Shown here: positions 1-58,693 of the stretch, piece after piece
Layout of the letters: the number at the start of each line of letters is the position of its first letter
How positions within the stretch are numbered: position 1 is the first letter of the stretch
Virus record (IMG/VR): IMGVR_UViG_3300036900_000119
Span: 1 to 58,693 of that record
Length of the DNA: 58,693 nucleotides
Reading direction: 5' to 3' (one strand)
Source: a virus
The notes under the pieces: generated by a model
What the model was told of the DNA's origin: nothing
Seen by the model: the letters and a program-made list of their open reading frames with translations, nothing else
Database searches by the model: none
Made by a program: the position numbers and the translations under genes

Positions 1-126
1 AAAAAAAGCATAGAACCCAATCCAGTTCGCATCGTGTTGCCCGTATACGCTGTCCCGAACGCTGTCCCAAACGCTGGCCCCAACGCTGGCCCAAACGCTG
101 TCCCCAACGCTGTCCCGAACGCTGTC
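1..126. repeat. Direct terminal repeat, left copy
   Basis: The first 126 bases are identical to the last 126. The run starts with seven A residues and goes into the 12-bp repeat array. This is either an overlap left by assembling a circular or permuted molecule, or a true short terminal repeat. It cuts through one minus-strand gene, so the ends are probably artificial. Confidence 0.97.
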
Positions 127-711
127 CCAAACGCTGGCCCAAACGCTGTCCCCAACGCTGGCCCGAACGCTGTCCCCAACGCTGGCCCGAACGCTGGCCC
201 GAACGCTGTCCCCAACGCTGTCCCGAACGCTGTCCCGAACGCTGGCCCCAACGCTGTCCCCAACGCTGGCCCAAACGCTGTCCCCAACGCTGTCCCGAAC
301 GCTGGCCCAAACGCTGTCCCCAACGCTGTCCCAAACGCTGGCCCAAACGCTGCCCCCAACGCTGTCCCGAACGCTGTCCCGAACGCTGGCCCCAACGCTG
401 TCCCGAACGCTGGCCCCAACGCTGGCCCCGACGCTGGCCCCAACGCTGTCCCGAACGCTGGCCCGAACGCTGTCCCGAACGCTGTCCCCGAATTTGGCTT
501 CCAATAGGATTGCCCGCGTCAACCCTTGGGATAGCGGCGAACCGCACCACACGATTTTTGGAATCGGTAGATCGGCGGCTGCATACGCAGCGACAATACC
601 CGATTCAGCCTTCGATCGCTCTGCTGGAGCGGTGCAAAGGCCGACCGATTTCCAACGATGCACAAACTCAGGAAACCGCTCCTCTTGTGCTTTGGTTAAT
701 TTGGTAATCAT
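1..711 (-). CDS. DUF6745-type protein, N-terminal part with tetrapeptide repeats (continues at 58567 downward)
   Basis: The gene starts with ATG at 711, two bases after the stop of the upstream gene. It reads leftward through the repeat array, off the left end, and on at 58567 to a stop at 58004, giving 1275 nt and 424 residues. Residues 1-77 form a non-repetitive head that begins [16 protein letters not shown] and contains IVWCGSPL, as in DUF6745 proteins. Residues 78-221 are 36 units of V-[R/W/G]-[D/A]-S, with one unit VGGS. The frame stays open throughout, and the family's own V-Y-G-Q-H-D-A-N-W junction follows directly. The plus-strand Ala-Val/Gly-Pro-Asn ORF over the same bases is a shadow. 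Molecular function is unknown for the family. The repeat number may be wrong because short reads collapse such arrays. Confidence 0.88.
49..480. repeat. 12-bp coding tandem repeat, 36 units
   Basis: Thirty-six contiguous units of GCTG[T/G]CCC[G/A/C]AAC fill 49-480 with no indels. Variation is confined to two positions apart from units 26 and 32. Because the unit is four codons long, every frame is a tetrapeptide repeat. Only the minus frame (Val-Arg/Trp/Gly-Asp/Ala-Ser) is flanked on both sides by recognisable protein sequence. The ordering of the variant units looks irregular, as expected from repeated unit gain and loss. Confidence 0.97.
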
Positions 712-713
712 GG

Positions 714-1040
714 CTAGTCCGCAACACGGCGTTCACCTGCTGGATCATATTCTCGTTGGCGCACGATGCGGTAAGCGCCCGGTGGGATCGTGATGGTTGC
801 GTGTTCCTGATGCTCCAAGAGCGCGTTTCCTTCCTTCACAAGCAAGAACAATTCGTCCTGCGATGGTACTTCAAGGAGGTCCACACTGGGACGATCAGCT
901 ATGGTGTGATTGTGGCCTGTAACTTCTCCCTCGGCCAACACCAAGCGACGATGTTTGGCTTTAGCGCGTTTGGCCGCGGTTGGGATTTCCGCTATCGGCA
1001 CGATGAGAATGTCACCCTGCCGGAATATGTTTTTGTTCAT
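714..1040 (-). CDS. Small QGD-motif protein, partner of the DUF6745 gene
   Basis: This 108-residue protein has RQGDILIVP near the start, RRLVLAEGEVTGHNH in the middle (about residues 31-45), a LLEHQEHATITIPPG stretch and an RIVRQREYDP end. I recall this layout from a small conserved protein usually encoded next to DUF6745 genes in bacteria. That is knowledge from memory, not a search. Its stop lies two bases before the DUF6745 start, so the pair is co-translated. The conserved His residues (GHNH, EHQEH) could bind metal, but no activity is known. No clear Shine-Dalgarno sequence precedes the ATG. Confidence 0.88.
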   Translation of the reverse strand: MNKNIFRQGDILIVPIAEIPTAAKRAKAKHRRLVLAEGEVTGHNHTIADRPSVDLLEVPSQDELFLLVKEGNALLEHQEHATITIPPGAYRIVRQREYDPAGERRVAD

Positions 1041-1061
1041 GTTTTTGGGGGTTGGTTGGGT

Positions 1062-1232
1062 TTACTTCGTTCGGATGGGGTACTTCTCCAGCAAAGCCTT
1101 CAAGACAAGCTCCTCCTTCGAGGCTCCGCTCCGGTATTTCTCGGCCCCCATCCAGATCACAACGTCCAGCGGGAGGCGCACGTTTTGTTTGATCAGTTTC
1201 TTTCGTTCGTTATCCTGAATCTTCGCTGGCAT
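1062..1232 (-). CDS. Small ribbon-helix-helix-like protein
   Basis: A 56-residue ORF starting MPAKIQDNERKKL is chosen instead of a 108-codon extension, whose upstream part looks non-coding. The segment QNVRLPLDVVIWMGAEKYRSG followed by a basic C-terminal helix resembles the beta-strand/two-helix layout of ribbon-helix-helix DNA-binding proteins. It is first in the leftward operon with the QGD and DUF6745 genes, 21 bases upstream of the former. It faces away from the ASCH gene across a short divergent region, so it may regulate that promoter. That role is inference. Confidence 0.6.
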   Translation of the reverse strand: MPAKIQDNERKKLIKQNVRLPLDVVIWMGAEKYRSGASKEELVLKALLEKYPIRTK

Positions 1233-1320
1233 GGACGGACTTTGGCATCTCCCAAGAAATAGTGCAAGTACTTTTTCCGTTTTTCTTGACACACAAGAAA
1301 ATAACGCGCACAGTGCCCGC

Positions 1321-1755
1321 ATGACCAAACCAAACCTTCGCACCATATCCCTCTGGCAACCGTGGGCTTCAGCCATGGCAAGTGGCATAAAAAGAAACGA
1401 AACGCGATCCTGGTTTCTAGGACACCGAGGGGATCTCGTGATCTGTTCAGCTAAACGGAAACCTACCCCCGAAGAAGTCGGAGGAGATTACGACGAAGCT
1501 CTTAAATTGCCGTACGGCTTCGCTCTCTGCGTTGTGGAAGTAAGCGAGTGCGTTCCAAGCGACTTGTTCCACGGCCCGAATGCACTTCCTTTGGCGAGCG
1601 AAGAACGTGAGCTTGGAGACTACACTCCGGGCCGATGGATATGGCTGACTCAAAACTGCCGCAAGCTCAAACAGCCTGTGCCAATTAAGGGGCATCAAGG
1701 ACTCTGGTTACTCGATGACGCCACGAACTCCGATGTTCTTCACATGCTGCCATGA
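1321..1755 (+). CDS. ASCH domain protein
   Basis: A 144-residue protein. The start at MTKPNLRTISLWQPWAS places the family signature ISLWQPWA at the N-terminus; a 30-codon upstream extension is rejected. It continues with GIKRNETRSW, a strand HRGDLVICSAKR, ALCVVEVSEC and a terminal GHQGLWLLDD, all typical of ASCH domains. These domains are RNA-binding or RNA-modifying-like folds, often encoded by phages. It is first of a plus-strand run in which each start overlaps the previous stop. Confidence 0.85.
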   Translation: MTKPNLRTISLWQPWASAMASGIKRNETRSWFLGHRGDLVICSAKRKPTPEEVGGDYDEALKLPYGFALCVVEVSECVPSDLFHGPNALPLASEERELGDYTPGRWIWLTQNCRKLKQPVPIKGHQGLWLLDDATNSDVLHMLP

Positions 1756-2015
1756 AACTCCTGCGCGACCTCGCCCCGTGGCTCGTGTTCATCTGCGCAT
1801 TGCCTTTCGCCTGGAGCACTCACCAATGGCGACAGCGCGCTCTCCGCGCCGAAAGACTGGTCGCCGCATACAAACAGGACACGCTCGTGCTCAAAACCCA
1901 AATCAAACTGCTGGAAATCCGCATCCAAGCTTTATCCCGTCCCACCGTTAAATCCACTGGGATACCCATCACGCCCGATCAAATTGAAGCCTCCGAAGAC
2001 GAGGAAACACCATGA
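1752..2015 (+). CDS. Small membrane protein with coiled coil
   Basis: An 87-residue protein. Residues about 8-22 (APWLVFICALPFAWS) form one hydrophobic segment. A charged helix follows (RALRAERLVAAYKQDTLVLK) that could form a coiled coil, and the tail is acidic. The start overlaps the ASCH stop by four bases (ATGA). No family recognised; topology suggests an inner-membrane protein with a cytoplasmic or periplasmic helix. Confidence 0.7.
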   Translation: MKLLRDLAPWLVFICALPFAWSTHQWRQRALRAERLVAAYKQDTLVLKTQIKLLEIRIQALSRPTVKSTGIPITPDQIEASEDEETP

Positions 2016-2518
2016 ACATAGACCAAACCAAAATCGAACAAGCCGTCACGGAACAAGCGGTGGCGTCACTTGTTGAAACCCTAACCGACCATGACCACGA
2101 GATCGCAAGCACCATTCGCAATAAAGCATCAGAGCTTATTCTCAAACGTGTAAACCAAGCCATCGACGATGAAATTCTTCGAGTCGTCCAAGGTGGCCTC
2201 GAAGAGATTATGTTCCCTTGTACCAACGCTTACGGAGAGGCAAAGCGTCCAGATCGAACACTAAAGGAGTTTATCGCTGAAAAAGTAAACGAAGTCTTCA
2301 CTGAATATGTGGACGGCGAAGGTCGGCCAACGAAAGACTCGTGGCACACGCGAGACCCGAAGAATCGCCGCGTGATCCGCATAGTTGACGCTGCTGTGAA
2401 GTCCAAGATTCAGGATGACATAACCGCCGCCGCTAACACCGTAAAAACCACGATCAACAACCATATTGCGGAGTTTATCAAGATCCAACTGAACGAGCTA
2501 ACAGCAAAACTAAAATGA
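2012..2518 (+). CDS. Hypothetical helical protein
   Basis: This 168-residue protein is charged, predicted helical and free of membrane segments. The middle has a conserved-looking FPCTNAYGEAKRPDRTLKEF stretch. A DRTLKEFIAEKV motif followed by regular heptad-like Ile/Val/Leu spacing suggests an oligomeric helical protein. It resembles small phage accessory proteins, but I cannot name a family. It overlaps both neighbours by four bases. Confidence 0.75.
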   Translation: MNIDQTKIEQAVTEQAVASLVETLTDHDHEIASTIRNKASELILKRVNQAIDDEILRVVQGGLEEIMFPCTNAYGEAKRPDRTLKEFIAEKVNEVFTEYVDGEGRPTKDSWHTRDPKNRRVIRIVDAAVKSKIQDDITAAANTVKTTINNHIAEFIKIQLNELTAKLK

Positions 2519-2763
2519 CCATCACCACATCCATCGACCTCGATGCCGAAATCACTTTCGATTACCAACGCGCTCGCCGTGGTGCCCGCGATTCACTCGG
2601 CGGCATACGCGGAGCAGGCCCACCACTCGAACCCGACGAGCCCGAGAGCGTCGAGATTACGAGCGTGACGGTGCTGGGGATAAGCCTGCCGCTCGACGAT
2701 CTGCCGCAATCGCTCATGGAACGCTTGGAGCAAGAGGCGCTGGAGGCGGCCACGGAGGAATGA
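2515..2763 (+). CDS. Hypothetical acidic protein
   Basis: An 82-residue acidic protein starting MTITTSIDLDAEITFDYQRA. It contains SVTVLGISLPLDDLPQSL and ends in Glu/Ala-rich sequence. No family recognised. The start overlaps the previous stop and the stop overlaps the next start, so it belongs to the same translationally coupled run. Confidence 0.7.
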   Translation: MTITTSIDLDAEITFDYQRARRGARDSLGGIRGAGPPLEPDEPESVEITSVTVLGISLPLDDLPQSLMERLEQEALEAATEE

Positions 2764-3026
2764 ACACCCCACCCCGCTGCCCCACCTGCAACGCGCCCAT
2801 GACCGGGCGCACCGTGTCCCCCGATCACCTGCCCGCTGCGACCACCACCTACCTTTGCGAACGCTGTTGCACCAGGCTCACCGTAACCGCCAAGAATCTG
2901 CGCTACGTGCCCCCACCAACGCGGGAAGAGAGCGACAAACAAGAGCGGAGGCACGCCTACACTTGGAAGCCTAAGCGCCCAAGTGCCCCTTCGCCTTTAA
3001 CTCCACCAGCAAACCCACCAGGATGA
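2760..3026 (+). CDS. Small zinc-ribbon protein
   Basis: An 88-residue protein with two cysteine pairs, CPTC near residues 8-11 and CERCC near residues 33-37, spaced like a zinc ribbon. The C-terminal tail is Pro- and Lys-rich. A role in binding nucleic acid or protein is plausible but unproven. It overlaps both neighbours by four bases. Confidence 0.7.
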   Translation: MNTPPRCPTCNAPMTGRTVSPDHLPAATTTYLCERCCTRLTVTAKNLRYVPPPTREESDKQERRHAYTWKPKRPSAPSPLTPPANPPG

Positions 3027-3274
3027 AACGTAACCATTGGAAAACCTCTCTCGATTGGCGCGAGCCGTGGATTGATCGCATGGGTTTGATTGTCGCCCTC
3101 GGAGGCGAAGAACGCTTTACTCACCTGCGAGCCTTTAAGAAAGATATGCGAGTCAAACTCACCGTGGACGAACGACAAGCTTTGAAAGCGGCCATCCAAG
3201 CCCGCTTCACCCCTACCAACGGAGAGGATGGCTGCGCCTCGGGGGTTTCTGCGGTGAAGGAAGCAATGGAATAA
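3023..3274 (+). CDS. Hypothetical protein, last gene of the 1.3-3.3 kb run
   Basis: An 83-residue ORF starting MKRNHWKTSLDWREPWIDRM. It is basic, has the motif KLTVDERQALKAAIQARF and no transmembrane segment. The start overlaps the previous stop (ATGA). No family recognised. It is the last recognisable plus-strand gene before about 640 bp without protein genes. Confidence 0.65.
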   Translation: MKRNHWKTSLDWREPWIDRMGLIVALGGEERFTHLRAFKKDMRVKLTVDERQALKAAIQARFTPTNGEDGCASGVSAVKEAME

Positions 3275-3604
3275 CCAGCCCCCGGGCCTCAGGAACTTAA
3301 TCATTGATTCATGGACAACGGCTGGAAACGCGAACTCCCCGCAAGCGCAGAGAGTTGCTAGGACCAAATCACCGACCCTATGGTGTCCGTGTGGTTTCCA
3401 GCTCGTGATCTTCCGGCCCATGCGGTCTCCCAGCCTCGGCCTTGACTCTCTCGCGGTCTGATCACGCTTTCGGAGCCTCGCGCCGCTTATGCTTCGGCGG
3501 TTGCTCGTCATTTATTAAGGGCGGCGGTTATCCCTCGCCCTGCATGTAACCACCCCGCAGCCCGACAAACTCGATCTCTGGAGGGTGATCGCGGTGCTGA
3601 ATGC

Positions 3605-3639
3605 CTGAAAAAGAAACGCCGCTCCAGTCACGGAGCGGC
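3605..3639 (-). terminator. Rho-independent terminator for leftward transcription
   Basis: A perfect 8-bp stem GCCGCTCC/GGAGCGGC with a six-base loop lies at 3618-3639. On the minus strand it is followed by GTTTCTTTTTC, a U-rich tract. It would stop leftward transcripts from the 3.9-7.0 kb operon before they reach the plus-strand genes. On the plus strand the downstream sequence is not T-rich, so termination there should be weaker. Confidence 0.75.
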
Positions 3640-3737
3640 CCTTCAAATTGCGTCCAGGTCTAGCATCCCGAGTGACAAGTCCCGGTCTGCCGCGCTTTCA
3701 CACGACAGGGCCTTGACGCTTGAAGCTCTTAAAATTC

Positions 3738-3769
3738 GGAGGAGTTTCATGTCATTGACTGGATGCTAA
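3738..3769 (+). other. Six-codon minigene with strong Shine-Dalgarno
   Basis: GGAGGAG at 3738-3744 is followed at normal spacing by ATG and five codons, then TAA (MSLTGC). The ribosome site is stronger than those of most real genes here. It could be a leader peptide, a decoy or chance. No downstream plus-strand gene follows to be regulated. Confidence 0.25.
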
Positions 3770-3917
3770 CCAGCACACCCAGAGCGTGACACGCGCCCCC
3801 ATCGCGGTCAAGGGTTTTGTTCTTCACTAGCGGGCTTCGGGGTGCAACCGCTGTCCCTTGTCCCGCGCATAAGTTCCTTTCCTTTCTCGGTGTGCATTGA
3901 TCGACGCTGATTCCTCC

Positions 3918-4121
3918 CTAATCCGGAAAGAAAGCGCCCCGATAAAACTCCATGCTCCCGCCCACGGACAGCGTGAACACGACATGGCAGGCGTTGGTTT
4001 CGTGGCCCGCTGCAACGATCTGCGCCCGGTCGCCAAGAGTGAACACGTACCATGAGCCTGCTCCGGGTGTCGTGAAGCGGAGCACCAAGGCGGCGGTGGC
4101 GATGGATACGGAGAGGGTCAT
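3918..4121 (-). CDS. Hypothetical protein
   Basis: A 67-residue ORF starting MTLSVSIATAALVLRFTTPG, chosen because its ATG overlaps the stop of the upstream gene (ATGA). The composition is beta-rich with SWYVFTLGDRAQIVAAGHE. Pattern and size suggest a small structural or accessory protein; no family recognised. It is the last gene of the leftward operon before the 3618-3639 terminator. Confidence 0.6.
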   Translation of the reverse strand: MTLSVSIATAALVLRFTTPGAGSWYVFTLGDRAQIVAAGHETNACHVVFTLSVGGSMEFYRGAFFPD

Positions 4122-4429
4122 TGTCCGGCCTCTAGGTCCATGCAAGCGCCACAGATACCCATCCGGATGTCTTCGTCACCCCGAAGCACCTCGCCGCATT
4201 TCTCGCAAGAGGGGCGGATTGCTTGGGGTCGAGCGTATGGCGGCAACCACAAGGCGGGGTCTATCCCGTTAACGGTTTCCGTAAAGCTCTTAGCTGCAAA
4301 GCTCAAGTCGTGCTCGGCTTTGAGTTCGGCTCTGTCGTTGCACTCTCTTAAAACGTGAGCGTAACGCAGTGCGGCGAGCCTAAGCTGGAGATTGGCGGCA
4401 GACAGGAGGGCGTGCTGTTCAGTAGTCAT
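4118..4429 (-). CDS. Small zinc-finger protein
   Basis: A 103-residue protein starting MTTEQHALLSAANLQLRLAA. A helical N-terminal half is followed by a CEKC...CGAC pair near the C-terminus (about residues 76-97), which fits a single treble-clef or zinc-ribbon site. The start overlaps the upstream stop by four bases; a longer ORF upstream is rejected for this reason. Function unknown. Confidence 0.7.
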   Translation of the reverse strand: MTTEQHALLSAANLQLRLAALRYAHVLRECNDRAELKAEHDLSFAAKSFTETVNGIDPALWLPPYARPQAIRPSCEKCGEVLRGDEDIRMGICGACMDLEAGQ

Positions 4430-4635
4430 GGCTTTATTCGAGCTTGAGCGCGACGGGCTAAGTGAAGTTCCACCAACGGCTTTCGTAGCTCTCGCACAGT
4501 AGATCGATATTGGCGTCCGGCAATGCTGTAAGGGTTCAGCCATTCAGCGCGTTTGACGAAAGCCGAGACAGCGCGCTCCAGGTCGGCTTGCGCGGCCTCG
4601 ACGCTCTTGATGGTGAGCTTGACTCCGGTTTTCAT
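4426..4635 (-). CDS. Hypothetical helical protein
   Basis: A 69-residue ORF starting MKTGVKLTIKSVEAAQADLE, basic and helical, ending RAQARIKP. The ATG at 4635 overlaps the upstream stop (ATGA) and is preferred over one eight codons earlier. No family recognised. Confidence 0.6.
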   Translation of the reverse strand: MKTGVKLTIKSVEAAQADLERAVSAFVKRAEWLNPYSIAGRQYRSTVRELRKPLVELHLARRAQARIKP

Positions 4636-4754
4636 GGCAAAGGATGCAAAACTGTCCACAACATCATGGCGCAGAACACGATCTGGCCAACGGCGAGGCA
4701 GGCGATTACGATTAGCCCACTGAAAACGACTTGATCCTGGCGGTGGCCGTTCAT
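4632..4754 (-). CDS. Tiny single-span membrane protein
   Basis: A 40-residue ORF, MNGHRQDQVVFSGLIVIACL and onward, that is almost entirely one hydrophobic helix. ATG at 4754 overlaps the stop of the next gene upstream, and its own stop overlaps the following start, which supports translation despite its size. Role unknown. Confidence 0.55.
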   Translation of the reverse strand: MNGHRQDQVVFSGLIVIACLAVGQIVFCAMMLWTVLHPLP

Positions 4755-4909
4755 AACGCGCAGAGGGCGACGAACGCGCCCCCGAAGATCACGGCACCCG
4801 CAAGGAACCCGATGGCAAACTCCCACAGGAAGGCCCAACGGCGCTTGCCGGAGGCACCCTGGAGCGATTCTGACGGGTTTTGGGTGTCCTTATGGTGGTC
4901 TGGGGTCAT
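4751..4909 (-). CDS. Tiny membrane protein
   Basis: A 52-residue ORF found by following ATGA couplings: start at 4909 inside the stop of the upstream gene, stop inside the next start. About 25 polar residues (MTPDHHKDTQNPSESL) precede one hydrophobic segment FLWEFAIGFLAGAVIFGGAF. It looks like a cytoplasmic tail plus one membrane span. No family recognised. Confidence 0.6.
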   Translation of the reverse strand: MTPDHHKDTQNPSESLQGASGKRRWAFLWEFAIGFLAGAVIFGGAFVALCAL

Positions 4910-5163
4910 AACAGCGCGTTCTGGAGTTCCAGCTGTGCCGCAAACCGATCCTTGCGCCCTAGGTGGATCAAGGCGCGCCGAATGGCCAAGTCAAGTTTCT
5001 CGCACCGGGCGCGCTCGAATAGCGCAGCGTCCAGGGCGGTTTGCTCGGCCGGCGAGCGCGGCTCGGTTACGGCGATAAGGTGCTGGCGCTCGGGGGTGGA
5101 GTCGTCAAAGAGCGCCTTGGTTGCGGCGTTGCACGCGGCGTATTGGCGTTTGGTTTCGTTCAT
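4906..5163 (-). CDS. Hypothetical protein
   Basis: An 85-residue charged helical protein (MNETKRQYAACNAATKALFD) with EPRSPAEQTALDAALFERAR and a final LGRKDRFAAQLELQNALL. No family recognised. It overlaps the downstream membrane gene by four bases and is separated from the next upstream gene by 65 bases. Confidence 0.65.
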   Translation of the reverse strand: MNETKRQYAACNAATKALFDDSTPERQHLIAVTEPRSPAEQTALDAALFERARCEKLDLAIRRALIHLGRKDRFAAQLELQNALL

Positions 5164-5228
5164 AGTTTGGTTTTGTCGGACGCTTAACGCATCCCTGCCG
5201 CCGTCTGCGAACGGCGGACGGGAGGGGT

Positions 5229-5624
5229 TTAGGCCGCGACAGGTTTAGCCGTTAAAAACGCCTCAAATGTCCAACTCGTTTTAGGTTGCCATCCATCGGG
5301 CACCTTGCCCGCGTCCAACTCGTCTTCGTCGATGAAGTAAACGCGCTGGTTGGGCACATCACACACCAGGATGGGATATTCGTTGTCGCTTAATCCGGTC
5401 GAGATACCAAAGCCGGTTTCCTCGTTTTCGCTGCCCTTAACTAGCTCGCAAAAGATGATCCGCGCCAAGTAGCTTTCATCGGACCAGCGTTGGCGGCGGG
5501 CCAATGCGGTGCGAAGTGTCTGCTCGATTTCCGAGCCGGACCAATGCGTGTAGAACCAGACTTGCTCCGGTGCGTCTTTTGAGTCTCCGTGTTGCAATAC
5601 TGCGATGTTTCCTCTGTCTCCCAT
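5229..5624 (-). CDS. Conserved phage protein of the MGDRGNI type
   Basis: A 131-residue protein. The N-terminus MGDRGNIAVLQ, the block VWFYTHWSGSEIEQTLRTAL, YLARIIFCELVKG, and ETGFGISTGLSDNEYPILV match, by memory, a widespread small protein family in phages and actinobacteria. Its function has not been established as far as I know. The start agrees with the family N-terminus. Confidence 0.85.
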   Translation of the reverse strand: MGDRGNIAVLQHGDSKDAPEQVWFYTHWSGSEIEQTLRTALARRQRWSDESYLARIIFCELVKGSENEETGFGISTGLSDNEYPILVCDVPNQRVYFIDEDELDAGKVPDGWQPKTSWTFEAFLTAKPVAA

Positions 5625-5669
5625 AGGTTTTAGTGTGGTTTGTGGTTTTGTCAGTGGTTTACCGAAAGG

Positions 5670-5897
5670 TTAAATGATCGTGGTCCCGTCTTTCTCGCAA
5701 TATTCCCAATACTGAATGCGCCAACGGTTGTAATTCTCCGACCGGCAGAAGCGGCGGATGGCATCCTCACGAGTTTTGCCGCTGTCGTAGCAAAGCGGCT
5801 CGGGCGTCACTTCGTAGGTTGGCGCATTCATTCCACCGTGGTCGATCAGCCTCTTGCCGTGGACCGCCAGGATATATTGAAAGCCGGTGTTTCTCAT
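5670..5897 (-). CDS. Hypothetical protein
   Basis: A 75-residue ORF, MRNTGFQYILAVHGKRLIDH, with RRFCRSENYNRWRIQYWEYC, rich in aromatic residues. No family recognised. ATG overlaps the stop of the upstream gene by four bases. Confidence 0.6.
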   Translation of the reverse strand: MRNTGFQYILAVHGKRLIDHGGMNAPTYEVTPEPLCYDSGKTREDAIRRFCRSENYNRWRIQYWEYCEKDGTTII

Positions 5898-6319
5898 AAG
5901 CCAGGGTCCGCGTCAGATGTCACGGTGTTTCCGTCGAACGCGCCGCCGCATTGCGATTCGTCAAAGAAAATCCCAGGGTATTCAATGCGTCCGGTTTTCG
6001 GGTTGATGCGCTTCTCTTCGATCCTCACGAACTTGGGTTGCTGTTGCGCTGCACGGGTCCAAGCGTCGGTGTAGGTCGGCTCAGGCTGCCAAGATGCAGC
6101 GCGCTCGAAGGAACCGACAGGAAAGCTCACGTCGCGGACGTAATCACCACCGGCCGACACGCACTTAACGAGGTGCGCCACGTCCTGAGCCGCGCAAGTG
6201 AAGCGGCACCCGCCGCAGCGGACGAGCACTTGGCAGAGCCGGTCCAGGGCGATGAGCGCGGGCAGGTCGGTGTCACGAAGGAACGAATGGCTTTGAATGA
6301 ATTGCTGGAGTTTGTTCAT
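5894..6319 (-). CDS. Hypothetical protein
   Basis: A 141-residue protein starting MNKLQQFIQSHSFLRDTDLP. CGGCRFTC (about residues 35-42) could be a small metal site. The C-terminal half has RIEEKRINPKTGRIEYPGIF. No family recognised. It is followed directly by the next minus-strand start. Confidence 0.6.
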   Translation of the reverse strand: MNKLQQFIQSHSFLRDTDLPALIALDRLCQVLVRCGGCRFTCAAQDVAHLVKCVSAGGDYVRDVSFPVGSFERAASWQPEPTYTDAWTRAAQQQPKFVRIEEKRINPKTGRIEYPGIFFDESQCGGAFDGNTVTSDADPGL

Positions 6320-6351
6320 GTGGTTTGTTGGTGGTTACTGTGCGGAAAAGT

Positions 6352-6840
6352 CTACGCCATCGCCATTTCTGCCGGTTGCTCAATAGGCGCGCCCGTCTCG
6401 ATCTCATGGGTTTGCGAAATGTCGAACACCGTGCCGATAATGAAGCGGGTATCGTTATCGCCTTCCGGTGTGCCATCGGGCACGGCTGAATTGCTGGTGC
6501 TGCCGTCCAGCGGGGTGTCATTCTTGCGCCCGCCACACGGCACCCAGATCATCATTCCATGCTGGCCCTTGGTGACGGCCCGGCCGTGCTTCTGCCATTG
6601 GCGAAAGCCACCAACAACGGAAGCGTTCGGGCATTGCAGGGCAATCAACATCATGTTGCCCAGACTCAAGACGTGGCCATCAGCGGTCATAAGGCCCATT
6701 TTATTCGTGATTTGAATGCGCTGTAGTTCCGGCATATCGGCAACCGTTTTCCACAGAACGCGGAATTTGGCGCGACGTTCATCACGCTTGGCTTGTTGGT
6801 CTGGTGTCAGGGTTCGGCGTTTCCAGGTTTGGTTTTGCAT
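6352..6840 (-). CDS. ArdC-type N-terminal domain protein
   Basis: A 162-residue protein. The core NASVVGGFRQWQKHGRAVTK (about residues 72-91), GQHGMMIWVP and RFIIGTVFDISQT match the N-terminal single-stranded-DNA-binding domain of ArdC-like antirestriction proteins. The zinc metallopeptidase half usual in full-length ArdC is absent. It may protect incoming DNA or bind single-stranded DNA during replication. It is second in the leftward operon next to the 7.0-7.3 kb control region. Confidence 0.75.
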   Translation of the reverse strand: MQNQTWKRRTLTPDQQAKRDERRAKFRVLWKTVADMPELQRIQITNKMGLMTADGHVLSLGNMMLIALQCPNASVVGGFRQWQKHGRAVTKGQHGMMIWVPCGGRKNDTPLDGSTSNSAVPDGTPEGDNDTRFIIGTVFDISQTHEIETGAPIEQPAEMAMA

Positions 6841-7043
6841 ACCCCATTGCTAGCAGTATCGGTGCCAGCCAGGGTGCCTTGCTTCGTTTCCCTGAGTTTC
6901 TTCTGGCGCGCCAGTCCTCCAGCTCGGGCAATGGCTTGGCGCTGGACGGGGTTTAGATCACGAAAACGGCCTTGTACACCGCGTTTGCCTATGTCGCTAT
7001 ACCATTGGCGCACGGCCTTTGGTGCTGTGGATTTATTGCTCAT
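6807..7043 (-). CDS. Small basic protein, first gene of the leftward operon
   Basis: A 78-residue Lys/Arg-rich protein starting MSNKSTAPKAVRQWYSDIGK; a 13-codon longer start is rejected. RDLNPVQRQAIARAGGLARQ suggests a DNA-binding helix. It is closest to the TGTCTTG boxes at 7128-7272 and overlaps the ArdC-like gene by 34 bases. It could be the regulator of this region, but that is inference. Confidence 0.55.
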   Translation of the reverse strand: MSNKSTAPKAVRQWYSDIGKRGVQGRFRDLNPVQRQAIARAGGLARQKKLRETKQGTLAGTDTASNGVCKTKPGNAEP

Positions 7044-7303
7044 AGCACACAGCCTAGCAGCCTTAATGCCCAAGTCAAGCAATGCAGCCTTGCCTAAAAA
7101 CTGGACACCCGTTATCGTTAACTAGACTGTCTTGCAAGACACTCACCTTACACAAGGCATTGAACACAAGGCAAACAAAAGCAAGACTGTCTTGTTACAA
7201 GGCAGCGTGTCTTATTGTGTGGCAGTTTCCGGGAGTGGAAAACAGAGAAACACAATAAACAAGGCTGTCTTGCTATTGGCACGCCATACGCTAACAGTGA
7301 GGC
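7044..7303. promoter_or_regulatory. Divergent control region with TGTCTTG boxes
   Basis: The region lies between genes pointing away from each other. TGTCTTG or TGTCTTA occurs at 7128, 7188, 7208 and 7266, and the first copy sits in the perfect 14-bp palindrome TGTCTTGCAAGACA (7128-7141). Spacings are 60, 20 and 58 bases. This is the look of a repressor or activator operator set. No integrase or lysogeny repressor was recognised nearby. Confidence 0.65.
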
Positions 7304-7648
7304 ATGACAACGAACCAAATCGAACACACACCAACGCCGTGGGTTGTAGCTTACGGCATGATCTACCAGCAGATTGGCAACGGCGCGGTCGGCCCGGGAA
7401 TTGCCAAAATGGACCGGGACGAGGAAATGACTATGCCCACCGAGCGCGATGCCAACGCCGAACTGATCGTCCGCGCCGTCAACTCACACGAGGCGCTTGT
7501 CAGCGCGCTCGATGATTGCATGGCTTTCTTGTGCGACCCGATCACTGCGGAATGGATCAATCGCAGCGGATACAATACGAACAATTACGGGAAAGCGGTA
7601 ATCAATGCCCACAAAGCCCTCTCGGACGCGAAAGGTGGTGCGCGATGA
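7304..7648 (+). CDS. Conserved phage hypothetical protein (HTPTPW type)
   Basis: A 114-residue protein. IEHTPTPWVV at the N-terminus, then RDANAELIVRAVNSHEALVS and LDDCMAFLCDPI, recur in small phage proteins of unknown role, often encoded near early operons. It is first of three coupled plus-strand genes and lies just downstream of the last TGTCTTG box. Confidence 0.8.
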   Translation: MTTNQIEHTPTPWVVAYGMIYQQIGNGAVGPGIAKMDRDEEMTMPTERDANAELIVRAVNSHEALVSALDDCMAFLCDPITAEWINRSGYNTNNYGKAVINAHKALSDAKGGAR

Positions 7649-7851
7649 AACCAAATGGCATTGCCACACGCGAGATGTTTAGGCGCATTCTAGGCGCTAG
7701 ATCACATTTCCAAATCAAGATGTTGCTCGGGCAGATTGACGCCAATACAGCGCACCTAACTTGCGCGTTGCGCGATTCAGCCATGAGGGAAGCACGCCGA
7801 ATTGCGGCCCTTCGCCACGAACAACTACACAAGGAAGGAAAGCTGAAATGA
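7645..7851 (+). CDS. Hypothetical protein
   Basis: A 68-residue basic helical ORF starting MKPNGIATREMFRRILGARS. The ATG at 7645 overlaps the previous stop, which argues against a longer ORF beginning at 7516. No family recognised. Confidence 0.6.
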   Translation: MKPNGIATREMFRRILGARSHFQIKMLLGQIDANTAHLTCALRDSAMREARRIAALRHEQLHKEGKLK

Positions 7852-8054
7852 GAAGGCTAAGAGCGATGCAGGTTTACGAGATAACACGCAAAACCAAGGC
7901 CAGCGTGAGGATTAAGCCATACGGCAGCACCAACCGGGCGGCAGTGAGAAACTTCACTCGTGAAGATTTCGACCGTCTGTTCATTGATCGCAAGGACGGG
8001 ACCTGCGTCAATCGCGGCAAAGGTGATACCTTGGTCGAAATCCTAAAAGACTAG
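7848..8054 (+). CDS. Hypothetical protein
   Basis: A 68-residue basic ORF starting MRRLRAMQVYEITRKTKASV, with RNFTREDFDRLFIDRKDGT. The ATG overlaps the previous stop and AAGGAAAG lies eight bases upstream. Possibly nucleic-acid binding from its charge; no family recognised. Confidence 0.6.
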   Translation: MRRLRAMQVYEITRKTKASVRIKPYGSTNRAAVRNFTREDFDRLFIDRKDGTCVNRGKGDTLVEILKD

Positions 8055-8377
8055 CAAGTGGGCCATGGGATTTTTTATGCCTCGCAACCCTCACTAAATA
8101 CGCTACTTGCAGAAGTGTGGGTGAAATGACCCAAGCTCCAAGGTAACAAGCCACATTCGCACCCCGGTTTCCACAAAGCCCCGAGACATCCAATCGGGGC
8201 TTTGTCGTGCCCATACGCCACGCAGCGCCACGTTTTCCGCGCTGTCCTGTTCACGGTAGCCAAACGCACGTCCGATGCTTCCTGGAGGCGTTTAGAGCGT
8301 TCTAGCGTTGGGTGCATTCACCCAAGCTTGACGTTTGCTTGCATTCACGCACAGTTCCCTTGTAGTTCATTGGCCGC
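8055..8377. other. Intergenic region with terminator and paired inverted motifs
   Basis: No gene is supported here. Besides the terminator at 8175-8203 it contains two related 19-base motifs, GGGTGAAATGACCCAAGCT at 8119-8137 and GGGTGCATTCACCCAAGCT at 8310-8328 (16 of 19 matching). Each has a GGGT...ACCC inverted repeat. They may be operators for the gene at 8378. Confidence 0.6.
8175..8203 (+). terminator. Rho-independent-type terminator
   Basis: A 10-bp stem AAAGCCCCGA/TCGGGGCTTT with a nine-base loop and a GC-rich core. The T-rich right arm makes it a plausible terminator for the 7304-8054 genes. It is symmetric enough to work in both directions. Confidence 0.75.
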
Positions 8378-8686
8378 ATGAAGTCTGCAAACACCCATCC
8401 GACACGCGCCCGAGCAATGACTCAACTCCTTGCCATGCAGCAGCTTCTCATGGCAGACGTGCAGTGTGAGGAGACTAAGGCAAGTGTCCGTGCTCAGTGC
8501 ACCCGAGCGTGGAAGGAACTCCAAGAGCTTAGGCTCCGGATGCTTGGGAAGGGCCCGCCAGCGCCAGTGCGCGACACAGATCCCAAGCGCAAGCCTCGTG
8601 CCTCCGCCTCCCCCATCGTCCAGCCCCAGGAGCCACCAGGGCCAGTGTCCACACCGCAGCCTCCGTTGTCCACGCCGCCAGCGTAA
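8378..8686 (+). CDS. Hypothetical protein with Pro-rich tail
   Basis: A 102-residue ORF starting MKSANTHPTRARAMTQLLAM. A helical first half (about residues 14-60) is followed by a Pro/Ser/Thr-rich tail. No good ribosome-binding site precedes the first ATG, and a later ATG at codon 14 is possible. No family recognised; moderate doubt that the full frame is used. Confidence 0.45.
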   Translation: MKSANTHPTRARAMTQLLAMQQLLMADVQCEETKASVRAQCTRAWKELQELRLRMLGKGPPAPVRDTDPKRKPRASASPIVQPQEPPGPVSTPQPPLSTPPA

Positions 8687-9365
8687 ACATTGGGTGTTGT
8701 GCCCCAAAGTGAGCGCGCACGCGTTCTATTACACATTGTGCGAACGCGCTGTCCACACCTCCAGGCCATTGTCCACGTTTTCACTCGTGCTCGAAGTACG
8801 CTGGCTGGCGGAGGGTAAGAGATTCCTTTTTCGCGTGACCGTCCCACCCCCGGCCGGCGCACCCCGGCTGCCTAGCGGCGAGCCGCTGCGCGTGACTCCC
8901 CTCTGAGAAATATTGTGGATTCTGGGATACTCTCTTGGGTAGTCGCGAATCCCCCTCGAATAAATGATTGTGGTTTGTGGGTAAGTTTCATGCTCCCATT
9001 GAATCCATGACACTGCAGAGCGTTGAGACATTCCGGAAAGTTCTTCGGGAGCAGCGGAAGTGGTCGAGGTGGTTTGTGTTGTTGTGCTGGAGCGCGTTCG
9101 TTTGCACTCCTAGGAAAGGCAGGTGATGCACGATGCCTCCATGCGGAGTTGATCCTGTGACGAGCCGATATACCGGGGTAAGGGTGTAGGCACCGGGGGA
9201 TGCGCGATCCGGCGAAAAACACGCATTCGGGGGCGCTTGGAAATGAGGCGTGAAATGATGACACCCGTGTACAGGTACAGAGGTCCACGGTAGTTCCACT
9301 CACGTCAACTGTCGTCAACGCGAGATTATGGTTGACGGTTTTAGGTTTTCCGATAAGTGTTTGGG
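8687..9365. other. Long non-coding stretch with TGTCCAC boxes
   Basis: About 680 bases without a convincing gene; overlapping ORFs have unlikely composition. TGTCCAC occurs at 8646, 8667 (inside the preceding gene), 8750 and 8770, a cluster that loosely resembles DnaA boxes. A 6-bp hairpin AGCGGC/GCCGCT lies near 8874. Near 9304-9338, GTCAAC twice and GTTGAC once precede the RNA ligase gene. A replication origin or regulatory leader is possible but unproven. Confidence 0.5.
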
Positions 9366-10271
9366 ATGCTGAATTCATACCCGTCGATTTACAACTTGGG
9401 GCACGCGGCGATTGCGGAGCTTCTCAAGAGTCCGGTGATCGTGGAGGAGAAAGTGGACGGGAGCCAACTGAGCTTCGGCCTAAGTGGCGAGGGTGAGATT
9501 TCACTCAGGTCCAAGGGCGCGCAGATCAACGTGGTTGCTCCGGAAGGGATGTTTAAGAAGGCGGTGGATGTGGTGGCGTCCATAAAGCACCTGTTGAAAC
9601 CGGGGTGGGTTTATCGGGGTGAATACCTCACAGGCCCACATCACAACGCGCTGACTTACGCCAGGGCCCCGAAGAACCACATCATCCTGTTCGATGTGAA
9701 CACCGGGTTGGAGGTTTATGAGAGCCCGAAATTCAAGGCAGGTGTGGCGGAGGAACTTGGCCTTGAGTGCGTGCCGGTGCTGTTCCAGGGAATGATCGAG
9801 GATGTCAACCAGTTCCGTGCGCTCCTGGACACCCAATCCGTTCTGGGAGGTCAGAAGATTGAGGGCGTGGTTATCAAGCCTGCCGATTACGGATTATTCG
9901 GCAAAGACAAGAAGGTGCTGATGGGGAAGTTTGTGGCGGAGTCTTTTCGTGAGGTCAATTCCAAGGCATGGAATGACGAACACAAAACCAAAGGAAACTC
10001 GGAGATCATCCAGATTTTGGCGTCCCAATACGGCACCAGCGCCCGGTGGGGAAAGGCAGTTATCCACCTGAAGGAGCGCGGCGTGCTGACTGGTGAACCC
10101 AAGGACATCGGTGCGTTGATGAAGGAGGTTCCGGAGGACATCCAAAAGGAATGCGAGGCGGAACTAAAAGAGAAGCTATGGGTCTGGGCGTGGCCGCAGT
10201 TGCGTCGGAAAGTGACGCATGGACTTCCGGAGTGGTACAAGGAGGAGATGCTTAAGAGCGCCTTTAAGTAA
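9366..10271 (+). CDS. RNA ligase family protein (Rnl2-like)
   Basis: A 301-residue protein. EEKVDGSQ (residues 27-34) is the nucleotidyltransferase motif I with Lys29 as the probable AMP acceptor. Downstream come WVYRGEYL (motif III-like, 81-88), ILFDV, KIEGVVIKP (motif IV, 164-172) and KKVLMGKFV (motif V). This is the order in ATP-dependent RNA ligases and related DNA ligases. ATG at 9366 is preferred over a GTG three codons earlier. The C-terminal third looks like an accessory domain. Phages use such enzymes for RNA repair after host tRNA cleavage. No kinase/phosphatase partner is seen here. Confidence 0.85.
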   Translation: MLNSYPSIYNLGHAAIAELLKSPVIVEEKVDGSQLSFGLSGEGEISLRSKGAQINVVAPEGMFKKAVDVVASIKHLLKPGWVYRGEYLTGPHHNALTYARAPKNHIILFDVNTGLEVYESPKFKAGVAEELGLECVPVLFQGMIEDVNQFRALLDTQSVLGGQKIEGVVIKPADYGLFGKDKKVLMGKFVAESFREVNSKAWNDEHKTKGNSEIIQILASQYGTSARWGKAVIHLKERGVLTGEPKDIGALMKEVPEDIQKECEAELKEKLWVWAWPQLRRKVTHGLPEWYKEEMLKSAFK

Positions 10272-10278
10272 CACTGCT

Positions 10279-10839
10279 ATGAACCAATGGACACCCTTGT
10301 GGAGCATGATCGTCGAGTCGTCGTTGTGGCAGGACGAAGATGACGCTACGTGCAAAGTTTTCGTCACCATGATGGCAATCAAAGATCCGGATCACGTTGT
10401 CCGGTTAAGCGCCTACCAGATCGGGAAGAAGGCGAACAAGACCGAGAAAGAGGTGTTGGAGGCGTTGAAGATTCTCAGTTCTCCGGATAAGCGGCGGATC
10501 GAGCCGCAGGAGTTTGATGGTAGGCGCATCGAGAAGCGCGAGGACGGGTGGTTCATGCTCAACGGCCAGAAGTATCAAGACATGATGCAGGACATGATCC
10601 GCCAGCGCCAGCAGGCCAAATGGCAGCGCGAACAGCGCATGATTGAGAAGGCGATCCGGACGGGCGAGGGGTTGAACCCGAACGATGTGACACCCCAGAT
10701 TCAGCAGCGTTACGACCGCGCCAAGGCGAAGTCTGAAAGGAAATCCAAGCGCACAGTGGCCGATGAACTAACCGGGGAGCGTGGACTCACTGACGTGAAC
10801 GAGCACAACGCCAACGGCCGGCCGATGAACCCGCTATGA
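10279..10839 (+). CDS. Helix-turn-helix replication-type protein
   Basis: A 186-residue protein starting MNQWTPLWSMIVESSLWQDE. The N-terminal pattern W...V.SSLW..D...CKVFVTMMAIKDPDHVV and YQIGKKANKTEKEVLEALKI matches phage proteins with a winged-helix domain found beside replication genes. The C-terminal half is highly charged (RQRQQAKWQREQRMIEKAI), like a coiled coil. Start chosen from good agreement with that family; it lies eight bases after the ligase stop. No helicase loader motif is visible. Confidence 0.7.
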   Translation: MNQWTPLWSMIVESSLWQDEDDATCKVFVTMMAIKDPDHVVRLSAYQIGKKANKTEKEVLEALKILSSPDKRRIEPQEFDGRRIEKREDGWFMLNGQKYQDMMQDMIRQRQQAKWQREQRMIEKAIRTGEGLNPNDVTPQIQQRYDRAKAKSERKSKRTVADELTGERGLTDVNEHNANGRPMNPL

Positions 10840-11276
10840 AACCTATGACCGAACAAGAACAACGAATCGCGATTGCGGAGGCGTGCGGGTGGAAATGGTA
10901 TCGGCGACCGGCAACTGGTCCGTGGGCCGATAAACCAATGCGGGCCATGTATCACCCGTTGCTGGTCCCGGATTATGTTGACACATTGAAGGTTGCCGAT
11001 CTGACCGAGCGCCAATGCAATGAGGTGTTTCTATGGCGTGAAGGAAACATTCCCGACTACCTCCACGACCTCAACGCGATGCACGAGGCGGAGAAGACGC
11101 TTCGCCATCCCTGTGAGGAAAGCTACACCTACGTAAGACACTTAGAGCAAATTTGCGGCTGGGTTCCGTGGCAGGCCACCGCTGCCCAACGCGCCGAAGC
11201 GTTCCTTAGGACGCTTGGAAGGTGGAAGGACGCAGAGCCTTACCCCTCCAACTCTGGCAGCTCGGGCACAGCGTAA
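10836..11276 (+). CDS. Conserved phage hypothetical protein
   Basis: A 146-residue protein. IAEACGWKWYRRP at the N-terminus, then PDYLHDLNAMHEAEKTL and TAAQRAEAFLRTLGRW near the C-terminus, form a pattern common in phage proteins of unknown function, known from memory. Its start overlaps the previous stop by four bases. Confidence 0.75.
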   Translation: MKPMTEQEQRIAIAEACGWKWYRRPATGPWADKPMRAMYHPLLVPDYVDTLKVADLTERQCNEVFLWREGNIPDYLHDLNAMHEAEKTLRHPCEESYTYVRHLEQICGWVPWQATAAQRAEAFLRTLGRWKDAEPYPSNSGSSGTA

Positions 11277-11394
11277 TGAACGCCTGCGCGCCACAGAACA
11301 GGCGCGGGTTCAGGATGCCCGATCCATTGCAGGATGGGCACGGCTTCTCCGGGACGACGGGCCGTCCTTTGTCGAGTGCAAGTCGTCTCTCCAT
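11206..11394 (-). CDS. Possible small zinc-binding protein on the opposite strand
   Basis: A 62-codon ORF starting MERRLALDKGRPVVPEKP has CPSCNGSGIL followed 15-20 residues later by CPSC. This Cys-x2-Cys-x-Gly-x-Gly pattern is typical of DnaJ-like zinc sites and unusual by chance. Against it, the ORF lies backwards between plus-strand genes and overlaps the end of one. Undecided. Confidence 0.35.
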   Translation of the reverse strand: MERRLALDKGRPVVPEKPCPSCNGSGILNPRLFCGAQAFITLCPSCQSWRGKALRPSTFQAS

Positions 11395-11408
11395 GGGCCA
11401 AGTGTTGC

Positions 11409-11606
11409 ATGGGATTAGAGAAACTTCAAATGCGCGAGATAGCACTTGACGGCGAGGCACGGTTGTGGGAGGCTCGGGGCGCACCGAAGATGACTTGCTC
11501 GAACCATTCAATGTTCCGATTCTCCCTCGCTGGGTCTTTCTCGAAGCATCGCGCTTTGAGGGTCATCCCGGGTGCCGGGGGAGAGTCGGGATATTGGATT
11601 GTGTGA
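11409..11606 (+). CDS. Possible small protein
   Basis: A 65-codon ORF starting MGLEKLQMREIALDGEARLW. It is supported mainly by its TGA, which overlaps the GTG start of the next gene by four bases. The composition of the second half (HRALRVIPGAGGESGYWIV) is not persuasive, and a minus-strand ORF covers the same bases. No family recognised. Confidence 0.35.
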   Translation: MGLEKLQMREIALDGEARLWEARGAPKMTCSNHSMFRFSLAGSFSKHRALRVIPGAGGESGYWIV

Positions 11607-12220
11607 GTATTCAAGCCATCAACTGGGCGTTCGACCAGACCATCGAATCTTCCTCCTGCAAGTTCATCCTCGTTTGTCTTGCGAATTACGCGAACGAATC
11701 ATCCGAAGCTTACCCGTCCGTTGAGACGATTTCACGGATGACTGGACTTGATCGTAAGACGATCATCTCTGGCTTGGGAAAGCTTTGCGCTTCGGGCGTC
11801 CTAACCGACACTGGAAAGCGAGTCGGCCACACCTGCTCGATACCCGTTTACAAGCTGTCCCAAAAACGGAACTATACCGAAAACGGAACAGTTCCGAAAA
11901 CGGATGGAAGATGTCCCAAAATTCCCGATAAGCAGTCCCGTTTTTCCGTGAAGCTGTCCCAAAAACGGGATACAGAACCATCAGTAACCGTCAAGGAACC
12001 ATCAGAGGGGAACCGGACCCGGAAATTTGTCTCAGAGTTAAACGCCCAAATTAAACTCGCGTCCGAGCGCATTATCCAACTCAAGGATGCCGGTGATCCG
12101 AAGTCGGCAACAGAGATCAAGGAGCTGTGTTCTTGGAGTGCTTGGCTTGCGCGAGCATACTGTCGGGGATCTTGCGGCCTTGGGGGACGCCCAAAGCGCG
12201 ATGGAGTGCGCCCTTCTTGA
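11603..12220 (+). CDS. Helix-turn-helix replication-type protein
   Basis: A 205-residue protein with probable GTG start (MSIQAINWAFDQTIESSSCK). The block KFILVCLANYANESSEAYPSV, then TISRMTGLDRKTIISGLGKL and GVLTDTGKRVG, is the winged-helix found at the N-terminus of many phage replication-initiation proteins. The C-terminal helix region is charged. The last 100 bases overlap a small gene on the other strand, so the true C-terminus could be shorter in function, though the frame stays open. It shares its domain type with the protein at 10279. Confidence 0.75.
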   Translation: MSIQAINWAFDQTIESSSCKFILVCLANYANESSEAYPSVETISRMTGLDRKTIISGLGKLCASGVLTDTGKRVGHTCSIPVYKLSQKRNYTENGTVPKTDGRCPKIPDKQSRFSVKLSQKRDTEPSVTVKEPSEGNRTRKFVSELNAQIKLASERIIQLKDAGDPKSATEIKELCSWSAWLARAYCRGSCGLGGRPKRDGVRPS

Positions 12221-12242
12221 GATGCAGGTGCATTGGTTTCAT
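12117..12242 (-). CDS. Tiny conserved phage protein (LKKGALHRALG type)
   Basis: A 41-residue ORF recovered by ATGA coupling to the gene upstream. LHLKKGALHRALGVPQG followed by KIPDSMLAQAKHSKN matches, from memory, a very common small phage protein adjoining virion genes. Function unknown. It overlaps convergently with the end of the plus-strand gene at 11603-12220. Confidence 0.75.
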   Translation of the reverse strand: MKPMHLHLKKGALHRALGVPQGRKIPDSMLAQAKHSKNTAP

Positions 12243-12400
12243 GGTCGTTTCTTCCCTTTGTAGCCCTTAGCAGGCTTGTGTGCAAACTCACGCGACACCT
12301 TCATATCAGGGCATCCTGGTTTGGTTTTTCCACCATGGGAATTCTCCCACCCATAGCAGGAACCCATAAACTTTCTTTGACGATCTGTAACGGCGGGCAC
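12239..12400 (-). CDS. Tiny conserved phage protein (VTDRQRKFMG type)
   Basis: A 53-residue ORF with GTG start and GAAAGGAAAC five to ten bases upstream. The N-terminus MPAVTDRQRKFMGSCYGWE and basic end KPAKGYKGKKRP resemble small phage proteins of the DUF3008 kind. Those are also found beside virion genes. It lies 14 bases after the long ejection-type protein and overlaps the next tiny gene. Confidence 0.72.
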   Translation of the reverse strand: MPAVTDRQRKFMGSCYGWENSHGGKTKPGCPDMKVSREFAHKPAKGYKGKKRP

Positions 12401-12414
12401 GTTGTTTCCTTTCG

Positions 12415-15327
12415 TTATCTTGGATTGGCTTCTCGAAGAAATTCCTCGTCGCTCATGCTATGCCCTTGCGGTGCCGCGTTCTGGTCTTCACCGTAGGCTG
12501 ACTTGAGCGTTGAAAGCACCTTGTAGGTTGCGCCTGGGTTTTTTAACTCGGTGGTCGCAGCACGCACGAATGGTTCGGAGGTTACAATCGCCCGCATCAA
12601 TCTCGGCATCTGTTCCAGTGTGTGCGGGGTCAGCAAGAGTGAGTTGAGTTTCGGTGAGGCTAGTATCCACGACGCGATCTTGTCCCGCGCCAGCATCGAG
12701 AGATCCTTGAGGATCGACGTGCGTCCTCCTTCCCCTGGAGTCAGCGCATTGAGCAAGCTCGATACACCCTCACCCTTGGCAAGCATCCCGGCCCCACCAC
12801 CGACTCGTTGCTTCTCCTCCCGCAGCAATTCGCGCTTGGCGTAATCCGTCATGCTCTCGAAAAGGTCAGGACCGAGCAGCACTTTGTACTTCTCCAACTG
12901 GTCGCCGGTTCCTAACGCCTTGTTGATGCCGGAACCGCTCACAATGTCGCCCTTCTTGCCTTGGAGCTGCGCTAGCGTGTCGGCCGGCGTCGGAGAACGC
13001 CTCGCCTCATTGAAAAGGGACTGCGCCACTTTGCGACGGACTTGCTCCGCAACCTCTGGATCACCCGTTTCCAGACGGTCCATTACCGATTTCACGTCCG
13101 AAAGCTTGTAGGTGGGCAAAAAACGGATGAACTGGTCCGGATTGAGGTCGGCACGGTCGCCTTTGATGAAATCCTTGAGCGCGCCGTTCGTGTACTCGTC
13201 TTTCAAACGCTGTTCGGCCATCTGGAGTCGAGAAAGCGCATTCGGGGTGGCCTTGTTGGCTGGGTTTAGGAGTGCCTCCAAGTCTTCGGCGGGTAAATTG
13301 TGCTGGAAAGACGACAAAACCCGCGCCGCCTTTACGAATTGTTGGCCGTTGCTCCCAAAAGCGTCGTTAAAAAGCGTCGGATTAGCCTTCCGCAAGCTTT
13401 CAAGGCTGCTGATGAGCTTGTCACCGCTTACGGCAGTGCTGGAACCATCGGCGAGCGCGTCTTGGAGTAGGCTTTCGCGCACCGTTTTGTGAAAAGCCGA
13501 CAGTTCGCTCGATCCGGTGCCCAAAAACCCCTTGAGCGCCTCGTAGCTGTCGGGTTTGGAGATGAGCTTCTTGACGAGTTCCGTGTTTCCAACCCCAGGT
13601 TGGTCCATCTCCCGGAAAAGTGGGGCCACGTTGCGGTCACTGAACCTTTCCGCGTGCGCTTTGTATGCGGCAGTGGCGTCATTCCACGCCTGCTTGAGTT
13701 CGGGGTCGCCGATTTCGTCCAAGCCATTCTCGATTGACTTGGATATTTGCGAGTAGAGCTGCTTTAACCGGCCTTCCTTTACCCCGGGAACCGCCTCTCC
13801 GCGTGTGATAGCGTCCCCTACGTCGGTACGAATCTGCTTCAAGTCGTTAATCGAGACGTTCCCTTGATCGAGCTTGCTCGAAAGCTCTTGGAGTCGTCCT
13901 CTGATGGGCGTGTCTATTGGGACTGTTCCTCCTTCTGGTTTAGTCACCTTCGGAAGATCCTCAATCATCGAGTCAACGGCTGATTTCAGACCCGTCCCCT
14001 TAATCACCGGGTCCATCACAGCAGGGTTTGAGTAAAACTTGTCGTACGCCTGATCGACGGCATCCTTGCTCGCGTCACGCATCGCCACGGCCCGTTGGCG
14101 TATCAAATCTCCCGTTTCCGTCATCGGGACACCTTCTGTGGGAAGCTTGTCCACTCCGAAATCCCGAATCACCTTGGCTTGCTGTGAAGCTTCGCCTTGC
14201 GCCCTCAGTGAGTTCACGATTCTCTCATTTCCTCTGCGCTCCGCGTCTTGGGCGAACTGCGCTAGCGCAACGTCCTTCTCGAATGGATCGACAGATGACT
14301 TGAGCACGCCTAACCCCCTGCGAGCCACTTCCTCATCTGTCCCAAGTGTGTCCGGTCGAATCATCCAGTTTTGCCATGCACGGCTTACCTCATCACGTGC
14401 CTTCTTGGCTGCGATCATCGGCCCCGCACCTGCCGCCACATTCTCTTGTCGCGTTTCGAGTTGCGCAAGCAGGGGTATGCCAGTTGCCTCGGCGGGTGAA
14501 AGCTTTGCCGGTATCCCTGAACGTGCCGCCAGCCGTTGTGCCGCAGTGACGCCTTCCGATGTTAACTCAGGGTTGGCAGGGGAAAGCAGAGACGTTCCAG
14601 CTAGAGGATTTGGGAGTCCTTTTCCTTGGACTACATCGGACGCGATCTGACCCCCCTTGAGAACGCCTCCCATGAGCGCCCCTGCCGCTGTATCCAACGG
14701 AACTTGAGCTGCGGCTTGACCTATGGCTTGTCCGAAGTTTACGGGTTCCTGATCCGCTGCCCTTGTGACTACGGTTTTACCTGCTCTCGCCGCCGCCGAT
14801 CCTAGAGCCCCGTAGAGAGCCTGCTTCATCAATCCGGCATCTGCTCCGCCTGTCTTCAATGCGAGCGCGGAAAGGAGCGTTTCCGGAGCATAGGCGAGCA
14901 ATCCCGTAAGGCTGTTCAGCGTTAGTTTATGCGGGTCAACGACGTAATCCTCACCTTTGATGTTCACCACGGGCTCTCCAAGCTCGTTCATCCGGACGTT
15001 CTCTGCACCATAGGTCTTGGCCAAATACTTAATCTGTTCCTCCGGAGTTGAGCGCAGCTTTAGTCCAATGTCACCACCCGTCGGCAATCCTTCTTCGTGA
15101 AATGGAACACCTTCGCGCTTTCCCATCCTCCCAAGCGCGATCTCCCGTTCATCCAAAGGAGGGGGAGCGTTAAGATTTGTTCCACTTGTCCCCATCGCAG
15201 CCAACGCCGTCGCTGACATGGGAAGGATTGGCGCAGGAGCGGGCGCAGTCACCGTCGCCATCGCGCTCTGATCCGGCCTATCCTCGGATAGTCTCAAAAA
15301 TTCTTCGTCGCTCAAATCGTGGGGCAT
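12415..15327 (-). CDS. Large internal virion (ejection-type) protein
   Basis: A 970-residue protein. The ATG at 15327 is chosen because AAAGGAC lies six bases upstream and it overlaps the previous stop (TGATG); a start eight codons earlier lacks such a site. It is mostly helical and Ala/Leu/Glu-rich, with hydrophobic Ala/Gly stretches near residues 150-240, as in podovirus inner-core proteins. DLSDEEFLRL at the N-terminus and MSDEEFLRE nine residues before the end repeat the same motif. No lytic transglycosylase active site was seen. Inference: part of a DNA-ejection machine. Confidence 0.7.
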   Translation of the reverse strand: MPHDLSDEEFLRLSEDRPDQSAMATVTAPAPAPILPMSATALAAMGTSGTNLNAPPPLDEREIALGRMGKREGVPFHEEGLPTGGDIGLKLRSTPEEQIKYLAKTYGAENVRMNELGEPVVNIKGEDYVVDPHKLTLNSLTGLLAYAPETLLSALALKTGGADAGLMKQALYGALGSAAARAGKTVVTRAADQEPVNFGQAIGQAAAQVPLDTAAGALMGGVLKGGQIASDVVQGKGLPNPLAGTSLLSPANPELTSEGVTAAQRLAARSGIPAKLSPAEATGIPLLAQLETRQENVAAGAGPMIAAKKARDEVSRAWQNWMIRPDTLGTDEEVARRGLGVLKSSVDPFEKDVALAQFAQDAERRGNERIVNSLRAQGEASQQAKVIRDFGVDKLPTEGVPMTETGDLIRQRAVAMRDASKDAVDQAYDKFYSNPAVMDPVIKGTGLKSAVDSMIEDLPKVTKPEGGTVPIDTPIRGRLQELSSKLDQGNVSINDLKQIRTDVGDAITRGEAVPGVKEGRLKQLYSQISKSIENGLDEIGDPELKQAWNDATAAYKAHAERFSDRNVAPLFREMDQPGVGNTELVKKLISKPDSYEALKGFLGTGSSELSAFHKTVRESLLQDALADGSSTAVSGDKLISSLESLRKANPTLFNDAFGSNGQQFVKAARVLSSFQHNLPAEDLEALLNPANKATPNALSRLQMAEQRLKDEYTNGALKDFIKGDRADLNPDQFIRFLPTYKLSDVKSVMDRLETGDPEVAEQVRRKVAQSLFNEARRSPTPADTLAQLQGKKGDIVSGSGINKALGTGDQLEKYKVLLGPDLFESMTDYAKRELLREEKQRVGGGAGMLAKGEGVSSLLNALTPGEGGRTSILKDLSMLARDKIASWILASPKLNSLLLTPHTLEQMPRLMRAIVTSEPFVRAATTELKNPGATYKVLSTLKSAYGEDQNAAPQGHSMSDEEFLREANPR

Positions 15328-16739
15328 CACTGTCCTTTCGATTTCTGCCATTTACGGACTTGGAGAGCGACATCCCGGTTGAGTGAACCATTCCGCACTT
15401 CTGCCGCCATGGCTCGTTCGCCTTCCGCCCCCGGCGGGAACAAATGGGCGAGCGTTTGGAGGATCTCGTCGCTCACCGGACGCTTGATCGTCGTAGCCGC
15501 CGACGCTCCCTTCTCGGCCAACATCAAACGAAGCTCATCCAGTTTCACTTTGGCGTTGGGGTCGGACTCAGCCATACCAAGTGACGGCATTGCGTCCTTA
15601 ATGGCGTTTAGCTCCTGATTGGAGAGGCGTCCACGGTTGTTCAATTCGCCAAGCACCTGCTGCGTCGAGAGGCGAATGTTCTGGCGTCCAGCCACCCGCG
15701 CCTTGTCCGAAACGTCTGCGCCAAGCTGGCTCAAAACTTTATCGAAGATGAAACTCTCCACGACTGGTCCGGCACCAACCGTTCCAGCACCTAACTGGCT
15801 CCGGAGTCGGTTCAGGTTTCTCAAGGCGTTGCTCGTGGCTTGAATGTCCTCGCCGTAGCGCGTTGTCTCAGCCGGTGTCAGTGCTCCAGGTTCTTTCTTC
15901 CCGCCCTTGGTTATTCTAACCTCCGGGCCTCCCGGTGTTGCCACCGAGATTTCCTCTTGGCCATGGCGAGATTCCATCGAGTCAACGATGTTCTGGTAGT
16001 GCTGGCGTTGAGCTTCGTCTGCTGGATCAACTTCTGGCAAGCTGTTCATCTTCTGCGTGAGAGTTGCAAGCTTGTCCTTTACGGTCGCCAAATCCTCCCC
16101 TTCGCGCATTGCCGCAGATGGAAGCTGGCCGGAGAGCTTTTGCAGCCTCGCCTTGAGCATCGAAGCTTTCTCGTCGTCCCCTGATTCGAGAGCTTTCTGG
16201 TAGTCGCCGAGCGATTGTGTGAATGCATCCAAGTGCGGGCTTTGAACACGAAGCTGGGTGCGCTGCAACGCTCCTGCTTGCTGCGCCTGTGTGCGCGCCA
16301 TTGCTCCCGCAGCTTGCGTCTGCGCGACATTCTCCTTGGTCTGTAACGCCTCCTGGGCCAGCTCCGGTTTTGACATAAGAAACCTCGCTTGCCCAATCTT
16401 CATTGCCGCCTTCGGATTTCGATTGATTAGCCACTGATCGGTTGCCTGCGTGGCTTGCTCAGGTGTGGCGTCAGTCGTCTCTGTCATGGTGTGGTGGATC
16501 AAATCTGCCGTCTGCAAATCCTGATCCTCCTTCGCTTTCTCGGCCTGCGCCTGCTGGAGATTGTAGGCGAGCTGATCCGCTTGTGCCGCGAGGTGCCTCT
16601 CCTGCACCATGCGCAAAGCTTCCTCGCTGCGCAGTTGTTGCGCTCGTTCCGCCTGCATCACCTGCATGTTTCCGATGCTTGCGCCTCTGGCCAGGTTTGC
16701 TCCGAAATTCTCGTCCACCGTGATTGGTCCGTTTGCCAT
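15327..16739 (-). CDS. Internal virion coiled-coil protein
   Basis: A 470-residue protein with long Gln/Ala/Glu helices (for example QADQLAYNLQQAQAEKAKED near residues 54-73), a central segment, and C-terminal SVATPGGPEVRITKGG followed by more helices. Size, composition and place between ejection-type proteins suggest a podovirus core or ejection protein. No enzyme motif. Its stop overlaps the next start. Confidence 0.65.
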   Translation of the reverse strand: MANGPITVDENFGANLARGASIGNMQVMQAERAQQLRSEEALRMVQERHLAAQADQLAYNLQQAQAEKAKEDQDLQTADLIHHTMTETTDATPEQATQATDQWLINRNPKAAMKIGQARFLMSKPELAQEALQTKENVAQTQAAGAMARTQAQQAGALQRTQLRVQSPHLDAFTQSLGDYQKALESGDDEKASMLKARLQKLSGQLPSAAMREGEDLATVKDKLATLTQKMNSLPEVDPADEAQRQHYQNIVDSMESRHGQEEISVATPGGPEVRITKGGKKEPGALTPAETTRYGEDIQATSNALRNLNRLRSQLGAGTVGAGPVVESFIFDKVLSQLGADVSDKARVAGRQNIRLSTQQVLGELNNRGRLSNQELNAIKDAMPSLGMAESDPNAKVKLDELRLMLAEKGASAATTIKRPVSDEILQTLAHLFPPGAEGERAMAAEVRNGSLNRDVALQVRKWQKSKGQ

Positions 16740-16745
16740 ACGCTT

Positions 16746-17087
16746 TTATTCCAGTTGCTTTACGACTAGCAGATTGGGTCCATCGACGTGCGCTGCCTTA
16801 AACCCTAGGCCTCCCCAAAAGCCCATCGGCCCACCGGGTTCGACAATCGCGCTCATGGCCCCGGCACCGGCATCCTTGGCCTGTTGGCAAGCCACCCGCA
16901 CGAGCGCCGTGCCCACGCCCTTGCCTCTTACGTCGGGGCGCACAAAGAGTTGAAATATCGTCCCCGCAGAACGCCCAAAGTTGGCCACGCTCGCAACTCC
17001 GATAAGCCTGCCGTTCTCGATGGCCGACAGGCGAAGCTCGCGCTTGCCCGAAAGGTCAAAGAGCATGTCGTGGATCAAGAGGCTCAT
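16746..17087 (-). CDS. GNAT-family acetyltransferase
   Basis: A 113-residue protein starting MSLLIHDMLFDLSGKRELRL (ATGA overlap with the previous stop). The acetyl-CoA loop is QLFVRPDVRGKGVGTALVRV (motif A, R-G-K-G-V-G), followed by an acidic strand AMSAIVEPGGP and GFWGGLGFKAA, the GNAT order. Short GNAT proteins occur among virion genes of some podoviruses; their target is unknown. Confidence 0.85.
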   Translation of the reverse strand: MSLLIHDMLFDLSGKRELRLSAIENGRLIGVASVANFGRSAGTIFQLFVRPDVRGKGVGTALVRVACQQAKDAGAGAMSAIVEPGGPMGFWGGLGFKAAHVDGPNLLVVKQLE

Positions 17088-17896
17088 ACAAGCGCCCACC
17101 CTACGTCGCTGGAACCGAACGCCCCACCGCCGCCATAATCGTTCATCATGTTCCGCTGCTGCATGTAGTCGGACACGTTGAACGAGTTGTTGCTTCCTAC
17201 ACCTCCGCCTCCACCAAACCCACCACCGCCGAGTCCTAACCCTTCCAAGCTCGCGCCTTCCTGCTGCATGTGGTGGTAGATCAACTCGTTGCCAGTCGGT
17301 TGCATGGCCGCGCCCGTCAACCCACTGATGCGCTGCGTTCGTTCGTTCGAGCGCGTGGCAAGCTGCTGCGAAATGTCGGGTCCGATGAACGCCTGAATCC
17401 CCGGTGTGTTGGCGAGTTTGAGTGAACCTATCAGGCTCGACAGCAAGCCACTTCCAAGCGCCGTATCCGCGTTCTGCTGCTGATACCCCTTGTAGATCGA
17501 CTGCAACTGTCCCGCACCGCTCCCGAACAACCCGCTCCCGACGCCCGCAATGCCGCCCAGGCGTTGCACTTCGTTCTGGAAGTCCTGGCCACCGCCGAAA
17601 AGCTTCTGGATCTGGCTGAGTTGCGCTGATCGTGCCGCACCCAACCCGGGCAGAGCAAGCTCCTGCTGCGCGTTCAACTGCTTTTGGTTTGCCGTTGAAA
17701 GCTGAGACGCGAGTCCAGTGGCCGCGCCTAAATTCTGTTGATACCCCTGCAATGCGCCCGAAGTGAGCGCGCCAAAGTCAATGCCAGGGGTGTTGGCGAT
17801 GTCTTTAAGCTGCGACAGACGCTTGTTCTGCTCGCCTGCCGCGAACAGTGTGGCGATGCCACCTTCGAGGGCACCGATGCCAGCTAAATATCCCAC
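17084..17896 (-). CDS. Gln/Gly-rich internal virion protein
   Basis: A 270-residue protein with GTG start and a strong AAAGGAGGG seven bases upstream. It opens with an Ala/Gly hydrophobic stretch (YLAGIGALEGGIATLFAAG), continues with Gln-rich helices and has a run of Gly near residues 225-236. This fits podovirus inner-core proteins that interact with membranes. Inference from position and composition. Confidence 0.65.
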   Translation of the reverse strand: MGYLAGIGALEGGIATLFAAGEQNKRLSQLKDIANTPGIDFGALTSGALQGYQQNLGAATGLASQLSTANQKQLNAQQELALPGLGAARSAQLSQIQKLFGGGQDFQNEVQRLGGIAGVGSGLFGSGAGQLQSIYKGYQQQNADTALGSGLLSSLIGSLKLANTPGIQAFIGPDISQQLATRSNERTQRISGLTGAAMQPTGNELIYHHMQQEGASLEGLGLGGGGFGGGGGVGSNNSFNVSDYMQQRNMMNDYGGGGAFGSSDVGWALV

Positions 17897-17943
17897 CTTA
17901 GTACCCTCCTTTCATACCGTAATTCAGGGCGAATTTCTTCATA

Positions 17944-19098
17944 TCATCTAAACCCCAGCATGGTCGCCGGGAGCTTCTGCGTTTCATCGACGTAACTGTA
18001 AATCGCCGTTCGATCGCCGCTCATCCGGCGCTGCTCCGCGACGAGTAGTGGTATCGCGCCACCGCGATTGATTACCCGCTTCGCTCCGCGAGCGTTGCTT
18101 GGCGCTGCCGCCGTCCCGTAGAAGTTGAACATGAACCCCGCGTAATCGTGTTCCTCCTTCGCCTTCACGGCCATCATGGCGCTTTCGTAGGCGTCGAGGT
18201 TCTGGAGAATCAGCCAATCTCCCGGCGACCTCAGTTCGACGTGCTGGAGCGAAACCAGCGCTGTGATCGTGGTCGGACGCACGCTTTGCCCATTGTTCTG
18301 ATTCGTGCCGCAGCATCCACCTTGCACGCTCCGGAGTTGCTGGATGGTCGCCTGACGGTAGCTTGGACGTGTCTCGCCAGGCTGGTAATCCGCAAGTGCC
18401 CGTTCCGTGAGCGCCACGGTGTCGTAGGCGTAGGCGAGCACGCGTGCCGCAGTAACGTCCTTCTGCACCGCTACGGGAGCGCCAGGACCCCATACCGTCA
18501 CCGTATCCACGAAAGGCATGGCGAGTGTCACACGCTCCCCGTCCTGCATCACTCCGTCGATCATCGTGCGAACCCAAATGCCGTTGGCATCGCGCCCTTG
18601 GTAGATCAACTGCTTGCCCACATCGAGCGCGTTGGTCGGATACGATCGTATCGTCTGCGTGACGCCGCGAGTCGTAGAGAAGCTCGCCGCCGTGCCCGCC
18701 TTCATCTGCTGCTGCGGCCATCCTTGGGAGCAGTTGCCGAATTGATTGCGCCCCGTTGCGTTCACTGTGTTCGTGAAGCCGACGCCTTGGCCACCGAAGC
18801 CGCGAGAGGTTGAGGCTAAAATCCGAGTAAAGTTGTACCAGGCGTTGTTGGTGTCGATGTTGTTTCCGCACACCTGCACTTGTTCGACGACGGCGACTTC
18901 GCGGGGATACGTCAAACAACAGGTGTCGAAAAGACAGAAGCGTGCCTCTTGCACGCTGCCCCACCAACGTCCCTGATTCAAAAGAAGTGACTCGGCTTGG
19001 TTGAGCCATTGCAAAAAGCGAGCGTCCGATGGACAGACGTTCAAAACTGTAGGACAGCGGCTCCCTTGCAAATCCGAGACAGTTAATCGGGTTGACAT
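17944..19098 (-). CDS. Tail/adaptor-like virion protein
   Basis: A 384-residue protein. The N-terminal RFLQWLNQAESLLLNQGRWW and CCLTYPREVAVVEQVQV, then NNAWYNF, resemble virion proteins in podoviruses encoded between ejection and tail-hub genes. It is beta-rich after residue 100. I recognise the pattern but not a precise structural role; a tail-adaptor or gateway role is inference. Confidence 0.6.
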   Translation of the reverse strand: MSTRLTVSDLQGSRCPTVLNVCPSDARFLQWLNQAESLLLNQGRWWGSVQEARFCLFDTCCLTYPREVAVVEQVQVCGNNIDTNNAWYNFTRILASTSRGFGGQGVGFTNTVNATGRNQFGNCSQGWPQQQMKAGTAASFSTTRGVTQTIRSYPTNALDVGKQLIYQGRDANGIWVRTMIDGVMQDGERVTLAMPFVDTVTVWGPGAPVAVQKDVTAARVLAYAYDTVALTERALADYQPGETRPSYRQATIQQLRSVQGGCCGTNQNNGQSVRPTTITALVSLQHVELRSPGDWLILQNLDAYESAMMAVKAKEEHDYAGFMFNFYGTAAAPSNARGAKRVINRGGAIPLLVAEQRRMSGDRTAIYSYVDETQKLPATMLGFR

Positions 19099-19102
19099 AA
19101 AA

Positions 19103-19855
19103 TTAAGGGATCACGAAGAATTGTCTGCCGCTGGGCATAATCAAATATGTGCCGATCACAGGCGGCACGATAGAGAAAGGTGTCGGCGTCACTCCTGTCG
19201 CTCCGGTGCCCGATGGAAGCGTGAACAAGTTAACCGTCGTGTCCGGTCCCGTCCCGCTGCTGATGCCTTGCACCACCGCACCGTTATACGCAGGCACCGT
19301 GAAGTTTCCCAACGTGTTGAACCCGGCTGCACCACTGAGGTACTTGCCGAAACCATGAACGTGAGATCCTACCGCGCCGTTGGCCTCAGATAATGTGACC
19401 TCTCCTGATCCGTACTGCTCGCCGACAGTAAGCGTTTTTGGTCCCGTTGTCCCCGGAACATTCCCTGGACTCATAGGAACCCTTCCTTGAGCGGGGACGC
19501 ACTCAACCCACATTGGCCCACTCGTCGGCGTCACTGCTCCCGCGCTACCGCCGTCGTACGTCACAAGCTGCGTCAAGTCGCCCGACCACAGCCTGCGCTC
19601 GTTCGCGTTGTATCCATTAGGGCAACGCCACACGCCGTTGAACGTGAATATCAGGTTTCGGAACCCGGTGTTGATCCATGGATACGCCTGAAATTCAGGG
19701 GCGGGCTTGGTGTCGCCGATGTTGTAATACGTACGGCCGTTGGCTAGCACAGCCTTCTGGAGATTCGAGAAGTCGTTCAGCAACGCTTGCCATGTTGAAA
19801 AACAATACGAAGCCGGTAAAGAGCCTGCCTGAATTGGAAGCAAAATGTTTCCCAT
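19103..19855 (-). CDS. Tail collar-like virion protein
   Basis: A 250-residue protein. The N-terminus MGNILLPIQAGSLPASYC and the end VTPTPFSIVPPVIGTYLIMP match tail-collar or fibre tip proteins, in which the final residues line the receptor-binding end. SHVHGFGKYLSG carries the His-x-His typical of collar domains. Location between tail genes supports this. Confidence 0.6.
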   Translation of the reverse strand: MGNILLPIQAGSLPASYCFSTWQALLNDFSNLQKAVLANGRTYYNIGDTKPAPEFQAYPWINTGFRNLIFTFNGVWRCPNGYNANERRLWSGDLTQLVTYDGGSAGAVTPTSGPMWVECVPAQGRVPMSPGNVPGTTGPKTLTVGEQYGSGEVTLSEANGAVGSHVHGFGKYLSGAAGFNTLGNFTVPAYNGAVVQGISSGTGPDTTVNLFTLPSGTGATGVTPTPFSIVPPVIGTYLIMPSGRQFFVIP

Positions 19856-19861
19856 AAATCC

Positions 19862-21547
19862 TTACTTGTAGAGCGGCATCTTGTAGAGGTTCGTGTCTCC
19901 GCGTACCGTTACTTCCACCCAATAGATTGGCGTTGCTGGAGTTGATGGGGTTGCGTTTGTGCTCCCGTATTCGATTTGGATGTCGGCACTTGCTAAATAG
20001 AAACGACGAAACGCGCTGCTCGTGGAACCGAGGTCGATTACCGCGTCAGTGGAAGGTACGATTCGATTGTTACTAAACGCTGTAAGCCCGACGCTGCCAT
20101 CAGCGATACCCCACTGCGAAGATGCGCTGCCACCAAGAAACTTTGATCCGTTTCCGCTGTCGTCAATCGAAACGATTGTGCTGCCAGCGACGTTGCCGCT
20201 TAACTTTAGGGTTTCGACGCCCGCGCTCGCGCTAAAACGCATCGCGTTGGTTCCGTTCCAGTCCCAGTCAAACGGGCGAGGGTTTCCTGCAATCCCACTT
20301 GCCTGCGAATCGAACACGACTGCGCCGTTGGTGCCACCGTGGGAGATGGCGAGGCGGGAATAGTTGGTGAATGGCAACGAGAACAATCCCGAAACGTAAA
20401 TCGTTCCCTCGTCCCACAAATCGCCGAACGAAACAAGCTTCGATCCGAGCGTGTGTCCGTGAACATTGCCGCTGAGATTGTTGCCGATAAGCTGGAGATT
20501 GGCAGTCGAGTTGCCGAAGATGAGCGAGGTTTTATTCGCGTTCACCTGTCCGTTGTCTGACGAATCGTTGACCACGAATGAAAGTTGACCTCCACCACCC
20601 GTTTGAAGGTTCACTCCTGCTGTACCGCCGCTATTAACCACGTCCAACGCCGTCCCGGATGGGTCAAGCACAACGTAGTTGGTTTCGCCAAACCCAAACT
20701 CAAGCTTGTTCGTCACCATCACGGGTTTCGACTTGTCAATCTGCTGGAGGATGCCCGCGATGTTCGTCCAATATCCTCCTCCCGGCAGCGGCGGAGGTTG
20801 ATTCAACTGCCACCTCCCAATCTCCCGCCAATCTGGCGACACGAAGCGCAAGATGCTCACCGAAGCGTTGGTGCTTACCCAATCCGTATCACCCAAGAGC
20901 TTCACCACGCCACCGCTCGCATTGTAAACGTGGCTGTTGTTGGGGAGCGTGAACGCGCCGTTGGTATCGAAGCTGTAAATCTCAAGAATTTGAATCGTGT
21001 TCGTGCCCGCGTCGAGCGCGAGGATCACTTGCGTGGCGTCGTTGGTTGGCGATTGAAGGATGAATTGCGAGCGCGTGCCCGCCTCGATTACGTTCGTACC
21101 AAGCGTGAGCGCCTGCGACTTGGACAACATGCTCACCGTGCCTCGCGTCACGAAGTTGGAGGCGTAAAGGTAGCTGTAACTGAGTGTCGGAACGGGTTCG
21201 AGGATGCTTACGCCACCTGCCACCGAGTTCGTCCAGAGCGCATCTCCCGATGGCGTCGATCCAGCCACCGACACAAACCATAAGCCAGAGGGCGAGAGCG
21301 GGTTGACGCTCGCAAATGGGCCACGATTGGCAATGTCGTTGGTCGCCGCCACACTCCCGCGTTCAAATGTAAAAATGCCACCGAGTCCGTCGGCGAATGT
21401 CGAGCCGCACACCACGAAGACGTTTGAGTTGATCGTGCTTGCGTTAAGGTAGATCAGGTCGTTGACAGAGTTGACGGTCCAAATCTGTGCGGCGTGCGTG
21501 TTTACCGCTGCTACCACCAACCCAAGGATTGAGAGTAATCGTTTCAT
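19862..21547 (-). CDS. Tail-fibre-like protein with signal peptide
   Basis: A 561-residue protein. MKRLLSILGLVVAAVNTHA is a clear cleavable signal peptide. The rest is beta-rich and Asn/Thr/Ser/Gly-rich, ending with DAVIDLGSTSSAFRRFYLAS, the end pattern of phage tail fibres. ATG at 21547 overlaps the protease stop (ATGA). A signal peptide on a fibre in the middle of a tail operon is unusual; it could indicate export of the protein by the infected host. Confidence 0.7.
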   Translation of the reverse strand: MKRLLSILGLVVAAVNTHAAQIWTVNSVNDLIYLNASTINSNVFVVCGSTFADGLGGIFTFERGSVAATNDIANRGPFASVNPLSPSGLWFVSVAGSTPSGDALWTNSVAGGVSILEPVPTLSYSYLYASNFVTRGTVSMLSKSQALTLGTNVIEAGTRSQFILQSPTNDATQVILALDAGTNTIQILEIYSFDTNGAFTLPNNSHVYNASGGVVKLLGDTDWVSTNASVSILRFVSPDWREIGRWQLNQPPPLPGGGYWTNIAGILQQIDKSKPVMVTNKLEFGFGETNYVVLDPSGTALDVVNSGGTAGVNLQTGGGGQLSFVVNDSSDNGQVNANKTSLIFGNSTANLQLIGNNLSGNVHGHTLGSKLVSFGDLWDEGTIYVSGLFSLPFTNYSRLAISHGGTNGAVVFDSQASGIAGNPRPFDWDWNGTNAMRFSASAGVETLKLSGNVAGSTIVSIDDSGNGSKFLGGSASSQWGIADGSVGLTAFSNNRIVPSTDAVIDLGSTSSAFRRFYLASADIQIEYGSTNATPSTPATPIYWVEVTVRGDTNLYKMPLYK

Positions 21548-24015
21548 CGAAGTAAAAATGTGAGCCCGCTCTGGTTGGCTGTGTATCCTGTCTTGCTCGC
21601 GTTGGCGGTCAACGTGGCCGTCCCTTTGCCTGCGCTGCTCGTGTTCACTGACCAAGACGCCGTGGCTGTTCCCGTCGAATCTGTCGTCGCGTTGAAGTAA
21701 CTGATGTGTCCCTTGGGCGTTACGAGCGTGAATACCACCGAGGCTCCTGCGATGGGCGCGGCGCTTACCGTCACTACCGCCTTGAAAGTCGCCTTCTGCT
21801 TGTTGATGTAACTCGTAGAATCCGTCGTGAGAGCAACTGCAAGCAATGGTGCGGTTGGTGGAGGAGAGGCCGTTGTCACCGTTATGTCTACGGTGTCCGA
21901 TGCGGTAAGCCCTCCCGAATCCTGCACCTGCGCCGTGATCGTGTGAGTACCCATCGAGGAAGGAGTATAAGATGTACCCGCTCCCGCCCCCAAATACCCG
22001 TCAATCGAATCGCGCCACGTAATGACACTCGAAAGGTCGCCGTCTTCCGTGTCGGACGCGACCCCGTTGGCCGTCACCTGCGTTCCTTGCGGCACCGACA
22101 ACCCCGCTCCGGGGTGCGCGATATACACGAGCGGAGGCGTGTTCGAGACGACGAGCGAACCTGTCGCGTAGACAGTCACGCTCGCGGTGCCTGTCAAGTT
22201 ACCACCGTTCTTGACGCTCGCCGTCACCACGTTGGTGCCGATGGGAAGCTGCCCTTGGAAGGTTGATCCCGTTCCAAGCTGTCCTCCAAGGTTGCTGCTC
22301 CATGATAGCGACGAAGCCACGTTGCCGTCGATGGCGTCTACCGCTGTCGCCGCGAACGGAACGAGGTTGGTGGCTGCGAAGGTGACGCCGTTGGTGGGCG
22401 CGGTAATCGTCACCACCGGAGCCGTCGTGTAAGGCGCGGTGCTCGCGGAGATCTGGAGGTAAGCATTGGCGACCGCCTTCAACCCTGCCGCGTTCGTGAC
22501 GCTAGCGATGATCGCGCAATAGCCGGTGCTCGAAATTGACGCGCTAAAGCTTCCCCCGGTGCCAATCTGGACGGGTGTGACCGAACCAAGCGCCGTCGCC
22601 GTTGGGCTAATCGCCGCCGTCCACACGAGCTTGGAGGTAATGTCACCAGCCACGGGGTCGCTCGCGGTCCCTACAAAGCTGATCGAGGTCGTCGTTTTGT
22701 AGCCCCAAATCGCGTTGCCGGTGTTGGGCGACGTAATCGTGACCACTGGATACAACCCTGGATTGATCGGGAACGTGTCCACGCGCACTAACCCTTCGGG
22801 GTTCTTCTCCAAGCGCCAGTTAGGGTTGGTGAAGTTCTTGCCCCACGCGCCTTGGGGTTCGGCACTGTTGATGAGTCCTTGTCGAATCGCGTAAACCTGC
22901 GCGGCGTTCGTCGCCCTTCCGTATTGGGCAATCCAGAGAGCCGCTGCCCCCGCGACGTGCGGGCACGCCATGCTTGTTCCGCTCAAGCTCGCATACCCGT
23001 TGTTCTTGTAGGTCGAGTAAATGTTGACTCCCGGTGCCGCGACATCAATCGCCTTACCAGGCGACGTGATAGGGTTGCTCGCATCGACGTTGATCGAGTA
23101 ATTCGAGAATGTTGCGAGTGTGTCGTCGTAACCGTAGGACGTGGCTATTCCTAGCCCACCTGGAATACCGTCGCTGTCGGCCAATGCGCTCACTGTGCAT
23201 ACCTCAGGGTAGGAGGCGGGAAAGAAGTCATCGCTTGTTCCAAGCACGTTGTCCCCTCCGTAAATGTCGAAGGAGGAATTTCCTGCCGCCACAACGTAAA
23301 CGACACCAGTGCCCACGCTTGATTGAATGGCGCTGCGAAGGGCTGAACTGTCTCCCTGGCCTCCGATACTCATGCTGGCGACCTGAATCTGAGAGGCGTT
23401 CTGAGTCACCCAATCAACACCGCTGATGATCTGCGATAGCGCCCCGCTTCCGCTCGCATCGAGCACCTTAACGGCCCACAACCTTGCCCCCGGTGCCACT
23501 CCGACTACGCCAATCGTGTTGTTGATGGCTGCGGCGATGCCCGCGCAATGGGAACCGTGCCCGTTGTCATCGTTCGCGGTGAGTGTGTTGGCTACGAAAG
23601 TGACTTGCCGATTCGTGCTCACGTTCAAGTCTGGGTGCGTGAGGTCGATGCCAGTGTCGATGATGGCAATGTCGGCGTTTACCGCGTTCGTGTTGGAAAG
23701 GATGTGCGCGAACGAGTTTGATAGCGTCCCGATGCGCTGAACGCCTGTCGGCACCACCTGCGAGAACATCGTCACCGTAACGTCCGGTTCAACTGTCTTG
23801 ACGCGGGTATCGCGATTCAATCGGGAAACTTGGTTGTCGTTCAAATCCGATGCGAACCCTTTTAGGGCGTGTGTCCACCGATGTTTCATTCCGAGGCCGT
23901 GAAACCGTGCGACGGCATCTGGATCGGTGCTGTCGTCGAGTTGAATCACGTAAGGCGCGGCACTCAACCGAAAAGCCACAGCCACCAGCAGAACCGTTGC
24001 GAGTAATCGTTTCAT
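21544..24015 (-). CDS. Secreted subtilisin-like serine protease with Ig-like repeats
   Basis: An 823-residue protein. Signal peptide MKRLLATVLLVAVAFRLSAA comes first, then a propeptide, then a peptidase S8 domain. The catalytic triad is present: IIDTGID (Asp120), NGHGSHCAG (His153) and SGTSMACPHVAG (Ser348), with oxyanion Asn in VAAGNS (Asn246). From about residue 415 there are three Ig/cadherin-like repeats (PVVTITSP, PVVTITAP and PLVYIAHP starts) and a final beta domain. ATG at 24015 overlaps the previous stop. Subtilisins are rarely carried by phages; this one looks intact. It may be exported to attack surface proteins or be a virion component. Confidence 0.92.
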   Translation of the reverse strand: MKRLLATVLLVAVAFRLSAAPYVIQLDDSTDPDAVARFHGLGMKHRWTHALKGFASDLNDNQVSRLNRDTRVKTVEPDVTVTMFSQVVPTGVQRIGTLSNSFAHILSNTNAVNADIAIIDTGIDLTHPDLNVSTNRQVTFVANTLTANDDNGHGSHCAGIAAAINNTIGVVGVAPGARLWAVKVLDASGSGALSQIISGVDWVTQNASQIQVASMSIGGQGDSSALRSAIQSSVGTGVVYVVAAGNSSFDIYGGDNVLGTSDDFFPASYPEVCTVSALADSDGIPGGLGIATSYGYDDTLATFSNYSINVDASNPITSPGKAIDVAAPGVNIYSTYKNNGYASLSGTSMACPHVAGAAALWIAQYGRATNAAQVYAIRQGLINSAEPQGAWGKNFTNPNWRLEKNPEGLVRVDTFPINPGLYPVVTITSPNTGNAIWGYKTTTSISFVGTASDPVAGDITSKLVWTAAISPTATALGSVTPVQIGTGGSFSASISSTGYCAIIASVTNAAGLKAVANAYLQISASTAPYTTAPVVTITAPTNGVTFAATNLVPFAATAVDAIDGNVASSLSWSSNLGGQLGTGSTFQGQLPIGTNVVTASVKNGGNLTGTASVTVYATGSLVVSNTPPLVYIAHPGAGLSVPQGTQVTANGVASDTEDGDLSSVITWRDSIDGYLGAGAGTSYTPSSMGTHTITAQVQDSGGLTASDTVDITVTTASPPPTAPLLAVALTTDSTSYINKQKATFKAVVTVSAAPIAGASVVFTLVTPKGHISYFNATTDSTGTATASWSVNTSSAGKGTATLTANASKTGYTANQSGLTFLLR

Positions 24016-24686
24016 TGTTCGTTCCATCTTCCAGGGGTTATCGGCGCATAACTGAGGGGCATTATCACGCTTATTCCGTCATCAGGGTTAAGGTCTGCCG
24101 CGTTCCACCAATAGTTCCTGCCCTGCCCGTCACCCGGAGCCAAGTTCCCCCACGTCGTCGCCCAAGTGGAAAAGGCGTTGGGCGTTATCAACCTAAGCTC
24201 GGCGACGGTCGGAACCGCAAACAGTCCAGTGTTGAGCGACGGGTTAATGGGCACCCAAACAAGGCCAACGGTGTCCCAGACCCACGATTGGCTCGTCGTG
24301 GTGTCAATCCAAAGCGTGGGAACGGTGGGAATTGCAGGAGGCGCACTCGGAGAACCGTTCGTTATGACCAAACCCCACCCGTTGAGGACGATGTTCGTGA
24401 TGAATAGATTCGTCGAGTAGATGTTGGTCGCGTAAAGGTTGATGACGTAAATGTTGGTGGCGCTGATCGTCCCGCGTCCCTTGAATATGTCTGCCGTAGA
24501 AGCCCTGAACGTGTCGTTCGTCGTTCGCCCAGGATATGGCTGAATGAGCGGGAAATAGGCGGTATCTAGGACGTTCGTCGTAAGGGGTAATTGCGATATG
24601 GGTATGTTGTTCGTGACGAAGGCGCGTGCGCTCAAGGAGAGCACGATAGCGAGCCAAAGCCAAATGAGTTTGTCTGTGAGTTTCAT
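24012..24686 (-). CDS. Signal-peptide fibre-like protein
   Basis: A 224-residue protein starting MKLTDKLIWLWLAIVLSLSA, a signal peptide ending near ARA. Then a Thr/Asn-rich segment with four-fold YATNIYSTNLFITN-like repeats and a C-terminal globular part (AVPTVAELRLITPNAF, YWWNAADLNPDD). This is the style of tail-fibre connectors. ATG three bases beyond the preceding stop. Confidence 0.65.
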   Translation of the reverse strand: MKLTDKLIWLWLAIVLSLSARAFVTNNIPISQLPLTTNVLDTAYFPLIQPYPGRTTNDTFRASTADIFKGRGTISATNIYVINLYATNIYSTNLFITNIVLNGWGLVITNGSPSAPPAIPTVPTLWIDTTTSQSWVWDTVGLVWVPINPSLNTGLFAVPTVAELRLITPNAFSTWATTWGNLAPGDGQGRNYWWNAADLNPDDGISVIMPLSYAPITPGRWNEQ

Positions 24687-24688
24687 AA

Positions 24689-27331
24689 TTACGGACACCA
24701 CTCCACAACTAATTTATAATCTAAGTTAATGGCACCTATGTATCCTCCTGATTGATTAGGGAATACGGCGGTAGCGAAGAAACCTTTTCCGCTCGTTGGC
24801 AACAAATACCAAACAACGCGTGCCTGCGAGTAAGGTGTGCCGCTGGCCAAGAAGTTAGCCCAAACGGCATCCGTCCATGCCTGCAAACATCCCGGAGCGC
24901 CGTTGGTGTTAACGTAATCAGTTGGATCTGCGACGTTCGGCACGCCAACATATCCAGCAAGTGGTGGGCTTTGGAGGAAGTCCACGACTTGAAGCGGCGA
25001 CAGGTCGAACCCGTCTCCAACGCAAGGGAACGGGGCTGGCACTGGCCACACGGGAGGAACATTCGGCGCAGGAGGAGGCGGGTTCGGAGGCGGTGAACCA
25101 GGAGGCACTGGTAGCTGGTCCTCAGTGCGTATCCCAGGGCTTCCAGGTTCTTCAACGATAGGCGTCCCGCCCTCGGTGATGATGGATGGCACGTTTGATC
25201 CCCCAGGTGGTCCAGGAGGTCCCGGTGGGGTCGGAGGCGGTATCGGTGGAACTTGGCCGCACCCGTCCACGCTGTAACCAAACCAAGGCTCGTCGCACCC
25301 CTTGAGCAGCGTGCAATCCTCGGTGGTAGGGCAGCCCTGAACGACGCTATCGGACATCTCCGCTGACCACGTATGAACGCGGTTCCATTGCAAGAAACCT
25401 TTCCACCACATGTACAGTTGAAACTCGTATCCCGTCCTAGGGCTTCTCCGTGTGATCGGTGAGCATGGCGTGTCGCTTGGGTCCGGCAATCTGACGTAGG
25501 TGCGATACTGCTCCTTAACGTCCTGAAAGGTGGGGCAATCGGCGGTTCTGCAATCGTGGATCGGAGCGCAAAGCTGGAATTCGTGCCAACTATTCCAGAA
25601 CGGATCTTCGTCGCTGCGATACTTGAACATGATCGTCACGTCGTCGTTGCCAGCGAGGCGGTCCAAGTAAAGGTCAGCGCACAAGAGGCGCTTCAACTTG
25701 TTGCCATTGTCACTCCATCCCATCGAGCGCGTCTCGATAACCGATTCCGTGGCTACGTCCTGCGTGCCGTCCCAATCGAAGTAGCCTTGCTCGTCGCGCA
25801 GAAGCTCCCAGAGCTGAATGTCGTTATCGCACCCGATGGCGAACGCGAAGCAACGATCCACGCCGTTGAACGTGCCCTTGATGATCTTGAGGATGCGAAC
25901 GCCCGTCCAAAGCCCGTCGTAGCACGGTTGCGAGCGCGTCGTGAGCGTGCTCACGTTGTTGAAGTCCAGCGCGATCAATCCACGGCAAGCCACGCCGCGC
26001 CCGTCAATCGTGAACGGCGCGCACCCCATGAGCAGCCGATTGTTGAATAGGACGCCGCTGATATTACCAAGCAACTGCTGCGTGTCGCGCAAGAGCACCC
26101 TTTCCATCTCCACGCTCAAGGGTGTATTCACCCAAGTCCCAATGTCCCTGCGCCCGACTTGGTAGGATCGAATCCCGTCGATGCTGCGATACCACAAGTC
26201 GCCATTGACCGTCACAAGAGCGTTCTGCCCTGTCGTGCCGTAATTGGGAAGGCTCACCACAACCAATGGCGATTGGCTCTGGAACCAGAGCGCCCTGTCC
26301 AGCGGCACGTTCACGCTGAACACGGAGTTGTGCGTCATCACGACGAGCGAGCCTTGGCCGAGGCTCGTGTCCATGACCGCCGTTGTGCCCATGCCGGTGA
26401 TCGGTCCTGCGCTCACGGGCACCGAGAAAGGCGCACCACCGCTGAAAAGGGAAAGCTCCTGCGTTTGGAGCACCGCCGATCTTCCATCGTAGCCGTCCGT
26501 GAACCCGTGCGTGTAAACCAAGTCCCCCGCCATGTAGCTGTTGCTTGGTCCTTGGTTGGTCCCGGCAAGCACCATCCACACGCGTCCTTGGACATAGACG
26601 CCCATGCACCCCGCTGGCAGTTCGTTTCCAGCCTGCCCAAGAGAACGCCGCGTGCTTGCCCCGTCGAAGAACAAAGGATCAGCCGCACCATTCTGGACGA
26701 TCAAGAAATCCTCGGCTTGCCACATCCATGCGTTAGGATTGGTGGCGTCGTTCAAATCGCTGTAGATGACGGTGGCACCTGCCACCACGACGCCCGTTGC
26801 TATCCCGTCCACGTTCGACACCTCCAAGTGCGAGCTGTCGATGATCGAAACGACGATGTAATTAGCGCCCGCAATGATGATGCGCGTGTTCGGTTGGAAA
26901 CCCGTGGTGGAAGTCACCGGCACCGTCACGTTTGTTCCGATGGCTGGAATTGTGAACCCCGGCGCAATTACGGTTGTGGTCTTGTTTACGGAAATGTCAT
27001 CAACGGTGTTGCTTCCGTCGCCTACGAGATAGCGGAACAGCCTGCCTCCGATGCTCGCCACAAGGCAGCTATCACCACCACCGAATGCCTGATAAAAACT
27101 CGCGTCCTGAAATAGTGCCTGCGTGGCGTTGGCTTGCGTGGAGGCGTCAGGAAACGTGAGCGCGAGTCGGCGATAAAGAGGACGTGTTCGAGGAAGCCCG
27201 TTGCGGAACGTGACGTTGATGGCGAACGCGACTTGATCCTGAGGAAGTAGGCGAGGTTGCACTCCAGAATGCATTCCGGAGCGAATGATACTCACCCCAT
27301 CTGCTGTTGCTCCTGTAGACGGAGGAGGCAC
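24689..27331 (-). CDS. Large tail or virion structural protein
   Basis: An 880-residue protein with GTG start. The N-terminal part, DQVAFAINVTFRNGLPRTRP and YQAFGGGDSCLVASIGGRLFR, is repetitive beta-strand sequence like beta-propeller or tail-tube proteins. There is a Pro-rich stretch (residues about 690-780) and a C-terminal globular domain with WYLLPTSGKGFFATAVFP. Probably a tail hub or fibre-anchor protein; exact role is inference. Confidence 0.55.
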   Translation of the reverse strand: MPPPSTGATADGVSIIRSGMHSGVQPRLLPQDQVAFAINVTFRNGLPRTRPLYRRLALTFPDASTQANATQALFQDASFYQAFGGGDSCLVASIGGRLFRYLVGDGSNTVDDISVNKTTTVIAPGFTIPAIGTNVTVPVTSTTGFQPNTRIIIAGANYIVVSIIDSSHLEVSNVDGIATGVVVAGATVIYSDLNDATNPNAWMWQAEDFLIVQNGAADPLFFDGASTRRSLGQAGNELPAGCMGVYVQGRVWMVLAGTNQGPSNSYMAGDLVYTHGFTDGYDGRSAVLQTQELSLFSGGAPFSVPVSAGPITGMGTTAVMDTSLGQGSLVVMTHNSVFSVNVPLDRALWFQSQSPLVVVSLPNYGTTGQNALVTVNGDLWYRSIDGIRSYQVGRRDIGTWVNTPLSVEMERVLLRDTQQLLGNISGVLFNNRLLMGCAPFTIDGRGVACRGLIALDFNNVSTLTTRSQPCYDGLWTGVRILKIIKGTFNGVDRCFAFAIGCDNDIQLWELLRDEQGYFDWDGTQDVATESVIETRSMGWSDNGNKLKRLLCADLYLDRLAGNDDVTIMFKYRSDEDPFWNSWHEFQLCAPIHDCRTADCPTFQDVKEQYRTYVRLPDPSDTPCSPITRRSPRTGYEFQLYMWWKGFLQWNRVHTWSAEMSDSVVQGCPTTEDCTLLKGCDEPWFGYSVDGCGQVPPIPPPTPPGPPGPPGGSNVPSIITEGGTPIVEEPGSPGIRTEDQLPVPPGSPPPNPPPPAPNVPPVWPVPAPFPCVGDGFDLSPLQVVDFLQSPPLAGYVGVPNVADPTDYVNTNGAPGCLQAWTDAVWANFLASGTPYSQARVVWYLLPTSGKGFFATAVFPNQSGGYIGAINLDYKLVVEWCP

Positions 27332-27334
27332 GGC

Positions 27335-28573
27335 CTAAGTGGTTTCCTTTTCTATTTCCAGCGTTGCGTAAATCTCACTCGTCGCAAATCCGTTGGGCTT
27401 TCCAAAGCCATTGGTCCCATTTGTCGTCTCGGCGTGGAGTTGCAATCGGAACTGCTGTCCCGCGCCTGCCGTCGCCGTCGCCCTTGCCCATCCCGTGCTC
27501 GTCGTCTGCTCGTCGCTCGCCACGAGCGCCCTGCCGTTCAACCCAAGCGCCACCACAGTTCCTACGCCTTGCACAAGTTGCGTGGAGAAGTTGTCCACCT
27601 TGTAGCCAAGCACGCTCCATCGGAAGCGATACGTGCCAACCGGAAGCGTGACGACATTGGCAATCAGCGTTGTGCCGGCGGGGGTGTCCAGCACAATGAC
27701 ATTCAAAGGCACGTCGATGTAGGAGCCACTCGCCACTGCACCGGAGTCGATGTTCGTGTTCTCCTGATGCTGGAGAATGATCCAACCACCAACAAGTCCC
27801 GCTCCCGGCGAAATGGATACGCCCGTAATCGAGCCGCCTGTGATGTTGACGTTGTTGGAGTTCTGAGTCGCCATGGTGCCAAGACCAAGAGCGGTCCTCG
27901 CCGCCGCCTGAGTTGGCGTTGTAATGCCGTTCGCAGTCGCGGCGACCATCATCCCCGCCGTCAAACCTCCGTTGCATGGCGCTACAAAGCCATCAGCGAT
28001 ACCGAGTGGCCGACTTGAAACAACCCCGCTTCCACCACCAGCCAGCTCCATCAAACCATCAGGCAAACCCGATAGCGCCTGCGCGTTCGTCAGCGAGCCG
28101 TTGGGCGTTTGCGTGATATACGTCGCGTCTGCGGGTGCTCCGCTTGAACCCGCTGTTCCAGTCGGCCCTTGCAACCCCGCCGGTCCAACTGTGCTCGACG
28201 TTGGGAAAACTGTGCCCGGTGGACTGTTGACGAGGTATGCGCTCGCCGCCGTGTTGGCGATGTTAACGAGAGTGACGTGCGTGGCGTCCGGTGCTTGACT
28301 CACGGCGAAATACCCGAAGCTACCGCTGCCCAACTGACCCACGGCAACGACTTGGCCAACGACTGCCCATGCGCTCACGAGAACGTCCACGGTCACAACA
28401 TCACCCTCGGCGGGCATCGTGAACGGAGCCGTAGTCGCGGTGAACGAATCGCGTCCGTTTGTGCCATTGGTGCCAGTGGCGCCCGCAGGACCTTGCGGCC
28501 CTGGTATGTTCTGGACGAGCGGCGAAGGGCATGGCCTATCGCAACAGTCGGCGCTTTGAAGGAGTTCGCTCAT
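27335..28573 (-). CDS. Collagen-like tail fibre
   Basis: A 412-residue protein. Residues about 23-44 are collagen-like (IPGPQGPAGATGTNGTNG), and a second one is near residues 128-148 (VGPAGLQGPTGTAGSSGAP). Then come a beta-rich shaft and a C-terminal domain of C1q/tail-tip style (LPVGTYRFRWSVLGYK). Likely the distal fibre or receptor-binding protein, first gene of the leftward virion operon beside the divergent promoter region. Confidence 0.75.
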   Translation of the reverse strand: MSELLQSADCCDRPCPSPLVQNIPGPQGPAGATGTNGTNGRDSFTATTAPFTMPAEGDVVTVDVLVSAWAVVGQVVAVGQLGSGSFGYFAVSQAPDATHVTLVNIANTAASAYLVNSPPGTVFPTSSTVGPAGLQGPTGTAGSSGAPADATYITQTPNGSLTNAQALSGLPDGLMELAGGGSGVVSSRPLGIADGFVAPCNGGLTAGMMVAATANGITTPTQAAARTALGLGTMATQNSNNVNITGGSITGVSISPGAGLVGGWIILQHQENTNIDSGAVASGSYIDVPLNVIVLDTPAGTTLIANVVTLPVGTYRFRWSVLGYKVDNFSTQLVQGVGTVVALGLNGRALVASDEQTTSTGWARATATAGAGQQFRLQLHAETTNGTNGFGKPNGFATSEIYATLEIEKETT

Positions 28574-28819
28574 GGCGGGGTTTTAGGTTGTGGCATAGCT
28601 TTAACCCCACCGATTAGCCGCACTCTCTACGCGTTGAGCTTCAAAGTCAACGCTTGACACACAGCCGCTTTCGTGTCAGCGATTGCGACACGCGTATGAA
28701 TGCCGCGTCCGATTTGGCCGCCCAAGCGTGGCCCACAAACCCCCTCCCGCGCTCAAACCACGCTTGTGTCCCCACCCAAGTGCTGGCGCATTCAGGCGTT
28801 GGGAGGGGTAGTTGATTTC
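28574..28819. promoter_or_regulatory. Divergent promoter region of the two virion operons
   Basis: It separates the leftward fibre/tail operon from the rightward terminase operon. It holds TTGACA at 28654 (possible -35 box) and repeated half sites: TGACAC (28655), GTGTCA (28673) and the inverted repeat CGTGTC/GACACG (28672-28677/28687-28692). GGGAGGGG at 28801-28808 serves as ribosome site for the terminase gene. Exact promoter positions cannot be fixed. Confidence 0.55.
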
Positions 28820-30658
28820 ATGGCAAAAGGCCCTAAACACATCGACGCATACGGCTGCAAGTTCAACTTGGAGTCCCAAGCCCAAGTCGAGCTGGAGTGC
28901 ATCAAGTATGGTGGTTCGTGGGAACTTAACGGGCGTCAGTATGGGATGGGTTTGGCGCATCACGTTGTTGCTTTCTCGCGCCTAGTGTGGCCGTGGTTCA
29001 AATGGCAACGGTGGGCGCTATTGCTGCTCGATGAGCTGTGTAGGCCACGCCACCGTCTCGGAGTCTGGGGACCTTCGAGCAGCGGCAAATCGTGTCCCGT
29101 CGGACTGACTTACCTTACGTTTTACCTTGCTCGCCCCGATTGCACCACCGTACTCGTTTCCTCAACCACACGCGACGAGTTGGATCTTCGCATCTGGGGA
29201 GAAATTGTCATGCTTTGGAAGGAGGCGCACGACCAGTTCGATTGGATTCCAGGGCACCTAACGGACTCCAAGCAGATGATTACGACGGACGGCAAGGAAG
29301 TCGAAGGGCGCGATAGGCGCAATGGTGTGCTCGGAAGACCTTGTAAAACGGGCAATAAATGGCTGATCGGAAGCGGAACATCCCCGTTTGTCGGTATCAA
29401 GAACGATCACGTTTACCTCGCAGCCGACGAGGCGGGCCTTATGCCGCCTGGGTTTCTCGAAGCTCTCGCCAACCTTACGTCGAATCCATCGTGTTGCGCT
29501 GCCGTCCTCGGTAACTTGGGCGACCTCGACACCCCATTGGCTGCTGCTTGCGAACCTGTTAACGGATGGGATTCCATTCCGGATAGCGACGTTTCGCGCG
29601 CCTTCGATACCCGATGGAACAACGGGCGCGCCGTTCAGTTCATAGGGAGCGATTCCCCCAATCTCGATTTCCCCGAAAACGCGGAGCCTTATCCCAAGCT
29701 CATAGGACGCCGTTACCTCAAGCAGTGCGCTGACGATTACGGCCTCGACACGCCGCTCTACAATATGTTCGCGGCGGGAAAGATTCCACGTGGAACAATG
29801 GAGAATCGCGTCCTCACGCGCCAGGACTGCGAGCGCAACGACGCTTTCGAGGAAGTGACGTGGGGACACGAACCGATGACGCTTCTCTACGCCCTAGATT
29901 TGTCCTACACCGCTTCGCACGGCGATAGAACCGTTGGGCGACCGTTCGCGTTCGGCAAGGACATTGCAGGCAAAGCCATCTTCGCTCCGCTCGCGCCACC
30001 GCTCGTTTACACGCCTTCCGACCGTGCCGACCTGTCCATCGAGGACCAACTCGCGCTCCAGTGCATCGTCGAGTGCAAAAAGTGGGAAGTGAAACCGGCG
30101 CACGTCTTTTACGACGGCACAGGGCGCGCCTCGTTTACCGCCTCGCTTATGCGCCTTTGGACAGACGAGCACGGCCATTCCATCGGGACGGCTGTTCAGC
30201 CCATCGAGTTTGGCGGCACGGCAACCAAGCGCCCCAACTTCCTCAACAAACGCTACGAGGAAGATCGAGATTCGAGGCGCAAGAAAGGCGAGCTTCTGCC
30301 GTGCGACGAAGTATTCGATAAGATGGTAAGCGAGCTTTGGTTTGCCTTCCGTCATCTCGTTATCTCGAAGCAGGCGCGCAACCTCGACATGGAAACTGTG
30401 AAGGAGGCGAGCAAGCGACTTTACAAGGCGATGGCAGGCAATCGCCTTAGCGTTGAGCCAAAGGATGAGGTAAAGCTGCGGCTTGGGCGTTCGCCGGACC
30501 TTGCAGACGCTTTTGTCGTTGCCATCGAAGGCGCACGCCGCCTCGGTTTCGCGCTTGGCAATCTCGACGCTTCCGTAAAACGCAACAACACCCGCTGGCT
30601 GTCCCGCGCCGTGCGCGCCTATCAGGATGCGCGTTCTGCCGTGGAGCTTGCCGCCTAA
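28820..30658 (+). CDS. terL: Terminase large subunit
   Basis: A 612-residue packaging ATPase/nuclease. Walker A is GPSSSGKS (84-91) and Walker B-like VYLAADEA (198-205). The nuclease half carries the acidic motifs YALDLSYTASHGD, FYDGTGR and SPDLADAF, as in RNase H-like terminase nucleases. ATG at 28820 has GGGAGGGG 12 bases upstream; a 40-codon longer ORF is rejected. A separate small subunit was not recognised nearby. Confidence 0.92.
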   Translation: MAKGPKHIDAYGCKFNLESQAQVELECIKYGGSWELNGRQYGMGLAHHVVAFSRLVWPWFKWQRWALLLLDELCRPRHRLGVWGPSSSGKSCPVGLTYLTFYLARPDCTTVLVSSTTRDELDLRIWGEIVMLWKEAHDQFDWIPGHLTDSKQMITTDGKEVEGRDRRNGVLGRPCKTGNKWLIGSGTSPFVGIKNDHVYLAADEAGLMPPGFLEALANLTSNPSCCAAVLGNLGDLDTPLAAACEPVNGWDSIPDSDVSRAFDTRWNNGRAVQFIGSDSPNLDFPENAEPYPKLIGRRYLKQCADDYGLDTPLYNMFAAGKIPRGTMENRVLTRQDCERNDAFEEVTWGHEPMTLLYALDLSYTASHGDRTVGRPFAFGKDIAGKAIFAPLAPPLVYTPSDRADLSIEDQLALQCIVECKKWEVKPAHVFYDGTGRASFTASLMRLWTDEHGHSIGTAVQPIEFGGTATKRPNFLNKRYEEDRDSRRKKGELLPCDEVFDKMVSELWFAFRHLVISKQARNLDMETVKEASKRLYKAMAGNRLSVEPKDEVKLRLGRSPDLADAFVVAIEGARRLGFALGNLDASVKRNNTRWLSRAVRAYQDARSAVELAA

Positions 30659-30662
30659 CTTT

Positions 30663-31034
30663 ATGCCACTCCTTGACCGTTCCAAATCCCCTCCCGGTGG
30701 ATTCCCATATCGCGAGCCGTCCATAAATTGGGTTGCGCCCGCTGACGGCATGGTGTTCGACGAGCGCGTGAAGCAGATCGTAGCCGCACGCAAGAACAAC
30801 CGCGCATCAGGTTTGGATCCATCATGGCAAGCGTGCGTTGATGCGCTCGATCTTTACACCTGCACGCGGCTCAACAACGACCCGAAGTGGTGCGTTGCGC
30901 CCGCTGATCCAGTCATGCTCGCCGCCGTAAAATCACGCTCTCAAGGGTGCGCAGGGTGCGGCGTGTCACGGCGCAGGAACGCGCAGTCAATGAGCGTGCG
31001 CGATGATGAGGCTTCGAAGCACCTAGCGCGATGA
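30663..31034 (+). CDS. Hypothetical Cys-containing protein
   Basis: A 123-residue protein starting MPLLDRSKSPPGGFPYREPS, with FDERVKQIVAARKNNRASGL, DLYTCTRLNNDPKWC and QGCAGCGVSRRRN. Five Cys in the second half suggest a metal site. I recall similar small proteins next to phage terminase or portal genes, but no function. It overlaps the following start by four bases. Confidence 0.65.
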   Translation: MPLLDRSKSPPGGFPYREPSINWVAPADGMVFDERVKQIVAARKNNRASGLDPSWQACVDALDLYTCTRLNNDPKWCVAPADPVMLAAVKSRSQGCAGCGVSRRRNAQSMSVRDDEASKHLAR

Positions 31035-31306
31035 ACACGAAGACAACTGTTCCGGAAGTGCTGCCATTGCTCGTCGCTTACCTGTTGAAACCGGGAAACG
31101 AGGTTGGCGGATCGCTGCACATCATCACCGATGACGGAAACGACGAACCAGGACATGCTGCTTGGTGTCTGAGCTACGCCCGGAACATAGGCGACACGGA
31201 TGCGATTCCCATCCTTGAACTCATGGTTCAAATGAGTCGCACGCAAATCAGAAAACTATGCGCCTTAGCTGACAAGCAACGGTATCCATTGAAGGCTGCG
31301 CGATGA
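31031..31306 (+). CDS. Hypothetical protein
   Basis: A 91-residue ORF starting MNTKTTVPEVLPLLVAYLLK, mainly helical with VLPLLVAYLLKPGNEVGG and DAIPILELMVQMSRTQ. No family recognised. It overlaps its neighbours by four bases on both sides. Confidence 0.6.
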   Translation: MNTKTTVPEVLPLLVAYLLKPGNEVGGSLHIITDDGNDEPGHAAWCLSYARNIGDTDAIPILELMVQMSRTQIRKLCALADKQRYPLKAAR

Positions 31307-31671
31307 ACCCCTTTTCAGCAGCACTCCGTTACCGCCGTGCCAAACGCGAATGGCTTGGTGCTGGAGGGTTGCCCGTATCACAAACACTCGCCGATTCCCG
31401 CGCAGCCGTATGCAAGACGTGCCCAAAGAACCAACCGCATCCGATTTACCAAAACCTAGCGGCTCCGGTGGCGCTCCAACTTCGACGCCAGATCGAGGCA
31501 AAGGCGCAGATGAAACTCGCGGTGAACGGCGAAAGCGACTTGCACATTTGCGAAGTTTGTTGGTGCGTCCTATCTCTGAAGGTTTGGGCGCCAATCCAAG
31601 TGGCGTCGAAGGGTCTGGATCTAGCAACGCTTCCTGATTTTTGCTGGATACGAAAGGAGCTTGGAAAGTGA
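31303..31671 (+). CDS. Cys-cluster protein of the CKTCPKN type
   Basis: A 122-residue protein with CKTCPKN (about residues 37-43), the helix ALQLRRQIEAKAQMKLAV, and CEVCWCVLSLKVW (about 83-95), ending LPDFCWIRKELGK. The four to six Cys make a zinc site likely. Similar small proteins accompany phage head genes, from memory. Its TGA overlaps the GTG start of the glycosyltransferase. Confidence 0.7.
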   Translation: MNPFSAALRYRRAKREWLGAGGLPVSQTLADSRAAVCKTCPKNQPHPIYQNLAAPVALQLRRQIEAKAQMKLAVNGESDLHICEVCWCVLSLKVWAPIQVASKGLDLATLPDFCWIRKELGK

Positions 31672-34067
31672 CCGTCCCACTCCTAGTCGTCATCCCCGTC
31701 GCGCAAAGTGAGATTGGGCTAGCGTCCTCCCTTCTGGCGCATCTTGCGACTCACGGCCCAATCCTGTTCCATGCCGTCCTATTCGTCGCCGACAAAGGCA
31801 TCGAAGCTTCCGCCTACACGCCGCTTCTCGACGCCGCGAAGCCCATATTCCCCGCAGGCGGTTCGCTGATCCACACTCCGTTATCGTTAACGCCGTCCTA
31901 CCCGCACGCGCACAACCTTCGTTTTGAGACTGCGCTTTCGCACGTCGCCTCACGCATTAAAGCGCCATTCCTGTATCTCTCGCCGCGCTGTGTGCCGACG
32001 CGCAAAGGGTGGCTGCTCGAATTGGAGGCGGAGTATGGCGCACACGCCAAAACCAAGCCGATCCTTGGCCAGTTGCTCACGCCTGAATCACATGGGACAG
32101 CGCAACCACTGATCGCCTCGACAGCTATTTACCCGCCTGATCTTCCCAAGCGCGTGTTCCAGAACTTGATCGGACAGCGTTCCGTGGACTTCGAGAAGTC
32201 TTGCGCAGAACTGTTCGTGTCCATCGCGCACCCGTCCAAGTTGATCTGGAACCATCCCGTCAACGGGACAAATGCGCTCCCGCGACCGCCAGCAGTCGTT
32301 TCCGTTGTGCATACGGCTTTCGCCCGCGAGTTTGCTGCCTCACTGCGCGGTGAAGTGGTGAAGCAGCCTATCCCTGTCACCCAACCACCAGAAACGCCTC
32401 TAGTGCCCATTGCTGCGCCAACCAAGGGGCGTCTGGTGAAAGCGCCCGTTGTCGCCAACCCCAATGCCGCTTTTTACCACTCAGGCGACTTAGGTGACAT
32501 CATCTATGCGCTCGCGGCTATCCGTCTCGCTGGAGGCGGCAAGTTGATCCTTGGTCCCAAATCGCTGCGCACGCCACCGCCTGCCAACCCGATGCGAATG
32601 GAGCAGTTCGAGCGCCTTCTCCCGTTGCTCGCCGTCCAGCCATACCTGTCGAGAGCCGTGTTTTCCGACCGATACCCCGGCACAACCACGGCGTTTGACT
32701 TGAACCGATTCCGCGAGCAATGGGGAGATAAGGCGATTCGAGCACGCACAGGCATTTCTACGCTCGTCAGGATGCACTGCCACATTCTCGGCGTAGACGA
32801 GAAGTTCCACCCCCGCGATTCATGGCTCACGGTGCCATCGCCGATTCAAACGGGCATGTTCGTTGTCCACCGTTCTGCGCGCTACCGCTCGTCCGAAGAT
32901 GCCGCGTTTCCCTGGCCGATGCTCGTCAAGCGATTCAAAGGGCGTCTCCTGTTCGTCGGGTTGCCGGCCGAACACGCCGACTTTCAGCGCACCTTTGGAG
33001 TCAAGACCGCGTTCTGGCAATGCGCCGACTTCCTTGAACTCGCCCGCGTCATTGCGGGAGCCAGCGGATTCATCGGAAACCAATCGTTTCCGTGCGCGCT
33101 CGCGCTCGCGGCAGGACAACGTGTTCTTCAAGAGTCGTGGCCAACGTCTCCAGATTGCGTGTTCTCTCGAGAGAACTTCTTGACGCAACCATTCACAGAG
33201 GCGTCTGTCGCGGCGTGGGAGTCCAGCACAAGGGACACAATGACGCTCATAACGGAAAAGGATCTTGTTAAACCGTTGACTGAATCGGATGTGTCATTAA
33301 AGCAGGAAATCTCCATTACAACGGCGCCGTCTCCACGTCTCGTTTCCACGACGCCCATTAACGGCATGATAGAACTCGGACCACAACTCGACGCCTCGGG
33401 ACTAGGAGACACACTCACGATCACGCCGCTCGCTGAACGCCTTGGCAAACGCGCAATCATGTGCCTTCCCACAGGCATCGCAAGATTCGCGCCATTGTTC
33501 ACAGGGTTGTGCCCCGTCCGGATTACTGACGATGCGCCTGTATTTCCGGACCCCGGAAGCACGCGCTTCATCGAGTCCAAGCTGCGCATGTTCAATTACG
33601 AGTGCGAAGATGGGCGAACGCCTCCTGTGGTTCGCCTATCACCAATCGAAAAGGCGCAAGCTGCTAAATGGATCAAGAAGCTTAAAGGCGAAAAGCCGCC
33701 GATCATTTTCCACACTGCTGTTGCCTTGAAATGGGCGCACATGCGCTCTCGCCCTACCGAATGGTGGTCACCGATTCGCTCTGAGCTTGAGAAGCATTTC
33801 ACGCTCATCGAAGAATATCCGGACGCGCCAACGCCTTTGCGTAAGCTTGCTGCCCGTTACCGCGCCGTTGGGAGATATTTCGGAGTGAACACTGGCAACT
33901 GGCATCTCGCGGTTGCTGGTGGTTGTAGATGCCTCGTTGTGGATGCTGACGAGTGTGAAGGATACAACCCCGCGCTCTGGCGTTACTCGATGCCCACCTG
34001 CGAATACGTTGGGTTCGACGTTGGCAACGTAATCGCCAAGGTCCCTTGGCTCTTGAAGGGCGCATGA
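31668..34067 (+). CDS. Trimodular glycosyltransferase
   Basis: A 799-residue protein with GTG start overlapping the previous stop. Residues 1 to about 220 look like a GT-A glycosyltransferase with VTVPLLVVIPVA and PTRKGWLLELE. From about residue 264, AFYHSGDLGDIIYALAAIRL opens a heptosyltransferase-like (GT9-type) domain. A second related module starts near residue 565 (LDASGLGDTLTITPLAERL) and ends with GVNTGNWHLAVAGG. One chain with one GT-A and two GT-B-like halves is unusual. Substrate unknown. Confidence 0.75.
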   Translation: MTVPLLVVIPVAQSEIGLASSLLAHLATHGPILFHAVLFVADKGIEASAYTPLLDAAKPIFPAGGSLIHTPLSLTPSYPHAHNLRFETALSHVASRIKAPFLYLSPRCVPTRKGWLLELEAEYGAHAKTKPILGQLLTPESHGTAQPLIASTAIYPPDLPKRVFQNLIGQRSVDFEKSCAELFVSIAHPSKLIWNHPVNGTNALPRPPAVVSVVHTAFAREFAASLRGEVVKQPIPVTQPPETPLVPIAAPTKGRLVKAPVVANPNAAFYHSGDLGDIIYALAAIRLAGGGKLILGPKSLRTPPPANPMRMEQFERLLPLLAVQPYLSRAVFSDRYPGTTTAFDLNRFREQWGDKAIRARTGISTLVRMHCHILGVDEKFHPRDSWLTVPSPIQTGMFVVHRSARYRSSEDAAFPWPMLVKRFKGRLLFVGLPAEHADFQRTFGVKTAFWQCADFLELARVIAGASGFIGNQSFPCALALAAGQRVLQESWPTSPDCVFSRENFLTQPFTEASVAAWESSTRDTMTLITEKDLVKPLTESDVSLKQEISITTAPSPRLVSTTPINGMIELGPQLDASGLGDTLTITPLAERLGKRAIMCLPTGIARFAPLFTGLCPVRITDDAPVFPDPGSTRFIESKLRMFNYECEDGRTPPVVRLSPIEKAQAAKWIKKLKGEKPPIIFHTAVALKWAHMRSRPTEWWSPIRSELEKHFTLIEEYPDAPTPLRKLAARYRAVGRYFGVNTGNWHLAVAGGCRCLVVDADECEGYNPALWRYSMPTCEYVGFDVGNVIAKVPWLLKGA

Positions 34068-34633
34068 ACATCACGCTTCCACCGCCATCTATCAACACTT
34101 GGCAATCGCCATTCGAGCTTGAGCTGCTTCTCCTGCACTTTCGCCACGCTTCGCCAAAGCACATCTGCGAACTCGGGAGTGCTGATGGTGGCTCAATCTG
34201 GTGTTGGGCGCACAACTGCGTTCCTGGCGCTCATATTCTCTCGGTGGACTGGTGGAAAGACGACGTTGGATACCCTGACAACCGCATCCAATATGGCCAT
34301 TGGGCTTTGCGCAACACCTGCACGATTGACTGGGTCAAAGGCGACACCCGAGACGACGCCACACTTAACCGCGTGAGAGAGTTTGCTCCGTTCGATTGGA
34401 TGTTCATCGACGCGGGGCACGCGCTTATTGATGTGACGAGCGATTGGGAACGGTATGGTCCCCTCGTTTCTCCTGGAGGGATCGTGGTTTTCCACGACAT
34501 CACGCCCAACATGCGCCCCAATCAAGTTGAGGTGCGTCTGCTTTGGGACCGTTTGAAGGAGACTCGAAGGCACGTCGAGATCATTGAGAACGCGAAGGAC
34601 GATAAGCTTGGAACGGGGATATTATGGGTCTGA
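34064..34633 (+). CDS. SAM-dependent methyltransferase, CmcI/cephalosporin hydroxylase type
   Basis: A 189-residue protein. HICELGSADGGSIWCW (motif I region) is the SAM-binding glycine-rich loop. Next come ILSVDWWKDD, then DWMFIDAGHALIDVTSDWER (motif with conserved Asp-His) and a final VSPGGIVVFHDI. The combination resembles the cephalosporin-hydroxylase-like class often linked with sugar modification. It overlaps the previous stop (ATGA) and the following glycosyltransferase start. Confidence 0.85.
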   Translation: MNITLPPPSINTWQSPFELELLLLHFRHASPKHICELGSADGGSIWCWAHNCVPGAHILSVDWWKDDVGYPDNRIQYGHWALRNTCTIDWVKGDTRDDATLNRVREFAPFDWMFIDAGHALIDVTSDWERYGPLVSPGGIVVFHDITPNMRPNQVEVRLLWDRLKETRRHVEIIENAKDDKLGTGILWV

Positions 34634-35286
34634 AAACCATTTCCATACCCGTCAACGACCGACCGCATCTTTTGGCGCAAGTGCTTTCCTCGATTCGTGG
34701 AAACAAGGCCTGGCGTGATTGGCGCATCGTTTTCTCCTGTGAACCGCCCGTCAAAGAAGCGACGGAACAGTTGATGATCGCCACGCCCAATGCGGTCATC
34801 TCTCGAAATGCTGTGAAGCTTGGCTGTTGGGCGAACACGTTTCACGCCGCGTCCGTCGCTATGGCGCTTGGAAGTGACGTGAACCTTTACCTTGAGGACG
34901 ATTACCTGCTTTCACCGGACGCTCTCGCGCTCGTTGACCAATGGAGCCAAGCCATTCACGGCGGCGTCCTGTGCTTGCGTCGGCCGCACGAGAATCAAGA
35001 TTCGTTTCTTCCGAGAATCGTCACACCATATCAAAGCGGCTTGTTCGGTTGCGGGTTCGCGTGGCTTGCCCAGGATTGGCCAATCGTTCGGAAGCAATGG
35101 AACACCGTCGCTCCCATGTGGGACATTGCCATGGAAGGGCTGCCTCTGTCTCAGTGGCGACCACTCCTTAACCGCTCACACGGCATTGGAACCACCGGAA
35201 CGCACTCAAAGAACGGCGATGACTTAAACCTGTTCGGTCCTGCCTACGAAGGCGAACCCGTCGATAAATTCATTTTCCTGCCATGA
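34624..35286 (+). CDS. GT-A glycosyltransferase
   Basis: A 220-residue protein with a compact GT-A layout: TISIPVNDRPHLLAQVLSSI at the start, and NLYLEDDYLLSPDAL (residues about 88-102) carrying the acidic metal-binding motif. The sequence RNAVKLGCWANTFHAAS also fits. Third member of a glycan-modifying block between terminase and portal. The target could be virion, host surface or DNA; unknown. Confidence 0.8.
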   Translation: MGLKTISIPVNDRPHLLAQVLSSIRGNKAWRDWRIVFSCEPPVKEATEQLMIATPNAVISRNAVKLGCWANTFHAASVAMALGSDVNLYLEDDYLLSPDALALVDQWSQAIHGGVLCLRRPHENQDSFLPRIVTPYQSGLFGCGFAWLAQDWPIVRKQWNTVAPMWDIAMEGLPLSQWRPLLNRSHGIGTTGTHSKNGDDLNLFGPAYEGEPVDKFIFLP

Positions 35287-35687
35287 TCCGAATATCCATC
35301 CACGAAGCCGCCGCGTTCGACATGCTCGCCATCCAAGAGGTGAAATGGCGCAACAAGGTCATCGCATACGCCGATGTTCTGGATACTCGCGGAGAGATCG
35401 TGGCCTGCCTCGGAGATCGGTGGGTTGATCGGGTCACTGATTCGCGTGAGTATTCTATCCTTCTCGGTGCCAACAGCATCGTTTTCGACCTTGTGGCCCT
35501 CGCTGCGACTGATGCCTGTCGCGCTTCTGATGTAGACGCCGCCAACCAACGTCGCTACGCCGCCAAGCGTGCCCTGCAAGAGAGGTTCTGGCCGTCCAAT
35601 CCACTCACGGAGGTCAAGGCGCAGCGTCCAACGCGCTTGCCTACGGAGCCAATAACGCCTACGGTGCCGCTAAACGGTGGGGCTTGA
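35283..35687 (+). CDS. Hypothetical protein
   Basis: A 134-residue ORF with MIRISIHEAAAFDMLAIQEV, DRVTDSREYSILLGANSIVF, and a Pro/Thr-rich C-terminus. No family recognised. It overlaps the previous stop and lies six bases before the portal gene. Confidence 0.6.
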   Translation: MIRISIHEAAAFDMLAIQEVKWRNKVIAYADVLDTRGEIVACLGDRWVDRVTDSREYSILLGANSIVFDLVALAATDACRASDVDAANQRRYAAKRALQERFWPSNPLTEVKAQRPTRLPTEPITPTVPLNGGA

Positions 35688-35693
35688 CACGAT

Positions 35694-38216
35694 ATGCCTA
35701 CCTTCAAAACCGCCGCCGAGTGTTTGACTCAAATCTCCAGTATTCAATGGGCTACTCAAGGGGTACAGGGTAACAGAAGTAAAATTAACAGGTTGATGAA
35801 TGGCGACAGCCCGCTTACCGAGGAAGAACGCCGCATCAACCGACTTAACAGCAACAACAACTGGTTGGAAGGGCCTCGCATCGTCAAGAACAGCGCCTAC
35901 CAGTTGACCAACGCTTTCTTCGGTCCCGGCGACTACTTCTCCATCGCACTCGACACCTACAGCGCCGTCCCAATCTGGAAGCGCGACGAATGGAGCGCGT
36001 GCTTAACGTCCTACATCAACAAGGCTCTGCGCGACTCCGATCTGCTCGAATCGACCATCGAACAAGCCATCGCCCAAGTCGTGCTGCATGGTCCCGGTCC
36101 TTCGCTCTGGAACAAGCGCGCTGCCGTCATTCCTGAAACGTGCGGCGTGGATGACGTGATGGTGCCCGCTGGCACGCTGGCAGACATGAGCAACCTCGAT
36201 TTCTTCGCCGTCTATGACGAATGGACATGGGGAGAGCTTTACCAGATGACGCACGGAGACGCGGTGGACAAGGGGTGGAATGTGCCCTACGTCGATGCTC
36301 TCCTAGCCGCGCTTTACAAGCAACCTCTCCAGCCTTTGTATCAAGGCAATCGTTGGTTGTTTCCCGAAAAAATAGCCGAGGACTTCAAGGAGAACTCGAA
36401 CACTTTTGCCGCTGCCGCACTCGGTCGCGTCTTGGTCTGGAAATGCTATTTCCGAAACGAGAAAACCAACAAATGGAACCAGCGCATCATCCTCGACTAC
36501 AATAACGTCACACCCGAGGCTTTGCGCGCTCAATTCTCAATCGACAAGGCACGTCCGGACTTCCTATTCGAGAAGGACGATTACGCTGACGAATGGCGGC
36601 ACATCATCCATTGGTTCATTGGAAACTGCTCCACGGTCGCGCCGTACCGCTATTACTCGATCCGTTCCATCGGCTACCAGCTTTACGGTCCCGCCTTCGC
36701 TCAGAACATGGTGCGCAACCGGCATACGGATCACGTCATGCAAGAGTTGCTCATGCTGTTCCGCAATGTGAGCGACGACGACCGTGAGAAGCTTGAGCAG
36801 ATCGAATTGCACCATCTCGGCATCCTGCCCGATGGCGTCTCTATCGTGAACGCTGCCGAGCGCCATTCCGCTGACTGGAACCTCGTGGGCAACTTCCTCC
36901 AAGGCAATCGGCAACTGATGGCAGAATCGAGCGCGGCTTACCTGCCCGACATTGCCACCGAAGGCGAGAAACCGGCAATGACGGCAACGGAGTCCCTGAT
37001 TCGCAACAACGCTTCCGTGACGCTCACGAGCAGCGTCCAGAACCAACTTTACAAGCAAGCGAAGCACTTCTTCCGAGAGATGGTGCGCCGAGTGTGCCTG
37101 AAGGACGAGCGTGATCCTGTAACCAAGGAAGTGCTTCGCCGGATGAAACTCGATCAGATTCCTCCGCAGGTGCTCAACATCGACATCATGGAGGTGAGTC
37201 CAAATCGCGTCATGGGCGGCGGCAATCGCGCTGTTGAACTCACGACCGCTCGCGCTCTCTTTGAGGCGAAGGGCGCTTTTGGTCCCACGGCAGATCTTCC
37301 GATTCGCCGTAAGTACATGCTTGCACTCACCAACGACCCTGAGTTTGTGCGCGGTTCATTGCCGGAGGTGCCTACCGTTTCATCCTCGTCTCTCGCCGCC
37401 CAATACGCCTTTGGAACGCTCATGGAAGGTGTGCCCGTCCAACAACCGGGAACGCTCAACGAGGTGGATTACATCGAGACGTTGCTCGCGCTCGTGGGGC
37501 AGTGTATTAAGCCGCTTGAAGCCATGCAGGAACAGCCTGCCGCGCTTCCGATTGCCGCCGAGCGCATCACGGGGCTTGTGAACGTCACGCAGCACATCGA
37601 GTTGCACGTCCAGACGCTCGCGCAAGATCCCGCTGCACGCGAACAAGTGCGCGGCTACCAGGCGCTCGTCAACCAGATCATGCAGCAGCTTAAAGCTTAC
37701 GCCCAGCGCGTGAGCGAGATGGAGCAGGCGGGCACGCAAGGCCAGATGAGCGATGCGCAAGCGAAGATCATTTCGATGCAAACGCTTGCCCAAGCCAAGG
37801 CGCAAATCATGGGGCAGACGAACCAAGTCAAGCTCCAGCACAAGGACGCCAACTTCCTCGCTGAACAGCAGCGCAAGGATGCGGAGACACAAGCCGAGAT
37901 CCAGCGCAAGGCGCTCTTGGCACACGCTGATGTAGCCTCCAAGGATTTAACGACCACCGCTGATTTGATCCACAAGGCGCGCTCTGCTCACGTCGATCAA
38001 GCCGTGAGCGATACGGGTGCAGTTCAGGATCACTCCCAAGCGCAACTCGACCACGCGCAGCAGATGGCGCACGCGCAGCAAGCGCATCAAGCCGAGATGA
38101 CACGCGCCCAACAGGCGCACGCTCAAGAGCTTTCCCAGATGCAAGAGAAACACGCCGCTGAACTCGCTGCTGCCAAAGCCAAGGCGAGCGCCGCTAAAAC
38201 ATCCAAAGCCGCATAA
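35694..38216 (+). CDS. Portal protein (podovirus-type connector)
   Basis: An 840-residue protein. Size, position after terminase and before scaffold, and a long C-terminal helix region (from about residue 660: QALVNQIMQQLKAYAQRVSE) with Ala/Gln/His-rich tail (QAHQAEMTRAQQAHAQELSQ) fit a podovirus portal with an extended barrel. N-terminal GPRIVKNSAYQLTNAFFGPG is globular. No other gene in the window is a better portal candidate. Confidence 0.75.
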   Translation: MPTFKTAAECLTQISSIQWATQGVQGNRSKINRLMNGDSPLTEEERRINRLNSNNNWLEGPRIVKNSAYQLTNAFFGPGDYFSIALDTYSAVPIWKRDEWSACLTSYINKALRDSDLLESTIEQAIAQVVLHGPGPSLWNKRAAVIPETCGVDDVMVPAGTLADMSNLDFFAVYDEWTWGELYQMTHGDAVDKGWNVPYVDALLAALYKQPLQPLYQGNRWLFPEKIAEDFKENSNTFAAAALGRVLVWKCYFRNEKTNKWNQRIILDYNNVTPEALRAQFSIDKARPDFLFEKDDYADEWRHIIHWFIGNCSTVAPYRYYSIRSIGYQLYGPAFAQNMVRNRHTDHVMQELLMLFRNVSDDDREKLEQIELHHLGILPDGVSIVNAAERHSADWNLVGNFLQGNRQLMAESSAAYLPDIATEGEKPAMTATESLIRNNASVTLTSSVQNQLYKQAKHFFREMVRRVCLKDERDPVTKEVLRRMKLDQIPPQVLNIDIMEVSPNRVMGGGNRAVELTTARALFEAKGAFGPTADLPIRRKYMLALTNDPEFVRGSLPEVPTVSSSSLAAQYAFGTLMEGVPVQQPGTLNEVDYIETLLALVGQCIKPLEAMQEQPAALPIAAERITGLVNVTQHIELHVQTLAQDPAAREQVRGYQALVNQIMQQLKAYAQRVSEMEQAGTQGQMSDAQAKIISMQTLAQAKAQIMGQTNQVKLQHKDANFLAEQQRKDAETQAEIQRKALLAHADVASKDLTTTADLIHKARSAHVDQAVSDTGAVQDHSQAQLDHAQQMAHAQQAHQAEMTRAQQAHAQELSQMQEKHAAELAAAKAKASAAKTSKAA

Positions 38217-38221
38217 ACCCA

Positions 38222-38539
38222 ATGAACGACAAACTCGACGCCCCTCCCAAGTACCAAATCCGCATCGACGAAATCTCGTGCTTCTCGTGGCGCGCTTATC
38301 TCGTAGATATGACGCTCGAATCGCACCCGACTACTTCCATCCTCGCCAAGTCGTTGCACGAGTTGATGGCTAAAGTTCTCGTGGCTGTCACGTTGAGAGA
38401 TGTGAACGCGGGCGTCAGTGAGGGCGCGATCCCAAGTGCCGCGCCCGATCTTCCCCAAGGAGGCGAAACGAATCCGACTGCCAACGGTGGTGTGCCGATC
38501 ATCCTGACGCCCAATAAGCGCATCATCACGCCCAACTGA
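38222..38539 (+). CDS. Hypothetical protein
   Basis: A 105-residue protein starting MNDKLDAPPKYQIRIDEISC, with SWRAYLVDMTLESHPTTSIL. It is probably small and beta/helical. No family recognised. Located between portal and scaffold genes, so a head role is possible. Confidence 0.6.
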   Translation: MNDKLDAPPKYQIRIDEISCFSWRAYLVDMTLESHPTTSILAKSLHELMAKVLVAVTLRDVNAGVSEGAIPSAAPDLPQGGETNPTANGGVPIILTPNKRIITPN

Positions 38540-38541
38540 TT

Positions 38542-38865
38542 ATGGCCGCTGAACCACAAATCGCCCTCTCGCCCAAGAAGCGGTTCCTGAACAACCCGGC
38601 AATCGCTTCATCGCACAGCGACCTCATGGCGTCACCCGCCTTTCAGGAAGCGGCAAGAACGGCGCTCCTTGCCTACCAGCAGCACGTTTTGACGGTGGAC
38701 CCTACAGGACTCACGATTGCCGCCGCCAAACTGCGTGGCGCGCAGGAATACCTGAACACGCTGATGAATCTCGGCCTTCCCGAGACTCGCACCACCGCTA
38801 CCGTGGACTCCAGTTTGGTGCCTCCAGAAGAATCTTTGAACCGTCCTTACAAGCCAACTCCGTAA
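38542..38865 (+). CDS. Hypothetical protein
   Basis: A 107-residue protein starting MAAEPQIALSPKKRFLNNPA. The middle helix AFQEAARTALLAYQQHVLTV and LRGAQEYLNTLMNLGLPETR look like a head-gene accessory protein. I recall similar small proteins ahead of scaffold genes, without function. Confidence 0.6.
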   Translation: MAAEPQIALSPKKRFLNNPAIASSHSDLMASPAFQEAARTALLAYQQHVLTVDPTGLTIAAAKLRGAQEYLNTLMNLGLPETRTTATVDSSLVPPEESLNRPYKPTP

Positions 38866-38874
38866 CCCTCGATT

Positions 38875-40248
38875 ATGCCAACCGAAACCCCTCCCGCCGT
38901 TCCCAAAACCGCCGTCGCACCTACGCCTACGGCTGAATACAAAATCTCCGAGCACGCCCCGAGCACGCCCGCGCCACGCAACCCCGCGCTCACGGAAGCC
39001 CTGAATCGACGCGCAGGAAATGCTCCTCAGCGCGACGCCTCTCTCCCCGGAGAAGCGCGCATCATCCCGTCTCAGCCGCCGCGTTCGCCGTTGGAACCAA
39101 CACCCCAAGCGCCTCCCGCAAAAGCGCCCGATGACGAGAAGCCTGCCGCGCACGTCAAATTCGTGACGCCCGACGAGCGCGAACCTGCCGCGCCATCGGT
39201 AACTCCCGCGCCGGCCGCTACGCCAAGCGCCGAACCCTCGCCCGAAGTCATCAAGAGCGCACCCGCTCAACTCCGTGATGCCTTCGAGAAACTTAAAGCT
39301 GACTTTGCCACGCGTGCCGCCGAGGGTGAAGTGACGAAGAAGGAACTGGCCACATACCGAGCCAAGGCTGCGCAATACGAAGATCGCATCAAGACCCTCG
39401 AAAGCGCTGAGGGCCGCGTGAAGGAACTGGAGCAGCGCACGCTCACGCTCGACGAGCAACTCCGCGTCACCAACTACATCCAACACCCCGAGTTTCACGA
39501 AAAGTTCACGCGCCCGGTGTCCGAAGCCATCCAGAGCGGTCGCGCCATGGTCAAGGAACTCATGGTTCAAGGCGAACAACGCCTTGGGACAGACGAAGAT
39601 TTTGATGCCGTGCTCGCCCAACCCAACTACACGCTCGCGGCTGACAAGGCTGTTGAACTGTTCGGCGACCGCATGGGACCTGCCGTGTTCGAGGAAAGTA
39701 AGCGTGTCAAAGCCGCCCAACAAGCCCGCGCCAAAGCCGTCAACGAAGCTTCTCTCAAGTCCCAAGAGTGGCTCAAGAACCGTCAGGTGCGTGATGCCGA
39801 GTCCCGCGCACGCGCCCGCACGGAGTTCGATAAAGCCGCTAAAGAGCTTGAGGCGCGTTATCCCGGCCTTTACACGCCCTCAGCCGATGACACCGAGGCG
39901 CTCGCCGCCCGCCAGCAGGGTGAGGCACTGGCGCGCATCGTCGTGGACGGCAAACCCGAGGACATGCCGCCCGAAGCATACCTTGCCAGCGTGGCCAAGG
40001 CGTATCACAGGCTAGGCTCGTGGCCGATGCACCAGCTCAAGATTGCCCGCTTGGAAGCGGAGCTTGAGAAAACCAAGACACGCCTTTCGGCCTACGAGAA
40101 GTCCACGCCTGACAACGGCTCACGACAGCAACCTGGAGGCGTCAAGCAGGACGCAGGCGGCGTTGTGGTGGGTGGCACGACGGATTACGAAGCCATGATG
40201 CAGGCGTCCCTTAAAGAGCGGGCTAACCGCGTTGGACGGAGGCGTTAA
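38875..40248 (+). CDS. Scaffold-like protein
   Basis: A 457-residue protein. The first about 125 residues are Pro/Ala-rich and disordered. A long charged coiled-coil (DAFEKLKADFATRAAEGEVT, then ELATYRAKAAQYEDRIKTLE, LEQRTLTLDEQLRVTNYIQH) and a C-terminal helix follow, ending in basic ERANRVGRRR. Disorder plus coiled coil plus basic tail, between portal and capsid candidate, is the usual scaffold design. Inference from architecture. Confidence 0.7.
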   Translation: MPTETPPAVPKTAVAPTPTAEYKISEHAPSTPAPRNPALTEALNRRAGNAPQRDASLPGEARIIPSQPPRSPLEPTPQAPPAKAPDDEKPAAHVKFVTPDEREPAAPSVTPAPAATPSAEPSPEVIKSAPAQLRDAFEKLKADFATRAAEGEVTKKELATYRAKAAQYEDRIKTLESAEGRVKELEQRTLTLDEQLRVTNYIQHPEFHEKFTRPVSEAIQSGRAMVKELMVQGEQRLGTDEDFDAVLAQPNYTLAADKAVELFGDRMGPAVFEESKRVKAAQQARAKAVNEASLKSQEWLKNRQVRDAESRARARTEFDKAAKELEARYPGLYTPSADDTEALAARQQGEALARIVVDGKPEDMPPEAYLASVAKAYHRLGSWPMHQLKIARLEAELEKTKTRLSAYEKSTPDNGSRQQPGGVKQDAGGVVVGGTTDYEAMMQASLKERANRVGRRR

Positions 40249-40250
40249 AT

Positions 40251-40439
40251 ATGGACCCTGAATCGAACGAAAAGCTCGATCACGCCTTAATCAGCAGGTG
40301 GTTGTATACGAAGCGTCACATGCAACTCATCCACAACCTAGTCACTGACCGATACGGTTGGTTCGTCGAGGAAACCGGCGAAATCGAAGGATGGTACGCC
40401 GATAAAGAAACCGCTCTGGCCGCACCTCATTCAGAATGA
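40251..40439 (+). CDS. Hypothetical small protein
   Basis: A 62-residue ORF, MDPESNEKLDHALISRWLYT. Aromatic- and Trp-rich (YGWFVEETGEIEGWYADKET). No family recognised. Stop overlaps the next start. Confidence 0.55.
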   Translation: MDPESNEKLDHALISRWLYTKRHMQLIHNLVTDRYGWFVEETGEIEGWYADKETALAAPHSE

Positions 40440-40834
40440 AAGACTTCATCCAATCTCCGCACGCCGCCTCGCACACCCGCGATTCCGACATCACCGAATC
40501 ACCGTGGCCATGCGTCACGAAGTCGTTGCTCGCCGATCACGAAAAGCTCGAAGCGTCCCATACGCCCGAGCAGATCAACCAAGGCGTGTTCGCCTTGATT
40601 CGCGCGCGCAAAGCTGTCCATGATGCACTGTTGTCGGTGTGCTTTTGCCAACGCCTGCACCGCGAGGACGGTGCTACTCACGGACGCCTTGCCGCGCTCG
40701 CCGAGAGGCTTACAGCGTGCCATGCCGACTTCCCACTCACGATCCTTGAGAACGCCAAGAATAGGCCACGGAGGCACATTATGGCGGGGCAGGATTCGGT
40801 GGACAGGCCGACGCCGTGGGGGGTGGAGGATTAG
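40436..40834 (+). CDS. Hypothetical protein
   Basis: A 132-residue helical protein with EQINQGVFALIRARKAVHDA and HGRLAALAERLTACHADFPL. No family recognised. Its stop overlaps a convergent small gene on the other strand, at the boundary of the HNH insertion. Confidence 0.6.
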   Translation: MKDFIQSPHAASHTRDSDITESPWPCVTKSLLADHEKLEASHTPEQINQGVFALIRARKAVHDALLSVCFCQRLHREDGATHGRLAALAERLTACHADFPLTILENAKNRPRRHIMAGQDSVDRPTPWGVED

Positions 40835-40998
40835 TTTTTGACGTGGGGAGTCCGAACTTCGTGCTCGTTGTACGGCGGGATGCCCTTGAAAAGCTTGGCG
40901 ATCTTGATTCTGCCCTTGGCGTTTTGACGGCGAGCAGCCTCGTTAACTTGCGCGAGCAGGGCTTTTTGATCGGGTGTGGTTTCGGATTTGGTTTTCAT
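40831..40998 (-). CDS. Small protein coupled to the HNH gene
   Basis: A 55-residue basic ORF starting MKTKSETTPDQKALLAQVNE, with RRQNAKGRIKIAKLFKGIPP. The ATG overlaps the HNH stop (ATGA), so it is probably translated with it. Start and length agree with nearby short genes of this phage. No family recognised. It overlaps the end of the plus-strand gene by four bases. Confidence 0.6.
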   Translation of the reverse strand: MKTKSETTPDQKALLAQVNEAARRQNAKGRIKIAKLFKGIPPYNEHEVRTPHVKN

Positions 40999-41684
40999 AG
41001 GGTTGTCGTTGGAGCAGCAGGAAGCGGAGGCGCGACAGTCTTGGGTTTCGGCTTAAAAGGGGAAGGCAAAATCGGAAAGGTGATCGGTTTATCCTCCAAC
41101 ACGTCCCGGTAACTGATTCCAAGATTGATCTTGGAAATTGAAAGCACCGTCGTCAAACCGAACTCTTTGGTGATGTCCTTAACTCGCTGACCAGCCCTCA
41201 GCTTGTCGCGTATGGAGATCACTTCTTCACGCGTGAACCGAGACATCGGATGTCCCAATCCAACCAGGTGCTCGTTGCGCGGCGGGGATTTTCCGTGCTT
41301 CAATACGTGCCACGAATGGATTGCGTTGTAGCCCTGCGTGACGACTTCCAGATTCTCGGGACGGTTGTCGGTCTTAGTTCCGTTCTTGTGGTTGATGGTT
41401 AAACCTGCCGGAATGTCTCCGAAAAAGTGAAAGTAGACAAGTCGGTGCGCAAAAACTTGCGCTCTTTTGTTAAGAATTTTCGTGACGATACGATAGTAGC
41501 CGTACGAAGCAGGAGTTTCCGCCCGCCTTGGAGTTACGGGGATCAGCATCCTCGATCCATCGTTTAAGACGCGGTGGCATTTCCAAATTGTGCCATCCGG
41601 ATGAATTGAAAGGACTCCTGTTTTTACAAGGTAATCATGGACGTAATGCTCTCTAGTCATTAAGAGTTTTCTACGCCCACGCAT
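40995..41684 (-). CDS. HNH homing-endonuclease-like protein
   Basis: A 229-residue protein. An N-terminal NUMOD-like segment (VLSIHPDGTIWKCHRVLN) is followed by AHRLVYFHFFGDIPAGLTIN, HKNGTKTDNRPENLEVVT, the HNH motif with its zinc/metal His and Asn. The C-terminal third has a helix-turn-helix (TREEVISIRDKLRAGQRVKD, ITKEFGLT). It is encoded against its neighbours, between the 40.8 kb gene and the capsid gene, as expected for a mobile endonuclease gene. Confidence 0.9.
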   Translation of the reverse strand: MRGRRKLLMTREHYVHDYLVKTGVLSIHPDGTIWKCHRVLNDGSRMLIPVTPRRAETPASYGYYRIVTKILNKRAQVFAHRLVYFHFFGDIPAGLTINHKNGTKTDNRPENLEVVTQGYNAIHSWHVLKHGKSPPRNEHLVGLGHPMSRFTREEVISIRDKLRAGQRVKDITKEFGLTTVLSISKINLGISYRDVLEDKPITFPILPSPFKPKPKTVAPPLPAAPTTTL

Positions 41685-41942
41685 GGTTGCCTGTCAAGGC
41701 TACAAGTGAAAAACATGCTTGACGCTTGTATTTTCAAAGCTTACCCGTGACGCAAGACGTATCAGTGCCTTTCGTCTGAAGGCCGCGAGGGATTCGGCGG
41801 TGCGAAAACCGCAACTGAGTAAGGGACGCTGTTCTCTCGGGCAGCAAATGGTGTAAGGCGATTCTCGCCACTTCGCACGGCAACGCATGGTTGCCAGTTC
41901 ACAAAACCGCAGATCACGTAAACGCCTAAACTACAATTTTTT
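41685..41942. promoter_or_regulatory. Spacer upstream of the capsid gene with 13-bp direct repeat
   Basis: ACGCATGGTTGCC occurs at 41679-41691, over the HNH start codon, and again at 41883-41895. A short hairpin GGCGA/TCGCC lies near 41857. TTGACG at 41718 is a possible -35 box. A 62-codon minus ORF (41700-41888) begins in the second copy but reads poorly. This spacer would hold any promoter for the capsid gene. Confidence 0.45.
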
Positions 41943-43736
41943 ATGCCGGAAGGTTGCATTTCACCCCAGGAATTTAGCTCGTTTTTGTTGGAGGAATTGC
42001 CTATTTATGAGGCCCTCATCATCCGAGACATCACCCCTACCGACGGCTGGATCGGCCACGTCAGCGTAGGACAATGGGACCCATTCGACGGCACCCAACA
42101 CATCCTTGACCGTTTCCGCGACGTTCAGCCGGACGTGACGAAGAAGTGGCTCGATGTCAGTAACCAGAACTGTCTCGGTGGCAGTGCCGCGCCGTGCGAC
42201 CCGCCCGAAAACTTCATCGGCTGGGGTTCGACGCGCATCACCTACGGCCAGCAACGGCAGAGCTGGCGCTCCCAGCTTTTGTGCTTCGACCAGATTTTGA
42301 CGGTCAACAAGGCGCAGCAGCACGTCGAGCAGATCGTGGCCGACATCCTTCGCCCCGCGACCTCGCGCATCGCCTCGCAATACCTGCGCAAGAGCGCGGC
42401 TGCGATTGCGGGAACCAAGTGGCTCGCATCGGCCGGCATGACGCCGTTCACGTTCTCGTGGGAAACCACCGGGGATGCCGAGATTTTTATGACCACGAGC
42501 GGGGAGCCGTCGAGCAAGATCACGCCGCAGATGCTCCAGCGCCGGGTTCAACCCTTGCGCAATATCGGTTACTTCGGCAAGTGGACGAATGATCCTTTCT
42601 TCGGCGGGTACGATTCCATGATCGAGCTTTGCACCGACGACGACACGGCCTGGGACTTGGATAAAGTCGCGCAGGACTTGAAGGTGTCGCAGGCGTGGCG
42701 GTTCAACATGTGGGATGCCGCGCACGACTATTACAAGTACGGCATCGGCGGGCAGTTGGGCAATTACATGGTTCGCATTGATCCGTTCCCGATCCGGTTC
42801 AACAAGGTGTCCACGAACCGTTTCCAGATCGTGCTGCCTTACATCAACGAGGCGGCGACGGTGGGCATCGGACGCGCCAACAACCCTGATTGGTTCACGG
42901 CCCAATACCAGTGGAGCTTCATCCATCACCGCATGGCCATGAAAGTCATGGTCCAGCGCATGGAACAGGTGAACGCGCTCATGCCCTTCGCGGTGCGCGA
43001 TCTCTCCGGTCAATGGCGCTTTGCCATTAACGACCTGGGCATCGACTGCAATGGCGATCCGATTGCCAATTACCGTGGGAACAAAGGGTTCTTCTATGCT
43101 GACTTCCAGTATGCCACGGAGCCGTACTACGTGGAGTGGGAAGAACTGATCTTCCACAAGCGTGAGCCCGCTTTCGTGGTTGAGGTGGATACGTGCGCTG
43201 CTGATCCTGGCGCGCCGACGCAGTACTACAACAGCGCCAACTCGACGTGCGGTGACGCACTGGAGTTTTCGCCGGTTGAAGGGCCTGATGGCCACTTCCG
43301 AATTGCCGCCAACTCGGTGACGTGTAGCGACAACGTGGTTACGGCTGCCGCAATCGACGCCGCCACTATCCCGGACCTTGTTACGGCGCTAAACTCCACC
43401 TCGGCGCTCAGTACACTCGGGACGTGGGTGCAGAACGGCACGAACATCCTGCTCACGGAAACCACCTGCACATCGGTGGACATACCGTGGGTGTTCTCCA
43501 TCACGATCACGCCGCAAGCCAATGGCGCAGGGCGCTACGTTCTGGCTGCCGACACCGTTCAGTGCAACGGACGCACGGTGCCCAACGGCGCGTTGAACAC
43601 GGCGACAGTCGCCGCCATGGCTACGGCGATGACCGCAGACCCGGCTCTGTCGGCTCTGGGAACGTGGACAGTCTCCAGCAGCAACATTATCTTCGTCGGC
43701 GAGTGTCAGACGATCGTGACGCCCTGGGTCACCTAG
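41943..43736 (+). CDS. Major capsid candidate with C-terminal tandem domains
   Basis: A 597-residue protein placed right after the scaffold. The first about 430 residues form a globular part (SWRSQLLCFDQILTVNKAQQ, WRFNMWDAAHDYYKYGIGGQ). The C-terminal 155 residues are two related modules: HFRIAANSVTCSDNVV...LSTLGTWVQNGTNIL and RYVLAADTVQCNGRTV...LSALGTWTVSSSNII, each ending in a Cys and TPWV/IPWV segment. These look like decoration domains projecting from the capsid. Assignment rests on position and architecture, not on a motif. Confidence 0.7.
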   Translation: MPEGCISPQEFSSFLLEELPIYEALIIRDITPTDGWIGHVSVGQWDPFDGTQHILDRFRDVQPDVTKKWLDVSNQNCLGGSAAPCDPPENFIGWGSTRITYGQQRQSWRSQLLCFDQILTVNKAQQHVEQIVADILRPATSRIASQYLRKSAAAIAGTKWLASAGMTPFTFSWETTGDAEIFMTTSGEPSSKITPQMLQRRVQPLRNIGYFGKWTNDPFFGGYDSMIELCTDDDTAWDLDKVAQDLKVSQAWRFNMWDAAHDYYKYGIGGQLGNYMVRIDPFPIRFNKVSTNRFQIVLPYINEAATVGIGRANNPDWFTAQYQWSFIHHRMAMKVMVQRMEQVNALMPFAVRDLSGQWRFAINDLGIDCNGDPIANYRGNKGFFYADFQYATEPYYVEWEELIFHKREPAFVVEVDTCAADPGAPTQYYNSANSTCGDALEFSPVEGPDGHFRIAANSVTCSDNVVTAAAIDAATIPDLVTALNSTSALSTLGTWVQNGTNILLTETTCTSVDIPWVFSITITPQANGAGRYVLAADTVQCNGRTVPNGALNTATVAAMATAMTADPALSALGTWTVSSSNIIFVGECQTIVTPWVT

Positions 43737-43843
43737 TAAGAGTTGGTTCATTGGAGGCGTGCTCGTTGTCGAGGCGGGCGCGCTCTCCATCCGGTAAACA
43801 GCCTCGAACAAACCTACTGAACACTTAACGAAAAGGAACGCCA

Positions 43844-44167
43844 ATGGTCGCAGATCCCTGCCTTTCACCTCCCGCGTCGTGTGATTTGTGGATTTACCAG
43901 TCTCCCGGTGAGCAACGATTTCTCCTGCTCCAACTGCTCAATGCGCTTCTCACCTCGCCACAGACGCTCGATCAACTCAAGACCGACAGCAACGGGTGGT
44001 GGTGCCAAGGCTCACCTGCCAAGCTGCGCGCTCTCCAGGCGCAAATGGTCGCCACCGATCTTTCAGGGGCCGTCACGGCGCAACCGATCTGTTGGACTCC
44101 ACTCCAACTTGAAGGCGCAATATCGTACGTGACATGCAAGCTGCTCGGGCAGATGTCGATTCGGTAA
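43844..44167 (+). CDS. Hypothetical Cys-rich protein
   Basis: A 107-residue protein starting MVADPCLSPPASCDLWIYQS, with GEQRFLLLQLLNALLTSPQT and four further Cys. No family recognised. A ribosome site (AAAAGGAAC) precedes the ATG. It lies between capsid candidate and the QGM-motif genes. Confidence 0.6.
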   Translation: MVADPCLSPPASCDLWIYQSPGEQRFLLLQLLNALLTSPQTLDQLKTDSNGWWCQGSPAKLRALQAQMVATDLSGAVTAQPICWTPLQLEGAISYVTCKLLGQMSIR

Positions 44168-44180
44168 CACGATTACCATC

Positions 44181-44417
44181 ATGGCCGCGCCCGATTGCTC
44201 AACGCAAACGCTCACAACGGATGGCGTTTGCCTCGTCCAAGGAATGTCGGTTCACCAACTCCTTGCGTACATCGCCTACCAACTGGCGGTCAACGCTGGA
44301 CAGGAGCCTATCGCGTCCAACCTCGTGAACCTATCGCGTTGTTTGGCGCAAGGCATGGGTGATCGGCAGTTGTTGGCTGCGATAGCCTTCCTGCAATGCG
44401 AATTGGCGGGGGTTTAA
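44181..44417 (+). CDS. Small QGM-motif protein, two repeats
   Basis: A 78-residue protein with two internal copies of Cys-x2-Gln-Gly-Met-x3-Gln-Leu-x-Ala: CLVQGMSVHQLLAYIAYQLA and CLAQGMGDRQLLAAIAFLQC. The protein at 44422 has a third copy, so they appear to be duplicated short domains. Function unknown; a head-decoration or capsid-associated role is a guess from the location. Confidence 0.65.
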   Translation: MAAPDCSTQTLTTDGVCLVQGMSVHQLLAYIAYQLAVNAGQEPIASNLVNLSRCLAQGMGDRQLLAAIAFLQCELAGV

Positions 44418-44421
44418 TTCC

Positions 44422-44619
44422 ATGGCATGTGACGCTCAAACGCTTGTGTCCGGGACGAGGTGCGTCGTTCAAGGAATGGCTCCGCGCCAACTCGTAGCGG
44501 CGTGGGCGCAAGGAACCTGCGCTCCGATTCCACCGCCTCCAGAGGGAGGCGGCATAACCACCGATCCCGGTGGAGACATTATCACAACTTACGGTGGCGT
44601 AATCATCGTCCCCGACTAA
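44422..44619 (+). CDS. Small QGM-motif protein, one repeat
   Basis: A 65-residue protein with CVVQGMAPRQLVAAWAQGTC, matching the two copies in the preceding gene, then a Pro/Gly-rich, beta-like end (PPPEGGGITTDPGGDIITTY). It ends four bases before the signal-peptide spike gene. Confidence 0.6.
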   Translation: MACDAQTLVSGTRCVVQGMAPRQLVAAWAQGTCAPIPPPPEGGGITTDPGGDIITTYGGVIIVPD

Positions 44620-44623
44620 CTCT

Positions 44624-47086
44624 ATGCGATTTATCCTCTCTCTCTTACTCGCGTTCCCGCTGACCATTGGTGCTGCCACAACCATTTCGTTCTCCAACAT
44701 CTCACTCACCAACGTCGTAAAGACCAACGACCTAGTGCTTGTGGATAGTGCTCTTGGAGGAACGAACTACGCGACAAGGACGGCTACGGTTGGGACGGTG
44801 CTGGCGTTGGTTGGCGGCGGCGGCTCCGGCAACGTCACCGCCAGCGGCACAAGCGAGGTGGGATCGACACTTGTCACCAAGGATACTTCAAGCACGAACG
44901 TCCAAGCCGGAATATCGGGTCTAATCAATGTGCGAAACCCGCCCTTCAACGCAGCAGGGGACGGAATCACTGTGGACAATACCGCCGTAATTGCAGCCAT
45001 TGGATACGCCGCTACGAACGGAGGAATTGTCTATTTCCCACGCGGCAGCTACCTCATCACAACGAATCTTTGGTTGCCAAAGACGATCGGAGACACGTTC
45101 AAATCCTACCGAATTACTGGAGACATTAACGGGCAGACCGGAAACTATTCAACCAACTTGGCTCCGGCAACCACGGAACTAATCCTTCGCACATCCATTG
45201 GCCCTGCAAAGATTGTGTCGCTTTGGGATGGTCTAGTCGAAATCGACCACATCCAACTTCGAGATGACACGGATGGAACTGTTCCTTTCATCTACACGAC
45301 TTCAACAACGCTGAGTATCCATGACGTTAGTTTTTACGGAAAGCCGACAGCGACACCAAGTAGCGTTGTCCAAGATGCAATCATTCTTGGAGGGACAGGA
45401 ATCAGTGCAGCCACTGGCAGCACGAACGACACTTTTCGAGGCTACGGGACAATCATAGATCACAACTGGTTTGCATTAATCCAGCGCGGCGTTTACATGC
45501 GATACACCTGCAATGCCGTTGTCGTTAAGAACAATAACTGGTGGTATTTCTGCGGAGGCAGGTGCCCAATCGAAATCCTCGGAGATGTTACGCCTTCATT
45601 TCAAGACGGAGCGAACATTATACGAGACAATTTGATTGAAATGACCAGTTACACATACGCCTACGTTCTCAACCATGCCGACTACAATCAGTTTCTCCAG
45701 AACGGACTGTGGGACTGCAACTTTTTCAATTCCAATAACCATCTGTATTCAATAGACAACAGCAGCTTTAATGTATTCGCAGATTTGCCAGTCAATAGCG
45801 TTCCTGGGGGGACACTGGCGCTTGGTAATTCCATTCTCAACAACAGCTTTGTTTCTAGTTTCGATTATACCAAGATAGCATTGCCAGTGCCGCATGATCC
45901 TACCGGAAGAAGCTCTGGAAGCGTTTGGGCAACGCCTCAATCCTTCGTCGGGGACTGGCATGGCACAAACGACTACAAGGGTCAGGTGAACGCAGGTGAT
46001 CCCAACAGTACAAATTCTTTAAGCATGGGTTACAACGCTACAACCGGAAACGCCACCCTGGACGCGAGTGGGGGCGCTATTCCATTGCTTGTTAACGCCT
46101 CCGTTCTAAACAGCGCGAACGGGTTTAGTCGAAACGGCACGAATGGCATTACGGGAACATTTACGTTTACTGGAACGAACGCGGGCGGAGCCCTGGTGAC
46201 AAACATCGTAACTGTCTCTGGCGGGATAATCGTTTCATGGCTGCCATCTCCACCACAACCGCCTACGGGGTTGTCAGGATATATTACCAACGGCACAAAC
46301 ATCTATCTTACTTGGACGGCTTCATCCGGAGCTACTGGATACCAGATTGGGCGTAGCACAACTAGCGGATCTGGCTACAGCGTCATTGGCACAAGCGCAA
46401 CAACCTTTTACACGGACGTTGGACCTTCTCCTGCTTCTTATTATTACGTCGTGGCGGCTACAAATGGGCAGGGGGTAGGAAACTATTCGAGCGAAGTATC
46501 AATCAATAATAATTTCAGCCCGACTAACATAGTAGGATTAGCTTACTGGTGGGATTGGAACACGCTTCCACAAGGCGCGTTAACAACATGGACTGACAGC
46601 GTTACGCATGTCGTGTTGACCCATACGCTAGGGTCTATTGCGACCAACACCACAACGGGGGTCTATTTTGCATCGGCGTCGGATTATGAACTTCCTCTCG
46701 GCGGTATTACAACTACAAATGCCTCGTTTTGGCTGGATATAATTCCTGATTCGCCTCCGGGTCATTGGGAATACATTTTCACAGGCGCAGGAGACGGTTT
46801 CCTGATCGACCCGACAGGCTTCAAGTTTTGGTATGTCAGCGACGTTGCCTCTATGACAGGCAATACAGAATGGAATAACGTATGGGTGTCAGGTGGAACT
46901 ACATACACAAACGGGGTGAGTAGCACCTCGACTGCCAATAGGACAACACAATTACTGCAATCGCTTAACGTGAATTCAGGATCACAGGCTTACCTAGGCC
47001 ATATTAAGCACATCGGAATTTGGACGAATACCACTTTGAGCGCGACGGATGCGGCCAATCTAAACACTTACGGAATCGCACATTAA
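44624..47086 (+). CDS. Pectate-lyase-like spike protein with signal peptide
   Basis: An 820-residue protein. Signal peptide MRFILSLLLAFPLTIGA at the N-terminus. Residues about 105-400 contain FNAAGDGITVDNTAVIAAI and GGIVYFPRGSYLITTN, the start of a right-handed beta-helix like pectate lyase family 3 and phage tail spikes. A fibronectin type III domain is at about 545-630 (PPQPPTGLSGY, YYYVVAATNGQG). A concanavalin-like C-terminal domain (YWWDWNTLPQGALTTWTDSV) follows. Probably degrades or binds a surface polysaccharide. Like the 19.8-24.7 kb genes it has a signal peptide, which is unusual for a spike. Confidence 0.8.
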   Translation: MRFILSLLLAFPLTIGAATTISFSNISLTNVVKTNDLVLVDSALGGTNYATRTATVGTVLALVGGGGSGNVTASGTSEVGSTLVTKDTSSTNVQAGISGLINVRNPPFNAAGDGITVDNTAVIAAIGYAATNGGIVYFPRGSYLITTNLWLPKTIGDTFKSYRITGDINGQTGNYSTNLAPATTELILRTSIGPAKIVSLWDGLVEIDHIQLRDDTDGTVPFIYTTSTTLSIHDVSFYGKPTATPSSVVQDAIILGGTGISAATGSTNDTFRGYGTIIDHNWFALIQRGVYMRYTCNAVVVKNNNWWYFCGGRCPIEILGDVTPSFQDGANIIRDNLIEMTSYTYAYVLNHADYNQFLQNGLWDCNFFNSNNHLYSIDNSSFNVFADLPVNSVPGGTLALGNSILNNSFVSSFDYTKIALPVPHDPTGRSSGSVWATPQSFVGDWHGTNDYKGQVNAGDPNSTNSLSMGYNATTGNATLDASGGAIPLLVNASVLNSANGFSRNGTNGITGTFTFTGTNAGGALVTNIVTVSGGIIVSWLPSPPQPPTGLSGYITNGTNIYLTWTASSGATGYQIGRSTTSGSGYSVIGTSATTFYTDVGPSPASYYYVVAATNGQGVGNYSSEVSINNNFSPTNIVGLAYWWDWNTLPQGALTTWTDSVTHVVLTHTLGSIATNTTTGVYFASASDYELPLGGITTTNASFWLDIIPDSPPGHWEYIFTGAGDGFLIDPTGFKFWYVSDVASMTGNTEWNNVWVSGGTTYTNGVSSTSTANRTTQLLQSLNVNSGSQAYLGHIKHIGIWTNTTLSATDAANLNTYGIAH

Positions 47087-47154
47087 GCAATGAACCCAAC
47101 CTCCCCGAATCCGAACCAAGCCTCTCGCCGAGGACGCCGTGCTAACTTAAACTT

Positions 47155-47385
47155 ATGGACATTATTCCAATCGTAGCAGCCATCAGCGGCGAAAGCGTCG
47201 TGAACGCCGTTATTTGGATCGTCGTCGCGGCCCTCATTTACTTCGTCGTTATGTGGGGTATCGAGAAGATTGGCATTCCTGAGCCGTTCCATAAGATCGC
47301 CATCGCACTCGTTGTCCTGATGGTCGTCGTCCTGCTCGTAAACGCGCTCCTCACAATCGCGGGGCATCCGTTCATTCGGTGGTAA
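47155..47385 (+). CDS. Small two-span membrane protein (holin candidate)
   Basis: A 76-residue protein with two long hydrophobic segments (VVNAVIWIVVAALIYFVVMW and IAIALVVLMVVVLLVNALL) and a short loop. Size and position before other membrane proteins and a possible lysis gene fit a holin. No family recognised. Confidence 0.6.
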   Translation: MDIIPIVAAISGESVVNAVIWIVVAALIYFVVMWGIEKIGIPEPFHKIAIALVVLMVVVLLVNALLTIAGHPFIRW

Positions 47386-47390
47386 TCGGC

Positions 47391-47702
47391 ATGTCCGAAG
47401 GCATCGAGCTTCGAGAATACGTGGAGCGCCTGTTCGACGAGCGCGAGAAAGCCGCCGAACTCGTCGCCACGAACTTAGAGCAACGCCTCGACAAGCTGAA
47501 TGAACTGAGGGCGGAAGTGATGAAGGACCGCGACCAGTTCTTGAAGAAAGACCTCTACGATCAGATGCACGCGGGGCTGATGGATCGCGTTTACAAACTT
47601 GAGGCGTTCCAAAGTCGATTGATCGGCCTCGGCACCGCTCTAGTCGTCGGGGCGGGCATCATCAGCGCGGTGATAACGAAAGTATTTTTCCAAACCAAAT
47701 AA
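47391..47702 (+). CDS. Membrane-anchored coiled-coil protein
   Basis: A 103-residue ORF starting MSEGIELREYVERLFDEREK. The N-terminal two thirds is a charged coiled coil (ELVATNLEQRLDKLNELRAE) and the C-terminal IGLGTALVVGAGIISAVITK is one membrane span. It could be a spanin-like or antiholin-like protein. The start at 47391 is chosen over a four-codon longer one. Confidence 0.6.
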   Translation: MSEGIELREYVERLFDEREKAAELVATNLEQRLDKLNELRAEVMKDRDQFLKKDLYDQMHAGLMDRVYKLEAFQSRLIGLGTALVVGAGIISAVITKVFFQTK

Positions 47703-47714
47703 ACGCCGCTCTTT

Positions 47715-48062
47715 ATGGAGACAGAAAACGGAAACCACCTAGTTGAACCCATGGAAAACCCGCCAATCGCCGGTGAAAACGTAACCCTTCGGGTTGTCTC
47801 TATCATTGGGTTCTTAAGCATCTTTGCCTTGTGCATCTGGTGGGCGGCGAATTTACAGGGGGACGTTAGGACCATGCAGGCTGATCTTGCGGGCATAAAG
47901 ACAAGCATCCAGAACTTGTCCAAGGTGGAGATGGTTCAGAATGAATTGCGCGAGGTAAAGCAGTACGGCAGCGACGTATCGCGCAAGCTGGCGCTCGATT
48001 TCATCGACATGAAGCGCGATTTCGAGTTGTTCAAGGTGAGGCAGTCGGCAACAACGAAATAA
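47715..48062 (+). CDS. Membrane-anchored coiled-coil protein
   Basis: A 115-residue protein with one membrane span VVSIIGFLSIFALCIWWAAN (about residues 27-46) and a helical tail LSKVEMVQNELREVKQYGSD. Related in design to the preceding gene. Role in lysis is inference from position. Confidence 0.6.
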   Translation: METENGNHLVEPMENPPIAGENVTLRVVSIIGFLSIFALCIWWAANLQGDVRTMQADLAGIKTSIQNLSKVEMVQNELREVKQYGSDVSRKLALDFIDMKRDFELFKVRQSATTK

Positions 48063-48066
48063 ATCC

Positions 48067-48363
48067 ATGCTCAAACTGAATTGGGAACTGTGGCTGTACG
48101 GACTTTTGGCTGGCGTGATCGGTGGCGCATCCACCGCTGCGTTGTCGTGGGCTGGGTTGGGCGCGGCGCACTCGGCGGGGCTGGATGTGCCCACGCTCAA
48201 CTTCAAAGCCTTAGGCATCGTGCTCATTAGCGGTGCGGCTCCGTCGTTTTTTGCTTACCTCAAGCAACAGCCGCTCCCGCCCATCGTCACGACAGAAACA
48301 ACGATAACGGTGACGGAAAAGAAAGCGGCTGATCCGGTGGTTCCGGACCCCGTTAAGCCTTAG
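48067..48363 (+). CDS. Small membrane protein (holin-like)
   Basis: A 98-residue protein with WLYGLLAGVIGGASTAALSW (about residues 9-28) and FKALGIVLISGAAPSFFAYL (47-66) as two membrane spans, and a Thr/Lys/Pro-rich tail. Similar small phage proteins with a WLYGLLAG N-terminus precede lysis genes, from memory. Confidence 0.65.
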   Translation: MLKLNWELWLYGLLAGVIGGASTAALSWAGLGAAHSAGLDVPTLNFKALGIVLISGAAPSFFAYLKQQPLPPIVTTETTITVTEKKAADPVVPDPVKP

Positions 48364-48409
48364 TTCTGAATTGTGTTGCATAATGCCCCACGATGGGTAA
48401 AGGTGCGGC

Positions 48410-48565
48410 GTGCCTAAAGCGCGGAAACGCCTCGTCAAAGTCAGTTGTCAGATTCCACTTGATCTGGCTGAGTGGTTCGCGGAACTAGCGGCTAAAAACC
48501 AGTGCAGCCTTTCCTCGAAGCTTCGTTACGCGCTTTGGATTTACAGGGACTCGATGAAGCCATGA
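48410..48565 (+). CDS. Ribbon-helix-helix-like small protein
   Basis: A 51-residue ORF with GTG start (MPKARKRLVKVSCQIPLDLA), recovered because its TGA overlaps the ATG of the next gene (ATGA) and AAAGGTG precedes it. VKVSCQIPLDLAEWFAELAA and SLSSKLRYALWIYRDSM follow the beta/helix/helix pattern of ribbon-helix-helix DNA-binding proteins. Possible regulator of the late genes. Confidence 0.65.
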   Translation: MPKARKRLVKVSCQIPLDLAEWFAELAAKNQCSLSSKLRYALWIYRDSMKP

Positions 48566-48999
48566 TCGTCATCTCCCAACAACGCCTCAAGGAATTGTTG
48601 TTCAACGCGGGCATTGACCCCGTGGACGCACCCGGTAGCAGCTACGCTTTGGCTGAGGTGGATTGGATCGCTGGCGAATTCGCGAGGGCTCTCCGATACG
48701 AACAAGCCGACCACTCTGAATACCGTCTTGGCTCCAACGATTGCGTTCGGTTCTCGCGGCGAGCGGCCAATCTCGCCAACGAGATGTTCATTGATTTTGA
48801 TGATCTCCCCGAAGACGCTTCCTTCGCCGCTGGCGTGACCGCCTACGAGCTTCTCGACGGCAACGATCACATGATTGTGATCTTCGTTTGCCCCGGCGAG
48901 GAGAACGACGTGCCGAAGCTCGTTTACTTTGACGCTCAAACCTGTCAAATCACAACCCCCATCCGAAAGGAAAACACCGTATGCTCCGCTGCCTTCTAA
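48562..48999 (+). CDS. Papain- or transglutaminase-like cysteine protein (lysis candidate)
   Basis: A 145-residue protein starting MIVISQQRLKELLFNAGIDP. It has Cys in LGSNDCVRFSRRAANLANEM (about residue 59), His in DGNDHMIVIFVCPGEENDVP (about 101) and Asp in KLVYFDAQTCQITTP, spaced like the Cys-His-Asp triad of papain-like folds. Possible peptidoglycan amidase/peptidase or autoproteolytic role; no family named with certainty. No other endolysin was recognised, so this is the best lysis enzyme candidate. Confidence 0.5.
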   Translation: MIVISQQRLKELLFNAGIDPVDAPGSSYALAEVDWIAGEFARALRYEQADHSEYRLGSNDCVRFSRRAANLANEMFIDFDDLPEDASFAAGVTAYELLDGNDHMIVIFVCPGEENDVPKLVYFDAQTCQITTPIRKENTVCSAAF

Positions 49000-49310
49000 T
49001 CGCCACCCTCCTCGCCATCGCACCACTCGCCGCCTTCGCCGTCGAAGACACGCAAGGCGATTACATCGCCGCCCATGGCAACCCGTATTACACCGTAGTC
49101 CACGGCCAGCTCTACGCGAACGACGGTATGACGTGGTACGTGCTCCGAAGACCGCAGTTTGATTCCGGATTGATCGCCGGGATGCCCTTCGGCAAGCAGG
49201 AGCGGTGGTGCAAAGTCGGAGGCTCACGCATCACGATCTACCTGCGCACGCCAAGCACGTTTCGGAATTGCGCTAAAAAGCCGGTGATGTGCCAAGGGAG
49301 CAACTTTTGA
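48981..49310 (+). CDS. Exported small protein
   Basis: A 109-residue protein with signal peptide MLRCLLIATLLAIAPLAAFA, then DYIAAHGNPYYTVVHGQLY and two Cys near the C-terminus. Overlaps the preceding gene by 19 bases. First of a long series of exported proteins. No family recognised. Confidence 0.7.
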   Translation: MLRCLLIATLLAIAPLAAFAVEDTQGDYIAAHGNPYYTVVHGQLYANDGMTWYVLRRPQFDSGLIAGMPFGKQERWCKVGGSRITIYLRTPSTFRNCAKKPVMCQGSNF

Positions 49311-49352
49311 AGCGCCGGGACGGAACCGATAAAGCGTGGTAGCCTGTCTCTT

Positions 49353-49589
49353 ATGCAAGACCACGAATTGAACCCACTGGTTCATGCGGTCAACAATCTC
49401 GCGGATGCAATCCGGTCCAGCACCCGTGCGATCACTAAAACGGACCTTGAACAAATGGAAGCGCGGTTAACCGATGCAATTAAGTCGATCCAAACAGTCG
49501 ATACCTCAGGGCTTGCTGCTCTGCTGGAACGCTCTAAAGGAGAGGCTGCTACACTTGCTTCTTTCGCCACGCCACCAGCACAACCATAA
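49353..49589 (+). CDS. Hypothetical helical protein
   Basis: A 78-residue protein starting MQDHELNPLVHAVNNLADAI; helices TKTDLEQMEARLTDAIKSIQ. No signal peptide. No family recognised; a small coiled coil is likely. Confidence 0.6.
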   Translation: MQDHELNPLVHAVNNLADAIRSSTRAITKTDLEQMEARLTDAIKSIQTVDTSGLAALLERSKGEAATLASFATPPAQP

Positions 49590-49593
49590 GCCT

Positions 49594-49854
49594 ATGCCAA
49601 CAGTAAGCGAGAGTGTCCAAGCCTACGTCACAGCCCAAAACGCCGCTGACGATGAAGTGGACGCTCAAATCAAAATCGTCACCGACGAACTCACGAAGAC
49701 ACGCGCCGACCTCCAGGCGATTCAAAACAGCCCTGGCACTTTGTCGCCGGCCGACCAAGCGAGCTTGGACAGCGCCCTGGCCCGCACTCAGAAAATGGTG
49801 GACGCGCTCAAAGCCGTGGATGCCGTTCCGACGCCACCGCCGCCCACTGTCTAA
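49594..49854 (+). CDS. Hypothetical helical protein
   Basis: An 86-residue protein starting MPTVSESVQAYVTAQNAADD, with KSSDELTKTRADLQ-like helices (IVTDELTKTRADLQAIQNSP) and a Pro-rich end. A 40-codon upstream extension is rejected because the ATG lies just after the previous stop. This type of charged helical protein recurs in phages; role unknown. Confidence 0.6.
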   Translation: MPTVSESVQAYVTAQNAADDEVDAQIKIVTDELTKTRADLQAIQNSPGTLSPADQASLDSALARTQKMVDALKAVDAVPTPPPPTV

Positions 49855-49911
49855 ACAACGCCCATTCACTGCTGGGTGTGGCCCATCCCACGCCCAGCAT
49901 TCTCGCAAACC

Positions 49912-50232
49912 ATGAAAAAGCTCACCCCCATTCTCGCGGTCGCCGTCTTGTGCGGCTGCGCAAACATCTCCCACAAGCGAATCGTTTCCACTGCCGCAGA
50001 CGGCACGAAAACCGTTGACGAAAAAGAGACAGCCCACTTCTTCTTCCAGAAGGAAGCGGCTCAAAAGGTGAATAGTTCGACGCACGATTCCGGCACGAAT
50101 TACACGCACTCGTTCTCAGCCGTTGGCGTGCAGGTGACGGGCGACGTGGAATTGGTGAACGCCATCGGTAAAGCCGTCGCATCGGGCATTGCCGCTGGAG
50201 CGCAGGGCGCAGGCAAAGCCGTGGTTCCATGA
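49912..50232 (+). CDS. Lipoprotein
   Basis: A 106-residue protein with signal peptide MKKLTPILAVAVLCGC; AVLCGC is a lipobox with the acceptor Cys at residue 14 or 16. The mature part has EKETAHFFFQKEAAQKVNSS and Gly/Ala-rich C-terminus. Outer- or inner-membrane anchored. Could be an outer-membrane spanin subunit; no partner proven. Confidence 0.75.
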   Translation: MKKLTPILAVAVLCGCANISHKRIVSTAADGTKTVDEKETAHFFFQKEAAQKVNSSTHDSGTNYTHSFSAVGVQVTGDVELVNAIGKAVASGIAAGAQGAGKAVVP

Positions 50233-50588
50233 ACCTTCTTGCCGCTCTCGCGTTGATCTGCTGCCAGTCGGTTACGATTCCAAAGGCGCAGCTTCAACTC
50301 CTTCCGCTCACCACGAACGCCTTTACCAACATCGTCGCGGTGCTCGAATACGCGCCCATCACAACGCCGTGTCCTGAGTGCGGGTTGGCCAACCACCACG
50401 AGTTGCGCGTGGCTCGCGTCGAGAGCGGCTATTTCGTGACGGCGACGCTCATTGCAGGCGACCAGACGAACAAGGTTGTCGTCTACCGATCGCCGCGCAC
50501 GAACTTCCTTTCCACGAACACGGTGCTCCGCAGCGTTCACCGTCAGCAGCAACCAGGGTGGACGGGACCACCTCCAATCTCGCCGTGA
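50229..50588 (+). CDS. Exported protein
   Basis: A 119-residue protein starting MNLLAALALICCQSVTIPKA, a short signal sequence, then TTNAFTNIVAVLEYAPITTP and a CPEC pair. Thr/Asn-rich. No family recognised. It overlaps the lipoprotein stop by four bases. Confidence 0.65.
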   Translation: MNLLAALALICCQSVTIPKAQLQLLPLTTNAFTNIVAVLEYAPITTPCPECGLANHHELRVARVESGYFVTATLIAGDQTNKVVVYRSPRTNFLSTNTVLRSVHRQQQPGWTGPPPISP

Positions 50589-50848
50589 GCCGACTAAGGG
50601 AAATCAAGATTCAGGCCGTCCTCGATGCCACGCTGGCGTGCCGGAACACGAAGGAGGCCATCGAACGGTTGGGGATGCCACGCTCGTCCTACTATCACTG
50701 CCTGAACCAGACGATCAACGGAAACGAGTTGATCTTGCCTAGAATTATCGCCAGGTACGAGCGGGAGATTGATGACCTACGCCGCGAGATCCGAGTGCTA
50801 AAGGCGCTCATCGACAAGGAAAAGCACTCGGCTTTACGGAGATATTAA
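50585..50848 (+). CDS. Small helix-turn-helix protein
   Basis: An 87-residue basic protein with GTG start overlapping the previous stop. IQAVLDATLACRNTKEAIER and LGMPRSSYYHCLNQTI read as a helix-turn-helix similar to Fis or phage activator C-termini; the rest is a charged coiled coil (EIDDLRREIRVLKALIDKEK). Possible DNA-binding regulator among exported-protein genes. Confidence 0.6.
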   Translation: MSRLREIKIQAVLDATLACRNTKEAIERLGMPRSSYYHCLNQTINGNELILPRIIARYEREIDDLRREIRVLKALIDKEKHSALRRY

Positions 50849-50852
50849 AGCC

Positions 50853-51485
50853 ATGAACAACTTTCTCGCCATTTGGTTTGTTGGATGCGCTGCGTGGTTG
50901 CCTTGGAACGGCGAGACGGTAACCGCTTCCCGTAACTACCAAGCGGGCGGCACCAACTACGTCGCGGAGTTCCGATACAACAACTCCGGTGGAATGGTGC
51001 CCGCCGTGAACGGCCCGACGCAGGTCCACTACGACGCCGTTGCGGATCTCTTCCGGTTCCTCGACAAAGGCCGACTCTGCATCGCCAGCAACATCCCCTG
51101 CCAGTACACGGAGAAGGGCTGCTTTGAAGACAGCTTGGATGCACTGTTTTACCAAGTGGAGAAGATGCGGAAAACTAAGGAAATTGCCTCGCCCTGGAAC
51201 GCGGTGACGAACTTAACCGTCACGAACATCGAATCGGTATCATGGACGAATAGCATGTTCTTTACTACGAACGCCTGGAAACAGAATCCGAACAATGTCG
51301 CTTTGTCAATCAGCGACATTACGCCTCCGACTACCATCCAAAACGATTCGTGGCCGCAGCTAGATTACGCCTGCACGAACCTCCAGATCATCGCCGATCA
51401 CGAGCCGTTCATCTACGGCACGAACAAGTCCGGAGCTTGGATCATCCGCTTCCGAACCAACCGTGTTGAATCATTTTTCCCATGA
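50853..51485 (+). CDS. Exported protein
   Basis: A 210-residue protein starting MNNFLAIWFVGCAAWLPWNG, a hydrophobic export signal, followed by a beta-rich, Thr/Asn-rich mature part (LDYACTNLQIIADHEP). Six Cys. No family recognised. Confidence 0.65.
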   Translation: MNNFLAIWFVGCAAWLPWNGETVTASRNYQAGGTNYVAEFRYNNSGGMVPAVNGPTQVHYDAVADLFRFLDKGRLCIASNIPCQYTEKGCFEDSLDALFYQVEKMRKTKEIASPWNAVTNLTVTNIESVSWTNSMFFTTNAWKQNPNNVALSISDITPPTTIQNDSWPQLDYACTNLQIIADHEPFIYGTNKSGAWIIRFRTNRVESFFP

Positions 51486-51847
51486 AACTCAAAGAAATCC
51501 TACCACTCTCAGCCGTCGCTTTGGCCGCCACCGTGGCGATCTCCGCCGTTTTATCGGCGCTGGCGGGCACGAACACTACCAACGCCGTGCGCGCTCCGAT
51601 GGCCTCGCCTTCCGCGCAACTCGATGGAACTAACGCTAACCCGATGCCGCATGGCCCGCAGAAGCTCCAGAGCGCCGCCATGGCTGCTAAACCTGCCGCG
51701 CCCGTGATAAACCCGCAGGTGGCGTTTCTGGAGGGCGCTAGAATAGGCGCAATGCTCGGGCGTCGTAATCCCGATCTTGACGATCAAATGCTTGCTGCTC
51801 TGGCGAACCGAATTTGGCAGCAGCAGACCCAAGCGCAGAAGCCATGA
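51482..51847 (+). CDS. Exported or membrane-anchored protein
   Basis: A 121-residue protein starting MKLKEILPLSAVALAATVAI, a signal sequence or single N-terminal span, followed by Ala/Pro/Asn-rich sequence and a helical C-terminus with GARIGAMLGRRNPDLDDQML. Overlaps both neighbours by four bases. Confidence 0.65.
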   Translation: MKLKEILPLSAVALAATVAISAVLSALAGTNTTNAVRAPMASPSAQLDGTNANPMPHGPQKLQSAAMAAKPAAPVINPQVAFLEGARIGAMLGRRNPDLDDQMLAALANRIWQQQTQAQKP

Positions 51848-52431
51848 ACTTTTCGCGCACCCTTGCGGTCGTGTTCCGCCAAACGCGCCGCAGCGAACGT
51901 CCCCTCTCGTCGCCCCGCAAATGGCCGGGTGGGGTGCGCGCCTTTCCCCCGCAGCCGCTTCCTCAAGCCCCGTCACTCCAGCGGGCTGCCGCGTTTCTCC
52001 GTTCAAGCGAAACCGCGACGTTGCATCGTAATCTGAGGTGTGCGGGGGTTCTCCTGTTGGCCGCGAGCGCATTGGCCGCTCAACCGAGGCTGGTGACGCT
52101 CAAGGCGACCATTGACCCTTACGCCATTCCTCCTGGTGGCAGCAATTCGGTGGTGACTATCTATAAAAGCACGTCGCTTGGAACCGTGTGGTCCCCGCCA
52201 AAGCCCACCGCAATTTTCCCCGCCACCCGTACAAACCAGTCCTTTGCCGTCGTCGTGCCCAACAAGTTCCGGTTCTATTCCACGGCGACAGTGCAACCTT
52301 ACGGGGAGAGCGACCCATCCAACACCGTCACCAACGATTTAACTTCGCTCACTGCCGTTGTCAGCGTAAAACCATTAAGCCATGAAATTCGTCGCTTCAT
52401 TTCTACTCCTGCTCGCAGCGGCCATCGCTAA
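51844..52431 (+). CDS. Exported protein with possible internal signal peptide
   Basis: A 195-residue ORF beginning MNFSRTLAVVFRQTRRSERP at the ATG that overlaps the previous stop. The first 65 residues have an odd, Arg/Pro/Ser-rich composition. A typical signal peptide, RNLRCAGVLLLAASALAAQP, then appears at about residues 60-80, followed by a fibronectin-like beta domain (FYSTATVQPYGESDPSN). Either the true start is internal (a TTG near 52020) or the N-terminus is unusual. No ribosome site is clear. Confidence 0.5.
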   Translation: MNFSRTLAVVFRQTRRSERPLSSPRKWPGGVRAFPPQPLPQAPSLQRAAAFLRSSETATLHRNLRCAGVLLLAASALAAQPRLVTLKATIDPYAIPPGGSNSVVTIYKSTSLGTVWSPPKPTAIFPATRTNQSFAVVVPNKFRFYSTATVQPYGESDPSNTVTNDLTSLTAVVSVKPLSHEIRRFISTPARSGHR

Positions 52432-52438
52432 CCCGTGA
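52382..52438 (+). other. 18-codon signal-peptide-like minigene
   Basis: ATG at 52382 opens MKFVASFLLLLAAAIANP then TGA, i.e. a complete signal-peptide-like sequence with no mature protein. It overlaps out of frame with the end of the previous gene and lies seven bases before the next gene. It may be a decayed exported protein gene, a micropeptide or chance. Confidence 0.35.
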
Positions 52439-52444
52439 CTCACC

Positions 52445-52696
52445 ATGTCAATCGAACCTATCACTACGCTTGATCCTTCACCGGAGGAGTTTATCTCCAA
52501 AGTGCAGGCGCGTAATTCGCATTTAAGCGAACACGAGCGCGCCCTCTTGGACGCGGGGGAAATGCTTTGGGTTGTTCTCGCCAACGTCTCTGGTGGCGAT
52601 TGGGAAAAACAAACGTCAGAGTGGCAGTTGGCAGCCCGTCGTTGGGCAGATAACTTTCACGCCGTCGCATCCTCGATTAACGCAAAAGCGAGCTAA
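52445..52696 (+). CDS. Hypothetical helical protein
   Basis: An 83-residue protein starting MSIEPITTLDPSPEEFISKV, helical (HLSEHERALLDAGEMLWVVL). No signal peptide. It is the last plus-strand gene before the second HNH insertion. No family recognised. Confidence 0.65.
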   Translation: MSIEPITTLDPSPEEFISKVQARNSHLSEHERALLDAGEMLWVVLANVSGGDWEKQTSEWQLAARRWADNFHAVASSINAKAS

Positions 52697-53199
52697 ACAT
52701 GTGCCCATTTTTTGCGACGCATTATTTCTCCCACAGTGGTTGGGTGAATCCCAAAATCTTTTGCTAGGTCGGTATAGGAGATGTATTCACTTCGATACCT
52801 ACGCCTCATTAAAATGACCTGCTCGGCTGTCAACTTGGCCCATGGGCAATTATCACCGCGAAGTGTCCTTCCCTTTTTGAGCGCGTCTTGCATGTTGTCT
52901 TTTTGAGTGCCTATAAAAAGATGGTCAGGTCTACAGCATGGCGGATTGTCGCACTTATGCAGCACACTGAGACCAATCGGGATTACACCGAACGTGATGA
53001 ACCACGCAAAGCGGTGGGTTTGCCACTTCGGAACTCCCTGCCTTTGGCTTCCAGGAACGAAGCTTCCTCTGTTGTTGTGATCTCGAAATCCAGTCCAGAT
53101 CCAGCAACCGTCAGTCTTTTCAACCCAACTCCAAAAAAGGTTGATGATGCGAGTTTCGAATGGGATAGTCGGCCAAGGGACGATCTGAGTTTTGTTCAT
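52693..53199 (-). CDS. HNH endonuclease (HNH_3-like) with helix-turn-helix tail
   Basis: A 168-residue protein. The core HRFAWFITFGVIPIGLSVLH, KCDNPPCCRPDHLFIGTQKD, NMQDALKKGRT is the HNH_3-type fold with paired Cys and the active His. The C-terminal part LTAEQVILMRRRYRS and DLAKDFGIHPTTVGEIMRRK is a helix-turn-helix. Encoded against the surrounding genes, as for the HNH gene at 40995. Probably a selfish nicking or homing endonuclease. Confidence 0.92.
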   Translation of the reverse strand: MNKTQIVPWPTIPFETRIINLFWSWVEKTDGCWIWTGFRDHNNRGSFVPGSQRQGVPKWQTHRFAWFITFGVIPIGLSVLHKCDNPPCCRPDHLFIGTQKDNMQDALKKGRTLRGDNCPWAKLTAEQVILMRRRYRSEYISYTDLAKDFGIHPTTVGEIMRRKKWAHV

Positions 53200-53271
53200 T
53201 TCGTTTCTAGCGAGGGTCGCTCCTTACCGGGGAGCGGCTCTTGCGCTCGTGAATAATTAGCGGGAATTCAA

Positions 53272-53880
53272 ATGAAAACAACGATATTATCGCTCATTTT
53301 GATGTTGGTGAAGGTTACATCCAACGGTCAACTCATCCTAGCTTTCTCAGGAGAAAACAATTTGTCTGTAGGTCCAGGATGCGCCGGATACGATTTCGTT
53401 GAAGGCACGCTGCCACAAACTCTCGGGAGCCTCGGCGTTTGGGACGCAAGCGGCACTGGCTTGACCGAGTTGCACCGCGTCGGATTGTGGGACTTCTCCA
53501 CGCAAACGCTCTTGGCGTCCGTGGTGGTTGTACCTGGTACCGCCGTCGAGATTGGTTCATTCTGGTATCAGGCGCTCGCTGCGCCCGTCACGCTCGAAGC
53601 TGGCCACCATTACGTACTCGGAGCGCAATACTCGGACAACTCACTCGACCTCGCGGCCGGCAACGCCACCTCCGTGACGATAAACGGCATCGCACTTGGG
53701 GATGCTCGCTTGTCCAGCGGTACGGGATTTGAGTTTCCGGACCTCGACGTGTCGGGCGCAAACAGGGGATTTTTTGGGGCAAACGGAATTGGAACAGCCG
53801 TCCCCGAACCTCCAGCGTGGGGATTCGTCACCAGCGGCATAATGCTCGCCCTGGTGCTCTACCGGAGGGCAACGGTATGA
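53272..53880 (+). CDS. PEP-CTERM exported protein
   Basis: A 202-residue protein with an N-terminal hydrophobic export signal (MKTTILSLILMLVKVTSNGQ). The beta-rich body contains FVEGTLPQTLGSLGVWD and YVLGAQYSDNSLDLAAG, reminiscent of DUF4082-like domains. The C-terminus carries VPEPPAWGFVTSGIMLALVL followed by YRRATV: Pro-Glu-Pro, one hydrophobic helix and a basic tail. This is the PEP-CTERM sorting signal, processed by host exosortase in Verrucomicrobia and other bacteria. The mature protein should be tethered or released at the cell surface. Confidence 0.8.
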   Translation: MKTTILSLILMLVKVTSNGQLILAFSGENNLSVGPGCAGYDFVEGTLPQTLGSLGVWDASGTGLTELHRVGLWDFSTQTLLASVVVVPGTAVEIGSFWYQALAAPVTLEAGHHYVLGAQYSDNSLDLAAGNATSVTINGIALGDARLSSGTGFEFPDLDVSGANRGFFGANGIGTAVPEPPAWGFVTSGIMLALVLYRRATV

Positions 53881-54155
53881 TCCTGTTCATTCTCGGCATT
53901 AAAATGGCTATCCTGGTCAACACGCCAGATGATCCGATGACTATAAACTGGCGGGCTCACGCGATCATGGCGCAGCACGGCACCTACGAATGGTCCTACG
54001 ATGTGCCGTATTTCCGGCCAATGAAACCGTATTGGGTGATACGCGCTGACGAAGATGTGATACCGCCCGCCAATCGCCCGCCCGTTACCCCCGGTAACGA
54101 TCACGGCAACCGTCCAGTCGTTCCTCCGGGTATCCGTAACTACGCCACGCCATGA
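53877..54155 (+). CDS. Exported or membrane protein
   Basis: A 92-residue protein starting MILFILGIKMAILVNTPDDP; a short hydrophobic start, then YEWSYDVPYFRPMKPYWVIR and a Pro/Asn-rich tail. Overlaps the PEP-CTERM stop (ATGA). No family recognised. Confidence 0.55.
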   Translation: MILFILGIKMAILVNTPDDPMTINWRAHAIMAQHGTYEWSYDVPYFRPMKPYWVIRADEDVIPPANRPPVTPGNDHGNRPVVPPGIRNYATP

Positions 54156-54451
54156 CGCTCCAACGCTGGATCATCGTTGTTGGAGTGCTCGTGTTCGCCG
54201 TGTTCCGTCCGTCCATGCTCCGGAACGTCACGCTGCTTTCACAAGGGAACCCGGTTACGATCACGCTAGATTCTCCACTAGCGGGTAGCGTTGTCTCGAA
54301 TACTATCACGCTGCGCGCCACGGCTGGGAGTTCGGTCGCACCTATCTCAAGGGTGGAGTTCTACTGCGACGGAAAGCTGATCGGGATTGTGAACAGCAAC
54401 AACGTGCCTATACCCATTCCACCAACCGGATTCACAGTGACTGGACCGTAA
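54152..54451 (+). CDS. Exported Ig-like domain protein
   Basis: A 99-residue protein. Signal anchor QRWIIVVGVLVFAVFRPSML is followed by PVTITLDSPLAGSVVSNTIT and RVEFYCDGKLIG, the opening strands of a bacterial Ig-like domain that ends abruptly, so it may be a short or truncated domain. Same motif style (PVVTITSP) as the repeats of the protease at 21544. Confidence 0.65.
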   Translation: MTLQRWIIVVGVLVFAVFRPSMLRNVTLLSQGNPVTITLDSPLAGSVVSNTITLRATAGSSVAPISRVEFYCDGKLIGIVNSNNVPIPIPPTGFTVTGP

Positions 54452-54455
54452 CACC

Positions 54456-54686
54456 ATGACCATCGCAATAGACACGGAGCTGTGGGACCGTTGCACGAAA
54501 TTGATTGCCAGTGGATCTCTTCCCTCCAACGTGGACTCAGAGCTTCGGGACCGAATGACCGCTTACGCCGCGACGTGCTGGGTGGGGAAAGGCAAAAGGA
54601 AGTTGTCGAGAGTGCAGATCGAACGATTTCAAGAGTGTGAGGCGATTATGCGGAATATCTCGAAAGACGCTCGATCTTCACAATAG
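54456..54686 (+). CDS. Hypothetical helical protein
   Basis: A 76-residue protein starting MTIAIDTELWDRCTKLIASG. Charged helices with KGKRKLSRVQIERFQECEAI. Its last 41 bases overlap a convergent gene on the other strand. No family recognised. Confidence 0.6.
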   Translation: MTIAIDTELWDRCTKLIASGSLPSNVDSELRDRMTAYAATCWVGKGKRKLSRVQIERFQECEAIMRNISKDARSSQ

Positions 54687-55005
54687 TCCCTTCATCGTGC
54701 CCCGCTAAGACTTGCCCGTAGATGAATCGGATGCGCTTGTCGCCGTCGTCGATCCTAAGCCATTCTGCTATGGCGTCCCTCAGAGCTTTGTTTCCGGCTT
54801 CGCTGTTATCGTCGTCTTGAATGCGGTAGCGGCAGGAGATGATTGACACGCGGTATTCCACGCCAGCTTGGCGACTATGTTCTGCTGGTGCGTCTTTTTC
54901 CAGTGCTGGCGCAGTGTTTTGTTCGCGCTTTGACCCACCCACGGCACCCACACCAGCAGCACGTTTGCGTTGCCATTCGGCATATTGCTCGCTTGTCCAG
55001 CGCAT
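54646..55005 (-). CDS. RusA-like protein
   Basis: A 119-residue protein starting MRWTSEQYAEWQRKRAAGVG. The second half, RIQDDDNSEAGNKALRDAIA and IDDGDKRIRFIYGQVLAGHD followed by EGTIVKIERL, resembles RusA-type Holliday-junction resolvases and related phage proteins (Asp-Asp-Asp-Asn and paired acidic residues). Proximity to ERF and YqaJ supports a recombination role. The N-terminal extension is basic. Resolvase activity is inferred only. Confidence 0.65.
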   Translation of the reverse strand: MRWTSEQYAEWQRKRAAGVGAVGGSKREQNTAPALEKDAPAEHSRQAGVEYRVSIISCRYRIQDDDNSEAGNKALRDAIAEWLRIDDGDKRIRFIYGQVLAGHDEGTIVKIERLSRYSA

Positions 55006-55254
55006 CTAAGCAACCTTTGGGAGTTCAGGTTGATCGACCTTAGGCTTTCGTTTCTTAGGGACCCCGCGAGCCTTCGGGCGCGACGAATCGTTGAGCGTCA
55101 GGATGGCTAGGATGGCATCCTTATCCTCTACGATGTCTGCCGCTTTTATCGGCTCCCCAAGCAGAGCCGCTATTTCAACTGTTTGCGCCTCGGCTAACGT
55201 GCTGTAGCACTTTCCATCGCTTGCCTTGTATGATCTCTCGTAGGTGATTGCCAT
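55006..55254 (-). CDS. Hypothetical protein
   Basis: An 82-residue protein starting MAITYERSYKASDGKCYSTL (start chosen because the 31-codon upstream extension has poor composition). TVEIAALLGEPIKAADIVED and a basic tail (KKRKPKVDQPELPKVA). Similar short proteins are common in phage recombination operons. No function known. Confidence 0.6.
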   Translation of the reverse strand: MAITYERSYKASDGKCYSTLAEAQTVEIAALLGEPIKAADIVEDKDAILAILTLNDSSRPKARGVPKKRKPKVDQPELPKVA

Positions 55255-55262
55255 AATTTTGT

Positions 55263-55427
55263 TTACCGTCGTTTTAACCAAAGCTTCCTCTTCTCCCGCA
55301 GCCGTTGCATCCCCAGCCTCGCCATATCCCGATTGATCTGCGCCCACGTCGGAGCGTGCGGATTGAACGAGATCCAGCCATGTTCTAAGGCTACGCGCAC
55401 GATGGCTTGTGCTTCCTCGGTGGTCAC
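55263..55427 (-). CDS. Hypothetical protein
   Basis: A 54-residue protein with GTG start (MTTEEAQAIVRVALEHGWIS). The GTG overlaps the stop of the gene upstream, so this short form is preferred over a longer ORF starting 23 codons earlier. Ends KRKLWLKRR, a basic tail. Confidence 0.6.
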   Translation of the reverse strand: MTTEEAQAIVRVALEHGWISFNPHAPTWAQINRDMARLGMQRLREKRKLWLKRR

Positions 55428-55588
55428 GTCTCCTCCAACACGGACACCAGATCTAAGCGCGCCTTGTGCCGTTTGTTCCACGGTATCTTGCACCACGCCC
55501 TACGCTGATCTCGCAGTGTTCCCCCGCTGCGTTGCGGGTCGATGTGGTTCACGGCTTTACGAATGAGTCTGCACGTTTTCTGGTTCAT
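55424..55588 (-). CDS. Small hypothetical protein
   Basis: A 54-residue basic ORF recovered from the GTGA overlap with the next gene: MNQKTCRLIRKAVNHIDPQR, then GGTLRDQRRAWCKIPWNKRH. The Lys/Arg content and conserved-looking Trp/Pro motif suggest a small nucleic-acid-associated protein; I cannot name the family. Confidence 0.6.
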   Translation of the reverse strand: MNQKTCRLIRKAVNHIDPQRSGGTLRDQRRAWCKIPWNKRHKARLDLVSVLEET

Positions 55589-55591
55589 AAA

Positions 55592-56032
55592 TTAGCCGAC
55601 TGCTTGCCTGAGTTTCTCCAGTGCGCTCTTGACGTATTCAGATGCGGGCTTTGATGCATCACCCACCTGCGCGCATTGCGGGCACGCTAAGGGCCTAGCC
55701 TGCGCCACCACGCGGTCTTTGGGCGAAGGTTGGGGTTTGGTGTTGCGACGTTCGGCCAACGCCGTCGAATGCTCATCCTGAAATGTCTGCAAGTCTCCAA
55801 TGAGTGTGCGCCACTTGAGCGCCCCCTCGCGGCGGTGCCCTTCCCGAATGCCGCGCTTGATCCACAAAATCGTTTCCTCAAGGTTGATAAGCGTGAAACC
55901 AGCATCAAGGAAGGCTTTCCACCCTTGCTCGCGGCCAGTAACTACGCCCGATGATTGGAACGCCCTGTCCGTGAGCTTTTGGAACGCGAGGTCCAATCGG
56001 TCGATGGCAAGCTGTAGTTCTGGAGTAGGCAT
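55592..56032 (-). CDS. Hypothetical protein with zinc pair
   Basis: A 146-residue protein starting MPTPELQLAIDRLDLAFQKL, with FLDAGFTLINLEETILWIKR and a CPQC pair near the C-terminus. Located between recombination genes; no family recognised. A gap of 82 bases separates it from the YqaJ gene. Confidence 0.6.
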   Translation of the reverse strand: MPTPELQLAIDRLDLAFQKLTDRAFQSSGVVTGREQGWKAFLDAGFTLINLEETILWIKRGIREGHRREGALKWRTLIGDLQTFQDEHSTALAERRNTKPQPSPKDRVVAQARPLACPQCAQVGDASKPASEYVKSALEKLRQAVG

Positions 56033-56114
56033 AAGGTTAAACGGGGCTTCCGGTAATCAGGATGCACATCCCGGCGCGACGGTGGTATTAGCAAGCGCCC
56101 ACTGCCCCGCAAAA

Positions 56115-56798
56115 TTAGCTTGGCATCATGCTCTCGTGCTCTTGTTGAGGTTTCGGATTCTGAGCCTTCCAGTCGCGCCCTGGACCACCGTTAAGCTTAA
56201 CCAGATGCGCCGTAGCTGACTCGATCATTTTCAGCAGCGTGCTCACGCAAAATGCGATGTTGGTTTGGATCTCATCGTCCCTCTGAACTTCAAGCAGCAG
56301 CATTGGGAAGTGGCGGCGGTAACTCAAGAAACGCCACGATTTACGCCCGGTCACGAACATTGACGCATGGACTTGCTGAACGTAATCGCTCGGAACCTCG
56401 CCTTGGAGCAAGTATTTCGTGTGAACCTCAGCCGTTGGGCATTTGATCTCAATGCCGGAATCTTCGCCGATTAAGCCGTCTGGAGAGCACCCAACCTGTC
56501 CTGTATCGTCGGTGATGAACGCCACGCGCTGCACCTGCACCCCTGTCTCAAACTCAAAAGCCGGTATCGCTTCTTCCTCTCGGAACTTTCCAAAGTCCAT
56601 GTCGATGCTGTTGAACCCTGGAAGCGGTCCCGACCAACGCTCGGCCACTTTGCGGGCGATGTAGCTCTTAATCATTTGCCCTTTGCGAAGCTCGAAGTCC
56701 GTTGTCAGGAAGCAATCAAACTCGCTTGCCGTGACCACACCCGCTCTTGCGCTCAACCATTCGAGCGAGTTTTGTCCGAACCCGGTGTGGATCTTCAT
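56115..56798 (-). CDS. YqaJ-type (lambda exonuclease family) nuclease
   Basis: A 227-residue protein. The catalytic core is GQVGCSPDGLIGEDSG (Asp) and GIEIKCPTAEVHTKYLL (Glu-x-Lys) followed by PSDYVQQVHASMFVTGRKSW, the alpha/beta PD-(D/E)XK fold of YqaJ and lambda Exo. It should resect DNA 5'-3' to feed the annealase encoded just upstream; the start overlaps the ERF stop. Together they form a phage recombineering-type pair. Confidence 0.92.
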   Translation of the reverse strand: MKIHTGFGQNSLEWLSARAGVVTASEFDCFLTTDFELRKGQMIKSYIARKVAERWSGPLPGFNSIDMDFGKFREEEAIPAFEFETGVQVQRVAFITDDTGQVGCSPDGLIGEDSGIEIKCPTAEVHTKYLLQGEVPSDYVQQVHASMFVTGRKSWRFLSYRRHFPMLLLEVQRDDEIQTNIAFCVSTLLKMIESATAHLVKLNGGPGRDWKAQNPKPQQEHESMMPS

Positions 56799-57541
56799 CG
56801 GCCTGCCCGTTCCTTTCTGGAAAGCAGCGAATCGAGGATCTCGTATTTGGTGGCGGCAATGTCCGCGAATGTCTCGGAACTGGCCAATTTGAGGAACGCT
56901 GCCCGGTCACTGTTAGTTTCAGAAACGCGCCGTTCAAGCTCGTCGGCCTGTTCTGGTGTGATCTTGCCGCCCATCATGCCAGCGTCATCCTCTTGACGCC
57001 TGACGATGTTGAGCGCATCACAGAATGCCTCGCGCTGCGCTACCGTGCCGGCCGATGAGTCGGCTTGGGTGGTTGTTGCTCCCGGTGGACCGCTCCCGAT
57101 TCTAACCGTGAACTCGTTGGTGAAGGCGTGGCCGTCGTCGTGAGTCAGAACGCACGAAACTGTTTCCCGATCTGCTTCGAGGCGCTGAGAGAATCGGACG
57201 CTGAACCCGTATTTCGTGAGCAGCGGTTGAGCCTGAGCCATGATCTGCTCGTACTTGGCATACTTGTAACGGACCTCCCCGTTGCGCCCAGGCACGGCTT
57301 GCATCGCCACGATCTGCTTCGCCTCGGCCTGCATCTCGCGCAACGCTTGGCTCGCGCTTCTGGCGCTTTTCCTGTCCTCCATGCGCTCGTAGAGCATGAC
57401 GATCTCTTTGACCGCATTGACATTCTCAGCGGTGACGCCCTTCTCGATCACAGCTTGGAGCATGTCGGCCACCACTGGCTCACGACGAGCTGGAACTTCT
57501 GCATCCAACCGTTGCACCGCCTGCTTTGCGTCCATGCTCAT
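56795..57541 (-). CDS. erf: ERF-family single-strand annealing protein
   Basis: A 248-residue protein. The block YKYAKYEQIMAQAQPLLTKY, then FSVRF and VSCVLTHDDGHAFTNEFTV, and TVAQREAFCDALNIV with Gly-rich turn before it, follow the ERF-family layout. N-terminal helices are basic. Binds and anneals single-stranded DNA with the YqaJ nuclease encoded next. ATG overlaps the previous stop. Confidence 0.9.
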   Translation of the reverse strand: MSMDAKQAVQRLDAEVPARREPVVADMLQAVIEKGVTAENVNAVKEIVMLYERMEDRKSARSASQALREMQAEAKQIVAMQAVPGRNGEVRYKYAKYEQIMAQAQPLLTKYGFSVRFSQRLEADRETVSCVLTHDDGHAFTNEFTVRIGSGPPGATTTQADSSAGTVAQREAFCDALNIVRRQEDDAGMMGGKITPEQADELERRVSETNSDRAAFLKLASSETFADIAATKYEILDSLLSRKERAGR

Positions 57542-57729
57542 ACCGTCGCCTCCAACACCTTCGAGAGCTGCTCAATGCAACCGCCGTAAGTGTTCATGTA
57601 GGCCCACGACACTTGCCCGCTTTCAGAGTTTTCCTTGCCTTTGGAAACAAGCATAGCGTAATTTTCTCTGTGCATGTCACGGAGGCGTTTTCAATCGTTC
57701 AAGAGTGGCTCAAAATCGGATTGGCTCAT
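57538..57729 (-). pseudogene. Small gene split by an in-frame TGA
   Basis: The gene would start at the ATG at 57729, which overlaps the stop of the gene upstream. After 12 codons (MSQSDFEPLLND) there is TGA at 57693-57691, and the same frame then continues open through KRLRDMHRENYAMLVSKGKE to a stop at 57538. An internal ATG at 57675 gives a 45-residue product. Either the stop is a mutation or sequencing error, or translation restarts at the internal ATG. The stop cannot mean general TGA recoding, since many genes here end in TGA. Confidence 0.55.
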
Positions 57730-57950
57730 ACGACACCTTCCTTCTTCATTTCCTTGAGCATGTTAAGCCGGTTCCATTCCTTGCACCACGCCTCGCGGGC
57801 GTGCTCGTATGGCTTTTGCAACTCTTCGAGTTCCTTGGCGCGCAGCGTCACGACTTCGTAGAGCATTTTCTCGCGTGCGGCGCACAGCTCGATTTTCTCA
57901 TCGAGCGATTTCGGTTGCACCTGATCCGGTGCGGGTGTATCAGTGTTCAT
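57726..57950 (-). CDS. Hypothetical coiled-coil protein
   Basis: A 74-residue protein starting MNTDTPAPDQVQPKSLDEKI (a start 12 codons earlier lacks support). Charged helix KIELCAAREKMLYEVVTLRA. Its stop overlaps the start of the interrupted gene downstream. Separated from the DUF6745 stop by 53 bases. No family recognised. Confidence 0.65.
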   Translation of the reverse strand: MNTDTPAPDQVQPKSLDEKIELCAAREKMLYEVVTLRAKELEELQKPYEHAREAWCKEWNRLNMLKEMKKEGVV

Positions 57951-58003
57951 AGTGGTTTGGTTTAGCCCCGGTGCGTGCCGGGACATTTTTGTTTCTACTT
58001 ATT

Positions 58004-58693
58004 TTATGTTTGCATTGCTGGTTTGTAGTCTTCCTCTTTTTGTCCGAAAGTCCACGCAACGGCCTGCTTTGCCCGTTGCATATCTGGCGGAACAAATAAG
58101 AAGTAGTCCTTGAACGACCCGTCAGGCTCAGGCGTGGAATTGATAACCTTCACGACCTTACGGTCGGCAGAAGGAATCGAATATAACACCCCGAAGTCAT
58201 CGGAGTGATCCTGCTTGGCTTGCGCTTCATCCAGCAACCGCGCTGCTCCAACACGCTGAATCATCACTTGCCGAATCTCTTGGTTCTGCTCGTTTTGGAT
58301 TTCGGGCCACTTGAGCTTTTCTGGCTTCATAATTATCTGCTTTGGCACGCGAACTCCATGCCAAGCGTAAATCTCCCACCCATCCGGGTAAGCGACGGCA
58401 GGACCGTTCTCACAGTGGATGCGATTGCGTGTGTCTTGTTTTACGCAACTTGTCCGATCACTAATCCAGCATAACTTATCGTGAGGTAAAAACCATCCAG
58501 CCGACTCGGTTACAGCCGTCAATCCTTTCAGTTTTTTGGTCTCGTTTTCGAGTGCGCAAACCTCTCGAAAAAAAGCATAGAACCCAATCCAGTTCGCATC
58601 GTGTTGCCCGTATACGCTGTCCCGAACGCTGTCCCAAACGCTGGCCCCAACGCTGGCCCAAACGCTGTCCCCAACGCTGTCCCGAACGCTGTC
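58004..58693 (-). CDS. DUF6745-type protein, C-terminal part (continues from 711-1)
   Basis: The reading frame comes in from the repeat array, runs through [20 protein letters not shown] and SAGWFLPHDKLCWISDR, and ends at 58004. This last 200-residue domain matches the DUF6745 family: RIHCENGPAVAYPDGWEIYA, WHGVRVPKQIIMKPEKLKWP, RQVMIQRVGAARLL and STPEPDGSFKDYFLFVPPDM with VAWTFGQKEEDYKP at the end. A TTG at 58522 has no ribosome site; the frame and family N-terminus show it is not the true start. Full protein is 424 residues. Bases 58568-58693 duplicate 1-126. Confidence 0.9.
   Translation of the reverse strand, partial: DSVRDSVGDSVWASVGASVWDSVRDSVYGQHDANWIGFYAFFREVCALENETKKLKGLTAVTESAGWFLPHDKLCWISDRTSCVKQDTRNRIHCENGPAVAYPDGWEIYAWHGVRVPKQIIMKPEKLKWPEIQNEQNQEIRQVMIQRVGAARLLDEAQAKQDHSDDFGVLYSIPSADRKVVKVINSTPEPDGSFKDYFLFVPPDMQRAKQAVAWTFGQKEEDYKPAMQT
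58568..58693. repeat. Direct terminal repeat, right copy
   Basis: Exact copy of bases 1-126, including the start of the 12-bp array. The two copies let the ends be joined, giving a circular map of about 58,567 bp in which the DUF6745 gene is whole. Confidence 0.97.

What the first reader, a model, noticed from the sequence alone, without database searches (positions are those of the whole stretch)
1..711. A DUF6745 gene is split by the window ends, and its centre is a 36-unit coding minisatellite
Joining the 126-bp overlap gives one minus-strand ORF of 424 codons: a family-like head, 36 tetrapeptides of V-[R/W/G]-[D/A]-S, then the conserved V-Y-G-Q-H-D-A-N-W junction and C-terminal domain. 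The units differ only at the two codon bases that change residues 2 and 3 (apart from one third-unit variant), so the array varies protein surface chemistry (Arg/Trp/Gly and Asp/Ala) at fixed period. That is what a phase-variable or length-variable spacer or binding rod would look like. The phage copy is a candidate for rapid repeat-number change.
Basis: partly seen in the sequence, partly recalled or inferred. Interest (0 to 1): 0.75.

Follow-up and report, generated by a model that had tools for sequence, protein, structure and literature searches.

The report
Phage protein with hypervariable tetrapeptide array
Many unrelated phages carry an early protein whose middle is a long chain of four-amino-acid units in which two amino acids vary freely and everything else is frozen; this looks like a fast-changing binding surface, though nobody has described what it binds.

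Summary
In detail: joining identical 126-bp ends gives a 424-codon minus-strand ORF with a head, a 36-unit V-[R/G/W]-[D/A]-S array and a DUF6745 domain. The array lies entirely inside the window, and its longest exact repeat is 51 bp, so the count is probably not an assembly artefact. Relatives show a widespread, undescribed phage module. In 43 arrays spelled with about 20 different codon backbones, one base of each of two codons varies (mean heterozygosity 0.60 and 0.45), while the silent Val/Leu third base does not (0.027). Unit order is near random. Mycobacterium abscessus prophages with 99.4-99.5% identical flanks carry 46 and 19 units; one at about 94% carries 62. So length change is supported, but 12-bp steps never shift frame, so it is not on/off phase variation. 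A small all-beta partner gene lies beside DUF6745 in 140 of 164 loci. Neighbours are early replication/recombination genes, not tail genes. One related bacterial protein puts leucine-rich repeats before the same domain, with the same frozen-scaffold, variable-surface pattern. Best reading: an intracellular, diversifying recognition array (inferred). The target is unknown. No reverse transcriptase was found in 21 records, arguing against a DGR.

The parts
490..711 (-). N-terminal head of the DUF6745 protein (ATG at 711)
   Evidence: ORF; head conserved in phage homologues; confident helical fold in homologue L034
49..486 (-). in-frame array of 36 tetrapeptide units V-[R/G/W]-[D/A]-S, period 12 bp
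   Evidence: per-base heterozygosity 0.65 and 0.52 at the two variable bases, 0.06 at one base and 0 at the other nine
1..126 (.). terminal direct repeat, copy 1; bases 47-126 are array, 1-46 code for the start of the DUF6745 junction
   Evidence: identical to 58568-58693
58568..58693 (.). terminal direct repeat, copy 2 (circular-contig overlap)
58004..58627 (-). C-terminal DUF6745 domain with the VYGQHDANW junction
   Evidence: PF20530 7.1e-54 in the record, 1.5e-51 in the joined protein
714..1040 (-). partner gene, 108 aa, immediately upstream on the same strand; invariant G9 D10 H45 H77 H80 G88 D108
   Evidence: conserved pair in 140 of 164 loci and 21 of 21 records searched whole; AF2 all-beta, pLDDT 88.8; phrog_27831 unknown function
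57726..57986 (-). small ORF downstream of the DUF6745 gene, no family
56795..57541 (-). ERF-type single-strand annealing protein, next genes downstream
   Evidence: PF04404 4e-9
56115..56798 (-). YqaJ-type viral recombination exonuclease
   Evidence: PF09588 1.7e-22

Best explanation
The gene is the larger half of a two-gene early phage module. Its protein has a helical head, an optional tetrapeptide array, and a DUF6745 domain that works with a small all-beta partner protein. The array is most likely a diversifying recognition (binding) surface: a frozen scaffold ([S/Q] and [V/L]) repeats every four residues and presents two variable side chains per unit, mostly R/G/W and D/A/G. The array changes by in-frame gain and loss of units and blocks. 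Selection keeps residue diversity at the two positions while homogenisation removes silent diversity. Shown: in-frame array, unit-number change between close relatives, two hypervariable codons, conserved partner gene, early-gene context. Inferred: that the two proteins act together, that the variable residues contact a target inside the cell, and that the target is a changing host or rival-phage factor.
For: 43 arrays, 20 distinct frozen codon backbones; heterozygosity at x1 base 1 exceeds the silent Val/Leu third base in 43 of 43 arrays, and x2 base 2 in 42 of 43. In the 44 arrays there are 1183 codon differences at x1/x2 against 60 at the other two codons, and synonymous variants are under-represented (24 of 219, expected about 54). 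Prophage flanks 99.4-99.5% identical with 46 and 19 units, aligned mostly as block deletions. Arrays stay in frame in homologues that diverge to about 30-50% identity. Partner conserved whichever side it lies on. Early replication/recombination neighbours. A related bacterial protein places leucine-rich repeats before the C-terminal DUF6745 part (L208 Pfam LRR_8 4.6e-95), and that LRR array has the same pattern: frozen scaffold DNA, changes at the exposed LRR positions, 32 amino-acid against 5 silent variants.
Against: No target, binding data or phenotype. The array model has low confidence, so no surface is actually seen. Neither domain matches a solved structure. The LRR comparison rests on one protein. 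Array-less phage homologues exist, so the domain can work without it. Recent expansion from a small founder set of units could give part of the pattern, although not easily the same two codons in about 20 backbones.
Confidence: 0.5

Rival explanations
1. Length-variable flexible spacer or low-complexity linker: only length and a period-four pattern matter, residues 2 and 3 are simply tolerated, and slippage makes the rest.
For: Low-confidence model; unit number ranges from none to more than 60; array-less forms occur in other phages; nearly random order.
Against: Tolerance alone does not explain why the silent Val/Leu third base has heterozygosity 0.027 while x1 base 1 has 0.60 in the same arrays. 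Identical neighbouring units are rarer than chance (z -2.8), against simple single-unit slippage.
Confidence: 0.25
2. Targeted mutagenesis: a dedicated mechanism (DGR-like or other hotspot) hits base 1 of one codon and base 2 of the other.
For: Variation sits on single base positions in nearly all arrays (NGG and GNC), also with other dictionaries (H/G/D, or D/N/Y/R/G).
Against: No reverse transcriptase in 21 records including the window. Adenines in the frozen AGC and CAG codons do not vary. Each array nearly always uses either AGG or CGG for Arg, not both, so the base is not randomised.
Confidence: 0.08
3. Sequence-reading array: the pair x1,x2 in each unit specifies one element of a target, so that unit order is a code.
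For: Two variable residues per unit on a frozen scaffold, aperiodic order, variable length.
Against: No regular structure predicted with confidence; near-identical prophages differ by large internal deletions, which would change any read sequence drastically.
Confidence: 0.08
4. Assembly artefact: the array is inflated, collapsed or mis-joined.
For: At least a dozen array-bearing viral contigs, and the window itself, end at or near the array.
Against: Longest exact repeat 51 bp against a 126-bp overlap, with unique anchor sequence; arrays also occur in cultured-isolate prophages and in a complete phage record.
Confidence: 0.05

Closest known systems
DUF6745 (Pfam PF20530), chromosomal actinobacterial form
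   Same: Same C-terminal domain and same adjacent partner gene; STM4011-STM4015 genes lie near several loci
   Different: No tetrapeptide array in the 80 loci of the genome scan; a roughly 90-residue non-repeat segment takes its place
LRR protein with a C-terminal DUF6745 part (L208, cyanobacterial-phylum sample)
   Same: Repeat array with frozen scaffold and variable surface positions before the same domain
   Different: About 23-residue LRR units, not tetrapeptides; no virus context seen
Coding minisatellites / VNTR proteins such as Ser-Asp repeats of staphylococcal adhesins (from memory, apart from weak NCBIfam hits)
   Same: In-frame short repeats that change in number
   Different: Early phage gene among replication and recombination genes; two residues hypervariable while silent sites are frozen
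TALE or LRR-type variable-residue repeats (from memory)
   Same: Few variable residues per unit on a constant scaffold
   Different: Four-residue unit against about 34 (TALE) or 23 (LRR); no shown target or code
Diversity-generating retroelements
   Same: Hypervariable codons at fixed places
   Different: No reverse transcriptase found; base choice restricted

Membership tests
DUF6745 (PF20530) | Pfam score over the gathering cut-off (27 bits) | tested here: met
   175 bits, residues 218-424
Coding minisatellite / variable-number tandem repeat | In-frame tandem units whose number differs between close relatives | tested here: met
   46 against 19 units with 99.4-99.5% identical flanks in M. 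abscessus prophages; not tested on the window's own phage population
Phase-variable gene (on/off by repeat number) | Unit gain or loss shifts the frame or a promoter | tested here: not met
   Unit is 12 bp, a multiple of 3, inside the ORF
Diversity-generating retroelement target | Reverse transcriptase encoded in the same element | tested here: not met
   PF00078: 0 of 21 records, positive in 3 control genomes; some records are fragments
Diversity-generating retroelement target | Substitutions at template adenines to any base | tested here: not met
   Frozen A in AGC/CAG codons; Arg nearly always spelled by one codon per array
Leucine-rich, pentapeptide or other known repeat family | Pfam repeat model over cut-off in the array | tested here: not met
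   Only DUF6745 passes its cut-off in the window protein
Tail fibre / receptor-binding protein | Located among structural genes or matching a tail family | tested here: not met
   Neighbours with families are ERF, YqaJ, helicases, annealases, integrases, HNH; one weak PHROG tape-measure hit, E 0.013, over the array
Known anti-phage defence family | PADLOC-DB model match | tested here: not met
   One marginal hit (E 0.0094, within the array) in one of five proteins, none otherwise
Toxin-antitoxin pair | Toxicity of one protein neutralised by the partner | not testable with these tools
   Only the two-gene arrangement is known
Known solved fold for DUF6745 or the partner | Structural match to a solved protein | tested here: inconclusive
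   No Foldseek match at E 0.001; best VIA Z 4.4 and 2.8

The most novel reading that the evidence does not exclude
A phage-borne, evolvable recognition system in which a string of four-residue units carries a two-residue choice per unit. The units are recombined to match a changing intracellular target, and the DUF6745 domain with its partner turns recognition into an effect.
Probability: 0.15. Interest if true: 0.92.

Novelty: new variant of a known kind. Interest (0 to 1): 0.72.

Why it matters
A repeated four-residue array with two variable residues per unit, kept in frame in dozens of divergent phages and paired with a conserved partner, is not described in the papers searched. If it is a recognition surface, it would be an unusually simple diversifying binding scaffold and a marker of an undescribed phage-host or phage-phage conflict. 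Because the arrays differ between nearly identical prophages, the question can be tested in laboratory hosts.

Tried and rejected
Structure: AF2 of homologue L034 gives a confident head and DUF6745 but an unconvincing array. Fold searches gave no useful match. Weak PDB sequence hits fall mainly on the array or low-complexity positions. Papers: no hit for DUF6745 or for five array strings; the prophage paper PMC8092301 lists prophiGD102-1, and a term search of its main text found no comment on this gene or its repeat. Two alignment queries were too diverse to search with. Nocardia farcinica plasmid L017 against L139 (97% flanks) also differ in array length, but L017 is frame-shifted inside the array, possibly a sequencing error, so it is not used as evidence. 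My simulation of neutral block duplication and deletion gave the two-sites-only pattern in 2 of 180 runs; it is a rough model. The idea that the array is a multi-core modified peptide (from radical-SAM neighbours in chromosomes) was dropped because such genes did not appear among the phage neighbour families listed.

Full report
What is there. Window 1-126 and 58568-58693 are identical. Joined once, they give a minus-strand ORF of 424 codons starting at 711. Residues 76-221 are 36 tetrapeptide units and a half unit; the DNA is a 12-bp repeat at 47-489. PF20530 (DUF6745) covers 218-424 with E 1.5e-51. The overlap contains 46 bp of non-repeat DNA before the array, and the array is contiguous inside the window with a longest exact internal repeat of 51 bp. 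I therefore take the count of 36 as real for this assembly, while heterogeneity in the sample remains possible. Several other array-bearing viral contigs also end at the array, which would fit either long repeats or mixed array alleles.

How far it extends. A 24-base pattern of the repeat alone pulled out eight viral contigs, and seven of these carry DUF6745 by Pfam; the exception is L006/G004. Protein searches added more. 164 loci were parsed for the domain; a few of these are the same contig fetched twice. Most viral copies have an array; some have none (L002, L046, L150-L161). None of the 80 loci from the bacterial genome scan has one; nearly all of these are actinobacterial, and the scan was seeded with actinobacterial-type sequences, so this is not a census of bacteria. 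In wider samples 32 of 386 genomes of one phylum (Cyanobacteriota by the record title of the centre genome) and 9 of 296 of the actinobacterial phylum have the domain. A few of these carry arrays (L193, L205, L214, L216, L217). I did not test whether those lie in prophages.

How the arrays vary. In 43 arrays of eight or more inner units, mean heterozygosity is 0.60 at base 1 of the x1 codon (R/G/W in most) and 0.45 at base 2 of the x2 codon (D/A/G), against 0.027 at the third base of the Val/Leu codon, which is silent in all four forms. The x1 base exceeds that silent base in 43 of 43 arrays, the x2 base in 42 of 43. The frozen scaffold is spelled in 20 different ways across arrays, so the pattern is not one DNA repeat that spread; related arrays are nevertheless included, and arrays are not fully independent. 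Over 44 arrays, 24 of 219 distinct codon variants are synonymous where about 54 would be expected from the code. Four divergent arrays (L032, L033, L055, L163) hold most of the silent changes. Unit order is close to random: only a minority of arrays have repeated blocks longer than shuffles, identical neighbours are fewer than chance (z -2.8), and some lags show modest positive signals among 48 tests. Arrays with long perfect repeats are less likely to be assembled, so part of the lack of long blocks may be ascertainment.

Does the number change? In Mycobacterium abscessus prophiGD102-1 (L013) and the IMG/VR record L143, flanks are 99.4-99.5% identical over 2.7 and 3.8 kb, but the arrays have 46 and 19 units. 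L145, at 93.6-95.6%, has 62. L144 is 99.7% identical to both but its array is cut by the contig end. Unit alignments read mainly as deletions or insertions of blocks with conserved ends, plus a few single-base changes at the variable positions. These assemblies are probably short-read, but the longest exact repeats are 35-75 bp. Unit gain and loss in 12-bp steps never changes frame, so this is length and surface variation, not on/off switching.

Partner and context. A small protein (window 714-1040) lies beside DUF6745 in 140 of 164 loci, upstream or downstream, nearly always on the same strand, and is present in 21 of 21 records searched whole. Its model is confident and all-beta with no solved match; three histidines and two aspartates are invariant, which suggests a metal site (inference). 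In the window the operon continues into an ERF annealase and a YqaJ exonuclease. Across 37 viral loci the neighbours with families are helicases, primases, annealases, exonucleases, integrases and HNH endonucleases. No tail or head family is among the 25 commonest PHROGs. In chromosomes, STM4011-STM4015 genes lie near several of the pairs.

What it does. In homologue L034 the head and DUF6745 domain fold confidently, and the array does not. The best clue is the comparison with L208, where at least 14 LRR units precede the C-terminal part of DUF6745. There too the scaffold DNA is frozen and the changes fall at the exposed LRR positions, 32 amino-acid against 5 silent variants, a ratio not different from that of the tetrapeptide arrays (Fisher p 0.58). 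LRRs are established recognition scaffolds (general knowledge). I therefore infer that the tetrapeptide array is also a diversified recognition surface, acting inside the cell early in infection, with a target that changes. I give this 0.5. The main rival is a length-variable spacer with tolerated residues; the silent-site result speaks against it. A retroelement mechanism lacks its enzyme in all 21 records. No paper searched mentions the domain or the repeat strings.

Noticed in passing
714-1040 -: Conserved 108-aa partner with invariant H45, H77, H80, D10, D108, no Pfam or NCBIfam family and no solved fold; same pair in actinobacterial chromosomes.
   Followed up: yes
L019, L199, L201-L204, L208: The C-terminal part of DUF6745 occurs after leucine-rich-like segments in Deinococcus and cyanobacterial-phylum genomes (Pfam LRR confirmed only for L208), with the partner gene nearby in most.
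   Followed up: partly
L017 739-1929: Nocardia farcinica NCTC 11134 plasmid copy has its array in two shifted frames relative to L139; sequencing error or real decay not resolved.
   Followed up: partly
L040 (G700): The partner match in this contig contains a stop codon.
   Followed up: no
53272-53880 +: Predicted secreted-looking ORF ending in VPEPPAWGF...YRRA, like a PEP-CTERM sorting tail, unusual in a phage; could hint at the host group. Read by eye only.
   Followed up: no
1231-1755 +: ORF on the other strand next to the module with a sub-threshold ASCH domain match.
   Followed up: no
L214, L216, L050: Arrays with other dictionaries (x1 = H/G/D, or D/N/G/R/Y, or D/Y), suggesting the variable-position rule is kept although the residues differ.
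   Followed up: partly
chromosomal loci L059-L138: STM4011-STM4015 family genes (radical SAM, and others) lie near several chromosomal DUF6745-partner pairs; no paper on that cluster was found.
   Followed up: partly
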